DNA of 43,323 nucleotides, taken from a virus. Shown here piece by piece: positions 1 to 43,323 of this stretch. The stretch spans positions 1 to 43,323 of the IMG/VR virus record IMGVR_UViG_3300027851_000053. One strand, given 5' to 3'. Numbering within the stretch: the first letter of the stretch is position 1; the number at the start of each line of letters is the position of its first letter. A program made the position numbers and the translations under genes. The notes beneath the pieces were generated by a model that had not been told where the DNA came from, did not search any database, and saw nothing but the letters and a program-made list of their open reading frames with translations.

Positions 1-109
1 CATAATAAGAGTGTGGCTTCACGCTGTGCTACGCTTTTCAGGAGCTACCCTGGCCACAAAACAATAATAACAATAGTTTTTTTAAAAAGATAATCAGTAT
101 TTCTTATAT
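1..109 (-). repeat. 109-bp exact repeat, copy 1 (moron promoter plus structured leader)
   Basis: Identical to 42811-42919. On the minus strand it holds an upstream box (109-90), a -10 TATTAT (69-64) and a stem-loop leader closed by 58-53 pairing with 17-12. The stop codon of the plug gene (104-106) lies inside it. Nothing lies to its left in this window. If the sequence is circular, this copy and 42811-42919 are the same locus, driving the gene at 42789..42217. Confidence 0.9.
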
Positions 110-382
110 AAGCCCATCCGTCCAAGTCAAAACAAATCGATCATTGAATTGCTCGAAGCGTGGATTTTCATTCCCATCCAAGTCAACAAAGACAAAACCC
201 TCCTCGATTGGGTTTAGGTTTTGGCAAATCCGATTATAAATAACAGGCTCACCGTTTTTAATGATGCTCATGTAAAGCTCATCAAGTCGGGTGTTTAAGG
301 TCAATCGGTAGACATTCCCGCCTAGTGTAACTTGCAAGTTTTGATTGGCGTTTTTTTGTAGGTCGATGGCTAGTGTGGTCAT
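104..382 (-). CDS. Baseplate plug-like protein (DUF6983-like)
   Basis: A 92-residue protein with no membrane segment, predicted mainly beta (TLGGNVYRLTLNTR, then a hydrophobic C-terminus). Size and position fit the small baseplate plug proteins of the DUF6983 type found in contractile-tail phages next to the hub genes. It overlaps the upstream gene by 4 bases (ATGA), so the two are translationally coupled. Inference: it caps or lines the central baseplate channel. Its last codons and stop fall inside the 109-bp repeat. Assignment is by size, order and general resemblance; the fold call is not certain. Confidence 0.6.
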   Translation of the reverse strand: MTTLAIDLQKNANQNLQVTLGGNVYRLTLNTRLDELYMSIIKNGEPVIYNRICQNLNPIEEGFVFVDLDGNENPRFEQFNDRFVLTWTDGLI

Positions 383-1017
383 GAGAATATTCCTTTTACG
401 ACATTAACAATCCCTTTTTCTTCGATTTTACTGATAACGGACTGACTAGCTTTTTTAGGCTGCACTGTGCCACCCTCAACCGTTGAATTGTCTTGTTCTG
501 CTTTTGCCTCTTGTGTGCCAAATTCAAGCTGAACCTCGCGCACTTCTTCCAAGTCAATAGAAGCTGTAATCATCTGAATTGAAGTGTTGTCGCGCATGTA
601 GGCAAGGCGTGTGATGTTGTAATTTCGATATAGGTATTCAGGCGTAACAACATGGAATTTAAGCGTGCTATTCGCTAGTGCCTCAAGCTGAGCCAACCAA
701 GCCGATTTCTCAAGCTTTGTGCCTTTCCACTTAATCAATTGAACCGATAAAAAGCGTGGATCGGTGACTTTGTTGTATGAACTAAACGAGCCTTTCTCGA
801 TTAAGAATTTAGAAATGGTTGAGCTGTTTGTATAGTCAACATTCTTTACACTATCCGACAAAAGAATAGGCACGCCAAACTCATTAACCAACCCCCACAC
901 TTCACCAAATACAGCGCGGATTAATGCAGCACCGCCTAAGTTGATTGCAGCATCAGTACCCGCAGTCACAAGACCCTTAAACCCACTAGGTAGGTTCGGC
1001 ATTCCCGCCATTGCCAT
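379..1017 (-). CDS. Baseplate/tail hub-associated structural protein
   Basis: A 212-residue protein between tape measure and plug, where phages with DUF3383 sheaths carry a baseplate or tail-tip protein. The N-terminus is rich in Gly and Ala (GTDAAINLGGAALIRAVFG). The middle (PILLSDSVKNVDY, FLSVQLIKWKG, LKFHVVTPEYLYRNYNITRL) resembles phage hub proteins that bind the tube end. The tail is charged and low in complexity. SD TTGGTG lies 7 bases before the ATG, just past a terminator U-run, so expression needs readthrough or a start in the hairpin region. The domain name is uncertain, but a structural role is likely from its position. Confidence 0.6.
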   Translation of the reverse strand: MAMAGMPNLPSGFKGLVTAGTDAAINLGGAALIRAVFGEVWGLVNEFGVPILLSDSVKNVDYTNSSTISKFLIEKGSFSSYNKVTDPRFLSVQLIKWKGTKLEKSAWLAQLEALANSTLKFHVVTPEYLYRNYNITRLAYMRDNTSIQMITASIDLEEVREVQLEFGTQEAKAEQDNSTVEGGTVQPKKASQSVISKIEEKGIVNVVKGIFS

Positions 1018-1030
1018 AAATTCACCAATT

Positions 1031-1054
1031 AAAAAAAGCCCTCTATTGAGGGCT
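1031..1054 (-). terminator. Intrinsic terminator of the 1312..1067 moron
   Basis: A minus-strand hairpin AGCCCTC-AATA-GAGGGCT (7 bp) followed by seven U. It sits between the small gene ending at 1067 and the structural gene starting at 1017, with no recognisable promoter after it. Confidence 0.85.
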
Positions 1055-1066
1055 AGTATAACTTAA

Positions 1067-1312
1067 TTACCAATCTACAGTATGCAATGAATCACCCCAT
1101 GATAGTCGCACAATCTTTTTAAATTTATTCTTTTTCTTATTGTACTTCATAAACAGGCCGCAAGCTAACCCATCATTGATGTTTCCAAGCCTATACCATT
1201 TAACTTTATTTTTACCAACCTTGTAGTGGGTCGCGCCTTTTGGTTGGCTTTTTCTAAAGTTAATTGTTTCTTTTTCTAGCCATTTAGAAAACTTTTCTTT
1301 CGATGTTTGCAT
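1067..1312 (-). CDS. Small GATHY-family protein of unknown function (moron)
   Basis: An 81-residue basic protein with the motif PKGATHYKVGKNKVKWYRL, shared with five other small proteins in this phage. The start is the ATG at 1312, because GAGGA sits 8 bases upstream; an in-frame ATG at 1327 lies before that SD. The gene has its own promoter and 5' hairpin leader (1345-1441) and its own terminator (1031-1054), so it is an independent unit inserted among tail genes. Many Lys and Trp residues, no membrane segment. Function unknown; a role in host takeover or defence is only inferred from the cassette organisation. Confidence 0.75.
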   Translation of the reverse strand: MQTSKEKFSKWLEKETINFRKSQPKGATHYKVGKNKVKWYRLGNINDGLACGLFMKYNKKKNKFKKIVRLSWGDSLHTVDW

Positions 1313-1344
1313 GTTATTAATCCTCATTAAGGCATTATTGGAAA

Positions 1345-1441
1345 TGTGGCAACAGTTAATGACTCTGCTTTCGGATGCCTCCTAGCCACAAAACAATAGT
1401 ACCAATTTACTTAATTAAAAAATAATCAGTATTTCTTATAT
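1345..1441 (-). promoter_or_regulatory. Moron promoter with structured 5' leader
   Basis: Minus strand: box ATATAAGAAATACTGATTAT (1441-1422), exactly 20 bases, then TACTAT (1401-1396) preceded by TGG. The predicted start is near 1389. The transcript opens with UGUGGC (1390-1385), which pairs with GCCACA (1350-1345). Inside are a GGA-GGCA-UCC hairpin, the linker GAAA, and a GCAG/CUGU hairpin. The layout matches those at 8158-8256 and 42822-42919. Confidence 0.75.
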
Positions 1442-1444
1442 AAG

Positions 1445-1990
1445 TCATTTGGGCGGTTCGGGTAACGGCATCCAGTGTGTCACACTCTCAAGCTCCATGA
1501 AATCCGATATGATACCAAGCGGGTGATTTAAGATAGTATCGAAATCCCAAAATTTACCATTCTTAAAGGCAATGCCACCAATAACGCGATGCGTTTCCTC
1601 GTCTTTACCAATCCCATAGGCAATAACAAATGTGCTATCGCTTGGGAGTGAATCTTTTACGCTAATCCAATTGTTCGCGCCTACCTCTGTTCCCATAAAT
1701 TTCTCAAATATGGTTTTGCATTTCAGGAATCTGATCTCAAAATCTGCAAGGATTTCATCCTTAAAGTCTTCCCACTCGCTTTCTTGAGGTATGGCAACAA
1801 AGTAAAGTAGTTTTAAATTACAATTTGGTCGGGTCATTTCGATTGTTGTAAATTTATATCCATAGCTAACATGGCTGTAATTAAAAATCTCTTGGTCGAT
1901 TCTATCTCTGAATATCAACCCGTCTCTATCACCGCCATAGTGCTTGACTTCTTCATTTACGCAAAATTCATAATCATTTTTAAAAAACAT
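1445..1990 (-). CDS. DUF551-containing protein (moron)
   Basis: A 181-residue protein whose C-terminal third (WISVKDSLPSD ... GKFWDF ... VTHWMPLPEPPK) has the hallmark pattern of DUF551, a small domain common in phage accessory proteins. The N-terminal ~110 residues are unfamiliar and rich in aromatic and acidic residues. The gene lies between tape measure and the next moron; its stop at 1445 is 3 bases from the next promoter box. It has a structured leader of the moron type (2023-2080) but an extended -10 promoter without the shared box. Function unknown; DUF551 proteins are not required for virion structure in known phages. Confidence 0.75.
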   Translation of the reverse strand: MFFKNDYEFCVNEEVKHYGGDRDGLIFRDRIDQEIFNYSHVSYGYKFTTIEMTRPNCNLKLLYFVAIPQESEWEDFKDEILADFEIRFLKCKTIFEKFMGTEVGANNWISVKDSLPSDSTFVIAYGIGKDEETHRVIGGIAFKNGKFWDFDTILNHPLGIISDFMELESVTHWMPLPEPPK

Positions 1991-2022
1991 AATATACGCC
2001 TATATTTTGCCTTAGTGAGATA

Positions 2023-2093
2023 ATGCGGAAAGATTAGACTAAGGCGATGCTAATCATTTCGGGAGCTATCCTATCCGCACACTAATCATACCA
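2023..2093 (-). promoter_or_regulatory. Extended -10 promoter and structured leader of the DUF551 gene
   Basis: Minus strand: extended -10 TGG-TATGAT (2093-2085) directly after the tape-measure stop. The predicted transcript begins with GUGCGGA (2080-2074), which pairs with UCCGCAU (2029-2023). Inside are GGA-UAGC-UCC, the linker CGAAA, and a 6-bp GAUUAG/CUAAUC stem. This is the same three-way junction as the other moron leaders but with different stem sequences. Confidence 0.65.
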
Positions 2094-2095
2094 TA

Positions 2096-4243
2096 CTAAG
2101 CCATACTTGTACCAAGATTGTTAAGACTTGCTTCAACTCCACGCATTGCATCGGAAGTGATACCTGATACGCTTGACGCTGTTGTGTAGATATTCAAGTC
2201 GCCCATCTTCACATCAACGGAACGGCTTTGCATATCAGATTGCAAACCTTTGCTGTTGTAAAGCTTTCTTGGTGTAGCGCTTTGCTGAACCATGCCTTGA
2301 GCTTGTGCAGCACCTTGTTGCAGATTGGATGGTTGGTTTGGGATAGCCACATTAAACGGAGATGGCATCTTTCCACGGTCTGCCGATGGCGTTCCGTGAA
2401 CATGGATGGCTTTTCCTGAGCCAAAAATCTGACCTGACGCTTTCGCTTGTTTCTCAACCTCTGCAACCCATTTTTTAGTGGCTGAACTGGCCTCCCCTAA
2501 ATAATTTGGATTTGCATAAAATAAGTTTTCACCAACACTCGATGGCATTCCCTCGGCACGTTTTCTCAAGTAGTCGCGTACAAAAGCTTGCATACTAGGT
2601 GATACTTTATCCATAGGAACATTTTGCACACTTCCATAAGCTCCTTTTCGTGGCGCATTAATAGCGGAAAATGCCCAACGCTGATTTACAACACCACGCA
2701 CCCCTTTGCCAAATTCCCCTGACGCAGCTCGGTTAAGAATAGTATCAATTACACCCGCTGCTTGCTTTTCGCTATTCCCGTTTTTAAGCCCTGCGACAAC
2801 CTCTGTTGATGTTACTTTCATAATATCAATAATATCGCTTTCGCTTAGTGCTAAGGTGCTACCGTGGTTTGATTTCTTGAATGAGCCACCACCAACAGCA
2901 GGGGATTGCAATTCACCACCAGAACCACCAATCTTAAACGCGCCACCTAACATAAAGTCAGCAGCCTTGTTCCATGCGGGGCTAATAGCATCCTTAGCAC
3001 GTGAACCAAACTCAGCAAACATTTCTTTGGCTTCTGCCGATGCGCCCGCAAAGTCACCGCTAAATAGTTTCTGAATGATTGATGCATAGCCTTTGAGTGT
3101 TGGGATAACCTCAGCCATTACTTTATCGGCAAGCTCCCCAAAACCTTTAGTTAAGCTCTCAACGGAAAGCTTAGCACCGTCAATAAGGTCAGAGAATTTA
3201 CCCCAATCAAACAATGATTGACCGCCTTCAGCCCATACTTTGTAGTCGTCATAAAGCAGTGCGAATGCCGCAGCTATCCCACCCACCACCGCAATAAACG
3301 GCAAGAATGGCGCCATGAATGCTAAAGCTGCAAATAGTGCCTTGCCAAACAACGGAATAAGCACGGCACCCAAAACAAATGCCATTGCTTCAAATACATT
3401 TTTAACGGTCTTTTGGTGATCCTGTAAAAACTCAAAGAATGCCTTAGCAAAATTGGTTAGCTTCACAAGTAGGGGGATAATCGCGTTACCGATCATCAAT
3501 TTCATGCTTGCCCAATGTGCGGACAATTGCGCCTGGTTCTTAGATAGCTCTCGACTTGCTGCTAGTTCCTCTTTCGATGATGTATACATTTTGGCGTGAT
3601 ATTCAGACATTTCTTTCATGGCATCACGGCCTTGCATCAATGCCGCAATCGTGCCTTCATCGAAACCCATGTCTTGACCAAGTGCGTAGGCTTGCTCACT
3701 GTTCATTTCTGAAAATGAATCAGCTAAATCAAGCATAACTTTGTCTACATCGCGCAGCTTGCCTTGACCGTCTACCATTGCAACGCCAAGATGATTCATA
3801 AATGGAAGCAAGGATGTATCGCCTTTCACAACAAAATCATTCATGCCTTTATTAAGGCCTTTCATTGAATTTGTCATTCCCTCAGCAGTACCGCCTAAAG
3901 CAGCACCCGCACCACGCATACCATTAATTTTTTCAGCAGTCAAACCAAGTGAAGCTTGAAGCTTTAACATTTCCTCATTGGCTTGTCGTGTTTCTTCTGC
4001 TACGTTTTGCAAAAATCGAATGATACCTGTCGCAGCAGCCAAAGAAGCGAAAACCTTAGCAGCGCCCTTTACAGCTTTAGCCAGCCCCTCAAAGTTTTTG
4101 GAAACCGCACCGCCTTTTTTCTCGACACCATCTAGGCTTTTCTCGAGCCGTGTATCGGTTTTTATGGCATTCTCTGCCTGAGCTGTATACTTTGACGTAT
4201 CAAGCCCAAGCGTTACCATGATTGCATCTACAATATGAGCCAC
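2096..4243 (-). CDS. Tail tape measure protein with SleB-like hydrolase domain
   Basis: A 715-residue tail-length ruler. Order: N-terminal helical region; a hydrophobic block at about residues 283-335; a cell-wall-hydrolase (Hydrolase_2/SleB-like) domain at about 470-600 (EKQAAGVIDTILNR ... GVVNQRWAFSAIN); a linker; and a C-terminal ~65 residues nearly identical to the partial gene at 42987. The hydrolase probably opens peptidoglycan during injection. The start is GTG, sharing one base with the TAG of the frameshifted chaperone. At about 1.5 A per residue, 715 residues suggest a tail near 100 nm. Tape measure is certain by position after the chaperones; the hydrolase call rests on motif pattern. 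Confidence 0.9.
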   Translation of the reverse strand: MAHIVDAIMVTLGLDTSKYTAQAENAIKTDTRLEKSLDGVEKKGGAVSKNFEGLAKAVKGAAKVFASLAAATGIIRFLQNVAEETRQANEEMLKLQASLGLTAEKINGMRGAGAALGGTAEGMTNSMKGLNKGMNDFVVKGDTSLLPFMNHLGVAMVDGQGKLRDVDKVMLDLADSFSEMNSEQAYALGQDMGFDEGTIAALMQGRDAMKEMSEYHAKMYTSSKEELAASRELSKNQAQLSAHWASMKLMIGNAIIPLLVKLTNFAKAFFEFLQDHQKTVKNVFEAMAFVLGAVLIPLFGKALFAALAFMAPFLPFIAVVGGIAAAFALLYDDYKVWAEGGQSLFDWGKFSDLIDGAKLSVESLTKGFGELADKVMAEVIPTLKGYASIIQKLFSGDFAGASAEAKEMFAEFGSRAKDAISPAWNKAADFMLGGAFKIGGSGGELQSPAVGGGSFKKSNHGSTLALSESDIIDIMKVTSTEVVAGLKNGNSEKQAAGVIDTILNRAASGEFGKGVRGVVNQRWAFSAINAPRKGAYGSVQNVPMDKVSPSMQAFVRDYLRKRAEGMPSSVGENLFYANPNYLGEASSATKKWVAEVEKQAKASGQIFGSGKAIHVHGTPSADRGKMPSPFNVAIPNQPSNLQQGAAQAQGMVQQSATPRKLYNSKGLQSDMQSRSVDVKMGDLNIYTTASSVSGITSDAMRGVEASLNNLGTSMA

Positions 4244-4470
4244 TATTTAAGCTCCTCTATAACTGCCTTATTGTGTTTAGCAACTAAATCCACTTCTATG
4301 ACGTTTAACGCATCCTCTAGGCTTAGGTGTAATGCTAAGTCCGTATATGAAACAAGCCCTGTTTGTAGGGCTTGAAACACGGTATCAGATACGTTCACTG
4401 TCTTAGAAAGCAGACTTTCATTAATTGACAGTCCGCTTTGTTGCCCTAAGCTTGCGAACTGCCGTCTGTT
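4243..4470 (-). CDS. Frameshift-encoded C-terminal part of the tail assembly chaperone (gpT-like)
   Basis: A 75-codon -1 frame with no start codon of its own. It runs from the slippery site to TAG at 4245-4243, overlapping the tape-measure GTG by one base. Joined to the upstream gene by a -1 shift it gives a protein of about 206 residues. It is rich in Leu, Val and Asn (LSLEDALNVIEVDLVAKHNK). This matches the G/GT arrangement of long-tailed phages, in which the extended chaperone recruits tube protein to the tape measure. The size of this extension and its position directly before the tape measure are typical. Confidence 0.85.
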   Translation of the reverse strand, partial: NRRQFASLGQQSGLSINESLLSKTVNVSDTVFQALQTGLVSYTDLALHLSLEDALNVIEVDLVAKHNKAVIEELK

Positions 4471-4476
4471 AAAAAA
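4429..4476 (-). promoter_or_regulatory. Programmed -1 ribosomal frameshift signal
   Basis: Minus strand: slippery heptamer T TTT TTA (4476-4470) in the correct phase of the chaperone frame. An 8-base spacer follows, then an 8-bp stem CAGUUCGC (4461-4454) / GCGGACUG (4436-4429) with one G-U pair and a 17-base loop. The loop CUUAG could pair with a downstream CUAAG as a pseudoknot; that last part is speculative. Confidence 0.85.
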
Positions 4477-4862
4477 TCAATATGAATCATTAAGGCTTCT
4501 TTTCGGATTTGCCATAATGTTTTAATTGACTCAATATCAGAATCTAATAGGATGTCGCGTGGAGTTCCGCCCGATGGCACAATACGAGCGCAATTAAGAA
4601 GCTCATTCAATAGGTCGGTTGCAATCTGTTCTTGCATATTCCCAAGCCCTGCAATCACGACACGGGCCAATTCAAGCATCCCGCCCGATGTATTGACGTT
4701 TGAGAAATCTAAATTGCCCACATCAACACCACCGCGAAGCATTGCAAGCAAAGCACGATTGGCCCAATTATCAGCATCAATCACAGACATTTCGGTAATG
4801 ACAAAGGTTTTCCCCTTGTCACGACCGTCCGCAATAACTAAATCTTTAGTCTTACGAGCCAT
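4446..4862 (-). CDS. Tail assembly chaperone (gpG-like)
   Basis: A 138-residue soluble protein between tube and tape measure. The ATG at 4862 is chosen (GGAG about 10 bases upstream, MARKTKDLV); an upstream TTG at 4871 is less likely. Near its 3' end lies an in-phase slippery heptamer, so some ribosomes shift into the -1 frame and make a longer product. The protein (RGGVDVGNLDFSNV ... LLNELLNCARIV) resembles small chaperones of DUF3383-sheath tails that keep the tape measure soluble and guide tube polymerisation. It is absent from mature virions in known systems. Confidence 0.85.
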   Translation of the reverse strand: MARKTKDLVIADGRDKGKTFVITEMSVIDADNWANRALLAMLRGGVDVGNLDFSNVNTSGGMLELARVVIAGLGNMQEQIATDLLNELLNCARIVPSGGTPRDILLDSDIESIKTLWQIRKEALMIHIDFLTDGSSQA

Positions 4863-4863
4863 T

Positions 4864-5304
4864 TTACGCAATCTCCGTCAATGATGTTGGGTCAACTTCA
4901 AATACTGACTGGCTACCCTGTAAAAGCTTGGTAGCGCTTACACCTGAGTGTTGAGTGTAGAAACCACTAAATGAAGCAGTCTTACCAACAGACGGCAACG
5001 TCAATTGAAAATCAACCGCAACGATTTCTTTATTTTTAAGGAAGTTTGCAGCGCAGTTTTCAAGGATTGCTAATGATGGCGAGTTCGCTTCTAGGTTTAA
5101 GCCGAAAGTTTGCGCGTTAAACACAAAACCACCGCTTAAATTACCATCCGCACCTGCTACAGTTTGCGCAAGTGTGATGTCACCTAAGTTAAAAATATTG
5201 TCAGCCTGAAATCCAGTGAGCTGAACGTATGAATCGTAAATCCCCTCACAACGAAACAGTAGGACACAGTTCGCAGCGGTTAAGGTCTTTTTGTTAATAG
5301 CCAT
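4864..5304 (-). CDS. Tail tube protein (DUF3277-like)
   Basis: A 146-residue, mostly beta protein directly after the sheath gene, as in phages whose sheath is DUF3383 and tube DUF3277. The pattern fits: MAINKKTLTAANCVLLFRCEG at the start, then an IFNLGDITLAQTVAGADGNLSGG loop and a strand-rich C-terminus ending DPTSLTEIA. It forms the hexameric rings of the inner tube. The gap to the sheath gene is 12 bases and the next gene starts 1 base after its stop, so these genes are co-transcribed. Confidence 0.85.
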   Translation of the reverse strand: MAINKKTLTAANCVLLFRCEGIYDSYVQLTGFQADNIFNLGDITLAQTVAGADGNLSGGFVFNAQTFGLNLEANSPSLAILENCAANFLKNKEIVAVDFQLTLPSVGKTASFSGFYTQHSGVSATKLLQGSQSVFEVDPTSLTEIA

Positions 5305-5316
5305 GCTTTAAACCCC

Positions 5317-6786
5317 TTACTGTACGTTAATTGAAGCAATGTTAATCGAGTGAACCGAGCCGCCATCTGTATACCATAGCTTAATCGGGAATGAACCACG
5401 TACAGCGCGAACCTGTGCAGTAGCGTCACGGATCATTAAGTAGTAGCCCTGATTAAAGATAATAGTCGCAGCGTCAACACCTGCTTCATTATTGATAATC
5501 GACTTTTGTTGCTCAGATAAGATGACACCAGTTTGGATACCGCCGAAGTTAAGCATTTCGTTGATTGGGTCTTGAGCCGAAGCGCGGACTTTAGATTTTC
5601 CGACTTCATTGTATGGAATTGACTTGTTAGCAATCAAACCAGTGATCTGCGCTAACTGCAATTGGCTGTTGAAGTAGATTTGATTTAGGTACGCGTCAAC
5701 CCACTTAAATTCGCCTGAAACAATCGAATTGCGTAGGAAGATGAAACGGTCGTTGGCAGTTGCAAACGCGCCATAATAAGCGTATCCGTTCGATTCAAGG
5801 GCATTCGCATCATCTACATCGGTAACGCTAGGAGCTAGTGTTGAAGTAGAACGGAAGTCCATTGTTGTACGGCCATTCAATTCACTAAAGTTCAGTGAAG
5901 CAGCATATCCCGCACACAAAGCCGCATGTTCTAATGTGCCATATACACAAGTCGCGTCAGCAACATTATTTTCAGCAACCCAGCCCGCAAAGTTTGTTGT
6001 GTTGTTTGCGATTAAAGCCGTTGGTTCTTCGCCATATTTAACCAACCAATAACGGTGATTTTGCAAAGATACCCAAGTTGCGATTTCTTTTTGAATATCG
6101 TCAGTTAATGCGGTTGAAGTTTCGGCCACAATAGTTGATAGATTCAACGTGTAGTTGGTCAAGCGCTTCATTGCGGTGGTTGCAGTATCAACTGTTGTTA
6201 CGTTGTCTAATTGAGCACCTGTAAGCTCAGTTAAGGCCAACAACTCAGCAGCAGCACCAGTAGCGAATGAAATAGAACTTGTTGAACCAGTTGTACCCGA
6301 TGCAATAACGAATGACTGCAATTGAGTGTCAAAGGTCACAGCAGCAGTTAAAGCGGTCGCAATCAATGTAGCGGCATTGCTAAAACTTGTTGCAGCAGAC
6401 AAATTAATAGTGCCAGTTTTAAGAACACCATCGATAGTTACGCTGATAGCGCCTGTAATCGCTTTTAACTGATCAAGCGACATAGAGCGTAGTGATGCAC
6501 CTGTTAATTTTGCAGCGCTGTCAACGGCAGAATATTTTGAAATGAATAGCGCAGATGGCTTAACAGTTGAGCCTGTAAAGCCATTGAAATAAATCTGAGC
6601 GAATTTGTACTTGTCAGACGTTGTACCGTAGTCATTGCCTACTGCGTCGGCGTTTGAATATTCTTTAGCGACAAACTTTACATCATCACTAATGATTACT
6701 GCGTTAAGTGCCATTGCAGTACCGCCCGCCCCTAGAACTGAGGGAAGTACCGTAACGATTTCACTTGCTGGAATGGATGCTAGCAT
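5317..6786 (-). CDS. Contractile tail sheath protein (DUF3383)
   Basis: A 489-residue protein with the DUF3383 sheath pattern: N-terminal IPASEIVTVLPSVLGAGGTAMALNAV, GTTSDKYKFAQIYFNGF, a variable outer domain rich in Thr, Ala and Ser (about residues 100-230), a central YWLVKYGEEPTALIANNTTNFAGWVAENN region, and a conserved C-terminal domain (INEMLNFGGIQTGVILSEQQ ... GSFPIKLWYTDGG). The sheath contracts to drive the tube through the host envelope, so its presence makes this a myovirus. The length is usual for the family. It is followed by the tube gene. Confidence 0.92.
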   Translation of the reverse strand: MLASIPASEIVTVLPSVLGAGGTAMALNAVIISDDVKFVAKEYSNADAVGNDYGTTSDKYKFAQIYFNGFTGSTVKPSALFISKYSAVDSAAKLTGASLRSMSLDQLKAITGAISVTIDGVLKTGTINLSAATSFSNAATLIATALTAAVTFDTQLQSFVIASGTTGSTSSISFATGAAAELLALTELTGAQLDNVTTVDTATTAMKRLTNYTLNLSTIVAETSTALTDDIQKEIATWVSLQNHRYWLVKYGEEPTALIANNTTNFAGWVAENNVADATCVYGTLEHAALCAGYAASLNFSELNGRTTMDFRSTSTLAPSVTDVDDANALESNGYAYYGAFATANDRFIFLRNSIVSGEFKWVDAYLNQIYFNSQLQLAQITGLIANKSIPYNEVGKSKVRASAQDPINEMLNFGGIQTGVILSEQQKSIINNEAGVDAATIIFNQGYYLMIRDATAQVRAVRGSFPIKLWYTDGGSVHSINIASINVQ

Positions 6787-6801
6787 TATCCTTTTTTCCT
6801 C

Positions 6802-7296
6802 TTAAAGTGGATTAATATCTACCGTAATTGTTTTAGTAGATTCTTGACGATAAGTATAGTGTGGATTGTATTGCATATCAATTTCCACCATCCAACGCGC
6901 TTCGTACTCAGATGCTTCGTTTACAAACGATAGGTTTTTAGGCGGTCGATAGTCTAACGGCTTACACGATTGCAGGCGCTCACATGCATAGGGGTTTTTA
7001 AACATTGTGGCAATCTGCCTAGCCCTTGCCTGTCCTAGATCACCATAACAATCAACTTGCATCATCGTCTTGACAGCAGTCTGTACGGTTACAGTTTGGC
7101 TAATTAAATCGGGATTAGTCACCTCTGAATAGCTTAATTGGTCTAAATCAGTTTCAGTTATAAAGGTTATCACTATTCCATCTATAGGAAGTGGCACTCC
7201 ATTTTGATAGCCCTGAACAATAGGGCATGTGAAGAACTCAAGAAGCATTGCCCGAATCTCAATAAACATTTGGTTTAAAAAGTCTATCTCACTCAT
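6802..7296 (-). CDS. Neck/tail terminator protein (LIC_12616/gp12-like)
   Basis: A 164-residue protein just upstream of the sheath, the usual place of the tail terminator that caps tube and sheath and joins the tail to the neck. The ATG at 7296 (MSEIDFLNQMF) is preceded by GGGGG; an upstream TTG-type start at 7344 lies well inside the previous gene. Features such as VVITFITETDLDQLSYSEV, TMMQVDCYGDLGQARARQIATMF and EARWMVEIDMQYN match the phage neck terminator family, in which a small alpha/beta domain forms a hexameric ring. It overlaps the collar gene by 8 bases. Confidence 0.75.
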   Translation of the reverse strand: MSEIDFLNQMFIEIRAMLLEFFTCPIVQGYQNGVPLPIDGIVITFITETDLDQLSYSEVTNPDLISQTVTVQTAVKTMMQVDCYGDLGQARARQIATMFKNPYACERLQSCKPLDYRPPKNLSFVNEASEYEARWMVEIDMQYNPHYTYRQESTKTITVDINPL

Positions 7297-7759
7297 AAAA
7301 AACCCCCTGTCCAAATGGTCGCAATTCTGTTCCCTCAAACCCAAACCAACCTAACTTCTCAGCATCAAGCTTGCTTAATCTAACACCTAGTATTTTAACC
7401 CAATCACTATATGACTCGATAACTTTTAATACTCGCCAAGCAACTGTCTCATCTTCACCATAAGGTTTAAACACAATCAAATCCGATCCTAGTGCTAGTG
7501 TTCGTCTTTGCGCTGAAATCAAGCCGTTTGCATAAATATAACTATATTGACCTTGCTGCGATATGAGATTCAAATGCTGCAACTGTTCTGTCTCAATCGA
7601 CTGTGTTTGAATCTCGATAGTAGAGTCTGCATATCTTGGCACTTGCTTGCCATTCGCCGCAATTGTGTAGCCCGCATTTGTTAATAGTGTCGCATCAGGG
7701 ATATTGCTATTCACTCCCCTTGTGACGCTATTCGCCATCATTCTTAATTTAATAGACAT
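7289..7759 (-). CDS. Collar/head-tail joining protein
   Basis: A 156-residue beta-rich protein between the moron at 8123..7800 and the tail terminator. The sequence (STIEIQTQSIETEQLQHL, LALGSDLIVFKPYGEDET, WRVLKVIESYSDWVKILGVRL) resembles phage collar proteins of Obolenskvirus-like and related myoviruses. The ATG directly follows the U-run of the moron terminator, and GAGGG in the terminator's 3' arm is the only good SD (7-base spacing). There is no promoter between, so translation depends on transcripts that read through that hairpin. A downstream MMANSV start is possible but has a poorer SD. Confidence 0.65.
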   Translation of the reverse strand: MSIKLRMMANSVTRGVNSNIPDATLLTNAGYTIAANGKQVPRYADSTIEIQTQSIETEQLQHLNLISQQGQYSYIYANGLISAQRRTLALGSDLIVFKPYGEDETVAWRVLKVIESYSDWVKILGVRLSKLDAEKLGWFGFEGTELRPFGQGVFYE

Positions 7760-7784
7760 AAAAAAGCCCTCTTGGTTGAGGGCT
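7760..7784 (-). terminator. Intrinsic terminator of the 8123..7800 moron, overlapping the next RBS
   Basis: Minus-strand hairpin AGCCCTC-AACCAA-GAGGGCT, then TTTTT and the ATG at 7759. The 3' arm GAGGG is spaced 7 bases from that ATG, so one sequence is both terminator arm and Shine-Dalgarno. Confidence 0.85.
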
Positions 7785-7799
7785 AGTTTAGCATTAAAA

Positions 7800-8123
7800 C
7801 TATGCTGTCTTATTATTCCATTTTGCGTAATACTGATCCTTTAAATACAACTCCATGCTATCCTGACCTATCAATCTGTGAAACTCAGCAGCCATGTTGT
7901 GAGCCAATAGATTTCCAGATCCCTTTTCATAAACAATGCCAAGCTCACCATTTAGCTTAAATCTAAACTTTTCATTTTGAATCTCTATATCGAAAACATC
8001 AGCACCCAAGTCAACCAAGTGATTTTTAAAATCATCCCATTGGCTCCCACATAGTGATAGGCTTCTATTCAGGTATTGTCGATTGCTTCCATAGCGTGCT
8101 TTTAATATTTCCCATTCATTCAT
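7800..8123 (-). CDS. Hypothetical protein, moron
   Basis: A 107-residue protein I do not recognise: MNEWEILKARYGSNRQYLNRSL, a central GADVFDIEIQNEKFRFKLNGELG beta stretch and a C-terminal helix (AAEFHRLIGQDSMELYLK). The ATG at 8123 is used; AGG of TGAGG lies 10-11 bases upstream, while the longer frame would start at a TTG. No membrane segment or signal peptide. It forms a complete unit: box-type promoter and structured leader (8158-8256) upstream, terminator (7760-7784) downstream, inside the tail-neck gene cluster. That is classic moron organisation. Function unknown. Confidence 0.7.
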   Translation of the reverse strand: MNEWEILKARYGSNRQYLNRSLSLCGSQWDDFKNHLVDLGADVFDIEIQNEKFRFKLNGELGIVYEKGSGNLLAHNMAAEFHRLIGQDSMELYLKDQYYAKWNNKTA

Positions 8124-8157
8124 AATAACCAACCTCAGTTACAGCCTAAAATATGGC

Positions 8158-8256
8158 GTGCCAGTCGGTAGGCTTTCCCGATGTTCGATAGCTAATCTAG
8201 GCACTTGCTCATAATACTAATATTGCTCTTAAAAAGATAATTAGTATTTCTTATAT
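8158..8256 (-). promoter_or_regulatory. Moron promoter with structured 5' leader
   Basis: Minus strand: box ATATAAGAAATACTAATTAT (8256-8237), exactly 20 bases, then TATTAT (8216-8211). The predicted transcript begins at GUGCC (8204-8200), which pairs with GGCAC (8162-8158). Inside are a GAU-UAGCU-AUC hairpin, a GAA linker, and UCGG/CCGA. Compared with the other copies, the P1, P2 and P3 stems have changed on both sides. Confidence 0.75.
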
Positions 8257-8267
8257 ATGCTCTTATA

Positions 8268-8313
8268 TGCCACTTACTATATATAGTATTAAAGAGAAAA
8301 GGGCTAAGTGGCA
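8268..8313. repeat. Inverted-repeat element with 28-bp core, copy D
   Basis: TGCCACTTA (8268-8276) and TAAGTGGCA (8305-8313) are perfect 9-bp complementary arms around a 28-base AT-rich core. Read on the minus strand, the core matches those of three elements at 23336-23562 (GCCCTTTTCTCTTTAATA). It lies between the terminator at 8325-8347 and the moron promoter box at 8256. It may be a protein-binding site; no ORF is present. Confidence 0.75.
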
Positions 8314-8324
8314 CAAGAGAGTAT

Positions 8325-8347
8325 AAAAAAAGCCATCGAGAGATGGC
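8325..8347 (-). terminator. Intrinsic terminator after 8683..8381
   Basis: Minus strand GCCATC-TCTC-GATGGC followed by seven U. It ends the transcript of the Rha gene and its neighbour before the moron cassette starts. Confidence 0.85.
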
Positions 8348-8380
8348 GTGTTTTATGGGTTAATTTAAGAGGATTTTAGG

Positions 8381-8683
8381 CTATAAATTTACCAATTCTG
8401 CAACCTTGGTCACTATGTATGAATCTGCTTCATAACTGGAACCATCAGGAGAAACCCACTTCTTATATTTAACAGTAACAACAGGCTTAACTTTGCGAAC
8501 CCAAACACCATTTACCTTGTATAAAGGGTAATTGCGCTTAAAGAAGAACAAGTCATGTGTTTTTATTTTTTCCACATGGCCTTTAAATAGTGTTTTTGGT
8601 GTTATATACCCAATACTAGCGCCACTATCAAAACAGTGCTGTCTAAAATCCCAAGAAACGTAATCGCCGACATTGATATTCAT
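8381..8683 (-). CDS. Hypothetical protein downstream of Rha
   Basis: A 100-residue beta-rich protein: NINVGDYVSWDF at the start suggests an SH3-like or small barrel fold, followed by basic stretches (FFFKRNYPLYKVNGVWVRKVKPVVTVKYKKW). The ATG at 8683 has GTGAG 8 bases upstream; a GTG start at 8695, overlapping the Rha stop by 4 bases, is an alternative. It is transcribed with Rha and followed by a strong terminator. Its partner suggests an accessory, non-structural role. No family recognised. Confidence 0.6.
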   Translation of the reverse strand: MNINVGDYVSWDFRQHCFDSGASIGYITPKTLFKGHVEKIKTHDLFFFKRNYPLYKVNGVWVRKVKPVVTVKYKKWVSPDGSSYEADSYIVTKVAELVNL

Positions 8684-8691
8684 GGCAATAC

Positions 8692-9330
8692 TCACTGTAA
8701 CAATGTCTTAGCAATAGCAGACACGCGCTCTTTGCACAACTTATAAATATCTTTGTAGTCCAACCCCGCATTCAATCCATCACTAATTGCAATCTTCACC
8801 ATAGTTTCAGCAATTTTTATTTCATCGAGTTTTCTAGCATCTAGGTTGTCGCGCTGCCCTGCATCAATGTTAAGCGCTGCATTGGTCATCTTGGTGATGG
8901 TCATGTAATACATATCAGCATTTTTACTGCCATTGGTTCGCGCGTACTCGACTAAATCGCGGATAGCGTCAGTTTCCAAGTGTCTGACTTGCTTTCCCTC
9001 AATTCGGGCAATATCGCGCTTTACTAACTGGGTTCGAGCATCACGGAATGCTTTAACGAGCTTTAATTTAGCTGAAACAATGTGATTGTTGTTTCGCATA
9101 AGTGTTAGCAGGAAATAACACTGATCTTCATTTAACAGCGCAAATCTAACCTGTGAATTGTTGTATCCACATTCCGTTTGAAACGGGAGCTGTCCAAGTG
9201 ATTCAAACTGTGATTTGTATTTATCGATGTTTTCAAGAATGGTGCGGTGACGGTGATTAAGCTCAGGAGAGAGTAGGCGTGAATCAACACGAAATTCCGA
9301 CTTAATTAAAGCAATAGAAAAATCTTTCAT
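8692..9330 (-). CDS. Rha-family phage regulatory protein
   Basis: A 212-residue protein with a Phage_pRha-like N-terminal domain (about residues 1-105): KSEFRVDSRLLSPELNHRHRTILENI, QTECGYNNSQVRFALLNEDQCYFLLTLMRNN and SAKLKLVKAFRDAR. This is the typical Rha sequence, also seen at the start of antirepressor-like proteins. The C-terminal half is helical and unfamiliar. Rha proteins act as phage regulators and block growth in hosts lacking IHF. It sits, unusually, among virion neck genes on the same strand. SD AAGAG precedes the ATG. Confidence 0.85.
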   Translation of the reverse strand: MKDFSIALIKSEFRVDSRLLSPELNHRHRTILENIDKYKSQFESLGQLPFQTECGYNNSQVRFALLNEDQCYFLLTLMRNNNHIVSAKLKLVKAFRDARTQLVKRDIARIEGKQVRHLETDAIRDLVEYARTNGSKNADMYYMTITKMTNAALNIDAGQRDNLDARKLDEIKIAETMVKIAISDGLNAGLDYKDIYKLCKERVSAIAKTLLQ

Positions 9331-9378
9331 AATATAAACTCTTAAAGTTGCGCCACTATTGGCAGATACATTATACCA

Positions 9379-9813
9379 CTATTCCTCCACAACCTCACTT
9401 TTTATAGAGTCGTAAAGGAGCATTGTTTCACGCAATGGCGACTGTGTTCCTTTCTTGGCTACTGTACTGGCTGCGTTTGGTGGGTCTGAGAACGTCATAA
9501 TAGCGGTTTGGATGTCTGATTGCATCTGCAAGCCAACAAGCCCCAAAATTTCGGTAACTGGCAAACCTCTGCCGATACCGCGCAGGGTCATATCCGACCA
9601 ATTCTTTTTATTCTGTTCGATGGTATCTCGGAAAAAAGGGCGGGGCGGTGCTGTCCGTGTGCCGTACTCATTCCAAAAAGCCACTAATGGCACAGGTGTA
9701 CCATCGGGATATTTGGAATTCTCTAACACACCAACTTTAACGTGTGCGCCTGTAGACTCAGGAGCTAGTTTTTTAAGATAGTTCGCAAGTCCTTCACCTG
9801 AGCGCTTGACCAT
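9379..9813 (-). CDS. Tail completion / neck protein (HK97 gp10-like)
   Basis: A 144-residue protein with VKVGVLENSKYPDGTPVPLVAFWNEYGT followed by RTAPPRPFFRDTI, the signature of gp10/gpG-like tail completion proteins that attach to the connector. The C-terminal helix LVGLQMQSDIQTAIMTFSDPPN is also typical. It lies 3 bases after the DUF4054 adaptor gene and is followed by the Rha gene. It likely acts in the neck, linking head and tail. Confidence 0.8.
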   Translation of the reverse strand: MVKRSGEGLANYLKKLAPESTGAHVKVGVLENSKYPDGTPVPLVAFWNEYGTRTAPPRPFFRDTIEQNKKNWSDMTLRGIGRGLPVTEILGLVGLQMQSDIQTAIMTFSDPPNAASTVAKKGTQSPLRETMLLYDSIKSEVVEE

Positions 9814-9816
9814 ATA

Positions 9817-10245
9817 TCACCGTGGCTGCGGATAACGACTGCGATCAACAGGCATGGCAACATTAGTCACAACATAAAGCCCTGTACGATATGGCGCTGT
9901 CATCATCCAGTATTCTGCACCGTATGGCGTTTGGTTGAACCACTTTTCACGACCAACGGCAGAAGTAGGGTAATCCAACGAAACAGAAACACTACCCTCA
10001 GTAGCCGAAGAAATCCGACCAACGGCAGAATTCCCGCTTTGAATCTGTGTCTGTAGTTGCGCATAGTGAGCAACAAGCAAATAGAACCAAATAAGGCGCG
10101 TATCCTCATCAATACAAGAATTTTCGCTATTATCTAGGATCTGCTCTGACTTCTTGAAAAACCACTCTAATTGTGTATCAGAAATACCCGCGAACTGCGG
10201 GTAAATCTCTTTAAAGTGGGCAGGGTTGAATACGACTTTTGCCAT
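9817..10245 (-). CDS. Head-tail connector (DUF4054)
   Basis: A 142-residue helical protein. FNPAHFKEIYPQFAGISDTQLEWFFKKSEQIL at the N-terminus and LIWFYLLVAHYAQL in the middle, then GRISSATEGSVSVSLDYPT and a WFNQTPYGAEYW motif, are the DUF4054 pattern. These proteins form the adaptor ring under the portal. It starts 2 bases after the previous stop. Confidence 0.85.
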   Translation of the reverse strand: MAKVVFNPAHFKEIYPQFAGISDTQLEWFFKKSEQILDNSENSCIDEDTRLIWFYLLVAHYAQLQTQIQSGNSAVGRISSATEGSVSVSLDYPTSAVGREKWFNQTPYGAEYWMMTAPYRTGLYVVTNVAMPVDRSRYPQPR

Positions 10246-10247
10246 AT

Positions 10248-10580
10248 TTATACGCCTTTACCTGCATCGGCATCTTTTTCAACGCCTGCATGTTTACCTT
10301 GCTTAATACGTTCTGTGCCAGTTTTTAGCTCGGCTGTATCTTTCGCCTGTGCTTTTGCATTGCGTGTAGTTTCTTGCGCAGCAACACAGCCTGACGTATA
10401 GAGCTTGTGGCCTTTGTGTTGTTCTACCCATGCGTCCCACAGCTCTTTGGGCACGTTTTCGGTGATGCCATAGCCATGAGCAACGGCAGAACTGTTATAG
10501 CCGTTTAGGACGACTTTCTGGTTTCCAACTTGCAATTCAACACCATAAGGCTTTTTGCATAATACTGTTACTGTAGACAT
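10248..10580 (-). CDS. Small virion-associated protein after the capsid gene
   Basis: A 110-residue protein. The ATG at 10580 is chosen because GGGAGA lies 8 bases upstream; the frame is open to 10619. The N-terminal half (VTVLCKKPYGVELQVGNQKVVLNGYNSSAVAHGYGITENVPKELWDAWVEQHK) resembles small proteins found between major capsid and connector genes in many phages. The C-terminus is a charged, Lys/Ala/Glu-rich tail. It has its own extended -10 promoter just after the capsid terminator. Exact role unknown. Confidence 0.7.
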   Translation of the reverse strand: MSTVTVLCKKPYGVELQVGNQKVVLNGYNSSAVAHGYGITENVPKELWDAWVEQHKGHKLYTSGCVAAQETTRNAKAQAKDTAELKTGTERIKQGKHAGVEKDADAGKGV

Positions 10581-10605
10581 TTTCTGTTCTCCCAAAAGAT
10601 ATTTC

Positions 10606-10614
10606 ATTCTAGCA
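10606..10614 (-). promoter_or_regulatory. Extended -10 promoter for the connector/neck genes
   Basis: Minus strand TGC-TAGAAT immediately downstream of the capsid terminator and about 26 bases before the start of 10580..10248. No good -35 is visible. It would restart transcription after the terminator. Confidence 0.5.
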
Positions 10615-10620
10615 TACAAT

Positions 10621-10653
10621 AAAAAAAGGTATCACCAAAACGATGATACCTTT
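10621..10653 (-). terminator. Intrinsic terminator after the major capsid gene
   Basis: Minus-strand 10-bp hairpin AAAGGTATCA / TGATACCTTT with a 9-base loop and a following U-run. It probably sets a high capsid level relative to downstream connector genes. Confidence 0.9.
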
Positions 10654-10669
10654 AATTTAGGCTTGTGGG

Positions 10670-11710
10670 TTACGGCGCAGGCGTTGAAGTCGCATCCATA
10701 GTGGCAACAAACGCAGGGCGGTAAAGGATTGCGCCTAAAGTACCTTGTGAGCGTTTTTGCTTGAATCCCGACATGTCTTGAATCAATGGATGGGTACGCA
10801 TTTTTTCAGTGAATGACATTTCAACGGTTTTCTGACCTTCGTACTCATCAACGATCAACTGAATAGTTTCACCTGTTGGAGTGCTGTATTCAGGAATAGT
10901 GACGAAACGTAAGTTCGGGTAATGCTCTTTAAACAATGCACCAAGATTCAAGCCGAATTGGTTTGTCTTAGTGAATTGAGCTTTCATGAGTGGAGAAAGC
11001 AGGCAAGTCATTGTTGTTTCGTTGTCTACTAAGCCCTCAGTTTGAGAGATTAATTTTTTAAACAATTTGCCAAAGTCGTTGAAGATACCCTCAGCAACTA
11101 ATGTTTCCCAGTTCCCGCCAGTTACCGCAGGTAATAGGCTAGGGTCGTTGATCATGCCGTAGTTAGCCAAACCATCAATACCGTAAATGTACGAATGGTT
11201 TTGGAACTTGTTAAGCGTTAATGCGGCAGAAATCTGTTTACGGCTAGACCAGTCAATACGCGCTTCACCTGCCATTTCTTGCTCGTATTCACCAACACGG
11301 ATAACCGTTTGATAGTGGTACGGTTGGCGTGATGGGTATTGAACGTTTACACCCGACATACCGTTATCATTGAAATCGCCATAGGTTGAAGTTTCACCTA
11401 CTGATTCAATAACAGGGAATTGAACAAGTGAGCTAGTCCAGTTACCTTTTTTAACTTCGCCAAATGCTTCACCCATTTTCATAGGTGACACAAGAACTTC
11501 GATTAAATTCGGATCAACCCATGTGGTAAATAAAGCAGGGAAGCCGCCGTTTGGATTGGTAACTAATGATCCTGGCACAAGTTCAGCATCCATAGCCATT
11601 GCTAGGTTCGCTTTCTTTGCATCCGTTAATACCTGAGCGCCACGACCGAAGATAACGCCGTGTTCTTTATTGAGTACCGCAATATCGCTTTGTGTTAATT
11701 CTAAAGGCAT
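10670..11710 (-). CDS. Major capsid protein (DUF2184)
   Basis: A 346-residue protein placed after protease/scaffold and cement genes and ended by a strong terminator. Sequence blocks such as GFPALFTTWVDPNLIEVLVSPMKMGEAFGEVKKGNWTSS, SYIYGIDGLANYGMINDPSLLPAV, and FTEKMRTHPLIQDMSGFKQKRSQGTLGAILYRPAFVATMDA match the DUF2184 capsid family, which has the HK97 fold. It forms the icosahedral shell. There is no obvious N-terminal delta domain; the scaffold is supplied by the separate upstream gene. Confidence 0.92.
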   Translation of the reverse strand: MPLELTQSDIAVLNKEHGVIFGRGAQVLTDAKKANLAMAMDAELVPGSLVTNPNGGFPALFTTWVDPNLIEVLVSPMKMGEAFGEVKKGNWTSSLVQFPVIESVGETSTYGDFNDNGMSGVNVQYPSRQPYHYQTVIRVGEYEQEMAGEARIDWSSRKQISAALTLNKFQNHSYIYGIDGLANYGMINDPSLLPAVTGGNWETLVAEGIFNDFGKLFKKLISQTEGLVDNETTMTCLLSPLMKAQFTKTNQFGLNLGALFKEHYPNLRFVTIPEYSTPTGETIQLIVDEYEGQKTVEMSFTEKMRTHPLIQDMSGFKQKRSQGTLGAILYRPAFVATMDATSTPAP

Positions 11711-11722
11711 TATTCAGTCCTC

Positions 11723-12223
11723 TTAAAATGCTGTAATTTTGATAAGTTCGCCAACACCACCGATGGAAGCAACCTTAAATTCTGTTTCTGTGAAGCCTGC
11801 AACTGTAGCACCCGCTGCACCTGTAGCGATCTCGCCTGTAGTATCAGAAGCAAATACCTTTTGGCCTACTGTCGCAGCAGTCGTAGTTTTAGCCCAAAAG
11901 TCGCCACGGTCATAAAGCGTTACGCCAAAGCCCGCAGGAATAAGCATTGATGTTTCAGCACGATAGCCAGTAATCAAAGCAGTATTTTCACCACGACGAA
12001 CAAAACCTACTACCTGATTGGTTAAAACGGCAGGCTTAACATTTGTCACTTGACCGTTTGCAATGTTAGCCCATGCAAAGCGTGCAATAGTCACACCTGT
12101 AGCCGACGCCTTTAATTGCTGATTGCCCGCAAGCACCGCATGATACGGGCCAGCAGCCGCAAAATCACCTTCAACAGCTAAAGGGACGTTGCGGTTAATT
12201 GTTTGTTGAAAACCTGTAGCCAT
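11723..12223 (-). CDS. Capsid cement/decoration protein (Gp24-like structural cement)
   Basis: A 166-residue Gly/Ala/Thr-rich beta protein between scaffold/protease and capsid. MATGFQQTINRNVPLAVEGDFAAAGP and a C-terminal barrel-like segment (ATVAGFTETEFKVASIGGVGELIKITAF) fit the structural cement protein Gp24 family. Such trimers stabilise the expanded shell from outside. Spacing is 12 bases to the capsid gene and 5 bases from the upstream gene. Confidence 0.8.
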   Translation of the reverse strand: MATGFQQTINRNVPLAVEGDFAAAGPYHAVLAGNQQLKASATGVTIARFAWANIANGQVTNVKPAVLTNQVVGFVRRGENTALITGYRAETSMLIPAGFGVTLYDRGDFWAKTTTAATVGQKVFASDTTGEIATGAAGATVAGFTETEFKVASIGGVGELIKITAF

Positions 12224-12228
12224 GATTA

Positions 12229-12810
12229 TTACCCCTTACGAATATGACCAGTGATTGATTTCAAGCCTGTAGACGCGGTTGCATAAGCAGAGTCTTGGGC
12301 AATTTGTTTAGACTGAGAGCCAGCTTTTAAATGCTTAACAGCTAGTTTCAAGCCCGCCGTGTTTACGCCCGCAGTGTTTTCGCCTTTTTGCTTTACAGCA
12401 TAAGCATAAACATCATGCTCAGAATCAAAACCGTCCATTGCGAGTTCACCCACAAGTGGCTCAACGTCTTTAAGTGCTGAGAAAATACCTTTCATCTTCG
12501 CAACAGCGTTAGACTCGATCATAGCAGCGTCCATAGCTTGCTTTTTGTCGTCTTTGTCGTCCTCATCTTCTGCGTCAGACTTTTTATCGTCATCTTCATC
12601 TTCTGCGACTTCGATTACTTCTTCATCCTCGGCATCGGATTTCTTCTCGTCGTCCTCGTCCTCGGCTTCCTTTTCTTCCTTATCTTCGTCATGAGCTAAT
12701 TGCCCCACAACTGCAATAATGGTCTTTTTCAGTTCTTCGGCTGAATCCATTCCAAGTTGTTCTTGGAGTTTAGATAACGAGCCTTTTTTCAGGGCAATTT
12801 TCTTGCTCAT
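12229..12810 (-). CDS. Nested in-frame scaffolding protein
   Basis: Within the protease-scaffold gene, an ATG at 12810 (MSKKIALKKGSLSKLQEQLG) is preceded by TTGAGGAA with a 7-base spacer, a better SD than that of the full gene. It would give a 193-residue protein with a basic start, a long Asp/Glu/Lys-rich segment and a helical C-terminus, like phage scaffolds. Separate scaffolds from in-frame internal starts within a protease gene are known (lambda C/Nu3). This start is inferred from the sequence only. Confidence 0.7.
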   Translation of the reverse strand: MSKKIALKKGSLSKLQEQLGMDSAEELKKTIIAVVGQLAHDEDKEEKEAEDEDDEKKSDAEDEEVIEVAEDEDDDKKSDAEDEDDKDDKKQAMDAAMIESNAVAKMKGIFSALKDVEPLVGELAMDGFDSEHDVYAYAVKQKGENTAGVNTAGLKLAVKHLKAGSQSKQIAQDSAYATASTGLKSITGHIRKG

Positions 12811-13383
12811 TAAAAATTCCTCAATTTCGTTAGGCATCTCATCTGCAATAATAGCATCTTTGCCAATACGACCACGCTCAACTAAAGCAACGTGATTACC
12901 GTGAATATTACGCATCACACCATCATAGTGCTCTCCGTTCCATTCACCGCCTGTCATATCAGCAGTGTACGCATATCCCGCAGATAACTGGTTTAACTTC
13001 TCAGATTCAATCAGGTCGATTGCGTTCTGATCATATACACGTAAGCTAGAGTATACATTGTCCCCGTCCATTTCAACAACAGTCCCAATACTACCAACCG
13101 TAGAGTCTTTTTCAGGTTCTTCGGATGAAACAGGTGTGTGGCGTTCTAATAGTTGCAAACCTTGAAATGTGGGTAGTGCGCGTTGCAGCTCGGTAGGGCA
13201 GCGCAATAACATGTAAACCTTGTTCGGATCCAATCCTAAAGCTTGCCAGTTTGGAATCTCTTGACCGCGATACGGATTAATTGCAGCTTTGGTAATGCAA
13301 GTTCGATCAACGATTAGATGACCGTTGCTGTCCTTGTGCCGCGCCGTGGTTAGGGATTGAAAGTCCATAGCGTATTTTGGCAT
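12229..13383 (-). CDS. Prohead protease fused to scaffold (DUF2213)
   Basis: A 384-residue protein. Residues 1-185 form the DUF2213 protease domain, with LLERHTPV and the catalytic-type HGNHVALVERGRIG motif (His and a nearby Glu-Arg). Residues from about 190 are scaffold-like: an acidic low-complexity tract (runs of DEDD, KKSDAEDE twice) and a helical, Lys-rich C-terminus. It would process or remove the scaffold before packaging. A promoter with an extended -10 and SD TAAGGCG precede it. An in-frame internal start gives the scaffold part alone. Confidence 0.85.
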   Translation of the reverse strand: MPKYAMDFQSLTTARHKDSNGHLIVDRTCITKAAINPYRGQEIPNWQALGLDPNKVYMLLRCPTELQRALPTFQGLQLLERHTPVSSEEPEKDSTVGSIGTVVEMDGDNVYSSLRVYDQNAIDLIESEKLNQLSAGYAYTADMTGGEWNGEHYDGVMRNIHGNHVALVERGRIGKDAIIADEMPNEIEEFLMSKKIALKKGSLSKLQEQLGMDSAEELKKTIIAVVGQLAHDEDKEEKEAEDEDDEKKSDAEDEEVIEVAEDEDDDKKSDAEDEDDKDDKKQAMDAAMIESNAVAKMKGIFSALKDVEPLVGELAMDGFDSEHDVYAYAVKQKGENTAGVNTAGLKLAVKHLKAGSQSKQIAQDSAYATASTGLKSITGHIRKG

Positions 13384-13408
13384 AGTAAACGCCTTATAAA
13401 TAAAACTG

Positions 13409-13417
13409 ATTATAGCA
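13409..13417 (-). promoter_or_regulatory. Extended -10 promoter for the capsid genes
   Basis: Minus strand TGC-TATAAT, a consensus extended -10, lies between the terminator at 13431-13455 and the ATG at 13383. The -35 region is T-rich (CTTTTT) at 17-base spacing. Confidence 0.7.
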
Positions 13418-13430
13418 AACGAAAAGCAAT

Positions 13431-13455
13431 AAAAAAGCCCTGTTATAAGGGCTTT
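13431..13455 (-). terminator. Intrinsic terminator overlapping the end of 13616..13443
   Basis: Minus strand AAAGCCC-TTATAACA-GGGCTTT plus U-run. The stop codon TAA of the upstream gene lies in the loop. Confidence 0.8.
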
Positions 13456-13616
13456 ATTTCTTCATTATCTTCTACTATGTATGGTTGCCATGAGCCGAAC
13501 ACAAAACACTTCCACCCATACTTGTACGATTCTTTTAGAAAAATATACTCCATATCAGTTTCGCTGTAATGCGTCGCCCCACTCGGAGCGTTTTTCTTAA
13601 TTTCGTCTTTGGTCAT
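13443..13616 (-). CDS. Small GATHY-family protein
   Basis: A 57-residue protein: MTKDEIKKNAPSGATHYSETD, then YIFLKESYKYGWKCFVFGSW and ending in KPL. The same head (IRKNAPSGATDY) and KPL ending occur in 20515..20351, so the two are close paralogs; in both the terminator overlaps the last codons. The ATG is 3 bases after the preceding zinc-ribbon gene (TGAAATG). Function unknown. Confidence 0.75.
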   Translation of the reverse strand: MTKDEIKKNAPSGATHYSETDMEYIFLKESYKYGWKCFVFGSWQPYIVEDNEEIKPL

Positions 13617-13617
13617 T

Positions 13618-13713
13618 TCACAGCCCACTATCTAAACAAGAATAACAAAAACCATGTGGCATTGGATCTCCGCATTTTTTGCATGTCATGCACATTCTTC
13701 TTATCTTAATCAT
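13618..13713 (-). CDS. 31-residue zinc-ribbon peptide
   Basis: A very short gene: M-I-K-I-R-R then CMTCKKCGDPMPHGFCYSC, with paired Cys-x2-Cys knuckles likely to bind one zinc. Its ATG shares a base with the previous stop (TGATG) and its stop lies 1 base before the next start (TGAAATG), tight coupling that argues it is real. Possibly a small nucleic-acid or protein-binding factor; function unknown. Confidence 0.65.
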   Translation of the reverse strand: MIKIRRMCMTCKKCGDPMPHGFCYSCLDSGL

Positions 13714-13883
13714 CACAACCTCTTATAACTATTCAAACTTACTTTAATCATTTGCCATGCACCGCCATTTGATTTGAACGTAAAGCCTAGATCATTCTTT
13801 TTGAAGAATACTGGCTTGCCGTTCTCAAAGTCGTAATGTGTGGCATCCCTTGGGGCGCGTGCGCGTAGTTCTGTTAGAGTCAT
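13713..13883 (-). CDS. Small GATHY-family protein
   Basis: A 56-residue protein: MTLTELRARAPRDATHYDFENG, then KPVFFKKNDLGFTFKSNGGAWQM. This shows the family layout of an N-terminal helix, the [G/D]ATHY motif, a short beta pair and a Trp. ATGA overlap with the upstream gene and TGATG overlap with the zinc-ribbon gene. Function unknown. Confidence 0.75.
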   Translation of the reverse strand: MTLTELRARAPRDATHYDFENGKPVFFKKNDLGFTFKSNGGAWQMIKVSLNSYKRL

Positions 13884-14050
13884 TTCTCTGTGCGCTCCAT
13901 TGTTAGGCAGAATAGTGAGAACGCATATTGCGTGTCTTTGATGTGATATGTCATATCTTTATTTCTTTCCGAGTATGCCACCAATCCATAAGATCTAAGA
14001 TGATCCTCGAATAGCTTCTGCTTTTCTTCCAAAGTTAGGTCTTTAAACAT
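13880..14050 (-). CDS. Hypothetical small protein
   Basis: A 56-residue protein starting MFKDLTLEEKQKLFEDHL. The ATG at 14050 is chosen because GAG lies a few bases upstream; the frame is open to 14131 but that part overlaps the MuF gene. Helical N-terminus, aromatic-rich C-terminus (YHIKDTQYAFSLFCLTMER). It overlaps the next gene by ATGA. No family recognised. Confidence 0.65.
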   Translation of the reverse strand: MFKDLTLEEKQKLFEDHLRSYGLVAYSERNKDMTYHIKDTQYAFSLFCLTMERTEK

Positions 14051-14057
14051 AATGATC

Positions 14058-14825
14058 TCACAATTCAATAATAAGTCTTTTGCCACATTTGCATCCGATT
14101 TTATCACGCGGGTGAATCCACTCGTGATCAATATAAGCGCCTTTTTCTAAATCGTACTCCATGCCATTAGCCTTGACATGACTTACACGAGGTTCCTTCG
14201 AGGCCGAGCTGTGCATCCAAATGGCTTTAGTCACACCCAATTCTTTAGCTCTCGCATTCTCGATTGAATCGTTAATTTTGCCTATTTGGTCGTTAGCGAT
14301 AATCTTAGCTCTGCGTTCAGACATACCGTCAATTTCACGTAGGCGTTTTATCAAGCCCTCAACATCATAACCGCCCTTAACCGATTGCCATACAGACAAG
14401 CGCACACGGTCAAGGTATTGTTCACCAACCGATTTAATCAATCCGATGTTTTCACCCAATGCGACTTGCATCTGTTCTTCAACATACTGCGAGTGATTAA
14501 ACCCAACCGTAAAGCCACGTCTACGCAGAATAGACAGCAATCTACGCTCATAGTTAGACTTGGATTTACCGACAAATACCTTAGCCATTTCAGGTGCAAT
14601 ACGGTCTAGGTTATACGACCAGCGATTAATCACTGCATCCATGACATGAGAAAGCCAATCTGTGATTCCATCCATTGCCAAGTCATTTTTAAACGGCTTC
14701 ACAATATCTCGAATTACATCTGCACGGATTTCGTCAATCATGCCCATCATCATGCGTTCATATTCTTTTTGAATACGAACTGACGGCGGTATCAACGGCA
14801 GAACGATTGGCTTTTTTTGTTTCAT
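14058..14825 (-). CDS. Head morphogenesis protein (SPP1 gp7/Mu gpF-like)
   Basis: A 255-residue protein whose C-terminal ~110 residues show the Phage_Mu_F pattern: SERRAKIIANDQIGKINDS, then WMHSSASKEPRVSHVKANG and a final IHPRDKIGCKCGKRL. It is a minor head protein that normally follows the portal and may be injected or help start assembly. Here 2.2 kb of small genes separate it from the portal. SD AGG lies 7 bases before the ATG. Confidence 0.88.
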   Translation of the reverse strand: MKQKKPIVLPLIPPSVRIQKEYERMMMGMIDEIRADVIRDIVKPFKNDLAMDGITDWLSHVMDAVINRWSYNLDRIAPEMAKVFVGKSKSNYERRLLSILRRRGFTVGFNHSQYVEEQMQVALGENIGLIKSVGEQYLDRVRLSVWQSVKGGYDVEGLIKRLREIDGMSERRAKIIANDQIGKINDSIENARAKELGVTKAIWMHSSASKEPRVSHVKANGMEYDLEKGAYIDHEWIHPRDKIGCKCGKRLIIEL

Positions 14826-14857
14826 GGCTAACCTAGATTATCGGGTTTGGGTTTGGC

Positions 14858-15001
14858 TTATAGTAGCACCATTCCATCAAAATCGGGCTTAGCTCTCTGC
14901 CAGTGACCTTCGTTAAAAAGATAGTACATACCGTCAAGCAACATCCAGTATTCATCATGCTTTTGTTGCCAGTGTGTTGCATCATCAAGATTGGCTTTCA
15001 T
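14858..15001 (-). CDS. Small GATHY-family protein
   Basis: A 47-residue protein: MKANLDDATHWQQKHDEYWMLLDGMYYLFNEGHWQ. It is shorter than its relatives but keeps ATH-aromatic and the Trp-rich beta pair. Its ATG shares one base with the previous stop (TGATG). It is the last gene of the inserted cassette before the MuF-like gene. Function unknown. Confidence 0.7.
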   Translation of the reverse strand: MKANLDDATHWQQKHDEYWMLLDGMYYLFNEGHWQRAKPDFDGMVLL

Positions 15002-15219
15002 CACTTCTCCAAAACAATAGTGCCGTGCGGTATATCAACAGCGCGTAGTTCCATTGGTTCGCGCTTGGCTAACTGAGAACGCAAGCTGTCAATAGAAACT
15101 ATATTAAGCAACTTTGCGTCTTTACCTGTACTGGCTGTGTATACGTTTAGGTTTATGCAGTATCCGAACGCCCACTCAGGCGCGCCATCCACGATTTTTT
15201 TCATTTGTTTTAAGTTCAT
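15001..15219 (-). CDS. Hypothetical protein in inserted cassette
   Basis: A 72-residue protein: MNLKQMKKIVDGAPEWAFGYCINLNVYTASTGKDAKLLNIVSIDSLRSQLAKR. One helix and a small beta unit are predicted; no membrane segment. It overlaps the upstream gene by 4 bases and the downstream gene by 1. No recognised family. Confidence 0.7.
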   Translation of the reverse strand: MNLKQMKKIVDGAPEWAFGYCINLNVYTASTGKDAKLLNIVSIDSLRSQLAKREPMELRAVDIPHGTIVLEK

Positions 15220-15554
15220 TTTAGTAGCTCCTCCAGTTCCTTTTTAATTATCTCTAGTATTTCAAGCTGACCTCCTGCCCATGTGTCGCACTCATCTGAG
15301 GTGAGTTTTAGCTCACAATCCTCTTTGTGCCACAATACAGTTTTAAGCAGGTTATTAAGTCCTGTTTTAGCATTGCCAAAGCCATTATATTTTCTCTTAA
15401 ATACTCGCAGTGCTAGATTTAATGATTTTTCAACACCGCCATCATCTTGTCTTATGCACACGTACTCTTGGAGTGTTTTATCGAAATAAACCTCTCCATC
15501 ACAGATTAAAACTTTTATTTCATCCAACTTCTCAAATTCTTCTCTAATATCCAT
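15216..15554 (-). CDS. Hypothetical helical protein in inserted cassette
   Basis: A 112-residue acidic protein: MDIREEFEKLDEIKVLICDGEVYFDKTLQEYVCIRQDDGG, a middle ALRVFKRKYNGFGNAKTGLNNLL and a Glu-rich C-terminal helix. GGAG sits 9 bases before the ATG. ATGA overlap with the next gene. No family recognised; a soluble cytoplasmic factor is likely. Confidence 0.7.
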   Translation of the reverse strand: MDIREEFEKLDEIKVLICDGEVYFDKTLQEYVCIRQDDGGVEKSLNLALRVFKRKYNGFGNAKTGLNNLLKTVLWHKEDCELKLTSDECDTWAGGQLEILEIIKKELEELLK

Positions 15555-15602
15555 TCATCATCACTCCAACATAAATAATTAAAAACAATAAAAGCAATTA
15601 AT

Positions 15603-15719
15603 TCAGGCTTCACGATTAACTCCACAATGTCGGCACACCTTGTAACACCTACCTGTTAAAATGCTTTCTTCATACTCGAAAGCATGGAATCCGAATAGGC
15701 ATAGGATTTTTACTTTCAT
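15603..15719 (-). CDS. DUF1660-like small zinc-knuckle protein
   Basis: A 38-residue protein: MKVKILCLFGFHAFEYEES followed by CYKVCRHCGVNRE. The layout (short hydrophobic start with Cys and His, then Cys-x3-Cys-x2-Cys) is like the DUF1660 prophage proteins. The ATG overlaps the previous stop (ATGA). Probably binds zinc; role unknown. Confidence 0.65.
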   Translation of the reverse strand: MKVKILCLFGFHAFEYEESILTGRCYKVCRHCGVNREA

Positions 15720-15955
15720 ACCAAACCCAAGTATTTAGGAGATGGAAGGAAGATCCAAAATGACAAACCAAGTATCAGTGTAATTGTGAAAAAGATTATT
15801 CCGCAATATGTAAATTGACCCTTATATTTCCATTTCTCAATGTGTATCGGGCCGAGCATGAATATGAAAATAATTAACAAGATGCACCAAGCAGGCCACC
15901 AAAATAATGTTAAAAGATCATACACTTTTAAATACACATCAGAAAAATAACTCAT
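15716..15955 (-). CDS. Small membrane protein, two TM segments
   Basis: A 79-residue protein with hydrophobic segments at about 15-35 (LTLFWWPAWCILLIIFIFML) and 50-70 (CGIIFFTITLILGLSFWIFL) and a short basic loop between (HIEKWKYKGQ). Likely an inner-membrane hairpin. It overlaps its neighbours by 4 bases on both sides. A role in exclusion or membrane modification is only a guess. Confidence 0.7.
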   Translation of the reverse strand: MSYFSDVYLKVYDLLTLFWWPAWCILLIIFIFMLGPIHIEKWKYKGQFTYCGIIFFTITLILGLSFWIFLPSPKYLGLV

Positions 15956-16326
15956 TTCACGCCACCCTTAAAAACCGAACGCAATGCAGAAACAACCTGT
16001 TTGATTTCATCCTTGGCTCTCCACACCCCAAAAAATAAAGCGCCAGTATCTTCAATATCATAATCATACTCCCTAAAGCCCTCCTGTCGAGAGTCATCAA
16101 GGATGTAAACAAGACAATCTTCTTTCGGCTCAAAAGGCGCAGGAACTTCAATTCCATTAATGGTGATGGTGCGTGGTTTTAGGCGGAAGTAATTACCGCG
16201 ATCAAATATACCTAGATCATCACTACTTACTAATGTTCTAAATCTATCAGGGCCTATCGCTACCTGAACTGTAGCGCCCTCAGCCCAAGCCAGCTTTGCT
16301 TCTTTCCTGCTAATTAATTCGCTCAC
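15952..16326 (-). CDS. Hypothetical phage accessory protein
   Basis: A 124-residue protein starting at GTG, overlapping the previous stop (GTGA). MSELISRKEAKLAWAEGATVQVAIG, then FRLKPRTITINGIEVPAPFEP; the last motif recurs in many hypothetical phage proteins. The C-terminus has an acidic turn and a helix (RAKDEIKQVVSALRSVF). Soluble. Function unknown. Confidence 0.7.
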   Translation of the reverse strand: MSELISRKEAKLAWAEGATVQVAIGPDRFRTLVSSDDLGIFDRGNYFRLKPRTITINGIEVPAPFEPKEDCLVYILDDSRQEGFREYDYDIEDTGALFFGVWRAKDEIKQVVSALRSVFKGGVK

Positions 16327-16409
16327 TTCCCCACCTCAAATAAAATAATCCAAACGATAGGCGCTGCGTAAATCAGTCCCGCTAGTAAGCTGTATGCTAG
16401 GTTTTTCAT
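16323..16409 (-). CDS. 28-residue single-pass membrane peptide
   Basis: MKNLAYSLLAGLIYAAPIVW then IILFEVGK: almost entirely one membrane helix with a Lys at each end. ATGA overlap with the upstream gene and GTGA overlap with the downstream gene support translation. Function unknown. Confidence 0.6.
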   Translation of the reverse strand: MKNLAYSLLAGLIYAAPIVWIILFEVGK

Positions 16410-16627
16410 TTCATCTCCTTGAGTTCTGCTAGGGTGGTTAGTATATAGTCACAATAAAGAATATCTACGTTCTTTCTGCTACAGTGTGTGTATAACTTGC
16501 CATCAGATATGATAAAACCAATCTCCATAATAATTCCTACCCTCTTTGCACCTAACCTCTCCAACACTGTCACAATTTCATCAAGCGGCTGGTCTTTGTT
16601 TATTTCCATTTTCATATTCTTTTTCAT
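16406..16627 (-). CDS. Hypothetical protein in inserted cassette
   Basis: A 73-residue protein: MKKNMKMEINKDQPLDEIVTVLERLGAKRVGIIMEIGFIISDGKLYTH, an alpha/beta unit with C-terminal LTTLAELKEM helix. A later start at M6 is possible. It overlaps its neighbours by ATGA at both ends. Not recognised. Confidence 0.65.
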   Translation of the reverse strand: MKKNMKMEINKDQPLDEIVTVLERLGAKRVGIIMEIGFIISDGKLYTHCSRKNVDILYCDYILTTLAELKEMK

Positions 16628-16761
16628 TTCTTCATATCCTCTCGAATCAATTTTTTAACGTAGGTGCTGAACTCTTTATCTTTGATGTAAGCGATAATGT
16701 CAGCGTCTTTTTTCTTATTAAGTGAAACAGGTTGTCTCACTCGGTTTTGTTCGTAGGTCAT
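16624..16761 (-). CDS. Small RHH-like putative DNA-binding protein
   Basis: A 45-residue basic protein: RVRQPVSLNKKKDADIIAYIKDKEFSTYVKKLIREDMKK. A strand (RQPVSLN) followed by two helices (DADIIAYI and FSTYVKKLIRED) matches the ribbon-helix-helix-like proteins of phages and plasmids. It could bind the palindrome in its own promoter, but that is inference. ATGA overlaps at both ends. Confidence 0.65.
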   Translation of the reverse strand: MTYEQNRVRQPVSLNKKKDADIIAYIKDKEFSTYVKKLIREDMKK

Positions 16762-16928
16762 TCATTGTTTTCCATGCAGTATTTCACAGCTTCTTCAATT
16801 GTCATGTATTCATTATTATCACCCAAGCCCAACATGATTGTGTCATAACTATACTCAGCAGCCACGGTAAATCTTTTTCCGTTTACCTCAATACATTCAC
16901 CATCAAAAACAACTTCACATTTAATCAT
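16758..16928 (-). CDS. First gene of the inserted early cassette, hypothetical
   Basis: A 56-residue acidic protein: MIKCEVVFDGECIEVNGKRFTVAAEYSYDTIM, then a helix EYMTIEEAVKYCMENNE. Three beta strands and a helix are likely. It follows the early promoter at 16943-17006 and is coupled to the next gene by ATGA. No family recognised. Confidence 0.7.
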   Translation of the reverse strand: MIKCEVVFDGECIEVNGKRFTVAAEYSYDTIMLGLGDNNEYMTIEEAVKYCMENNE

Positions 16929-16942
16929 TTTTCACTACTCTA

Positions 16943-17006
16943 CTTTGTTTCGATAACCCATATTATAACAGTATGTACGTACATACAAATTCATAATTCT
17001 AATATA
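16943..17006 (-). promoter_or_regulatory. Early-type promoter PE2 with operator
   Basis: Minus strand: box TATATTAGAATTATGAATTT (17006-16987), overlapping the -35 TTTGTA (16989-16984), extended -10 TGT-TATAAT (16967-16962), and a 5' UTR motif TATCGAAACAAAG (16955-16943). The distance from box start to TATCG is 51 bases, identical to PE1 at 22922-22984. It follows the portal terminator. Confidence 0.75.
16971..16986. promoter_or_regulatory. Perfect 16-bp palindromic operator
   Basis: GTATGTACGTACATAC is a perfect palindrome that overlaps the -35 edge and fills most of the -35/-10 spacer of PE2, a classic repressor site. No second copy was noticed in the window. Confidence 0.7.
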
Positions 17007-17029
17007 CTTATCATTTTTTCTTATGCATT

Positions 17030-17052
17030 AAAAAACCACCCCGAAAGGTGGT
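17030..17052 (-). terminator. Intrinsic terminator after the portal gene
   Basis: Minus strand ACCACC-TTTCGG-GGTGGT followed by a U-run, 12 bases after the portal stop. It separates terminase/portal transcription from the inserted cassette. Confidence 0.9.
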
Positions 17053-17063
17053 CGTCTACGTGC

Positions 17064-18509
17064 TTATTCTACATCAACATCATCATACAAATCCATATCC
17101 TTAGTCATATCCAATCCTGTATATGGACCATCTTCGTCAGACTGAAGGATTTCACGCTGCTCGATGTTATCAATAACACCCATATCAACGTAAACCTGCG
17201 CCGTTTGTGCTTTCTTCAAATCAACGTCCGCTTGCTCGTTAGCATCCAATTGATACAGTGGACTAAACTGCCAATATAGCTCAGGATCAATTTTGCCAAA
17301 CAAGTCTAGCTGAACCAAGTCAATGATGGTTTTCATCTGCGGTAGGATGTGCGCATTTTGCAATGCTGAAACGTGGTCATACCATACACGAATCTCACTA
17401 TCACCTGTCGCATTTAAACCGCTTGGGGATTTACCGAACATTTTAACTAGCGGCATTTTTGCAGGGCCAGCCATCTGCTCGAAAGCCTGACTGCATAGAA
17501 TATCTAACGTGGTTAATGGGGTGTTAAGTTGGAAAAATTCTTCCTCTCCTGATTTGTCAATCAACATCAAGTTTTGATTGTTTTTCATCTTAGAGAAGAT
17601 TTGAGCGCGTGCTACTAGGTTTGCAGCCGAACCCTCACCCCCGCTTAGGACTGCGCTCATATCGGTTTTTAAGCCAGTGATGCTATATGTGTGTACCAAA
17701 TCACTAACGCTGTCTACGGTGCGCTCACAACGCTCCACATAGGGCTTCATGGCCTGCGTCATTGGCAGACCGCCGAAGTTATAACTCGGCTTCATCATGT
17801 CGGGCACTGGTCGCATGATTAACGTCATTAAACGATCACGATGCACACGCTTACCTAGCACATACCACTCATAAGGCACAAAGAAATCGTTTTGTAGTGG
17901 ATTATTCGCATTGTAAGCTGATGGGGTAGACCAAAGCGCTTCAACCAGTGAAAAGCCTTTTAATGAGCCTTTCTTGATTCCTTTCTCATTAATTAGTAAC
18001 GGCAAGTCTGTTTTATCTTCCTGCCCCTCAATATCAATAAATAATTGAGAGCGCCCGAAGTAGTGGTCGTTTTCAATATGACGGCGCATTAAATCACGAA
18101 CACCTAACTCGTCCAGGCGCTGTTCGATCTGCTTAATAACTTCTTCATCACCGCCTTTAAGCTTGCCCCATTCGCGCGTCATTTCCTCGGCTACAGTTTC
18201 AGGCACTAAGCGGTAATCAGCGTTTTGTGACATCCACGACAGGGCAGGGTAGCCGATGAATGTTGAATAGAATTGCGGTTCCATGCCCGCATAGTTAGCC
18301 ATTGCCCCGCACATGCTATCTTGAGCGATAAGTGGCGTTACACCCGCAGGAACGACATTAGGCGCAAGCTCAGGGATTGTATAAACAAAATGCCCTGAGT
18401 CTTTGACATCGTCAAGCATAGTGATTACACGTTGCATCTGACGCAACACGGCATGTTGATCAATTTTAGGAGCTGCTACAATCTCCTTTTTCTTAAACCA
18501 TTTGAACAT
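17064..18509 (-). CDS. Portal protein (DUF1073)
   Basis: A 481-residue protein with the DUF1073 portal pattern: YPALSWMSQNADYRLVPETVAEEMTREW near residue 90, YEWYVLGKRVHRDRLM, and a highly conserved GLNATGDSEIRVWYD motif near residue 375 in the stem/crown region. The C-terminal region is acidic. It forms the dodecameric vertex through which DNA is packaged. Start and large-terminase stop overlap (TAATG). Confidence 0.92.
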   Translation of the reverse strand: MFKWFKKKEIVAAPKIDQHAVLRQMQRVITMLDDVKDSGHFVYTIPELAPNVVPAGVTPLIAQDSMCGAMANYAGMEPQFYSTFIGYPALSWMSQNADYRLVPETVAEEMTREWGKLKGGDEEVIKQIEQRLDELGVRDLMRRHIENDHYFGRSQLFIDIEGQEDKTDLPLLINEKGIKKGSLKGFSLVEALWSTPSAYNANNPLQNDFFVPYEWYVLGKRVHRDRLMTLIMRPVPDMMKPSYNFGGLPMTQAMKPYVERCERTVDSVSDLVHTYSITGLKTDMSAVLSGGEGSAANLVARAQIFSKMKNNQNLMLIDKSGEEEFFQLNTPLTTLDILCSQAFEQMAGPAKMPLVKMFGKSPSGLNATGDSEIRVWYDHVSALQNAHILPQMKTIIDLVQLDLFGKIDPELYWQFSPLYQLDANEQADVDLKKAQTAQVYVDMGVIDNIEQREILQSDEDGPYTGLDMTKDMDLYDDVDVE

Positions 18510-19921
18510 TATAGTTGTCCTAAAATATCGGGGTTGATGTTGAGTCCTGTTTGTACAGGAGCGTATGCCATTATAAAGGCGTCTGCGATGTTCGGTGATT
18601 TGATGTCACGTTTAGCTAAATCCTTTTTAGATTCTACTTTAACTCGACCGTTGTTGTCGAAATCTCGCATCGGTATAGCAAGCTCGTATTTCAACTTTTC
18701 AAGATTTGGCATGGATGAGTCAAGACTAATCAGGTCATCAACCTTGTAAGGTGGTGGTGTTTCACCGTTCTTGATTGCATTTACCACCTGATAGGTTAAA
18801 CGGAATCTATCTGCTACAGCCCACCATGACTGGGATTTGAGATTAGCAAAGAAATCCCTATTTTTAATCTTTGGCTGGTAGAATGCTTCGGGTTTTAGTA
18901 CGCCCGATCCCGCATTAAACTTAGCATACTGAACATTTGCCCGAAGCTCTCTGTTCAACTCTTGGAACTTAGCACCCGCAGAAGCGCCAACACCAATAGA
19001 ATCATAAACAATTAGCGCGTTACGCTCTCTCGCTGACGTATAGGCGCGTTTACAACTCTTGAGTAGCTCATCTTCTTTTCCTGCCCATTCTTCGCACCAG
19101 TAAGCAATAGAGCCTTTCCTGTGTACAGTCGCGCACAAGTCGCTCCCATCGTCCGCAATATCAAAGCCAAGCCTTGATTGACCATCATCGCCAAAGCCCA
19201 GCAACTTATGAGCATCAATAGCAGCAAGAATCCACGATGTTTTAATAACACTTGAATCATCATCTGTTCTTGGTTCGCCTAAATAAATATGGTCGAAAGT
19301 GTCGGGATGTTGAATCTTGTGGTTTTCGATAACCTGTAGCGCCGTGTTTGATAAGAATTGGTTTCCATCAAAGTTGACTTTGCGAACCAATGTATTCATC
19401 GGTGGATTGACAACAAAGTTTCGCCAAACAAAATCAGATACCAATGATGGATTGAATAGCAGCCAGCACTCTGAACCTTCTTTACGGATGGTTGGCTCTA
19501 ATATCTCCCATTGTGATTGTGTAAGCGCATGGCTTTCCTCAGACCAAAGTATGTCAATAGATTCAATGGATTTAATCTCAGTGATATGTCGCCAAAGACC
19601 ATAGAACATAAATTCACTGCCAGTCTTTGAGATAATCTTATTCTCAAGGATACGGAACTCACTCTGTAATCCAAATCTTTCAATCTGAATTTTCAGCAAG
19701 GCATACACCGATTCATCGATCTTATTTTGAATCTGACGAACACACAAAAACCGCAGCTTATAGCGTGCGGCTAATTGAATCGCCATCCCCGCAGCGTCCC
19801 ATGATTTACCACTCATTCGTCCGCCGTAAAGGATTTTATTGCGTGCTCTTGTCGTCCAAAAGTCACGCAATACAGGATTTAAACTAGGTTTCTTTTTTTC
19901 CATAGTCTGCATAGAAATCAT
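18509..19921 (-). CDS. Terminase large subunit
   Basis: A 470-residue packaging motor. ATPase: Walker A GGRMSGKSWDAA near residues 34-45, Walker B and catalytic Glu in IDILWSEESHAL near 130, motif LLFNPS. RNase H-like nuclease: FDIADDGSD near 245, VYDSIGVGA near 305, and SPNIADAFIMAYA at about 445. PBSX/Terminase_3-like by pattern. The frame overlaps the small subunit by 38 bases; a start at MEKKKPS slightly downstream is possible. Confidence 0.93.
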   Translation of the reverse strand: MISMQTMEKKKPSLNPVLRDFWTTRARNKILYGGRMSGKSWDAAGMAIQLAARYKLRFLCVRQIQNKIDESVYALLKIQIERFGLQSEFRILENKIISKTGSEFMFYGLWRHITEIKSIESIDILWSEESHALTQSQWEILEPTIRKEGSECWLLFNPSLVSDFVWRNFVVNPPMNTLVRKVNFDGNQFLSNTALQVIENHKIQHPDTFDHIYLGEPRTDDDSSVIKTSWILAAIDAHKLLGFGDDGQSRLGFDIADDGSDLCATVHRKGSIAYWCEEWAGKEDELLKSCKRAYTSARERNALIVYDSIGVGASAGAKFQELNRELRANVQYAKFNAGSGVLKPEAFYQPKIKNRDFFANLKSQSWWAVADRFRLTYQVVNAIKNGETPPPYKVDDLISLDSSMPNLEKLKYELAIPMRDFDNNGRVKVESKKDLAKRDIKSPNIADAFIMAYAPVQTGLNINPDILGQL

Positions 19922-20306
19922 CTAAACCTTTTGGAGTCATTGAGCCATCGCTTGAGGTTACATCTGTTTGGACCTTATCACTATAACCATGATTGGCTAG
20001 CATCAACTTTGTAATTGTTCCGCTAAACGATTGTGAAAGCCCGCCATTAATCAAAAGCATCTCTTGTTTGGCCTGAATCGCATCTAACGTGTCCGAAAAC
20101 CTGACTCTTATTGGGATTAATCTGTTTTCAGGTGTATCTTTTGCCCACTCGTAAACAGTGCTTTTACTCACACCTAGATAACAGGAAAGCCCCGCTACAC
20201 TTGGTACAATATTTTCAATTTCTTTGTACCCATCAATCATATAGTGTTCGGCTCTTTCTAGCATTTCCTCATCTAATAATGAGGGTCTACCAATTTCACG
20301 ACTCAT
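19884..20306 (-). CDS. Terminase small subunit
   Basis: A 140-residue protein directly before the large subunit. The ATG at 20306 is used (GGGAGGG SD; MSREIGRPSLLDEE), the longer frame lying in a terminator region. An HTH at about residues 30-55 (PSVAGLSCYLGVSKSTVYEWAKD) recognises DNA; a helical core (RVRFSDTLDAIQAKQEMLL) and GTITKLMLANHGYSDK resemble DNA-packaging gp3-like small terminases. It selects phage DNA for cleavage. Confidence 0.88.
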   Translation of the reverse strand: MSREIGRPSLLDEEMLERAEHYMIDGYKEIENIVPSVAGLSCYLGVSKSTVYEWAKDTPENRLIPIRVRFSDTLDAIQAKQEMLLINGGLSQSFSGTITKLMLANHGYSDKVQTDVTSSDGSMTPKGLDDFYADYGKKET

Positions 20307-20343
20307 TAAAAACCCTCCCAAACTAAAACCACATAATAACAGA

Positions 20344-20363
20344 AAAGCCCTCAAAGGGGCTTT
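20344..20363 (-). terminator. Weak intrinsic terminator before the small terminase
   Basis: Minus strand AAAGCCC-CTTTGA-GGGCTTT, then UC. It overlaps the last codons and stop of 20515..20351. The short U-run suggests partial termination. Confidence 0.55.
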
Positions 20364-20515
20364 AGATTAATAAAACGTGATGATTGCCATTTTCGCCAAA
20401 ACATACCATCCCAGACATTCCATGAATCGCCTTTGATCATAAAATATTGGTTTGTGTACTCTCGATAATCTGTCGCCCCACTTGGTGCATTCTTTCTAAT
20501 TTCTTCAATGGTCAT
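20351..20515 (-). CDS. Small GATHY-family protein (GATDY variant)
   Basis: A 54-residue protein: MTIEEIRKNAPSGATDYREYT, then QYFMIKGDSWNVWDGMFWRKW and a KPL end. Close paralog of 13616..13443. Start at 20515 because the ATG overlaps the preceding stop (ATGA); the frame extends further but inside the previous gene. Function unknown. Confidence 0.75.
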   Translation of the reverse strand: MTIEEIRKNAPSGATDYREYTNQYFMIKGDSWNVWDGMFWRKWQSSRFINLKPL

Positions 20516-20730
20516 TGCGTCAACTCCGTTACATAAATCTTCTTTCCAGAATGATTCAAATACCCACATTCATATAGTGGATTACAATCTGGCTTGTCAT
20601 ATACTCCAAACTCACCCCAAACAGCGTCCCGAACCTTATCCCAAGTTAAACCCTACTGCCCTCGCTTTAATTTATGTGGCGTTGTTAGAACTAGCTTTGA
20701 ATCAACCCAAATACCATAAATTTTAGTCAT
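20512..20730 (-). pseudogene. Hypothetical gene interrupted by one amber codon
   Basis: A 73-codon frame from ATG 20730 to TGA 20512 is broken only by TAG at 20655-20653 (codon 26). Before: MTKIYGIWVDSKLVLTTPHK. After: GLTWDKVRDAVWGEFGVYD and a Trp/Tyr/Cys-rich end. The frame is intact otherwise and its ends overlap both neighbours (TGATG, ATGA), so the full frame was once one gene. It is a recent nonsense mutation, an assembly error, or a suppressed stop. No early start codon follows the TAG. Confidence 0.7.
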
Positions 20731-21158
20731 CACATCCACCCCGCACACTTAGCCACTAAAAACAGAATGAAAAATACATTTAATGCCACGAGCCAGTTAA
20801 TGACTGCGTTTTTATCTTGCAATTTTTTCTTCATGAGGTTTTTGTCGCGGTTTGCGATTGCAAGATCATTGTTAGTTAGCTTTTTATCCTGCTTCAACTG
20901 CTCAACTTCCATATTCAACATACGGACGTTTTGTTTTTGCTCGTCATCGCACGACACGCCAACTCCACGACTAACCAACTCAACCGCTAAGGCTTCTTTA
21001 ATCTTTCCTGTAATCTCCGCTTGCTTCTCAGTGCTTGCACCGATCCGCAAAGTTTCGCTGATATAGTTCCGTGAATGCCCAATCAATTTCGACAACTCTG
21101 AATTACTCAAGCCTAGTTTGATTTTCGCTTCGTTTACCGCATTTTTTAGTTCGATCAT
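20730..21158 (-). CDS. HTH protein with coiled coil and C-terminal membrane anchor
   Basis: A 142-residue protein. Residues 1-55 form an XRE-like HTH (AKIKLGLSNSELSKLIGHSRNYISETLR); 75-115 are a charged coiled coil (LNMEVEQLKQDKKLTNNDLAIANRDKNLMKKKL); 119-140 are one membrane helix (VINWLVALNVFFILFLVAKC). This combination would tether a DNA-binding domain to the inner membrane. It belongs to the early operon from PE1. Homologous function unknown. Confidence 0.75.
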   Translation of the reverse strand: MIELKNAVNEAKIKLGLSNSELSKLIGHSRNYISETLRIGASTEKQAEITGKIKEALAVELVSRGVGVSCDDEQKQNVRMLNMEVEQLKQDKKLTNNDLAIANRDKNLMKKKLQDKNAVINWLVALNVFFILFLVAKCAGWM

Positions 21159-21161
21159 TTT

Positions 21162-21302
21162 TTAAACCTCAATACAATTTTTCAAATTAACTTCTTTAAC
21201 TTCGCACCACCCGAAGCCGTTGTACTTATAAACCTTTTCATTAATCTTATAAAAACAAGACTTCTTGAAATCGTAGTGCGTAGCGCCTTTTGGTTTTGTC
21301 AC
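21162..21302 (-). CDS. Small GATHY-family protein, GTG start
   Basis: A 46-residue protein: MTKPKGATHYDFKKSCFYKI, then KVYKYNGFGWCEVKEV. The GTG start overlaps the previous stop (GTGA). It has the family layout of motif, two strands and Trp. Function unknown. Confidence 0.7.
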   Translation of the reverse strand: MTKPKGATHYDFKKSCFYKINEKVYKYNGFGWCEVKEVNLKNCIEV

Positions 21303-21532
21303 TTTAAACTGCGCTCAAATACATTGTTTAGCTCGAATAGTTCTTTACGCCCGAACCATTCAGGCTTTGCTACTTCATCTTCATTTATATCGAACCATGC
21401 ATAAGGCTTGATAATCAATTCACCGTTTAAAAACTCATTTAAATCCCAATCAGACACGTTACAACGAGCTGTTAAATCACCAATCTCGAAGTCTGCTAGA
21501 CCATCTTCAAAGCGTACTAATTCGATTTTCAT
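21299..21532 (-). CDS. Hypothetical acidic protein
   Basis: A 77-residue acidic protein: MKIELVRFEDGLADFEIGDLTARCNVSDWDLNEFLNGELI, then WFDINEDEVAKPEWFGRKELFELN. Soluble, beta-rich start. ATGA/GTGA coupling with its neighbours. Acidic proteins of this size in early phage operons can be DNA mimics, but nothing here proves that. Confidence 0.65.
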   Translation of the reverse strand: MKIELVRFEDGLADFEIGDLTARCNVSDWDLNEFLNGELIIKPYAWFDINEDEVAKPEWFGRKELFELNNVFERSLK

Positions 21533-21834
21533 TTCATCACCTTATTCAAATCTGCGTAAATGTCTGCCCAGCGTGCTAATTCAAAATGCGCCTTCTTCTG
21601 AACCATAAAATCATCATGCGCTATATGCTCAGCAGCGCGGATCATGTTGCGTTTTGCCTTGTCAATGCTAAACATTTCATCTTGCTCGACTTGGTTTATT
21701 TCGGTTTTGTAGCTGCGTTTGTTCTCGCTAGACTTAATCAACTGTTCTAGGTTTTGACGACTGCACCCGATTTTCTCGCACAATGCCAATTTTCTACCGT
21801 GTCCAAACATGCACCACATTTCTAGTTCTTTCAT
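21529..21834 (-). CDS. Hypothetical protein with HTH-like segment
   Basis: A 101-residue protein. The ATG at 21834 (MKELEMWCMFGHGRKLALCEKIGCSRQNLEQLIKS) overlaps the previous stop by ATGA; the open frame reaches 21870. The start region resembles a short HTH; the rest is helical (AKRNMIRAAEHIAHDDFMVQ). Possibly a regulator of the early operon. Confidence 0.65.
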   Translation of the reverse strand: MKELEMWCMFGHGRKLALCEKIGCSRQNLEQLIKSSENKRSYKTEINQVEQDEMFSIDKAKRNMIRAAEHIAHDDFMVQKKAHFELARWADIYADLNKVMK

Positions 21835-22187
21835 GTCATCAACTCGAAAGCATTTAATATTCTTGCCCATTGATCATCACTGCAATCCAGTTGACCAATA
21901 AGTATCTTCTTCATAGTCGGCGCTGACATTTCAGACAACACCGCTAACTTCATGTATGAGTGATCTTCACAAAACTCGTTAAGTAATTCACGTCTGCGGT
22001 TTGATGCATTGCGCTTGTTTTTATCGTTAAGCATCTTCTCGATAACAGGCTTAAAAACATCATCAACGCCAGTGGAAAATGATTTCACAACACGTTTTAC
22101 AACGCACACTTCAAAATGAGGTCTGCCTAGTTGGTTTGCATATTCAACCATGCATTGTCTTATTAGGGTTGGGTTTGGTTTGTTCAT
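21831..22187 (-). CDS. Hypothetical protein with C-terminal HTH
   Basis: A 118-residue basic protein. The N-terminal half is helical (IRQCMVEYANQLGRPHFEVCVVKRVV); the C-terminal half (NEFCEDHSYMKLAVLSEMSAPTMKKILIGQ) fits an XRE-like HTH. It shares this HTH-like layout with the next gene, perhaps by duplication. Likely a DNA-binding early protein. Confidence 0.6.
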   Translation of the reverse strand: MNKPNPTLIRQCMVEYANQLGRPHFEVCVVKRVVKSFSTGVDDVFKPVIEKMLNDKNKRNASNRRRELLNEFCEDHSYMKLAVLSEMSAPTMKKILIGQLDCSDDQWARILNAFELMT

Positions 22188-22195
22188 ACCCGCAC

Positions 22196-22723
22196 CTATG
22201 AGTTAAGTTCAACAGCTCGGATTGCTGTATCAACGATATTCTGCAAATCCTCCATCATGTCCTTGTGTCCACGTTTGCCCGCACATAAGGCTTTTTTAAC
22301 AATATGCTGTAAGCATGGGTCTGTTACATCAAACAGCTTTAAAACGGTGTATACGTCAATCTCAGTGATGTTTGATACATCTTTGAAATAGTGGCGGTGT
22401 TTCCGCACCTGTTCAATCTCCGCGTATTGGTCGTTTAACGTAGTTTCAGGAGTTAAGAACGGCTCGTCTTGATCTTGATTAACCATATCTCGGAGTTCTT
22501 GTAGGGTGATTTCTTTGTTTCTATTTTTAATAAAACTGGAATGTGATTCAATTCTCCCAAATGTCATATCTTTTGATCTAGGATATGCATAAAGATACGG
22601 CATATTTAAATAACGCACCTCCTTTGTCCCACCACAATTCCAACCATAGCCAAGACTAAAAAGTAATTCTTGCGCCTGCTTTCTCTGCTCTACGGTTTCG
22701 CATTTAATTTTTAAACCTTCCAT
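22196..22723 (-). CDS. Early hypothetical protein with DUF3310-like helical C-terminus
   Basis: A 175-residue protein. N-terminal alpha/beta part (KIKCETVEQRKQAQELLFSLGYGWNCGG). The C-terminal part ITEIDVYTVLKLFDVTDPCLQHIVKKALCAGKRGHKDMMEDL is a helical unit often found in phage proteins, for example at the end of DUF3310 or kinase-like proteins. The ATG at 22723 overlaps the previous stop (TGATG); a GTG at 22726 is the alternative. Function unknown. Confidence 0.7.
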   Translation of the reverse strand: MEGLKIKCETVEQRKQAQELLFSLGYGWNCGGTKEVRYLNMPYLYAYPRSKDMTFGRIESHSSFIKNRNKEITLQELRDMVNQDQDEPFLTPETTLNDQYAEIEQVRKHRHYFKDVSNITEIDVYTVLKLFDVTDPCLQHIVKKALCAGKRGHKDMMEDLQNIVDTAIRAVELNS

Positions 22724-22911
22724 CACTTCCCGCCTTTTAAATTTTGCTTAACTTTGCGCCAATCCATATAGATTCTGCACGCTTCCAGTGTCTTTGATGT
22801 TTTAATGCCTTTCACATAAGCCGATCTTAACTGCATAACATCCGCATAACTCATGTCGTAACACCATCCGTTCGGTGTATCGTACTTCCGATACTTCTTA
22901 AACTCTGCCAT
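22723..22911 (-). CDS. First gene of the PE1 early operon, hypothetical
   Basis: A 62-residue basic protein: MAEFKKYRKYDTPNGWCYDMSYADVMQLRSAYVKGIKTSKTLEACRIY. Helical; no family recognised. It is the first ORF after promoter PE1 and is coupled to the next gene. Confidence 0.65.
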   Translation of the reverse strand: MAEFKKYRKYDTPNGWCYDMSYADVMQLRSAYVKGIKTSKTLEACRIYMDWRKVKQNLKGGK

Positions 22912-22921
22912 TTTCTTCTCA

Positions 22922-22984
22922 TTTGTTTCGATAGAACAAATATAATAATTTTTATAAAAACAATCAAATCATATTTCTAATATA
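22922..22984 (-). promoter_or_regulatory. Early promoter PE1
   Basis: Minus strand: box TATATTAGAAATATGATTTG (22984-22965), -35 TTGATT (22967-22962), 17 bases, -10 TATATT (22944-22939), then TATCGAAACAAA (22933-22922). The box and UTR motif have the same 51-base spacing as PE2. An imperfect palindrome TTTGTT/AACAAA surrounds the UTR motif. Confidence 0.8.
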
Positions 22985-23003
22985 GATATTTATTTTACTT
23001 ATA

Positions 23004-23036
23004 TAAAAAAACCCCGATCATGGATGTGGTCGGGGC
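23004..23036 (-). terminator. Intrinsic terminator after 23239..23084
   Basis: Minus strand CCCCGA (23035-23030) pairs with TCGGGG (23017-23012), followed by seven U. It ends the helicase/nuclease transcript before PE1. Confidence 0.85.
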
Positions 23037-23083
23037 GTAAACGAGTAGTGATCTGATTAATATATAGGATACCAAGCAATACT

Positions 23084-23239
23084 TCAATACTTCTCATAAT
23101 CCTTGGCGAAAACCCAAGTGAATGCAATTCTTCCAACACCTAGCATCCATTCACCATCTTTAAACTTGATTCGTCTAATTTGAATCACCTTTCCCTCCAC
23201 CCTACTTCTTGCTAATTGTCCTACTTTAAAATTAGTCAT
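23084..23239 (-). CDS. Hypothetical small protein
   Basis: A 51-residue basic protein: MTNFKVGQLARSRVEGKVIQIRRIKFKDGEWMLGVGRI. A small beta barrel (SH3/KOW-like) is likely from VGQLARSRVEGKVIQI. Terminator downstream; a weak SD (GGA) about 11 bases upstream. Possibly a nucleic-acid binder. No family recognised. Confidence 0.6.
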   Translation of the reverse strand: MTNFKVGQLARSRVEGKVIQIRRIKFKDGEWMLGVGRIAFTWVFAKDYEKY

Positions 23240-23335
23240 TTCTTTATCCGTTTATTGCGATATTTAGCCACTATTATGATGCTTTAAATGTGCTGCATAT
23301 ATCTGTTTTTTTGCGTTTACAATTCAGTTACAAAA

Positions 23336-23385
23336 CACGACAGTTTGGGGTATTTCTCTATATAATATTATACGAAACTGTCGTG
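23336..23385. repeat. Inverted-repeat element with 28-bp core, copy A
   Basis: CACGACAGTTT (23336-23346) and AAACTGTCGTG (23375-23385), 11-bp perfect arms, enclose a 28-base core containing GTATTTCTCTATATAATATT. The arms differ from copies B-D yet remain complementary. The intergenic stretch 23240-23552 holds copies A-C and no supported gene. Confidence 0.8.
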
Positions 23386-23437
23386 CTGAAGATCAGAATA
23401 GTGCTTCGTTTATCTCCCTCCTTTCTATCCGTTTTTG

Positions 23438-23483
23438 TGCCACTTAGCCTATTTGTCTTTAATATAATATCTAGTAAGTGGCA
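23438..23483. repeat. Inverted-repeat element with 28-bp core, copy B
   Basis: TGCCACTTA / TAAGTGGCA arms (9 bp) around a 28-base core with TATTTGTCTTTAATATAATA. Same orientation as A and C. Confidence 0.8.
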
Positions 23484-23516
23484 TATAGAGGGTATTTATC
23501 TAATATATAAATTATA

Positions 23517-23562
23517 TGCCACTTAGGGTATTTCTCTTTAATATAATAGTAGCTAAGTGGCA
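23517..23562. repeat. Inverted-repeat element with 28-bp core, copy C
   Basis: TGCCACTTA / TAAGTGGCA arms around a 28-base core with GTATTTCTCTTTAATATAAT. The right arm overlaps the last codons of the VRR-NUC gene. Confidence 0.8.
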
Positions 23563-23963
23563 CAAGATTGTAGTTTTAGCCAATGTTCAAAAGCATCTTT
23601 TGCGCCTTGATAACCAACCGCCAAACAAACAAATGCACCTTGCTGTTGCGCCTGCTGTAAAAACTCCAATTGACCATCTTCAAAACGACATGAATTGTCT
23701 TTTTTGATCTCCATGCATAGTGTTGGATTTCCGATCACAATTAAATCAGATACACCCTTGGTTAATCCTTTCGCCTTATCTGCTCTGATTTGACCTGTAG
23801 TGCGCTTAGATTCATTTTTAACGTGAAAGGCTACTAGTCCATAGGTAGATGGGTAATCGTTCCGTATGCGCGAAATTAGACTACTTAAAACGTAATCCTC
23901 TGCGGGGTTCGATGTGGATTTCGGTAAATCGCCAAATTTAGGTAGCCATGCTGTGGTTTTCAT
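23553..23963 (-). CDS. VRR-NUC domain nuclease
   Basis: A 136-residue protein: SNPAEDYVLSSLISRIR, AFHVKNESKRTTGQI, GVSDLIVIGNPTLCMEIKKDN, then QLEFLQQAQQQGAFVCLAVG. The G-x-SDL ... EIK order is the PD-(D/E)xK core of VRR-NUC enzymes, which cut structured DNA. It overlaps the helicase gene by 4 bases; helicase and nuclease probably act together, for example in branch processing or replication restart. Confidence 0.88.
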   Translation of the reverse strand: MKTTAWLPKFGDLPKSTSNPAEDYVLSSLISRIRNDYPSTYGLVAFHVKNESKRTTGQIRADKAKGLTKGVSDLIVIGNPTLCMEIKKDNSCRFEDGQLEFLQQAQQQGAFVCLAVGYQGAKDAFEHWLKLQSCAT

Positions 23964-25729
23964 CTAACAATGTCCTCTTGTCTGTTAAAGTCTACGACAG
24001 TAAAAAAATCTGTCTTGCTGCTCTTTTTGTATGAAACGGTTTTTGGCTTAAAGTTATTATCTGAAAGCATCTCATAAAACCGCTTATTCACTCGGTCACT
24101 GAAAAACGCCACAAAATCCCGATACGGAGTTTTAAAAAAGACTTTAAACATTGGGTTGCCTGACTTCGACATTGTGGCACGCTTCGACATGCGTACAATG
24201 GTGTCGGTTTGGATTTGGGAAAGGTCGTTTTTATAATCCAGTGTTGTGCCTACAAGCTTATTGTTTGGGTCAATCAATAGCTTTTTGCATGATCCGCATT
24301 TACGCGCTGCGATGTCATTCTCAGCACCGCATTCCTGACATTCTTTGTAATCCCAAAAGAACGTACAGCGCTCAAAATTGTTTAAACCACGTTCTTCAAC
24401 ATGGGTGCAACGTCTGCCAAAATGAGCGGGGTACTGTTTCCCATCATCAAAAACATAGCGCTCGCCATCCAAATTTAAAAAGAATCCTTGCGCGTCATAA
24501 ACCATCTTGTCGGGGTTTGGTCGCAGCGTGAAAGTATTTGTATAACTGCATTGCGGACAGGTGAAATCGTCTTTAATTTTCGGCTTGTCTTTGTATGCCT
24601 GAATTTGTGGCTCAAATAAATTGCCATCGGGGAAAAAGCGCTCGATGTTGCCTGCATAATCCAAAATGAGCGCGTCCTCTTTGCCGTCAAATAAACGCAA
24701 ACCACGCCCTATAATCTGGATCAGCAATGATGCCGAATCTGTGGCCCGTAGAATTGCAATCAATGAAACATGAGGGGCGTCAAAACCAGTGCACAGAACC
24801 GCCACGTTCACCAAGTATTTAATCTTTTGCGCTTTAAAATCTGCGATAATTTGTCTACGTTCTTTCTTTGCTGTGTCACCAGTGACCAATGCTGAATTAT
24901 AAGACGGCAGGCTGGCCATGATTTCTTTTGCATGATCCACGGTAGACGCAAAAAACATAACGCCTTTGTCTTGTCGAATATTGGCTTGATTGATCACATC
25001 TGCAACAATGCCCGCTGTCTTTTTACCATGCCCGACAAATGCTTCATCAATGGATGCCTGATCAAACTGGCCATTCGCTTTCACTTGGATATTTTCCGTG
25101 TTGTACTTCTCGGCATGGATTTTTCCGACAACTGGTTTTGTTAGGTATCCAAGGCTCACAAGGTATTCACCGCCTACCGTGTATAGGCGCTTTTTAAAGT
25201 ATGGGCTAACTGATTCCTCCATAAGCTGTCCGTGCTCATTCATTTCGTAAATGTAGCCAGTGCCTAAACGAAATGGGGTAGCAGACATACCAAGCACGCG
25301 GATATTAGGATTTCCTTGTTGCATGTCCTTAATGATCTTTTTAATCGTTGGTGTAATGCGGTGGCATTCGTCTAAAATAACCGTGCTGTATTGTTCGCCT
25401 ACTTCCAGCGCCTTACTCTTAAAACTGCCCTCAGTCGCAAATACAACATCATGGCGCAGGCTTTTACCGATTGAAGCTGAATAAATTGAAGCTTCATTTC
25501 CAGTAAGTAAATATTTTTCATGGTTTTGCTGCACAAGTTCCGATGACGGGCACAAGCACAAAACTTTTTTACCCGATAAGCCTGTCATGATCCGCGCGAT
25601 TTCAGCGCAAATAATGCTCTTGCCCGACCCAGTTGCTAACTCTAGCATTGCAGGGAATGAGTTTTTACGCATGTATTTTATGGCAAGATCAACGGCTTCT
25701 TGTTGGTATGGTCGAAGTGTGTAGCTCAT
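23960..25729 (-). CDS. SF2 DNA helicase (DEAD/DECH-type) with zinc ribbons
   Basis: A 589-residue protein: LRPYQQEAVD; Walker A LATGSGKS at about 31-38; DECH at about 121; MSATPFR; helicase C motifs including CTGFDAPHVS and QIIGRGLRLF near 345. After residue 380 come two Cys clusters (CPQCSYTN; CQECGAENDIAARKCGSCKK), likely zinc ribbons, and a unique C-terminal domain. Typical of phage RecG/UvsW-like annotated helicases. A role in replication or recombination is likely. ATGA overlaps at both ends. Confidence 0.92.
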   Translation of the reverse strand: MSYTLRPYQQEAVDLAIKYMRKNSFPAMLELATGSGKSIICAEIARIMTGLSGKKVLCLCPSSELVQQNHEKYLLTGNEASIYSASIGKSLRHDVVFATEGSFKSKALEVGEQYSTVILDECHRITPTIKKIIKDMQQGNPNIRVLGMSATPFRLGTGYIYEMNEHGQLMEESVSPYFKKRLYTVGGEYLVSLGYLTKPVVGKIHAEKYNTENIQVKANGQFDQASIDEAFVGHGKKTAGIVADVINQANIRQDKGVMFFASTVDHAKEIMASLPSYNSALVTGDTAKKERRQIIADFKAQKIKYLVNVAVLCTGFDAPHVSLIAILRATDSASLLIQIIGRGLRLFDGKEDALILDYAGNIERFFPDGNLFEPQIQAYKDKPKIKDDFTCPQCSYTNTFTLRPNPDKMVYDAQGFFLNLDGERYVFDDGKQYPAHFGRRCTHVEERGLNNFERCTFFWDYKECQECGAENDIAARKCGSCKKLLIDPNNKLVGTTLDYKNDLSQIQTDTIVRMSKRATMSKSGNPMFKVFFKTPYRDFVAFFSDRVNKRFYEMLSDNNFKPKTVSYKKSSKTDFFTVVDFNRQEDIVR

Positions 25730-25977
25730 GACTGGCGCTCCACAACCCGTAAAAACAATCTGCCTTTGCTATTCTCAATAACAAGCTTAAACGCATGACC
25801 ACACTCACAATGTAGCTCCAACTCTGTTATGCTGCATTTAACCAAAGCAGACTTTTGATGTAGTCCGCCATGATTACTGCATTTCGTGCATAACACCATT
25901 TCGCATTTATCGTCATATTTTTTAGTTATCAATTTAATCTCCAGTGAATCACTACTCGAAGTGCTAGTATATTGCAT
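25726..25977 (-). CDS. Small zinc-ribbon-like protein
   Basis: An 83-residue protein: N-terminal Ser/Thr-rich stretch, MVLCTKCSNHGGLHQKSALVKC, and ELHCECGHAFKLVIENSKGRLFLRV. Two Cys-x2-Cys-type pairs suggest one zinc site. First gene of the helicase operon, divergent from the HTH gene. It has no clear SD, so the start is uncertain. Confidence 0.6.
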   Translation of the reverse strand: MQYTSTSSSDSLEIKLITKKYDDKCEMVLCTKCSNHGGLHQKSALVKCSITELELHCECGHAFKLVIENSKGRLFLRVVERQS

Positions 25978-26003
25978 TTTTCAGGTTTATGTAATATATT
26001 ACA
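25972..26003 (+). promoter_or_regulatory. Plus-strand promoter with palindromic operator
   Basis: -35 TTGCAT (25972-25977), 17 bases, -10 TATATT (25995-26000). The perfect 14-bp palindrome TGTAATATATTACA (25990-26003) covers the -10, as expected for a site bound by the HTH protein encoded next. A divergent promoter for 25977 may share it. Confidence 0.7.
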
Positions 26004-26024
26004 AAAACAATTTAGGAGTATGTG

Positions 26025-26219
26025 ATGTTATCCCTACAAGAAATAATAGAAAAACTAAAGATTTTAAGTTGTCTTGAACTGCAAGAAATGGCGCACTCAA
26101 TTGATGTAAGTTATGACACGCTTATTTCAATTCGCATCGGTCGAGCATCGAACCCGCGCCTTAATACTCTCATTGCAATTTCAGGATATTTAAAAGATGA
26201 ATCACAACGCTCTAACTAA
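26025..26219 (+). CDS. Small Cro-like HTH repressor
   Basis: A 64-residue protein: LQEIIEKLKILSCLELQEMAHSIDVSYDTLISIRIGRASNPRLNTLIAISGYL. The whole sequence is one XRE-type HTH domain. ATG 26025 has AGGAG 6 bases upstream (a GTG at 26022 is possible). Paralog of 30375..30205, sharing the pattern KL-x-8-E ... Y-T-[LV] ... GR-x-x-NP-x-x-NT. Probably represses its own promoter and the divergent operon. Confidence 0.8.
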   Translation: MLSLQEIIEKLKILSCLELQEMAHSIDVSYDTLISIRIGRASNPRLNTLIAISGYLKDESQRSN

Positions 26220-29200
26220 TGAGCAGATACGTCTAGCACTCTCATATTGCGATGTTGAAGATCAAGAAATATGGGTGATGTGTGGCATGGCTGTCAAATC
26301 CGAACTCGGTGAAGCGGGGCGGGAGATGTGGCTAGACTGGTCTGCAACAGGCTCAAGCTTTAAATTAAAAGAAGCATTAACACGCTGGAAGTCTTTTAAT
26401 ATGTCGGGGCGTGTCCGCATCGGCTCTTTGATTTTTGAAGCGCAGAAGTACGGTTTCAAACTGGAAAAAGATGCGCCTAAAGTATCTCCGCATGTTCAAG
26501 AACAACGTAGACTAGCACGCCTTGAAGCGGAACGACTTGCGAAAATCGAAGAACAAAAAACACTTGAGTTACAAGCCGAAAAAGCCAAAACAGCGTCTTA
26601 TATATGGCGCAAGGCTAAACCGTGCGAATCACATCCATATCTAGTTAAAAAGGATGTTTTGGCGCATGGCCTACGTGTAGACGAACAAGGCAGTTTAATT
26701 GTGCCTATGGCTTACCGTGGGCGCATAACATCGTTGCAATTCATCAATGCCGATGGTGAAAAAAAGATGATGTATGGTGCTAAAAAGTCAGGCTCGTATT
26801 ATCGAATCGGAAACGAAACCGACTGCATTCTAATTTGCGAGGGATGGGCAACTGGCGCAACACTTCACGAAGCAACACAGCTATGCGTATATATCGCATT
26901 CGATAGTGGTAACTTACTGAATGTGGCGAAAGAAGTCCGTAAGCAATTCCCATTGCATAAAATTATTATCTGTGCCGATAACGACCAATACAAAAAAACG
27001 AATACTGGTATCAAGGCAGCGGAAAAAACCGCATGTGCTATTGATGCAGACATCATCTACCCGATTTTTAAAGACGTATCAAGCAAGCCGACCGACTTCA
27101 ACGACCTGTATATGTTGGAGGGCTATAGTCCGATTATCGATTTAATCAATCCGCTATGCAGTCGCCTATACAATCCAAAGCCTAAACAGTGTGAGCAGTT
27201 TGACGCATTCAAACTAAGCTTTATCGAGAATGCAGAAGATACGCTCGAAACTAGCATTGATCCGCTTGCTGTAGCCTGTGCAGGCTTAACTGTTGCAATG
27301 CGTATGTCTGAAAACGTGCCTGCATTTGTTTCTATTGAGCAGATCCGCAAGCACCTAGACCATCCGCTAATCCACCACAACACACACCGTTCTATTATGT
27401 GTCGTGTGCATTATGCGATCCAAAACCGTAAGCGCCGTGCAATGACCGCGATTAAGCCTGTGTCTTGGAATAAACACAATCATACTGTAGTGGCGTCGCT
27501 AGATGAAGCTGACCTGTCAGCACCAATTAATGTGATCTTTGCGCCTATGGGTTCGGGCAAGACCAAAAAAGTCATTAAGCCATTTTCGGAAAGTGTCGAT
27601 AGTTTTGTTGCAGTAGCGCACCGCCGTAGCTTGATTTCTGATTTATCCGAAACGCTGAGCATTAAAAGCTATGACGACAGCAATGCAAACCAAGCCGACA
27701 AGCTGGCAATATGCCTGCCGTCTACTCAATCGATTGGTTTTCGCAGTTTTATTAAATCAGTGAGCAATATTGCGATTGATGAAATCAGCCAAAATATCCG
27801 CTTCACCGCATCAAAGGAATGCAAGGTAATCGGTAGCAACCAAGAGGATATTTTTAACGGCTTGCGCACACTGGTAAACGAATGCAAAAAAGTCGTTGTA
27901 TGTGATGCATCCATTGATCAAACCACAATTGATTTCTTGGAAACTGCACGACCTGACGAGCAACTAAACATCATTGAGCAAGTACCGAATAATCGCGGGC
28001 GTGAATGCTATATCTATACTGAACGCGCAGACTTTTTAACTAAAGTACAACTGGAGCTAGAAGCAGGCGGCAAGGTGTGGCTTGCGGTTGAATCTGCAAT
28101 CAAAGCCGAAGTGCTTGCCGAAATGTTCAAAAAGTACAATCTGATTGCGATTACATCCAAAAACAGCAAAAACAAAAAGATTAAACAGTTTCTTGAAAAC
28201 GTGAATGAAGAATCAAGAAAATATGATCTTGTGATTGCATCCCCTGCTATATCGAGTGGCGTGTCTGTTGAACATAAAAAACCGCTACTAGATGAAAACG
28301 GGCAGCAAGTCTATGACGAGGAAGGTAAGCCGATTTTTATTTTTGATCCACACTTCACCATGATCGCAGGCATGGCATCAGGTCATAGCATTTGCTTTAG
28401 TGACTTTGCGCAGATGTTAGGGCGTGTACGCTATGTTGATACTATGCACGTATGTTTGCAGAAGAACACGCACCGTTACGAGCAAGTGACCACATCGTCA
28501 ATTCTGACTGGTCTTAGACAAGCATCGGCACTTGAGGGTGAAACACTAAAAGAAAACGATTTCACGCGATTTAAAGCGCATATTGACATTGTAGAACAAG
28601 AATACCGCGCAGACTTCGCTAACGGTTTTATATGGTTCATGCAGTATTATTGCTTTGATGTTAAGGCGGGCAAAGTGTCAAGCCCCGACTATCTGCTGAA
28701 TGAAAAAATGAAAGAGATTTCAAAGGAGCTGAAAGAAAACCATCGACTAGGTATCAAGCTTGCTAAAAAAATCAGCAAAGACGAAGCGAAAACATTAGAT
28801 GAAAAACAAAGCCTAACCGATGATGAAGAAAAACAGCTAATTGCCTACAAGCTTCGCGTATCTTTCAATTTTGGCTTAGGTCACGATATTAACGATCTTG
28901 ACTTGGATATGTTTGAAAACATGCCAAAGGTTGACAGGTTCGCACGTGTTCTTGGATTAACCCATCCGACCGATGACGCAGACGCGAACATTGCATTAAG
29001 ACGATTCGAGAAAGCGCAAGTGAAAGCGACTGCTAATATTTTTGATGGCATCGACTTTAACAAGATCACAAGCGAAGATTGCGACAAGATATTCGACCGC
29101 ATATCTAGCAATGACACGCGGTTTCTATATTCATCATTGAAATTAATTCCAAGCGCATACGGCAAATGGCAAGAAGATAAGTCGGGAAATTTGAAGCCAT

Positions 29201-29367
29201 ATCCAAAACCAAAGATTACAACAAAGCCAGTTGCTACCGTATTGGATAAGTTCGGCTTAGGGTGGAAGCGCTCAGGCAATGGCTCAAGATTCTATCGTGT
29301 AAATGAATGCGACCTTGAAAACATGACGCGCTATGCAAAAAGCAGATATGAAAAAGCCCTCAATTAG
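26197..29367 (+). CDS. Primase-helicase: PriCT-2, Toprim and oriBP-like SF2 helicase
   Basis: A 1056-residue protein. Residues ~1-90 are PriCT-2-like (ALSYCDVEDQEIWVMCGMAVKSEL). Residues ~110-300 are a primase core with Toprim: CILICEGWATGATLHEA, then IIICADNDQ and KPTDFNDLY. The rest is an SF2 helicase: Walker A FAPMGSGKTKK near 450, Walker B IAIDEIS near 526, ISSGVSVE, and motif VI QMLGRVRYVD near 740, like origin-binding helicases. It overlaps the HTH gene by 23 bases. Likely the replication initiator, priming and unwinding in one chain. Confidence 0.9.
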   Translation: MNHNALTNEQIRLALSYCDVEDQEIWVMCGMAVKSELGEAGREMWLDWSATGSSFKLKEALTRWKSFNMSGRVRIGSLIFEAQKYGFKLEKDAPKVSPHVQEQRRLARLEAERLAKIEEQKTLELQAEKAKTASYIWRKAKPCESHPYLVKKDVLAHGLRVDEQGSLIVPMAYRGRITSLQFINADGEKKMMYGAKKSGSYYRIGNETDCILICEGWATGATLHEATQLCVYIAFDSGNLLNVAKEVRKQFPLHKIIICADNDQYKKTNTGIKAAEKTACAIDADIIYPIFKDVSSKPTDFNDLYMLEGYSPIIDLINPLCSRLYNPKPKQCEQFDAFKLSFIENAEDTLETSIDPLAVACAGLTVAMRMSENVPAFVSIEQIRKHLDHPLIHHNTHRSIMCRVHYAIQNRKRRAMTAIKPVSWNKHNHTVVASLDEADLSAPINVIFAPMGSGKTKKVIKPFSESVDSFVAVAHRRSLISDLSETLSIKSYDDSNANQADKLAICLPSTQSIGFRSFIKSVSNIAIDEISQNIRFTASKECKVIGSNQEDIFNGLRTLVNECKKVVVCDASIDQTTIDFLETARPDEQLNIIEQVPNNRGRECYIYTERADFLTKVQLELEAGGKVWLAVESAIKAEVLAEMFKKYNLIAITSKNSKNKKIKQFLENVNEESRKYDLVIASPAISSGVSVEHKKPLLDENGQQVYDEEGKPIFIFDPHFTMIAGMASGHSICFSDFAQMLGRVRYVDTMHVCLQKNTHRYEQVTTSSILTGLRQASALEGETLKENDFTRFKAHIDIVEQEYRADFANGFIWFMQYYCFDVKAGKVSSPDYLLNEKMKEISKELKENHRLGIKLAKKISKDEAKTLDEKQSLTDDEEKQLIAYKLRVSFNFGLGHDINDLDLDMFENMPKVDRFARVLGLTHPTDDADANIALRRFEKAQVKATANIFDGIDFNKITSEDCDKIFDRISSNDTRFLYSSLKLIPSAYGKWQEDKSGNLKPYPKPKITTKPVATVLDKFGLGWKRSGNGSRFYRVNECDLENMTRYAKSRYEKALN

Positions 29368-29372
29368 AGGGC
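29351..29372 (-). terminator. Intrinsic terminator between convergent genes
   Basis: Minus strand GCCCTC-TAATT-GAGGGC plus UUUUU, overlapping the stop codons of both 29542..29360 and 26197..29367. The plus strand lacks a U-run, so it works mainly for the minus-strand transcript. Confidence 0.8.
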
Positions 29373-29542
29373 ATCATACCAATTGGGGTATTTTCGCAAT
29401 TAATGCACCAAGTACACCATACTGGTTTTAATTTCCTAAACTGGCTCGGCTCTTTTAATTTCCCGCATCGGTGGCAGCGGATCATAAAACCCGCGCCACA
29501 CATAATTTTTTCATAGTCTACGCCCTGCTTTGATTTCTGCAT
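29360..29542 (-). CDS. Small zinc-ribbon protein
   Basis: A 60-residue protein ending RCHRCGKLKEPSQFRKLKPVWCTWCINC: two Cys-x2-Cys pairs, a zinc ribbon as in HNH-type or phage transcription factors, without catalytic residues. It overlaps the previous gene by 32 bases; a start at ATG 29485 (MIRCHRCGK) is also plausible. Last gene of the early operon. Confidence 0.6.
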   Translation of the reverse strand: MQKSKQGVDYEKIMCGAGFMIRCHRCGKLKEPSQFRKLKPVWCTWCINCENTPIGMMPSN

Positions 29543-29807
29543 CGGTGGCGTGTCTAACGCAGGGGAATTTATACGGAAACCCCTGATAGTCTAGCACCGC
29601 TCCACCGCTTGGCGATGTGCTGATAACAACTCTAACGTGTGCATGTTTTATTTTTGGATTGGTTTTTACAACATAATCCCCAATCTCAAAAATGTTGTTC
29701 TGGCGGCGGTATTCGAGAAGCTGATTATTCAGGAAGTCATCAAAACCCCATTTCTCTCCCTCGGCTTTTGCAGCTTCATACCCGCCCAATTGTTCAATTA
29801 AATTCAT
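29511..29807 (-). CDS. Hypothetical phage accessory protein
   Basis: A 98-residue protein: MNLIEQLGGYEAAKAEGEKWGFDDFLNNQLLEYRRQNNIFEIGDYVV, then RHATDAEIKAGRRL. The last motif is often seen at the end of hypothetical proteins in Acinetobacter and related phages. SD AAGGTG. Soluble. Function unknown. Confidence 0.7.
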   Translation of the reverse strand: MNLIEQLGGYEAAKAEGEKWGFDDFLNNQLLEYRRQNNIFEIGDYVVKTNPKIKHAHVRVVISTSPSGGAVLDYQGFPYKFPCVRHATDAEIKAGRRL

Positions 29808-29816
29808 TTCAACACC

Positions 29817-30071
29817 TTATTTATGCCAAGTAATATGGATTTCTTTGTAAGCGCCGTTTTCAGCTTTATTAGCCACTTTGCCTAACTCACTCATTTCAAA
29901 ATCAGCAATACACATTGCGGAGTGAATGATAAGTAAAACATAGACAGAACCAACGCCAACAAACACTACTGGACTAATAGCACCAGTCAAGTAAAGTAAT
30001 AATGCTAAAATAGTGTAAAAATAAAACATAAGCATATGCGCCCATATTGAATCACAAATAATATTTTTCAT
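29817..30071 (-). CDS. Small membrane protein
   Basis: An 84-residue protein with two membrane helices, about 10-28 (AHMLMFYFYTILALLLYLTG) and 33-53 (SPVVFVGVGSVYVLLIIHSAM), then a hydrophilic cytoplasmic-type tail. GGGAG lies about 11 bases upstream. Function unknown. Confidence 0.65.
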   Translation of the reverse strand: MKNIICDSIWAHMLMFYFYTILALLLYLTGAISPVVFVGVGSVYVLLIIHSAMCIADFEMSELGKVANKAENGAYKEIHITWHK

Positions 30072-30074
30072 TTT

Positions 30075-30203
30075 TTAAAACTCCCGATCTTTTTTAGCCT
30101 GATACACCCGATAAACACAATCAATCAAAGCGCATACCGCAAGAAAAACAACAAACAATAATATGAAAATCACGACCACTATCGAATCTTGAAATATTGT
30201 CAT
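30075..30203 (-). CDS. 42-residue single-TM protein
   Basis: MTIFQDSIVVVIFILLFVVF and LAVCALIDCVYRVYQAKKDREF: one long membrane helix then a basic tail. It begins 1 base after the HTH gene stop (TGAAATG). Function unknown; possibly a superinfection or stress-related membrane peptide. Confidence 0.6.
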   Translation of the reverse strand: MTIFQDSIVVVIFILLFVVFLAVCALIDCVYRVYQAKKDREF

Positions 30204-30204
30204 T

Positions 30205-30375
30205 TCAATTTCCCTCTAAATAATTAATCAACTTCAATGCAGTGTTATAACTTGGGTTTTTATTGCGCCCAGTGGCAATATTAAAAACCGTCTGATATTG
30301 CAGATTGCATCGGCGCGATACCTCGGCAATGTTGCGGTCTTGTAACTTCTCTTTTACTTGTTCAAGCGTCATCAT
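30205..30375 (-). CDS. Small Cro-like HTH repressor, paralog of 26025..26219
   Basis: A 56-residue HTH protein: LEQVKEKLQDRNIAEVSRRCNLQYQTVFNIATGRNKNPSYNTALKLINYL. GGAG lies 9 bases upstream of the ATG at 30375. It is transcribed divergently from the recombination operon, whose promoter faces it. Probably controls both directions. Confidence 0.75.
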   Translation of the reverse strand: MMTLEQVKEKLQDRNIAEVSRRCNLQYQTVFNIATGRNKNPSYNTALKLINYLEGN

Positions 30376-30400
30376 TTAACTTACTCCGTTATTTTGATTT

Positions 30401-30428
30401 AATATAACACAATACAAAATATATGCAA
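30401..30428 (-). promoter_or_regulatory. Minus-strand promoter of the HTH/membrane early operon
   Basis: Minus strand -35 TTGCAT (30428-30423), 16 bases, -10 TATATT (30406-30401), 26 bases before the HTH start. Confidence 0.7.
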
Positions 30429-30455
30429 TCGTAGTAAATTATCTTAATTATAGTG

Positions 30456-30483
30456 TTGATTTTATCTTTCAATGTGCTAAAGT
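30456..30483 (+). promoter_or_regulatory. Plus-strand promoter of the recombination operon
   Basis: -35 TTGATT (30456-30461), 16 bases, -10 TAAAGT (30478-30483), 26 bases before ATG 30510. Confidence 0.65.
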
Positions 30484-30509
30484 GATCTTACTTTAAACGA
30501 GGTGTGAAA

Positions 30510-30659
30510 ATGGATAATCAAACAAAAGCATGGCTAGACCATGTTAAGAAAAACAGCAAGATTTTCTCAAAAGATGATTTGGCGATTGTGATTGAAACAC
30601 TATTCCAAGTCGGGAAAATTAACGCTGAAGAATATCAGCAGTTATTAAAGGCGGTTTAA
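30510..30659 (+). CDS. Hypothetical 49-residue protein, first gene of recombination operon
   Basis: MDNQTKAWLDHVKKNSKIFSKDDLAIVIETLFQVGKINAEEYQQLLKAV. Entirely helical and soluble. SD ACGAGG upstream, and 1 base before the ERF gene. No family recognised; position suggests an accessory to recombination or replication. Confidence 0.7.
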   Translation: MDNQTKAWLDHVKKNSKIFSKDDLAIVIETLFQVGKINAEEYQQLLKAV

Positions 30660-30660
30660 T

Positions 30661-31344
30661 ATGAACGAGTTAGCAACAACACAAGAAAACAGTGCAATTT
30701 CAGTTATTCAGCAAATGGTCACAAGCGGAAACTTTGATGTTTCTGTGGCTCGTGAATTGCTTGAGATGCAAAAAGATTTTATGAAGCAACAAGGCATCAT
30801 TAATTACAATAATGATTTCGCGTTAATGTCGAAAGAAATTCCAGTGATTGCCAGAACAAAGAAAACGCACACAACATTCTATGCGCCACTTGAGGACATT
30901 GTGAAAGCTGTGCAACCTATCTTGTCGAAATACGGTTTTAGCATATCATTCACAACTGAACAGCAAGGACTTGAAGCTGTGACGGTTAATTGTATCTTGC
31001 AACACAAGGACGGCCACAGCACAAAAACAGCATTAACCCTGCCAACAAAAGCAGTCAATAATTCAATGAATGCTATGCAGGCAATTGGTGCAGCAATCAG
31101 CTACGGCAAGCGATACACTATTTGCGGTATCCTGAATATTGCAACAGCTCAAGACGATGACAACAATGGATTCGCCCTGAATGTACGTGCTGAATCTGCT
31201 AAAAAGCCACCAATCGATGACGAGCGCTTAACTAAAGCAATCGAAAGCATCAATAGCAAGGCTACAACAATCAGCAAGGTTACAAGCTCTTTTACTTTGA
31301 CAGACGAGCAATTAATCCGCATTGGTAAGGAGGTTACAGTATGA
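30661..31344 (+). CDS. erf: ERF-family single-strand annealing protein
   Basis: A 227-residue protein with the ERF core: MKQQGIINYNNDFALMSKEIPVI, APLEDIVKAVQPILSKYGFSISFTTE, then MQAIGAAISYGKRYTICGILNI. The last motif is diagnostic. ERF anneals single strands and substitutes for RecA in phage recombination. Here it pairs with an exonuclease and SSB in one operon. The Ser/Thr-rich C-terminus is typical. Confidence 0.92.
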   Translation: MNELATTQENSAISVIQQMVTSGNFDVSVARELLEMQKDFMKQQGIINYNNDFALMSKEIPVIARTKKTHTTFYAPLEDIVKAVQPILSKYGFSISFTTEQQGLEAVTVNCILQHKDGHSTKTALTLPTKAVNNSMNAMQAIGAAISYGKRYTICGILNIATAQDDDNNGFALNVRAESAKKPPIDDERLTKAIESINSKATTISKVTSSFTLTDEQLIRIGKEVTV

Positions 31345-31508
31345 ACGACGAAACCATAACAACCGAACTGTCGAATTACTATGGGACAGTGAATTTTGAA
31401 ATCAGAAATGGCGAATATGTAATGACCCTTGATGACTGGGATTATTTACAAGCCATTGTGGTGTCAAGAGAGTTTTATGAAGCCGCTAAAAAGGAATTTT
31501 CAAAATGA
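31341..31508 (+). CDS. Small hypothetical protein between ERF and exonuclease
   Basis: A 55-residue acidic protein: MNDETITTELSNYYGTVNFEIRNGEYVMTLDDWDYLQAIVVSREFYEAAK. Strong SD AAGGAGG, 8 bases upstream. ATGA overlaps both ERF and exonuclease genes. Function unknown. Confidence 0.75.
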   Translation: MNDETITTELSNYYGTVNFEIRNGEYVMTLDDWDYLQAIVVSREFYEAAKKEFSK

Positions 31509-32248
31509 AACTAAACCCTATTCGTTGCTCGTCATTGCACAGACTTCTCACTAGTGCGAAGTCTATTGATGATGCTTTGCTAACGCCTGAACTGGCAGAA
31601 ATTAAGGCTAAGCGTAAACGCACAGAAGAAGAACAATCATTGCTAGATTTAGCATTGGCAAGTACTCTGTCTGCTACAGCGAAAGACCTTGTAGAAGAAA
31701 TGCTTATTTTGCAGAAATACGGTGTGCGCAATTTTAAAGGCAATAAATACACTGAAAAAGGCAACATTGTCGAAGATGATGCAATCACTTTCTTGATGCA
31801 ACATGAGGGTATATTCGCAGACAAAAACACTGAGCGCTTAAGTGATGGCATTATCACTGGCGAATGGGATATTTTCTACAATGGCGTGATTTACGACACG
31901 AAATGTCCGTGGGATTTTTTCACCATGCCGAAAACCAAAAAGAAAGTAGAATCTGCGGTGAAAGATGCAGGCTATGATATTCAGCAAATTGGCTATATGC
32001 GACTACTTAAACATCATGGGCGAGAAGTGAGTCATGCGGAAATCAAATACACGCTAATGCCGACCCCACAGCACTTGCTTTACGCTTCTGATGATGTAAG
32101 CCTACACACGGATTTTGTCGAGTCGCTACCGCCTGAAAAACGTATTAAAACGCATCGTGTCGAATGGTGCGACAAAACAAATGCTTTGATTGACTTAAAG
32201 TATAAATCAGCACAAATCTATGCTGAACAAATTTTCGATGAACTTTAA
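31505..32248 (+). CDS. YqaJ/lambda-exonuclease-like recombinase nuclease
   Basis: A 247-residue protein with a PD-(D/E)xK core: GNIVEDDAITFL (Glu), IITGEWDIFYNGVIYDTKCPW (Asp and the D-x-K pair), and a helix with Gln-x2-Tyr (QQIGYMRLL). This is the arrangement of Red-alpha/YqaJ exonucleases. It resects double-strand ends for ERF annealing. Immediately upstream of SSB. Confidence 0.88.
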   Translation: MKLNPIRCSSLHRLLTSAKSIDDALLTPELAEIKAKRKRTEEEQSLLDLALASTLSATAKDLVEEMLILQKYGVRNFKGNKYTEKGNIVEDDAITFLMQHEGIFADKNTERLSDGIITGEWDIFYNGVIYDTKCPWDFFTMPKTKKKVESAVKDAGYDIQQIGYMRLLKHHGREVSHAEIKYTLMPTPQHLLYASDDVSLHTDFVESLPPEKRIKTHRVEWCDKTNALIDLKYKSAQIYAEQIFDEL

Positions 32249-32260
32249 AGGTGAAATAAA

Positions 32261-32653
32261 ATGACCACAGTAACAATTCTAGGAAAACTTGGCGGTGATG
32301 TTGAGTTAAAAGACGTGAACGGTACGGCGCTTGCAAAATTCAGTGTGGCTCAAAATGTCGGCTTCGGTGATAAGAAGTCTACAAATTGGTTTAACGTCTC
32401 AATTTGGGGTGGTCAAGCAAAATCAAACTTTGTGGATTACCTGAAAAAAGGGCAAATGGTTCAGGTTGTGGGCGAACTATCAACACGCGAATATAACGGC
32501 AAGACATATATGGAGGTGCGTTCATATTCTTGCAACTTGGCAGGCAGTCCGCAGGGTGGTCAGCAACAAGCGCCACAACAGGCACAACCTAAACCACAGG
32601 CGCAACCAGCAAATAGCCAAAACTCTGACGATGGGGACGATTTACCCTTTTGA
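32261..32653 (+). CDS. ssb: Single-stranded DNA-binding protein
   Basis: A 130-residue SSB: OB fold in residues 1-95 (TILGKLGGDVELKDVNGTALAKFSVA, NWFNVSIWG, GQMVQVVGELSTREYNGK), a Gln/Pro-rich linker, and the acidic tip DDGDDLPF that binds partner enzymes. Belongs to the recombination operon; coats single strands during replication. Confidence 0.95.
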   Translation: MTTVTILGKLGGDVELKDVNGTALAKFSVAQNVGFGDKKSTNWFNVSIWGGQAKSNFVDYLKKGQMVQVVGELSTREYNGKTYMEVRSYSCNLAGSPQGGQQQAPQQAQPKPQAQPANSQNSDDGDDLPF

Positions 32654-32669
32654 TCTATAAATAACACCC

Positions 32670-32691
32670 GCCACGATAGAAATGTCGTGGC
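32670..32691 (+). other. Intercistronic hairpin before the MazG-like gene
   Basis: GCCACGA / TCGTGGC, 7-bp perfect stem with an 8-base loop, and no U-run. It may protect mRNA ends or space translation; not a terminator. Confidence 0.6.
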
Positions 32692-32708
32692 ATTTAAGGA
32701 AAATGAAA

Positions 32709-33221
32709 ATGAATGAATTAATCCAAAAGATTGAACAATGGGCAAGCGACCGCAATATTATCAAAGGATCAAAACCTATTGACCAAGCAATGAAGTTGTT
32801 TAGCGAGTTTGGCGAACTAGCTGATAATGTCGGGAAAGGTCGGGATTGTCGCGACGATATTGGCGATATTTTTGTGGTGCTAACGGTTATTGCGAAACAG
32901 GTTAATCACTCATTAACCCAATTGAATTTTGACGCTTTGCAATGGGCAGAGGGTGATAGCAAGGAGTTAGTATTGATTTTGAATAATACATTATCCGAGC
33001 TAGTAGGTTATGCACATAATGCTAATTTCTTTCATATTGGCTTATTTAAGCGATCAATCAATACGCTGAATGCTATCGCTTGTAACCACAAAACAACCTT
33101 AAAAGAATGCGTACAGGTCGCTTATGATGACATTAAAGAAAGACGAGGTGTTTTAGTGAATGGCGTATTCATCAAAGAATCCGATCCTGCTTACGCATCA
33201 ATCGAGAGCAACTGCGAATGA
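32709..33221 (+). CDS. MazG-like NTP pyrophosphohydrolase
   Basis: A 170-residue all-helical protein: DQAMKLFSEFGELADNVGKGRDCRDDIGDIFVVLTVIAKQ holds the E-x2-E and D-x3-D metal sites of MazG/dUTPase-like enzymes. The second half repeats a similar but less conserved helix bundle. ATG 32709 is preferred because AAGGA is 8 bases upstream. It may lower ppGpp or clean nucleotide pools in the infected cell. Confidence 0.82.
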   Translation: MNELIQKIEQWASDRNIIKGSKPIDQAMKLFSEFGELADNVGKGRDCRDDIGDIFVVLTVIAKQVNHSLTQLNFDALQWAEGDSKELVLILNNTLSELVGYAHNANFFHIGLFKRSINTLNAIACNHKTTLKECVQVAYDDIKERRGVLVNGVFIKESDPAYASIESNCE

Positions 33222-33439
33222 AAGACCTGTTAAAAAATCCTGGATTTGCCGAAGCGCTCGACATGGCCCACAAGCAATACATTGATCAAATGTACCGCAA
33301 TGCAGGCAAGCAACCGCCTGTGCCTGAATCATTAATACCTTTGAGTTATGCAGATGCAAAGATTCAAAAGGGTTTAAATCAGTTAAAGCAGGGTGCAAAG
33401 AATGCACTTTATGCAGCGGATAAGCATTTAAATAAATAA
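33218..33439 (+). CDS. Hypothetical protein, last gene of recombination operon
   Basis: A 73-residue helical protein: MKDLLKNPGFAEALDMAHKQYIDQMYRNAG, then basic KIQKGLNQLKQGAKNALYAADKHLNK. ATGA overlap with the MazG-like gene. A terminator follows. No family recognised. Confidence 0.7.
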   Translation: MKDLLKNPGFAEALDMAHKQYIDQMYRNAGKQPPVPESLIPLSYADAKIQKGLNQLKQGAKNALYAADKHLNK

Positions 33440-33443
33440 CAAG

Positions 33444-33467
33444 AAGCCCCATCACGGGGCTTTTTTT
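33444..33467 (+). terminator. Intrinsic terminator of the recombination operon
   Basis: Plus strand AAGCCCC-ATCAC-GGGGCTT with seven T. It lies between convergent operons. The minus strand has only a weak U-run, so it may partly stop the lysis transcript as well. Confidence 0.9.
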
Positions 33468-33497
33468 AACCAATACCATAACTGTCCATAATTAATC

Positions 33498-33719
33498 TCA
33501 CTTCACCAAATATTTTGTTTCTCGATCTCTATCCTTGTATGTGGTTAATTCCCACGGTAAAGCAACCCACCCAAGACTAGATTCTTCATCCACAAAAAAT
33601 CTATTTTCTTTTTTAGCTTCTGCAATTTGCATTAAAGATAAATCGCCTGTGGAGACAATCCGATGGCCATCTACAAACTTTTTCATAAAATCTAAAATAT
33701 TTTCCACTTTCAACCTCAC
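33498..33719 (-). CDS. Hypothetical protein, end of lysis operon
   Basis: A 73-residue protein: MRLKVENILDFMKKFVDGHRIVSTGDLSLMQIAEAKKENRFFVDEESSLGWVALPWE. Soluble alpha/beta. ATGA overlap with the gene before. No lipobox or TM, so it is not a spanin. Function unknown. Confidence 0.65.
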   Translation of the reverse strand: MRLKVENILDFMKKFVDGHRIVSTGDLSLMQIAEAKKENRFFVDEESSLGWVALPWELTTYKDRDRETKYLVK

Positions 33720-33967
33720 TTCACTAAATTATAAATGCCTTTAATCGAGCTGATAAATTTAATCAATATCTCAGACCAATAAGACCAGTTTTCATATACT
33801 TCGATAAACATGCCTTTGATCATAGACAGTACAGATTCAAGTTTTGACTTGCCACTCATGCCACTATTTTCTAGTGAATCCATGGCGCGCGCAGTAGAGA
33901 TGTAAATTTCATATCCAGTCTGTGCTGCATCAAAGATATTTAAGGCGATTGATTCGATTTTTTTCAT
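33716..33967 (-). CDS. Hypothetical helical protein next to endolysin
   Basis: An 83-residue protein: MKKIESIALNIFDAAQTGYEIYISTARAMDSLENSG, then ESVLSMIKGMFIEVYENW. Mostly amphipathic helices without a clear TM. The start overlaps the endolysin stop by 1 base. Possibly a lysis or assembly factor; unknown. Confidence 0.65.
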   Translation of the reverse strand: MKKIESIALNIFDAAQTGYEIYISTARAMDSLENSGMSGKSKLESVLSMIKGMFIEVYENWSYWSEILIKFISSIKGIYNLVK

Positions 33968-34575
33968 TAGTAGCTCCGTAATGCTTTTTCAAAGGTTTCA
34001 GCATATCCAGCAATCAAGCTTGCTTTATCCATGCCGTTGATGATTCTGCGTGCGTTTAAGTAGTCTTTCTTGGATTGATTGATGTAGTCGGATAGTTTTC
34101 GCCCAGTAAACCACCCCTCCTTCATACCTAACAATAGAATATTGGTCGCGTGTTCAATCTGCATTACATCATCGGGGTTATTCAAGAAATCGTGCTTTAG
34201 TTTTTCCGATGCTTTGTCGTAATTAGCCCACCAAGTGAGTTGAACATATCCGCGCCCATAATATAGATGGGGGTAATCAGACTGCAAATAAGCCGTAGTC
34301 TTTGAACCGTCTTTGAAGGTGTACAATTGATCTTTACTATTTTTGTACCATGTCCCGTAGATTCGCCCTTTTCCTTTTCCATATTCTGCGATTGGTTGCA
34401 TTGTGGTTGCTGTTTCATGCCAGATTGTTGCAAGAATATAAGCCCCCTGTGGATATGAAATGCTTTTATCCGCATCCATAGCAGAAACAATATGATTAAA
34501 CGCGCTTACTTGGCTTTCCGATAATTTCCCAAAAGCTTTGCGTATAATATCAAAACCACCTTTCGTTAGCTTCAC
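33967..34575 (-). CDS. Endolysin, GH19 chitinase-like
   Basis: A 202-residue GH19 glycosidase: AYILATIWHETATTMQPIAEYGKGKGRIYG (catalytic Glu region), YYGRGYVQLTWWANYDKA, then LLLGMKEGWFTGRKLSDYIN. GH19 endolysins cut the glycan of Gram-negative peptidoglycan. No signal peptide, so holins are needed for export. It overlaps the upstream holin-like gene by 4 bases. Confidence 0.92.
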   Translation of the reverse strand: MKLTKGGFDIIRKAFGKLSESQVSAFNHIVSAMDADKSISYPQGAYILATIWHETATTMQPIAEYGKGKGRIYGTWYKNSKDQLYTFKDGSKTTAYLQSDYPHLYYGRGYVQLTWWANYDKASEKLKHDFLNNPDDVMQIEHATNILLLGMKEGWFTGRKLSDYINQSKKDYLNARRIINGMDKASLIAGYAETFEKALRSY

Positions 34576-34811
34576 TTATAACTACCCCTCTTATAAATTA
34601 ATGTCGTTCCGTATGCTGTAAGGAATGCAATAACAATAAATAGAACGTCCATTATCATATCATGGTGCTTCGGTACTGAAAGCACGCCCACAATGGCAAG
34701 CATACCGATGCACATTAAGCCTTTCGCAAACCATTTTAAATCTACGCGCCTATTCATTACCATAAACAGAAAACAGAAAAAAATTACAATCAAGCAAATA
34801 TTAGTGATCAT
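34572..34811 (-). CDS. Holin or antiholin candidate, three TM segments
   Basis: A 79-residue protein with hydrophobic stretches at about 1-19, 30-46 and 51-71 and a basic end (IYKRGSYK). It is directly upstream of the endolysin and overlaps the larger holin-like gene by 11 bases, so the two may act as a holin/antiholin pair. Confidence 0.7.
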   Translation of the reverse strand: MITNICLIVIFFCFLFMVMNRRVDLKWFAKGLMCIGMLAIVGVLSVPKHHDMIMDVLFIVIAFLTAYGTTLIYKRGSYK

Positions 34812-35166
34812 CTTCGAAGTCCTCGCCAGTCTTGGCTTTATAGCTACGATTAAATAACTTTTTAGCCAATTTTGGTATTACCGATTGTAAAAACTCAGGG
34901 ATGAACTGCCCTGAAACCGAGTAAATGAAGATGATCACAGTTAGCCAACCCACATGAAGATGTCCCGATGGTGTCATTGAGCCGATTAATGCCCATGTCG
35001 GGTACGACAACACACCTGCAATAACACCGCCTGCGAAAGCGGATTTAGTCCGTTCTCGTGGCGGTTGCGGTGATGTTAGAAAGTAGGCAATCATGCTCAG
35101 TGCTGTGACGAGAAGCACAAGCGCAATATGCTCAATATGCTCCTCTAAATTTTTAAAAATCTGCAT
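34801..35166 (-). CDS. Holin
   Basis: A 121-residue protein with three membrane segments at about 12-30, 43-62 and 70-90; GVIAGVLSYPTWALIGSMTP between them and a charged C-terminus (AKTGEDFEDDH) fit LydA-like phage holins. It makes membrane lesions that release the endolysin. It starts the lysis genes, after the tailspike terminator. Confidence 0.75.
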   Translation of the reverse strand: MQIFKNLEEHIEHIALVLLVTALSMIAYFLTSPQPPRERTKSAFAGGVIAGVLSYPTWALIGSMTPSGHLHVGWLTVIIFIYSVSGQFIPEFLQSVIPKLAKKLFNRSYKAKTGEDFEDDH

Positions 35167-35212
35167 TGGTTCGCTCTATATCAGTTTTATCGATAATAGC
35201 ACTTTTACCGAG

Positions 35213-35229
35213 AAAACCCCAAAGGGCTT
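35213..35229 (-). terminator. Intrinsic terminator after the tailspike gene
   Basis: Minus strand AAGCCC-TTTG-GGGTTT, a 6-bp stem with one G-U pair and U-run. Stability is moderate. Confidence 0.6.
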
Positions 35230-35233
35230 CTAA

Positions 35234-37510
35234 TTAAGCTATCGCTAAGAACCCGTAATCCAAGATATAAAAATTTAACTTGCTTGCAGAAGCTACAGAC
35301 AGCAAACCCGTACTGTTAACAGTTAAGTCTAAAGATGTTGGGATGCTGTCACCAGCACCCTTTGTTATTTGCACACCAATTAACTGACAAGACGCGAAAT
35401 CAAAAGTTGATGAGTCGTCATGGTTCACTAACCACACCCCACTTCGTGCGTGATTTGAGTCGGCTGTAGCTAACTTTAAAGAAACTAAATAAACCCCAAA
35501 CTTAGGCGGCAATTGTATCGAGAAAGAAGGATTTGTTACCTGGGATGTGGTTAATCTGTTCTTATAACTTGGCATAACCACATTGGATGTATTACCTGCT
35601 GTCGGTATATTAGACTGTACCGTAGGTATGTTGCCTTTTAAGTTAACTACGTTGCCCACACCACTGGTGTATACAATTCTGGAACCTCCCTCAATGACAT
35701 TGATATTCGCTGTATTGCTATTGCCCCCACTAAACTCAATGATAGGTCTGTTGGTGTCGCCTTTTTGCGTGGATGTAATATTAAATACCCCGCCTGTATC
35801 GCCAATTTTTAAAGCATGGCCATGAGTTCCATCTACTGTACGCAAGAATGATATGTTAGCTACAGTGCCAGTTATTGGAGCAACTGATGCGCCAAAAGAA
35901 CTATCATAAATACGTCCATTGTGTGCAGCACCAGTCAATAGAATATTTGCATTAATTGTGTTCCCATCGCTTGGCTCTACACGCCCATTGATAGATGTGT
36001 AAAAAATATGCCCAACGGAGGCAGTTGCTACAATTCCATCGTAAACGCTAGTTAGATTGAATGTACATCCAGTACATCCCGCAAAGTTTAAAGGGCCTGC
36101 GGAGCGTGATGAGTTTATTTCTGCGACAACAGACTCAGCATATTTTAAAGATAACGTGTGAGTCTCTGTCATATTAACACTGTCTGAATATTCACCAGTA
36201 TCTATGATCGTGTATTTACCATCCTTAGATATTACCTCTTGAACGTCATATATAGCATGTGCAGGACCGTACAGTGCTTGGCTATTCGTAGCCAAAACTC
36301 CTTGATTTACTTTGAAATCAAACCCAATCTGACCAGAACTTACGATGCTTTGACATCTATAGTTCGCAGATATGTCAGCAGTATTATTTTTAGCAAGTGA
36401 GCCATCTGCATTAGGTTCAAATAAAACACCGATGTTTTGCGGATTTGTCCCAGAATGTGTGCCAATGATCGAATTATTATTACCACCTAATACTATAATA
36501 TCCGCACAATAGCGGTGTCTAACAATCGCACGAGAATAAGATTTAAAAGTACGAGTGGTTAAACCAATAGAAGCATCATAAACACCGCGATATTCAATAT
36601 TATGCCCTTTTATGCCAGAACCATTATTACCTATGAGTGCAAATAAAGGACTACCCCAAAAATCGTAAATGAATTTTGAATCTGATGAGCAATTTAAGAC
36701 AAATCCATCGGGAATAACTAAAGTGTCATCATCACTATTCAATTCACAGTAAAAAATTCCAGATGTAATCTCTCCTCTAGCATTAATAGTTGCTCTAATA
36801 GCTTCAATATCATTAGCTATACCATCCCCAACTGCACCAAAATCGAATGGGTTTTTCTTTCGCTTATCGTTGATTTCCTGCTGACTCAATCCGCTTTCGT
36901 CAAAAACATCACGAGCCTGTGGCAACTCCCACCCTGTCATATCCACATTAGGGTCATTCGCATTGCCATTAACAGTGCTTTTTACAATGTCACCATTAGC
37001 TAGAACGACACGTTCATTTTCTTTATACCCGCCAACGCGAGAATGCCACTTAGATCCGCCGTTATAGTTGACTTGTTGCTGCGTTTCTCCGCTAGCGTCA
37101 GCCACATTTACAGCAGTTGTTTTATTTGGCTTTAAAACCCAACCCGTCATGTCCGTGTTAGGGTTGTTTTGGTTGCCCGCGACAGTGCTCACAACCTCAG
37201 TGACATTATCATCAAGGAGTAAATTTGAGCCTTCAGGATAACCACCAATTAAGGTTGATAGTCCCGCATTGTATTGGTAGCGCCCACCTTTACACAAAAA
37301 AGAAATGTTTTCCGTGATGTCGAAAAGCACACCGTTAAAGTCCGTACCTTTTGGCGGCTTACCACCTGAGCGAATGGATTGCATTGTAAGCGGGGGAAAT
37401 CCGAGTCTGTAAGTGGCGCTGTTATCAAACTCGCCTGTTACGTTTTGAATTTCGGTTTTTTCGCCCTCTTGCGCGAATGGCGTAGAAATTAATCTAGTAG
37501 GTTGTAGCAT
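35234..37510 (-). CDS. Tailspike, pectate-lyase-type beta helix (capsule depolymerase candidate)
   Basis: A 758-residue protein. N-terminal adaptor ~1-90 (FPPLTMQSIRSGGKPPKGTDFNGVLFDI); two repeated linkers ~115-215, each with NxNxPNxDMTGW; NPFDFGAVGDGIANDIEAI near 220, the usual start of a phage pectate-lyase domain; a long beta helix to ~680 rich in Asn, Gly, Ser, Thr; and a C-terminal trimer cap. It probably binds and cuts the host capsule. The N-terminus matches that of the neighbouring fibre, so both dock on the same baseplate. Confidence 0.9.
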   Translation of the reverse strand: MLQPTRLISTPFAQEGEKTEIQNVTGEFDNSATYRLGFPPLTMQSIRSGGKPPKGTDFNGVLFDITENISFLCKGGRYQYNAGLSTLIGGYPEGSNLLLDDNVTEVVSTVAGNQNNPNTDMTGWVLKPNKTTAVNVADASGETQQQVNYNGGSKWHSRVGGYKENERVVLANGDIVKSTVNGNANDPNVDMTGWELPQARDVFDESGLSQQEINDKRKKNPFDFGAVGDGIANDIEAIRATINARGEITSGIFYCELNSDDDTLVIPDGFVLNCSSDSKFIYDFWGSPLFALIGNNGSGIKGHNIEYRGVYDASIGLTTRTFKSYSRAIVRHRYCADIIVLGGNNNSIIGTHSGTNPQNIGVLFEPNADGSLAKNNTADISANYRCQSIVSSGQIGFDFKVNQGVLATNSQALYGPAHAIYDVQEVISKDGKYTIIDTGEYSDSVNMTETHTLSLKYAESVVAEINSSRSAGPLNFAGCTGCTFNLTSVYDGIVATASVGHIFYTSINGRVEPSDGNTINANILLTGAAHNGRIYDSSFGASVAPITGTVANISFLRTVDGTHGHALKIGDTGGVFNITSTQKGDTNRPIIEFSGGNSNTANINVIEGGSRIVYTSGVGNVVNLKGNIPTVQSNIPTAGNTSNVVMPSYKNRLTTSQVTNPSFSIQLPPKFGVYLVSLKLATADSNHARSGVWLVNHDDSSTFDFASCQLIGVQITKGAGDSIPTSLDLTVNSTGLLSVASASKLNFYILDYGFLAIA

Positions 37511-37536
37511 TTTAGTGTCCTATGAAATTTAAGTGG

Positions 37537-38484
37537 TCATCCAGCTTTTACAATATAAAGAAATGCCATGTTCTTTGGTCGGTTTTCGTTAGCCGTAGGG
37601 ACAACAAGCGATGCGTCAAAACCTTCACCACTTGCACTACCTGTTCCCGCTGCAATAACTCGACCAGATGAGGCGGTTTTATAAAATGCCCCAGTTACAA
37701 GGTTTGTATCTGTTGAGTAGGTGTTATTTGTTGTGCCTGTGATATTTCGGATTGCATCACCTTGAACAACACCAATTGCGGCAGAATTACCACCAAGACC
37801 ACGAATAAAACACCCTCTTAGGTCGGGAAGTGATGAGCCATATCTAGCAAACAACTTTGGATATTGCGCGCTCGTTATCGCTTGCCCATTCATAGCCAAA
37901 AAGCCCGACGGCGCGGAGTTTCCAAAATACGGTATTGGAGAGTAGGCGATTATATCTAAAACATCGCTTAATTCCTTGCCTTTTGCCGCCGTTAATGCTG
38001 CATCTGTTGCGGTACTCGATAAACTATCAACAATCTTAACAATGCCCGCAATACTCGCAGTTGCAGAAGCAATAGAGCCAGCACCTGAATAAATAGCCCA
38101 ACGTCCTGCAGTCCCGCTACCATTTGGATCGGTTAAATTGTTCGGGATAAGGCTAATGTAATCACGTGTATAGTCATTAGACGCAAGAATACAGCCTTGA
38201 TCATAACCGCCAATTTTCGCAGCGTAAGCGGGATCAAATTGAATGCGTAACCCTTTTTGACGATGAACCATATTTGAACTAATCGCATAGAGAGCGCCGT
38301 TCATATCTTGGCCGTTCGGAGCAATACCACCCGCATCTTGTGGGGTCATTGTGATAAGCGGAAAGCCATCATTAAGCGTGGCATCTTGCACATCCTGAGA
38401 TGGTTGCCGTTGCTCTTGTATCGTGTTTTTATTCGTGGCGTTCCAAGCAAATGCTTTATACCACATAATTTCAGGATTGCTCAT
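37537..38484 (-). CDS. Tail collar fibre protein
   Basis: A 315-residue protein. N-terminal adaptor: FPLITMTPQDAGGIAPNGQDMNGALYAISS, homologous to the tailspike adaptor. Middle: Ala/Ser/Thr-rich linker and helix. C-terminal: phage tail collar domain (YFGNSAPSGFLAMNGQAITSAQYPKLFARYG ... LPDLRGCFIRG) and NRPKNMAFLYIVKAG. It is a short receptor-binding fibre. ATGA overlap with the gene before. Confidence 0.88.
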   Translation of the reverse strand: MSNPEIMWYKAFAWNATNKNTIQEQRQPSQDVQDATLNDGFPLITMTPQDAGGIAPNGQDMNGALYAISSNMVHRQKGLRIQFDPAYAAKIGGYDQGCILASNDYTRDYISLIPNNLTDPNGSGTAGRWAIYSGAGSIASATASIAGIVKIVDSLSSTATDAALTAAKGKELSDVLDIIAYSPIPYFGNSAPSGFLAMNGQAITSAQYPKLFARYGSSLPDLRGCFIRGLGGNSAAIGVVQGDAIRNITGTTNNTYSTDTNLVTGAFYKTASSGRVIAAGTGSASGEGFDASLVVPTANENRPKNMAFLYIVKAG

Positions 38485-39119
38485 TGAATGAATACTCCGT
38501 AATCAAATGTTTCATACTCTGTACCGTCAAAGCCGAATACCTCTGCAATTGGTTTTTCTTCATAGGAGATTAACACACCGCACGGCTCAGGTAATAACTT
38601 CAAAGTATAGACAATTAAGCGCTGAAATACCGTTAATTCAAACTCAAAAATATACTTTGCTGTCATGTGACCAGTGATGTAGTAATAAGCTTTTTCAGTG
38701 AAAATCATCTGAAGATATTTATTAATATTTGGCGCTGTAGCATAAAGAATATTTGAAGCGGCCTTAATAATGATTAGCTCTTTATAGAGATTATCGGGTA
38801 GGCGATAGGTGTTAAATTTTGCACCGCCTGCACTAAATGGGGCTACGTTAAAAGGCGTGAAGTTCTGAGATATAGGATTGGTTTTAAAACCGAATGTAAT
38901 AGCGTCAGGGTTGCTCATTTGCACATTTCGATTTACCCCGACAATACACCCCCAAATATCCAAGCCCCATGATGTTGCGGAGCTTAAACGCCACAACATT
39001 GAATAAAATTCTTCTGCGGTATACTCAGGGTCTAGCGCATCTGCGATACCCTTAATAATCCCGACAATAGCTGGACTGTTTGCATACTGCGACATCAAAG
39101 TATCTTTAACATCAAACAT
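38481..39119 (-). CDS. Baseplate-fibre linker protein (DUF2612)
   Basis: A 212-residue protein: LSSATSWGLDIWGCIVGVNRNVQ and the C-terminal EVFGFDGTEYETFDYGVFIQ are DUF2612 hallmarks. It takes the place of gpI (P2) or tail protein I as the link between wedge and fibres. It starts at the stop of the J-like gene. Confidence 0.82.
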   Translation of the reverse strand: MFDVKDTLMSQYANSPAIVGIIKGIADALDPEYTAEEFYSMLWRLSSATSWGLDIWGCIVGVNRNVQMSNPDAITFGFKTNPISQNFTPFNVAPFSAGGAKFNTYRLPDNLYKELIIIKAASNILYATAPNINKYLQMIFTEKAYYYITGHMTAKYIFEFELTVFQRLIVYTLKLLPEPCGVLISYEEKPIAEVFGFDGTEYETFDYGVFIQ

Positions 39120-40309
39120 TAGACAATCTCTATATCAAATTCAGTAGTAACTGGGTATTCATCAACACCAAGCTCAAGGAAATTAACCCATGTTATGCCA
39201 TCAAAGCTAACCTCAATATCAAGCAGACTTAAATCAATCGAATTACCAACAGGGCAAACATAAGCGGAAGCTCTAAGTTTTTGACCTATGCGTGCGCGGG
39301 TCTTTCCAGTTTTCAGCGCATCAAGAATAGCGTTTTTCATCGCCTTTTCATCTTGCAATGACATTTCGTTTTTATCTTCAATCGTGATTTTAAACTTGAC
39401 TGTTTTTAATGTCGGGCGGAGAAACTTTACTTTATAGTCAGGCGGGTCTACTGGGTAGGTATCATTGTCGTAAACAGTGATTTCTGTATCACCCGCGAAC
39501 GAGCAACCAGTACCGCCTTTAACTAGAATCTGCCAAGCAATATCATAGTCAACACCACCGACCACAGAACAAAGTAAGGTGTTTCTAGTCACTGGATAAT
39601 TGGTAACGCCAAAGTTTACAGTGAGATCCGTTGGATTTGACTTAACCCAAACATCGACCACGTTCGGCAAATTAGCTACAGCACCACGCACAGCAGCGTC
39701 GGTTAATTTAGCATTTGCTGAAACAGATTCTTGCCTACGTTGCTCGAAGTTTTCAGGGCTTTCAGCATTAACACCTGCAATTGCAGCGCTTGTATTGGTC
39801 GCACGGTCTAACCCCGATAAGGCAACAAGAATATTTGTGATTGTGTCAATGGATGCTTCGATTGGCCCAGCGACAGTGCATTGTACAAAACCATCAATAT
39901 AGCCAGTTGAATCAATAATCAATTGGCTTGTAGTTTCCCAAATATTGCCTGCCACATCGCTGATTCTATATCCAGCAGGGACAATCGTTCCATTCAAACC
40001 ATGCAAGCGGATCTCAGCAATTGAATATGTTTGAGATTGTCGATTAATAAAATACAGCTCACCAATAGCATCTTGCCAAATACCAGTAGAGTATTGCGGG
40101 TCGATTTGATTCATTAACTGAATCCACTTATTGCGCTCGTTTTGAATAACCGCCGTGATCGATGTTGCTAACTGCCCTTGTGGGGTGTTCATTGCTGTAT
40201 TCAGGTTTGAGCCAAAAGCGGTTTTTAGGATCTCCCATACACCCGCAAGCACTTCATCCGTTGTGGGCGCTATAATGCCATTTTCGGTAATTTCAATATC
40301 AGGAATCAT
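39119..40309 (-). CDS. Baseplate wedge protein, J-like
   Basis: A 396-residue baseplate J-like protein: IPAGYRISDVAGNIWETTS region, SGLDRATNTSAAIAGVNAESPENFEQRRQESV, then LPNVVDVWVKSNPTDLTVNFG and a C-terminal LRASAYVCPVGNSIDLSLLDIEV. These strings are characteristic of the gpJ family (gp6 in T4), the inner wedge ring. ATGA overlap upstream. Confidence 0.92.
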   Translation of the reverse strand: MIPDIEITENGIIAPTTDEVLAGVWEILKTAFGSNLNTAMNTPQGQLATSITAVIQNERNKWIQLMNQIDPQYSTGIWQDAIGELYFINRQSQTYSIAEIRLHGLNGTIVPAGYRISDVAGNIWETTSQLIIDSTGYIDGFVQCTVAGPIEASIDTITNILVALSGLDRATNTSAAIAGVNAESPENFEQRRQESVSANAKLTDAAVRGAVANLPNVVDVWVKSNPTDLTVNFGVTNYPVTRNTLLCSVVGGVDYDIAWQILVKGGTGCSFAGDTEITVYDNDTYPVDPPDYKVKFLRPTLKTVKFKITIEDKNEMSLQDEKAMKNAILDALKTGKTRARIGQKLRASAYVCPVGNSIDLSLLDIEVSFDGITWVNFLELGVDEYPVTTEFDIEIV

Positions 40310-40662
40310 AAACTTACAACTCCTGTTTGGTCTTGATCATTTGTAAATTTAATCATGCCACTAAGCACCCGATTTTCAATTTTATTGAATGTTATATTAG
40401 CACTAATCACACCATCGACAGATAGTGCGGCTTGCCTTAACTCTGACTGATACAAGCCAAGCGGGTAGGATGATTTCCCTAAAATAGACTCTGAGTAGGG
40501 GATACCATCATTTTTATTGAAATACATATCACCACGGAATACACGACAAGCCGATGCAATGTCTTGCGCTTGTTGGTAGACATCACTGGCAATGGCAATG
40601 TTTCCGCTTGAATCCAATGTCAAATCCCAAGTATTAGGGAGTAAAAAAAGAGTATTAGCCAT
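40306..40662 (-). CDS. Baseplate wedge protein, gp25/gpW-like
   Basis: A 118-residue protein: NTWDLTLDSSGNIAIASDVYQQAQDIASACRVFRGDMYFNKNDGIPY, a gp25/DUF2634-like core. It joins sheath and wedge and starts sheath assembly. Overlap by 8 bases with the spike gene. Confidence 0.85.
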   Translation of the reverse strand: MANTLFLLPNTWDLTLDSSGNIAIASDVYQQAQDIASACRVFRGDMYFNKNDGIPYSESILGKSSYPLGLYQSELRQAALSVDGVISANITFNKIENRVLSGMIKFTNDQDQTGVVSL

Positions 40663-41296
40663 TTCTTGGAATCCCCACTGGTTGCTCTGTATTGCCTGCG
40701 CTGTCGTTTGCTTGGTCGTGAATGTGTGTATCTACCACAACACCATTTGCAAGCGTTAAAACACCACTAGGCGCAATAGTTAAGCCGTTAATGTTCACAT
40801 TGCCAGTCGTCTTGATATTCATCCCGCTATCAAGAAACTGAATATATTGCGTAGGCGCGCTGTTCAACATTCCGCCAAGATACACCGCATCATTAATATT
40901 AAATTGTCTGCGTGAGTTTGGTGCTGCTTGTTTCTTGTTGCGCTTCACCATCGAAATGTCGCGCTCACAGTAGGCAATCAAGCCAATATCACCAACCTTT
41001 GGGTTTAGGATTACTGCATTACCGCCTGCCTGTAATCGAAAGAAAGGCACATTGTTTATCGTTGCACGGTCGTAGTTGTTATTTGAGCCATCCACCATGA
41101 AAACCATCGGACGGACAGACAGATACCCGACCGCAGCCGTGCTACTTGCTTCTTGAGTGACAGCCATGACCTCACCTAGCATTAGGGTATGATTCTTACC
41201 CATCAGTGAGCGTACAATAGCTTCAAATTCAGCAGCACCGCCTACGCTTTGGGATGCTCTATAGTTTGTCGTCTGTTGATCATTTTCTAACGGCAT
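40655..41296 (-). CDS. Baseplate spike (Gp138 N-terminal OB domain)
   Basis: About 213 residues. OB domain: FMVDGSNNNYDRATINNVPFFRLQ, then GDIGLIAYCERDISMVK, with beta-spike repeats (NIKTTGNVNINGLTIAPSGVLTLANGVVV) and a THIH apex likely to hold a metal ion, as in gpV-type spikes. The start is uncertain: the frame is open to 41362; ATG 41296 is chosen to limit overlap with the hub gene. Confidence 0.85.
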   Translation of the reverse strand: MPLENDQQTTNYRASQSVGGAAEFEAIVRSLMGKNHTLMLGEVMAVTQEASSTAAVGYLSVRPMVFMVDGSNNNYDRATINNVPFFRLQAGGNAVILNPKVGDIGLIAYCERDISMVKRNKKQAAPNSRRQFNINDAVYLGGMLNSAPTQYIQFLDSGMNIKTTGNVNINGLTIAPSGVLTLANGVVVDTHIHDQANDSAGNTEQPVGIPRNG

Positions 41297-42176
41297 CGGT
41301 ACTGTTCGCCCAAGTTGCATTAACTTCCATAGACCAGCGCCCATTTGGTACGCCACTTTCAAGAATGGTTTTCAAGCCGTACACGCGCCATACACCATTA
41401 CAGACTTCAATGATACTATCTTTCACCTCTAAGTTTCCACCAAAGCGAACTAGGGGATTATAGAAGCATTTAAACGATATACCTTTAATGTCGGGGGTAG
41501 GGTATCCCTCAAGACCGCTAGTAGGTCGGATTTGCGGTATTGGTATTTGGCGCTTAGTGTTTCGTGGCGCAATGGCAATCAACTTGTGCTCAATATACAA
41601 GTCGAAATCATAGTCATGCGCTAGTTGGCGTATTGTTTCTAAATTCGCACCCTCAGACATGAAGCCGTCAGGGATGATATGAGAAACACCATTGTTCTCA
41701 AATTCATATTCCATTCTTGTTTCAGTGATAATTCTAATCACCTCAGCAACATCCACTTCATTAATGATTGCCAAAGGTTCGGCAGGCTTCATTTGCTCGA
41801 CTAATCCGACAACGCTATCAATATCAAGAAACGGATCGGGCGCGGAATCCATGTTGATTGTTGCCGTCGTGATATTGCCTTTATAGATAAGCTCGAACGG
41901 CTTACCTTCTTCACCCGCTTCGATTGCAACCTCATTCAGCATTGCATCTAGCGTATTCCATTGCACACGGAACAATGCAAGCATTTTAGTGAGTGATAAG
42001 CCATAGACTTGTATTTTAGCGGTAGGCGAGAGCGCTCCGTTGCCTGAAACAATGGTGCATGATATGCGAAGCTCAGACGATGAGATTTGATTGTATTCAC
42101 TTTCAAATACTTTCTGCTCACCGTTCTGATTGTTTCCATTTAGGGTGATCGTCACCCTTAGTTTTTTTCTGTTCAT
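41280..42176 (-). CDS. Baseplate hub protein
   Basis: A 298-residue protein with hub-type features: RVTITLNGNNQ at start, ISCTIVSGNGALSPTAKIQVYGLSLTKMLAL, FELIYKGNITTATINMDSAPDPFLDID, and a late part LRQLAHDYDFDLYIEHKLIAIAPRNTKR. Similar to phage hub proteins placed before Gp138-like spikes. The ATG follows a terminator U-run; GGGG of the terminator arm, 8 bases upstream, is the only good SD. Confidence 0.78.
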   Translation of the reverse strand: MNRKKLRVTITLNGNNQNGEQKVFESEYNQISSSELRISCTIVSGNGALSPTAKIQVYGLSLTKMLALFRVQWNTLDAMLNEVAIEAGEEGKPFELIYKGNITTATINMDSAPDPFLDIDSVVGLVEQMKPAEPLAIINEVDVAEVIRIITETRMEYEFENNGVSHIIPDGFMSEGANLETIRQLAHDYDFDLYIEHKLIAIAPRNTKRQIPIPQIRPTSGLEGYPTPDIKGISFKCFYNPLVRFGGNLEVKDSIIEVCNGVWRVYGLKTILESGVPNGRWSMEVNATWANSTDAVRK

Positions 42177-42204
42177 AAAAAAAGCCCCATCATCGATAGG
42201 GCTT
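42177..42204 (-). terminator. Intrinsic terminator of the 42789..42217 moron, overlapping hub RBS
   Basis: Minus strand AAGCCC (42204-42199) pairs with GGGCTT (42187-42182), then a U-run and ATG 42176. The G-rich 3' arm doubles as the hub SD. No promoter between. Confidence 0.8.
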
Positions 42205-42216
42205 AGTTTAGCATTC

Positions 42217-42789
42217 TTAGCAGTTAAAGGATAAAATTGATATTATCAGTAAAATAATGATGAAGGAGATAAACCCAATCTTCGCAAATTTGTCATAATT
42301 ACTACTATCGGATAGGGCTTCACTTTGTTTTTCACCTGCCATAACAAATGATCCGCGCGAATAAAGTGATCCTTCTTTCTTATACCCATTTAATCTAAGA
42401 TAATTTCTCAAGTCCTCTTTGAATTGATATTGAAGCTCATAATCAATCTTGCTATATATCTCACGGATAATCCCACCCTGACTCTTTTGCTCCAATTTTT
42501 TCTTATTATCAATATGAATATACCCATCTTCAATGCGGATAAGTTTTAATTCCTCATTAGATAATTTTCTTGTTAATACAGCACAAGCAAAGGGATCTAA
42601 ACTAAAACTACCAAACTCAATTATCTGCCTTTCAACTTGGAATTGTAGCTCCTCAATATTTTCACTTAGTAGTTTGCTTGAAGCAAGCAGTCTCGCTTCT
42701 TTTGTTCTCTCTTGTTCCTTATCGAACTCGATTTTATCTATAGCGACTTTTGCTAACTTTTGTTTGTTTTCTTCGCTTAAATTAAACAT
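42217..42789 (-). CDS. Hypothetical tail-anchored membrane protein, moron
   Basis: A 190-residue protein. ATG 42789 is chosen (AAAGGTG, 7-base spacing); the frame is open to 42813. Residues 1-65 are a charged helical region (IDKIEFDKEQERTKEARLLASSKLLSENI), followed by a mixed domain, and a single C-terminal TM near 172-188 (FISFIIILLIISILSF). Its own moron promoter/leader (42822-42919) and terminator surround it. Likely acts at the inner membrane; unknown family. Confidence 0.75.
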   Translation of the reverse strand: MFNLSEENKQKLAKVAIDKIEFDKEQERTKEARLLASSKLLSENIEELQFQVERQIIEFGSFSLDPFACAVLTRKLSNEELKLIRIEDGYIHIDNKKKLEQKSQGGIIREIYSKIDYELQYQFKEDLRNYLRLNGYKKEGSLYSRGSFVMAGEKQSEALSDSSNYDKFAKIGFISFIIILLIISILSFNC

Positions 42790-42810
42790 AACATTGCACC
42801 TTTGTTTGCA

Positions 42811-42919
42811 CATAATAAGAGTGTGGCTTCACGCTGTGCTACGCTTTTCAGGAGCTACCCTGGCCACAAAACAATAATAACAATAGTTTTTTTAAAAAGA
42901 TAATCAGTATTTCTTATAT
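42811..42919 (-). promoter_or_regulatory. 109-bp repeat copy 2: moron promoter and structured leader
   Basis: Minus strand: box ATATAAGAAATACTGATTAT (42919-42900), 20 bases, TATTAT (42879-42874), predicted start near 42867; leader stem UGUGGC (42868-42863) / GCCACA (42827-42822); inside GGG-UAGC-UCC, U-GAAAA, and a small GCGU/GCGU stem. It drives the gene at 42789..42217. It is an exact copy of 1-109. Confidence 0.8.
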
Positions 42920-42929
42920 GGGGTGTTTT

Positions 42930-42986
42930 GGTGAATATTTGGCGTGATTGCGTTCACTGTCCACAATCACACATTAAATATACACC
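42930..42986. repeat. Nested inverted repeat after the partial tape-measure gene
   Basis: Outer arms GGTGAATATTT (42930-42940) and AAATATACACC (42976-42986), one mismatch; inner arms GTGATTG (42944-42950) and CAATCAC (42964-42970), perfect. It lies between a tape-measure stop and the moron promoter box. No U-run, so not a typical terminator. Confidence 0.6.
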
Positions 42987-43322
42987 CTACGCCATACTTG
43001 TACCAAGATTGTTCAGGCTTGCCTCAACTCCACGCATTGCATCGGAAGTAATACCCGACACGCTCGAAGCTGTTGTATATATATTTAAGTCGCCCATCTT
43101 CACATCAACGGAACGGCTTTGCATATCAGATTGCAAGCCTTTGCTGTTATAAAGCTTTCTTGGTGTAGCGCTTTGCTGAACCATGCCTTGCGCTTGTGCT
43201 GCGCCTTGTTGGATAGCTCTCTGAATCTCAGCAGTGCTACCATGGGATGCCATGTTTATGCCATCGCCATCATATTGACCTCTACCGCTAGTATTTTTGA
43301 TTGATGCCCATCGAGCAGCAAG
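42987..43322 (-). CDS. Partial tape-measure-like protein (second allele), cut by window end
   Basis: A 111-residue C-terminal fragment, open to the window end. The last ~65 residues (QQGAAQAQGMVQQSATPRKL onward) nearly equal those of the tape measure at 2096..4243, including DVKMGDLNIYTTASSVSG. The part before differs completely (AARWASIKNTSGRGQYDGDG), so a different upstream module is fused to the same tail. It is probably from a related phage or prophage joined through the 109-bp repeat. Confidence 0.75.
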   Translation of the reverse strand, partial: LAARWASIKNTSGRGQYDGDGINMASHGSTAEIQRAIQQGAAQAQGMVQQSATPRKLYNSKGLQSDMQSRSVDVKMGDLNIYTTASSVSGITSDAMRGVEASLNNLGTSMA

Positions 43323-43323
43323 A

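Follow-up and report, generated by a model that had tools for sequence, protein, structure and literature searches.

The flavivirus xrRNA is a three-way junction in which the loop of the third hairpin pairs with a strand just downstream, after which another hairpin follows. In riboswitches that hide the Shine-Dalgarno (SD) region in a pseudoknot, such as preQ1-II, the loop of a hairpin base-pairs with the SD region beside a conserved junction. The int-alpA RNA (Rfam RF02996) has a consensus that ends with auaAgGG opposite CCuUua. The window studied here, a 43,323-nucleotide stretch of viral DNA (IMG/VR record IMGVR_UViG_3300027851_000053), is related to Acinetobacter Obolenskvirus (52% identity in the tape measure). 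Its minus strand carries four leaders, named c1 (1343-1392), c2 (2022-2081), c3 (8157-8207) and c4 (42820-42870), and a second, identical copy of c4 (10-60), all of them where the original prediction had placed them. The leaders share with int-alpA RNA the same junction of stems P1, P2 and P3 and its near-invariant bases UA, GAA and CU, with CA in place of UA in c4. In c1 to c4, as in the Rfam consensus, the P3 loop (L3) is complementary to a strand (S1) just after P1, and canonical int-alpA members also show the full layout of L3, S1, SD and a further hairpin, P4. The window copies differ in being more AT-rich and in preceding accessory genes among tail genes. The resemblance to flavivirus xrRNA is limited to topology, namely a junction with an L3-to-downstream pseudoknot; the leaders have no sequence kinship with it and no Rfam match to it, head bacterial mRNAs, and offer the loop a second partner at the SD. 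Similar to the preQ1-II type, the leaders would pair a hairpin loop with the SD region by a conserved junction, but they lack an Rfam match to such riboswitches, their downstream genes share no pathway, and two alternative partner strands are present.

Assignment of the leaders to a family relies on the Rfam model and on two covariance models. The c3 leader aligns with all of RF02996 (model positions 1-71 of 71) at 30.7 bits, under the gathering cut-off of 35.8, and this is the single relevant Rfam match at low threshold; c1, c2 and c4 have no Rfam match. Since the leaders are below the cut-off or unmatched, they are classed as divergent relatives of int-alpA RNA and not as members by the Rfam rule. 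The earlier statement that no named family fits is nevertheless overturned by the c3 match and by sister-phage copies that exceed the cut-off (L236 at 12141 and at 5223, 44.7 bits each; L007 at 4145, 42.0 bits). Model R1 was built on the junction only, from 15 bacterial and viral sequences with none from the window, and its best three matches in the 43-kb window are c3 (29.9 bits, E=2.3e-6), c1 (14.5 bits, E=0.07) and c2 (8.7 bits, E=3.6). Model R2 was built from divergent members with c3 and c1 (which scores 32.0 bits), and its next-best matches in 91 kb are c2 (20.4 bits, E=0.003) and c4 with its repeat (13.0 bits, E=0.37). The c4 leader is the weakest member by score, and its membership rests mainly on P2 (GGGUAGCUCC-GAAA), the architecture, and a promoter element common with c1 and c3. 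BLASTN with the c4 leader gave no match in phage records, and its sole match in plasmids is AT-rich and due to chance.

Searching other genomes with a covariance model had been proposed as a check, and relatives are indeed found in phages and gammaproteobacterial genomes. RF02996 scores above its cut-off in 38 of 369 sampled gammaproteobacterial genomes (∼1 in 10), and the genomes found by R2 and by RF02996 in this set are nearly identical; the L216 match is probably false. True int-alpA RNAs were gathered by pattern search, with eight source genomes confirmed by the Rfam model. For the pattern CCTAGN{8,16}CGAAAAGCGGG, a crude filter on P3 kept 53 of 151 matches, and inspection by eye accepted ∼23 as true; many of the matches are due to chance. 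The family is present in phages of Acinetobacter, Vibrio, Klebsiella, Salmonella, Edwardsiella, Pantoea, Aeromonas, Psychrobacter, and Pseudomonas, and in the cultured Obolenskvirus phages AbP2 and Brutus an HNH endonuclease gene is among the genes preceded by leaders of this kind. In satellites and islands the leader lies between an integrase gene and a hypothetical gene, the latter followed by a gene for AlpA or another HTH protein; outside the window, the upstream protein is an integrase in 29 of 56 cases and the second downstream protein is AlpA in 14 of 56. The window copies sit among tail and accessory genes, not between integrase and alpA.

The c3 leader consists of P1 (GUGCC/GGCAC), P2 (GAU-UAGCU-AUC), a GAA linker, and P3 (UCGG/CCGA) with the loop GAAAGCCUA. 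S1 (UAGGCU, 8143-8148) is the complement of the c3 loop sequence AGCCUA, and the P4 hairpin UAAC...GUUA (8126-8141) encloses the SD GAGG (8133-8136), followed by the AUG (8121-8123) of an ORF at 7800-8123. In c1, with P1 UGUGGC/GCCACA, the downstream segment 1317-1337 contains S1 (UAAUG, 1333-1337) and P4 (UUAAU-GAGG-AUUAA, 1317-1330), with the AUG at 1310-1312; the 5' half of P4, UUAAUGA, is a second complement of the c1 loop UCAUUAA. The c2 leader lies shortly after the end of the tape-measure gene and has P1 UGCGGA/UCCGCA, an S1 (ACUAAGGC, 2009-2016) that forms 8 bp with its P3 loop GCCUUAGU, and P4 (AAUAUA-GGCG-UAUAUU, in 1991-2016) with a second match to the loop, AGGCG (1997-2001), before the AUG (1988-1990). 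In c4, P1 is UGUGGC/GCCACA and P2 is GGG-UAGC-UCC; the downstream segment 42795-42812 holds S1 (UGUGC, 42808-42812), P4 (UGCA-AACAAAGG-UGCA) and a second match, GUGC (42796-42799), and the probable AUG is at 42787-42789. All of these features are on the minus strand. The original prediction that the leaders fold alike is confirmed: all form the P1/P2/P3 three-way junction, and the covariance models group all of them in one family. RNAfold on single sequences recovers the junction in c1, c3, and c4 and folds c2 differently.

Compensatory change in the junction is extensive among the relatives. In an alignment of 83 distinct sequences, which was fitted to the structure and hence leans towards it, every one of the 17 pairs has changed on both sides (301 cells vs 78 when shuffled), and 92.6% of cells are paired vs 68.0% when shuffled and at most 44% when the partner is slid by one column. 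Conservation is 95-100% at the junction bases UA and GAA and at the U of CU. The compensatory changes first noticed in four copies thus extend to a larger alignment at a level far above chance, and the claim that a selected RNA heads the transcripts of accessory genes (morons) is strongly supported. Self-complementary P2 loops are frequent (AGCU, GAUC, GGCC, CGCG; for example UAGCU, UGAUC, CGGCC), which could permit kissing dimers; the common P2 loop GACG is not self-complementary.

Outside the junction, L3 is complementary both to S1 and to the SD region. Between L3 and the stretch after P1, the mean longest Watson-Crick run is 5.64 vs 4.08 ± 0.11 for permuted partners (75 clusters), and when this stretch is split, S1 and the SD region each co-vary with L3. 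The duplex energy with permuted partners is -4.15 ± 0.21 for L3-S1 against -6.84 observed (z = -12.6) and -5.97 ± 0.20 for L3-SD against -7.83 observed (z = -9.2), z values that kinship can inflate even after 80% clustering. Four controls (P2 hairpin with S1, P2 hairpin with SD, L3 with the ORF start, L3 with the upstream sequence) display no excess pairing. Many L3 loops resemble CCUU, and the L3-SD match therefore includes a generic anti-SD component, which the permutation null removes on average. At least 5 bp with both S1 and SD are present in 33 of 66 clusters. In c1 to c4, where loop boundaries were set by eye, L3-S1 pairing is 5-8 bp; pairing to the SD is limited to 3-4 bp in c3, c4, and the AbP2 and Brutus copies, and some copies may have a weak L3-SD pairing or none.

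A held-out set of annotated phages consists of 14 copies with 10 distinct loops that are mostly not of the anti-SD type (UCGUCA, CGUAGA, UCGCAGA, and UCGUGA among them). With loop boundaries and window borders set by eye, L3 forms 5.9 bp with S1 vs 3.3 ± 0.4 and 4.2 bp with SD vs 3.27 ± 0.26, and none of 2000 permutations is as high. Some RNAs carry the same partner strand twice, as with GUGAGAG (L227), CAAGGUGCG (L226), UACGA (L224), and AAGAGGG (L095), and a generic anti-SD effect cannot explain the doubling; CUACG, CACGA, and UGCGAG likewise each occur twice in one RNA. Between c1 and its close homologue in L237, L3 and S1 have changed on both sides, from CAUUA/UAAUG to CAUUG/CAAUG. The complementarity of L3 to both S1 and the SD region, with co-variation at each, appears to be new. 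The literature searched, whose coverage did not extend to the original description of the family, contains nothing on L3-SD pairing, P4, a role at accessory genes, or leader function. The S1 pseudoknot may already be drawn in that description, a possibility hinted at by the Rfam model, whose end coincides exactly with S1.

The translation signals sit at a nearly fixed place behind the junction. The start codon lies ∼33 nt after P1 (mode 33-35 nt), with the limitation that the large set relies on an SD-aware choice of start codon, which affects the spacing and the SD windows and not the permutation contrast. Annotated starts in named phages, placed by annotators unaware of the RNA, are mostly 28-37 nt past P1, including those of Salmonella phage BIS08P22 and of Klebsiella, Edwardsiella, Pantoea, Vibrio, Aeromonas, and Psychrobacter phages. 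The SD is usually within the loop of P4, whose stem measures 3.94 bp vs 3.23 ± 0.10, as in CAAU-GAGG-AUUG of AbP2 and Brutus. In L007, L010, and L014, different genes follow the c3 leader type, the start codon marking the border, and no Pfam or PHROG family is common to the 66 proteins encoded first downstream. Because of the unrelated proteins and the border at the start codon, the leader is regarded as a portable, gene-independent module. Autoregulation by one type of protein is rejected since the 66 proteins are unrelated, and a role as a defence-gene leader was rejected, with one weak PADLOC match among the 66. A DUF551 gene follows the leader both in the Acinetobacter phage (c2; window 1445-1990) and in E. 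coli prophages (L282 1591-1806). The chimeric leaders L237 4649-4698 and L238 2254-2303 combine a P1 5' arm of the type at L236 12141 with a c1-type remainder. They lie where the tape-measure gene ends, a site occupied by different accessory genes in other phages; such genes may be shuffled by recombination within leaders.

On this evidence, drawn from ∼100 relatives, it is reasonably probable that the leaders are int-alpA-type cis-acting 5' leaders that control the translation start of the following accessory gene by means of a switch. L3 would pair with either S1 or the SD, never with both. Based on the order of transcription, the nascent transcript would make S1 first, forming an L3-S1 pseudoknot that leaves the SD usable (ON), and a later move of L3 to the SD would block the translation start (OFF). 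The mean pairing energy is slightly stronger for the SD than for S1 (-7.8 vs -6.8 kcal/mol), which fits a metastable first state and is no proof of it. Given the position of L3 on the conserved junction, the balance could be set by action of a ligand, a protein, or the ribosome at that site, or by folding kinetics alone. A true sensor, in which a putative ligand or a phage or host protein at the invariant junction picks the S1 decoy or the SD, is a tentative and rather doubtful extension, and the 66 unrelated downstream proteins give no pathway hint to a ligand. If it held, phages, satellites, and islands would share a single portable switch, used with unrelated accessory genes, by which infection, induction, or the state of the cell is reported. 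Translational control by the leaders would give an orphan RNA family a concrete, testable function and suggests one portable module common to unrelated phage accessory genes, a point relevant to how these genes keep being expressed once they have moved to another genome.

The leader could instead be a static insulator, which we consider unlikely though the best placed of the alternatives: the L3-S1 pseudoknot and P4 would form a compact 5' end with the SD open in a loop and no switching, so that inserted genes are reliably translated and the L3-SD match is a by-product of an SD-like S1. Gene-independent use, the module boundary at the start codon, and the SD carried in the P4 loop are consistent with an insulator, and S1 is SD-like in many copies. 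However, the co-variation of L3 with the SD persists where L3 is not an anti-SD (UCGUC/GACGA, CGUAG/CUACG, UCGUG/CACGA), which argues against an insulator.

Promoter positions bear on a role for the junction in protecting the transcript. Clear -10 boxes end 5-7 nt upstream of P1 in c2 (UAUGAU, 2085-2090, minus strand), c3, c4, and several named phages, a spacing that would put the transcript start at the P1 5' arm or a few bases from it. A junction at the first transcribed base might shield the RNA from RppH and RNase E or, as flavivirus xrRNAs of this topology do, from 5'-3' nucleases, and the junction with its L3-to-downstream pseudoknot has the layout of an xrRNA. Such protection has no need of the L3-SD match, P4, or the fixed distance to the start codon, and leaves the L3-SD co-variation unexplained; it is improbable. 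The upstream element AAATACTRATTATCTTTTTAA of c3 (8229-8249, minus strand), possibly an activator or UP site, recurs at 82-102, 42892-42912, and, with two mismatches, 1414-1434, thus at c1, c3, and c4 and not at c2. Clear -10 boxes are confined to AT-rich phages. A family-wide AA at -10/-9 was rejected as a -10 box as P1 is often 9-15 nt past an upstream stop codon, and the AA may reflect stop codons instead. In satellites, P1 is often only 9-15 nt past the integrase stop, where a terminating ribosome could reach P1, and the leader could be coupled to translation of the integrase.

Rfam types the family as 'Gene; sRNA', and the exposed CU-rich loop would suit a trans-acting small RNA that uses L3 as an anti-SD on other messages. 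This is even less probable than protection of the 5' end, as the coding start ∼33 nt past P1 in nearly all copies is too close for an independent RNA and L3 co-varies with its own downstream strands; the evidence points to a cis leader. An antitermination RNA like HK022 put, also a phage leader near a promoter, that helps polymerase past the terminators after accessory genes is highly improbable: an intrinsic terminator does follow the c1 gene (1037-1054, minus strand), yet put has two hairpins and the leaders a single junction, constraint falls on translation signals with no terminator room between leader and gene, no evidence for action on polymerase was obtained, and no Rfam antitermination family matches at E<=5. 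Among the three functions initially suggested, translation control is thus favored by the L3-S1 and L3-SD co-variation, antitermination is unsupported, and 5'-end protection keeps a small probability. A terminator-like sequence also follows the c3 gene (near 7760-7785).

The ends of the window are related to each other and to the tape-measure region. Positions 1-108 equal 42811-42919 in sequence with different flanks, and 42987-43253 repeats the tape-measure C-terminus (2096-2400) in diverged form. Probably the contig passes through the repeated promoter and leader, and it may join two variants.
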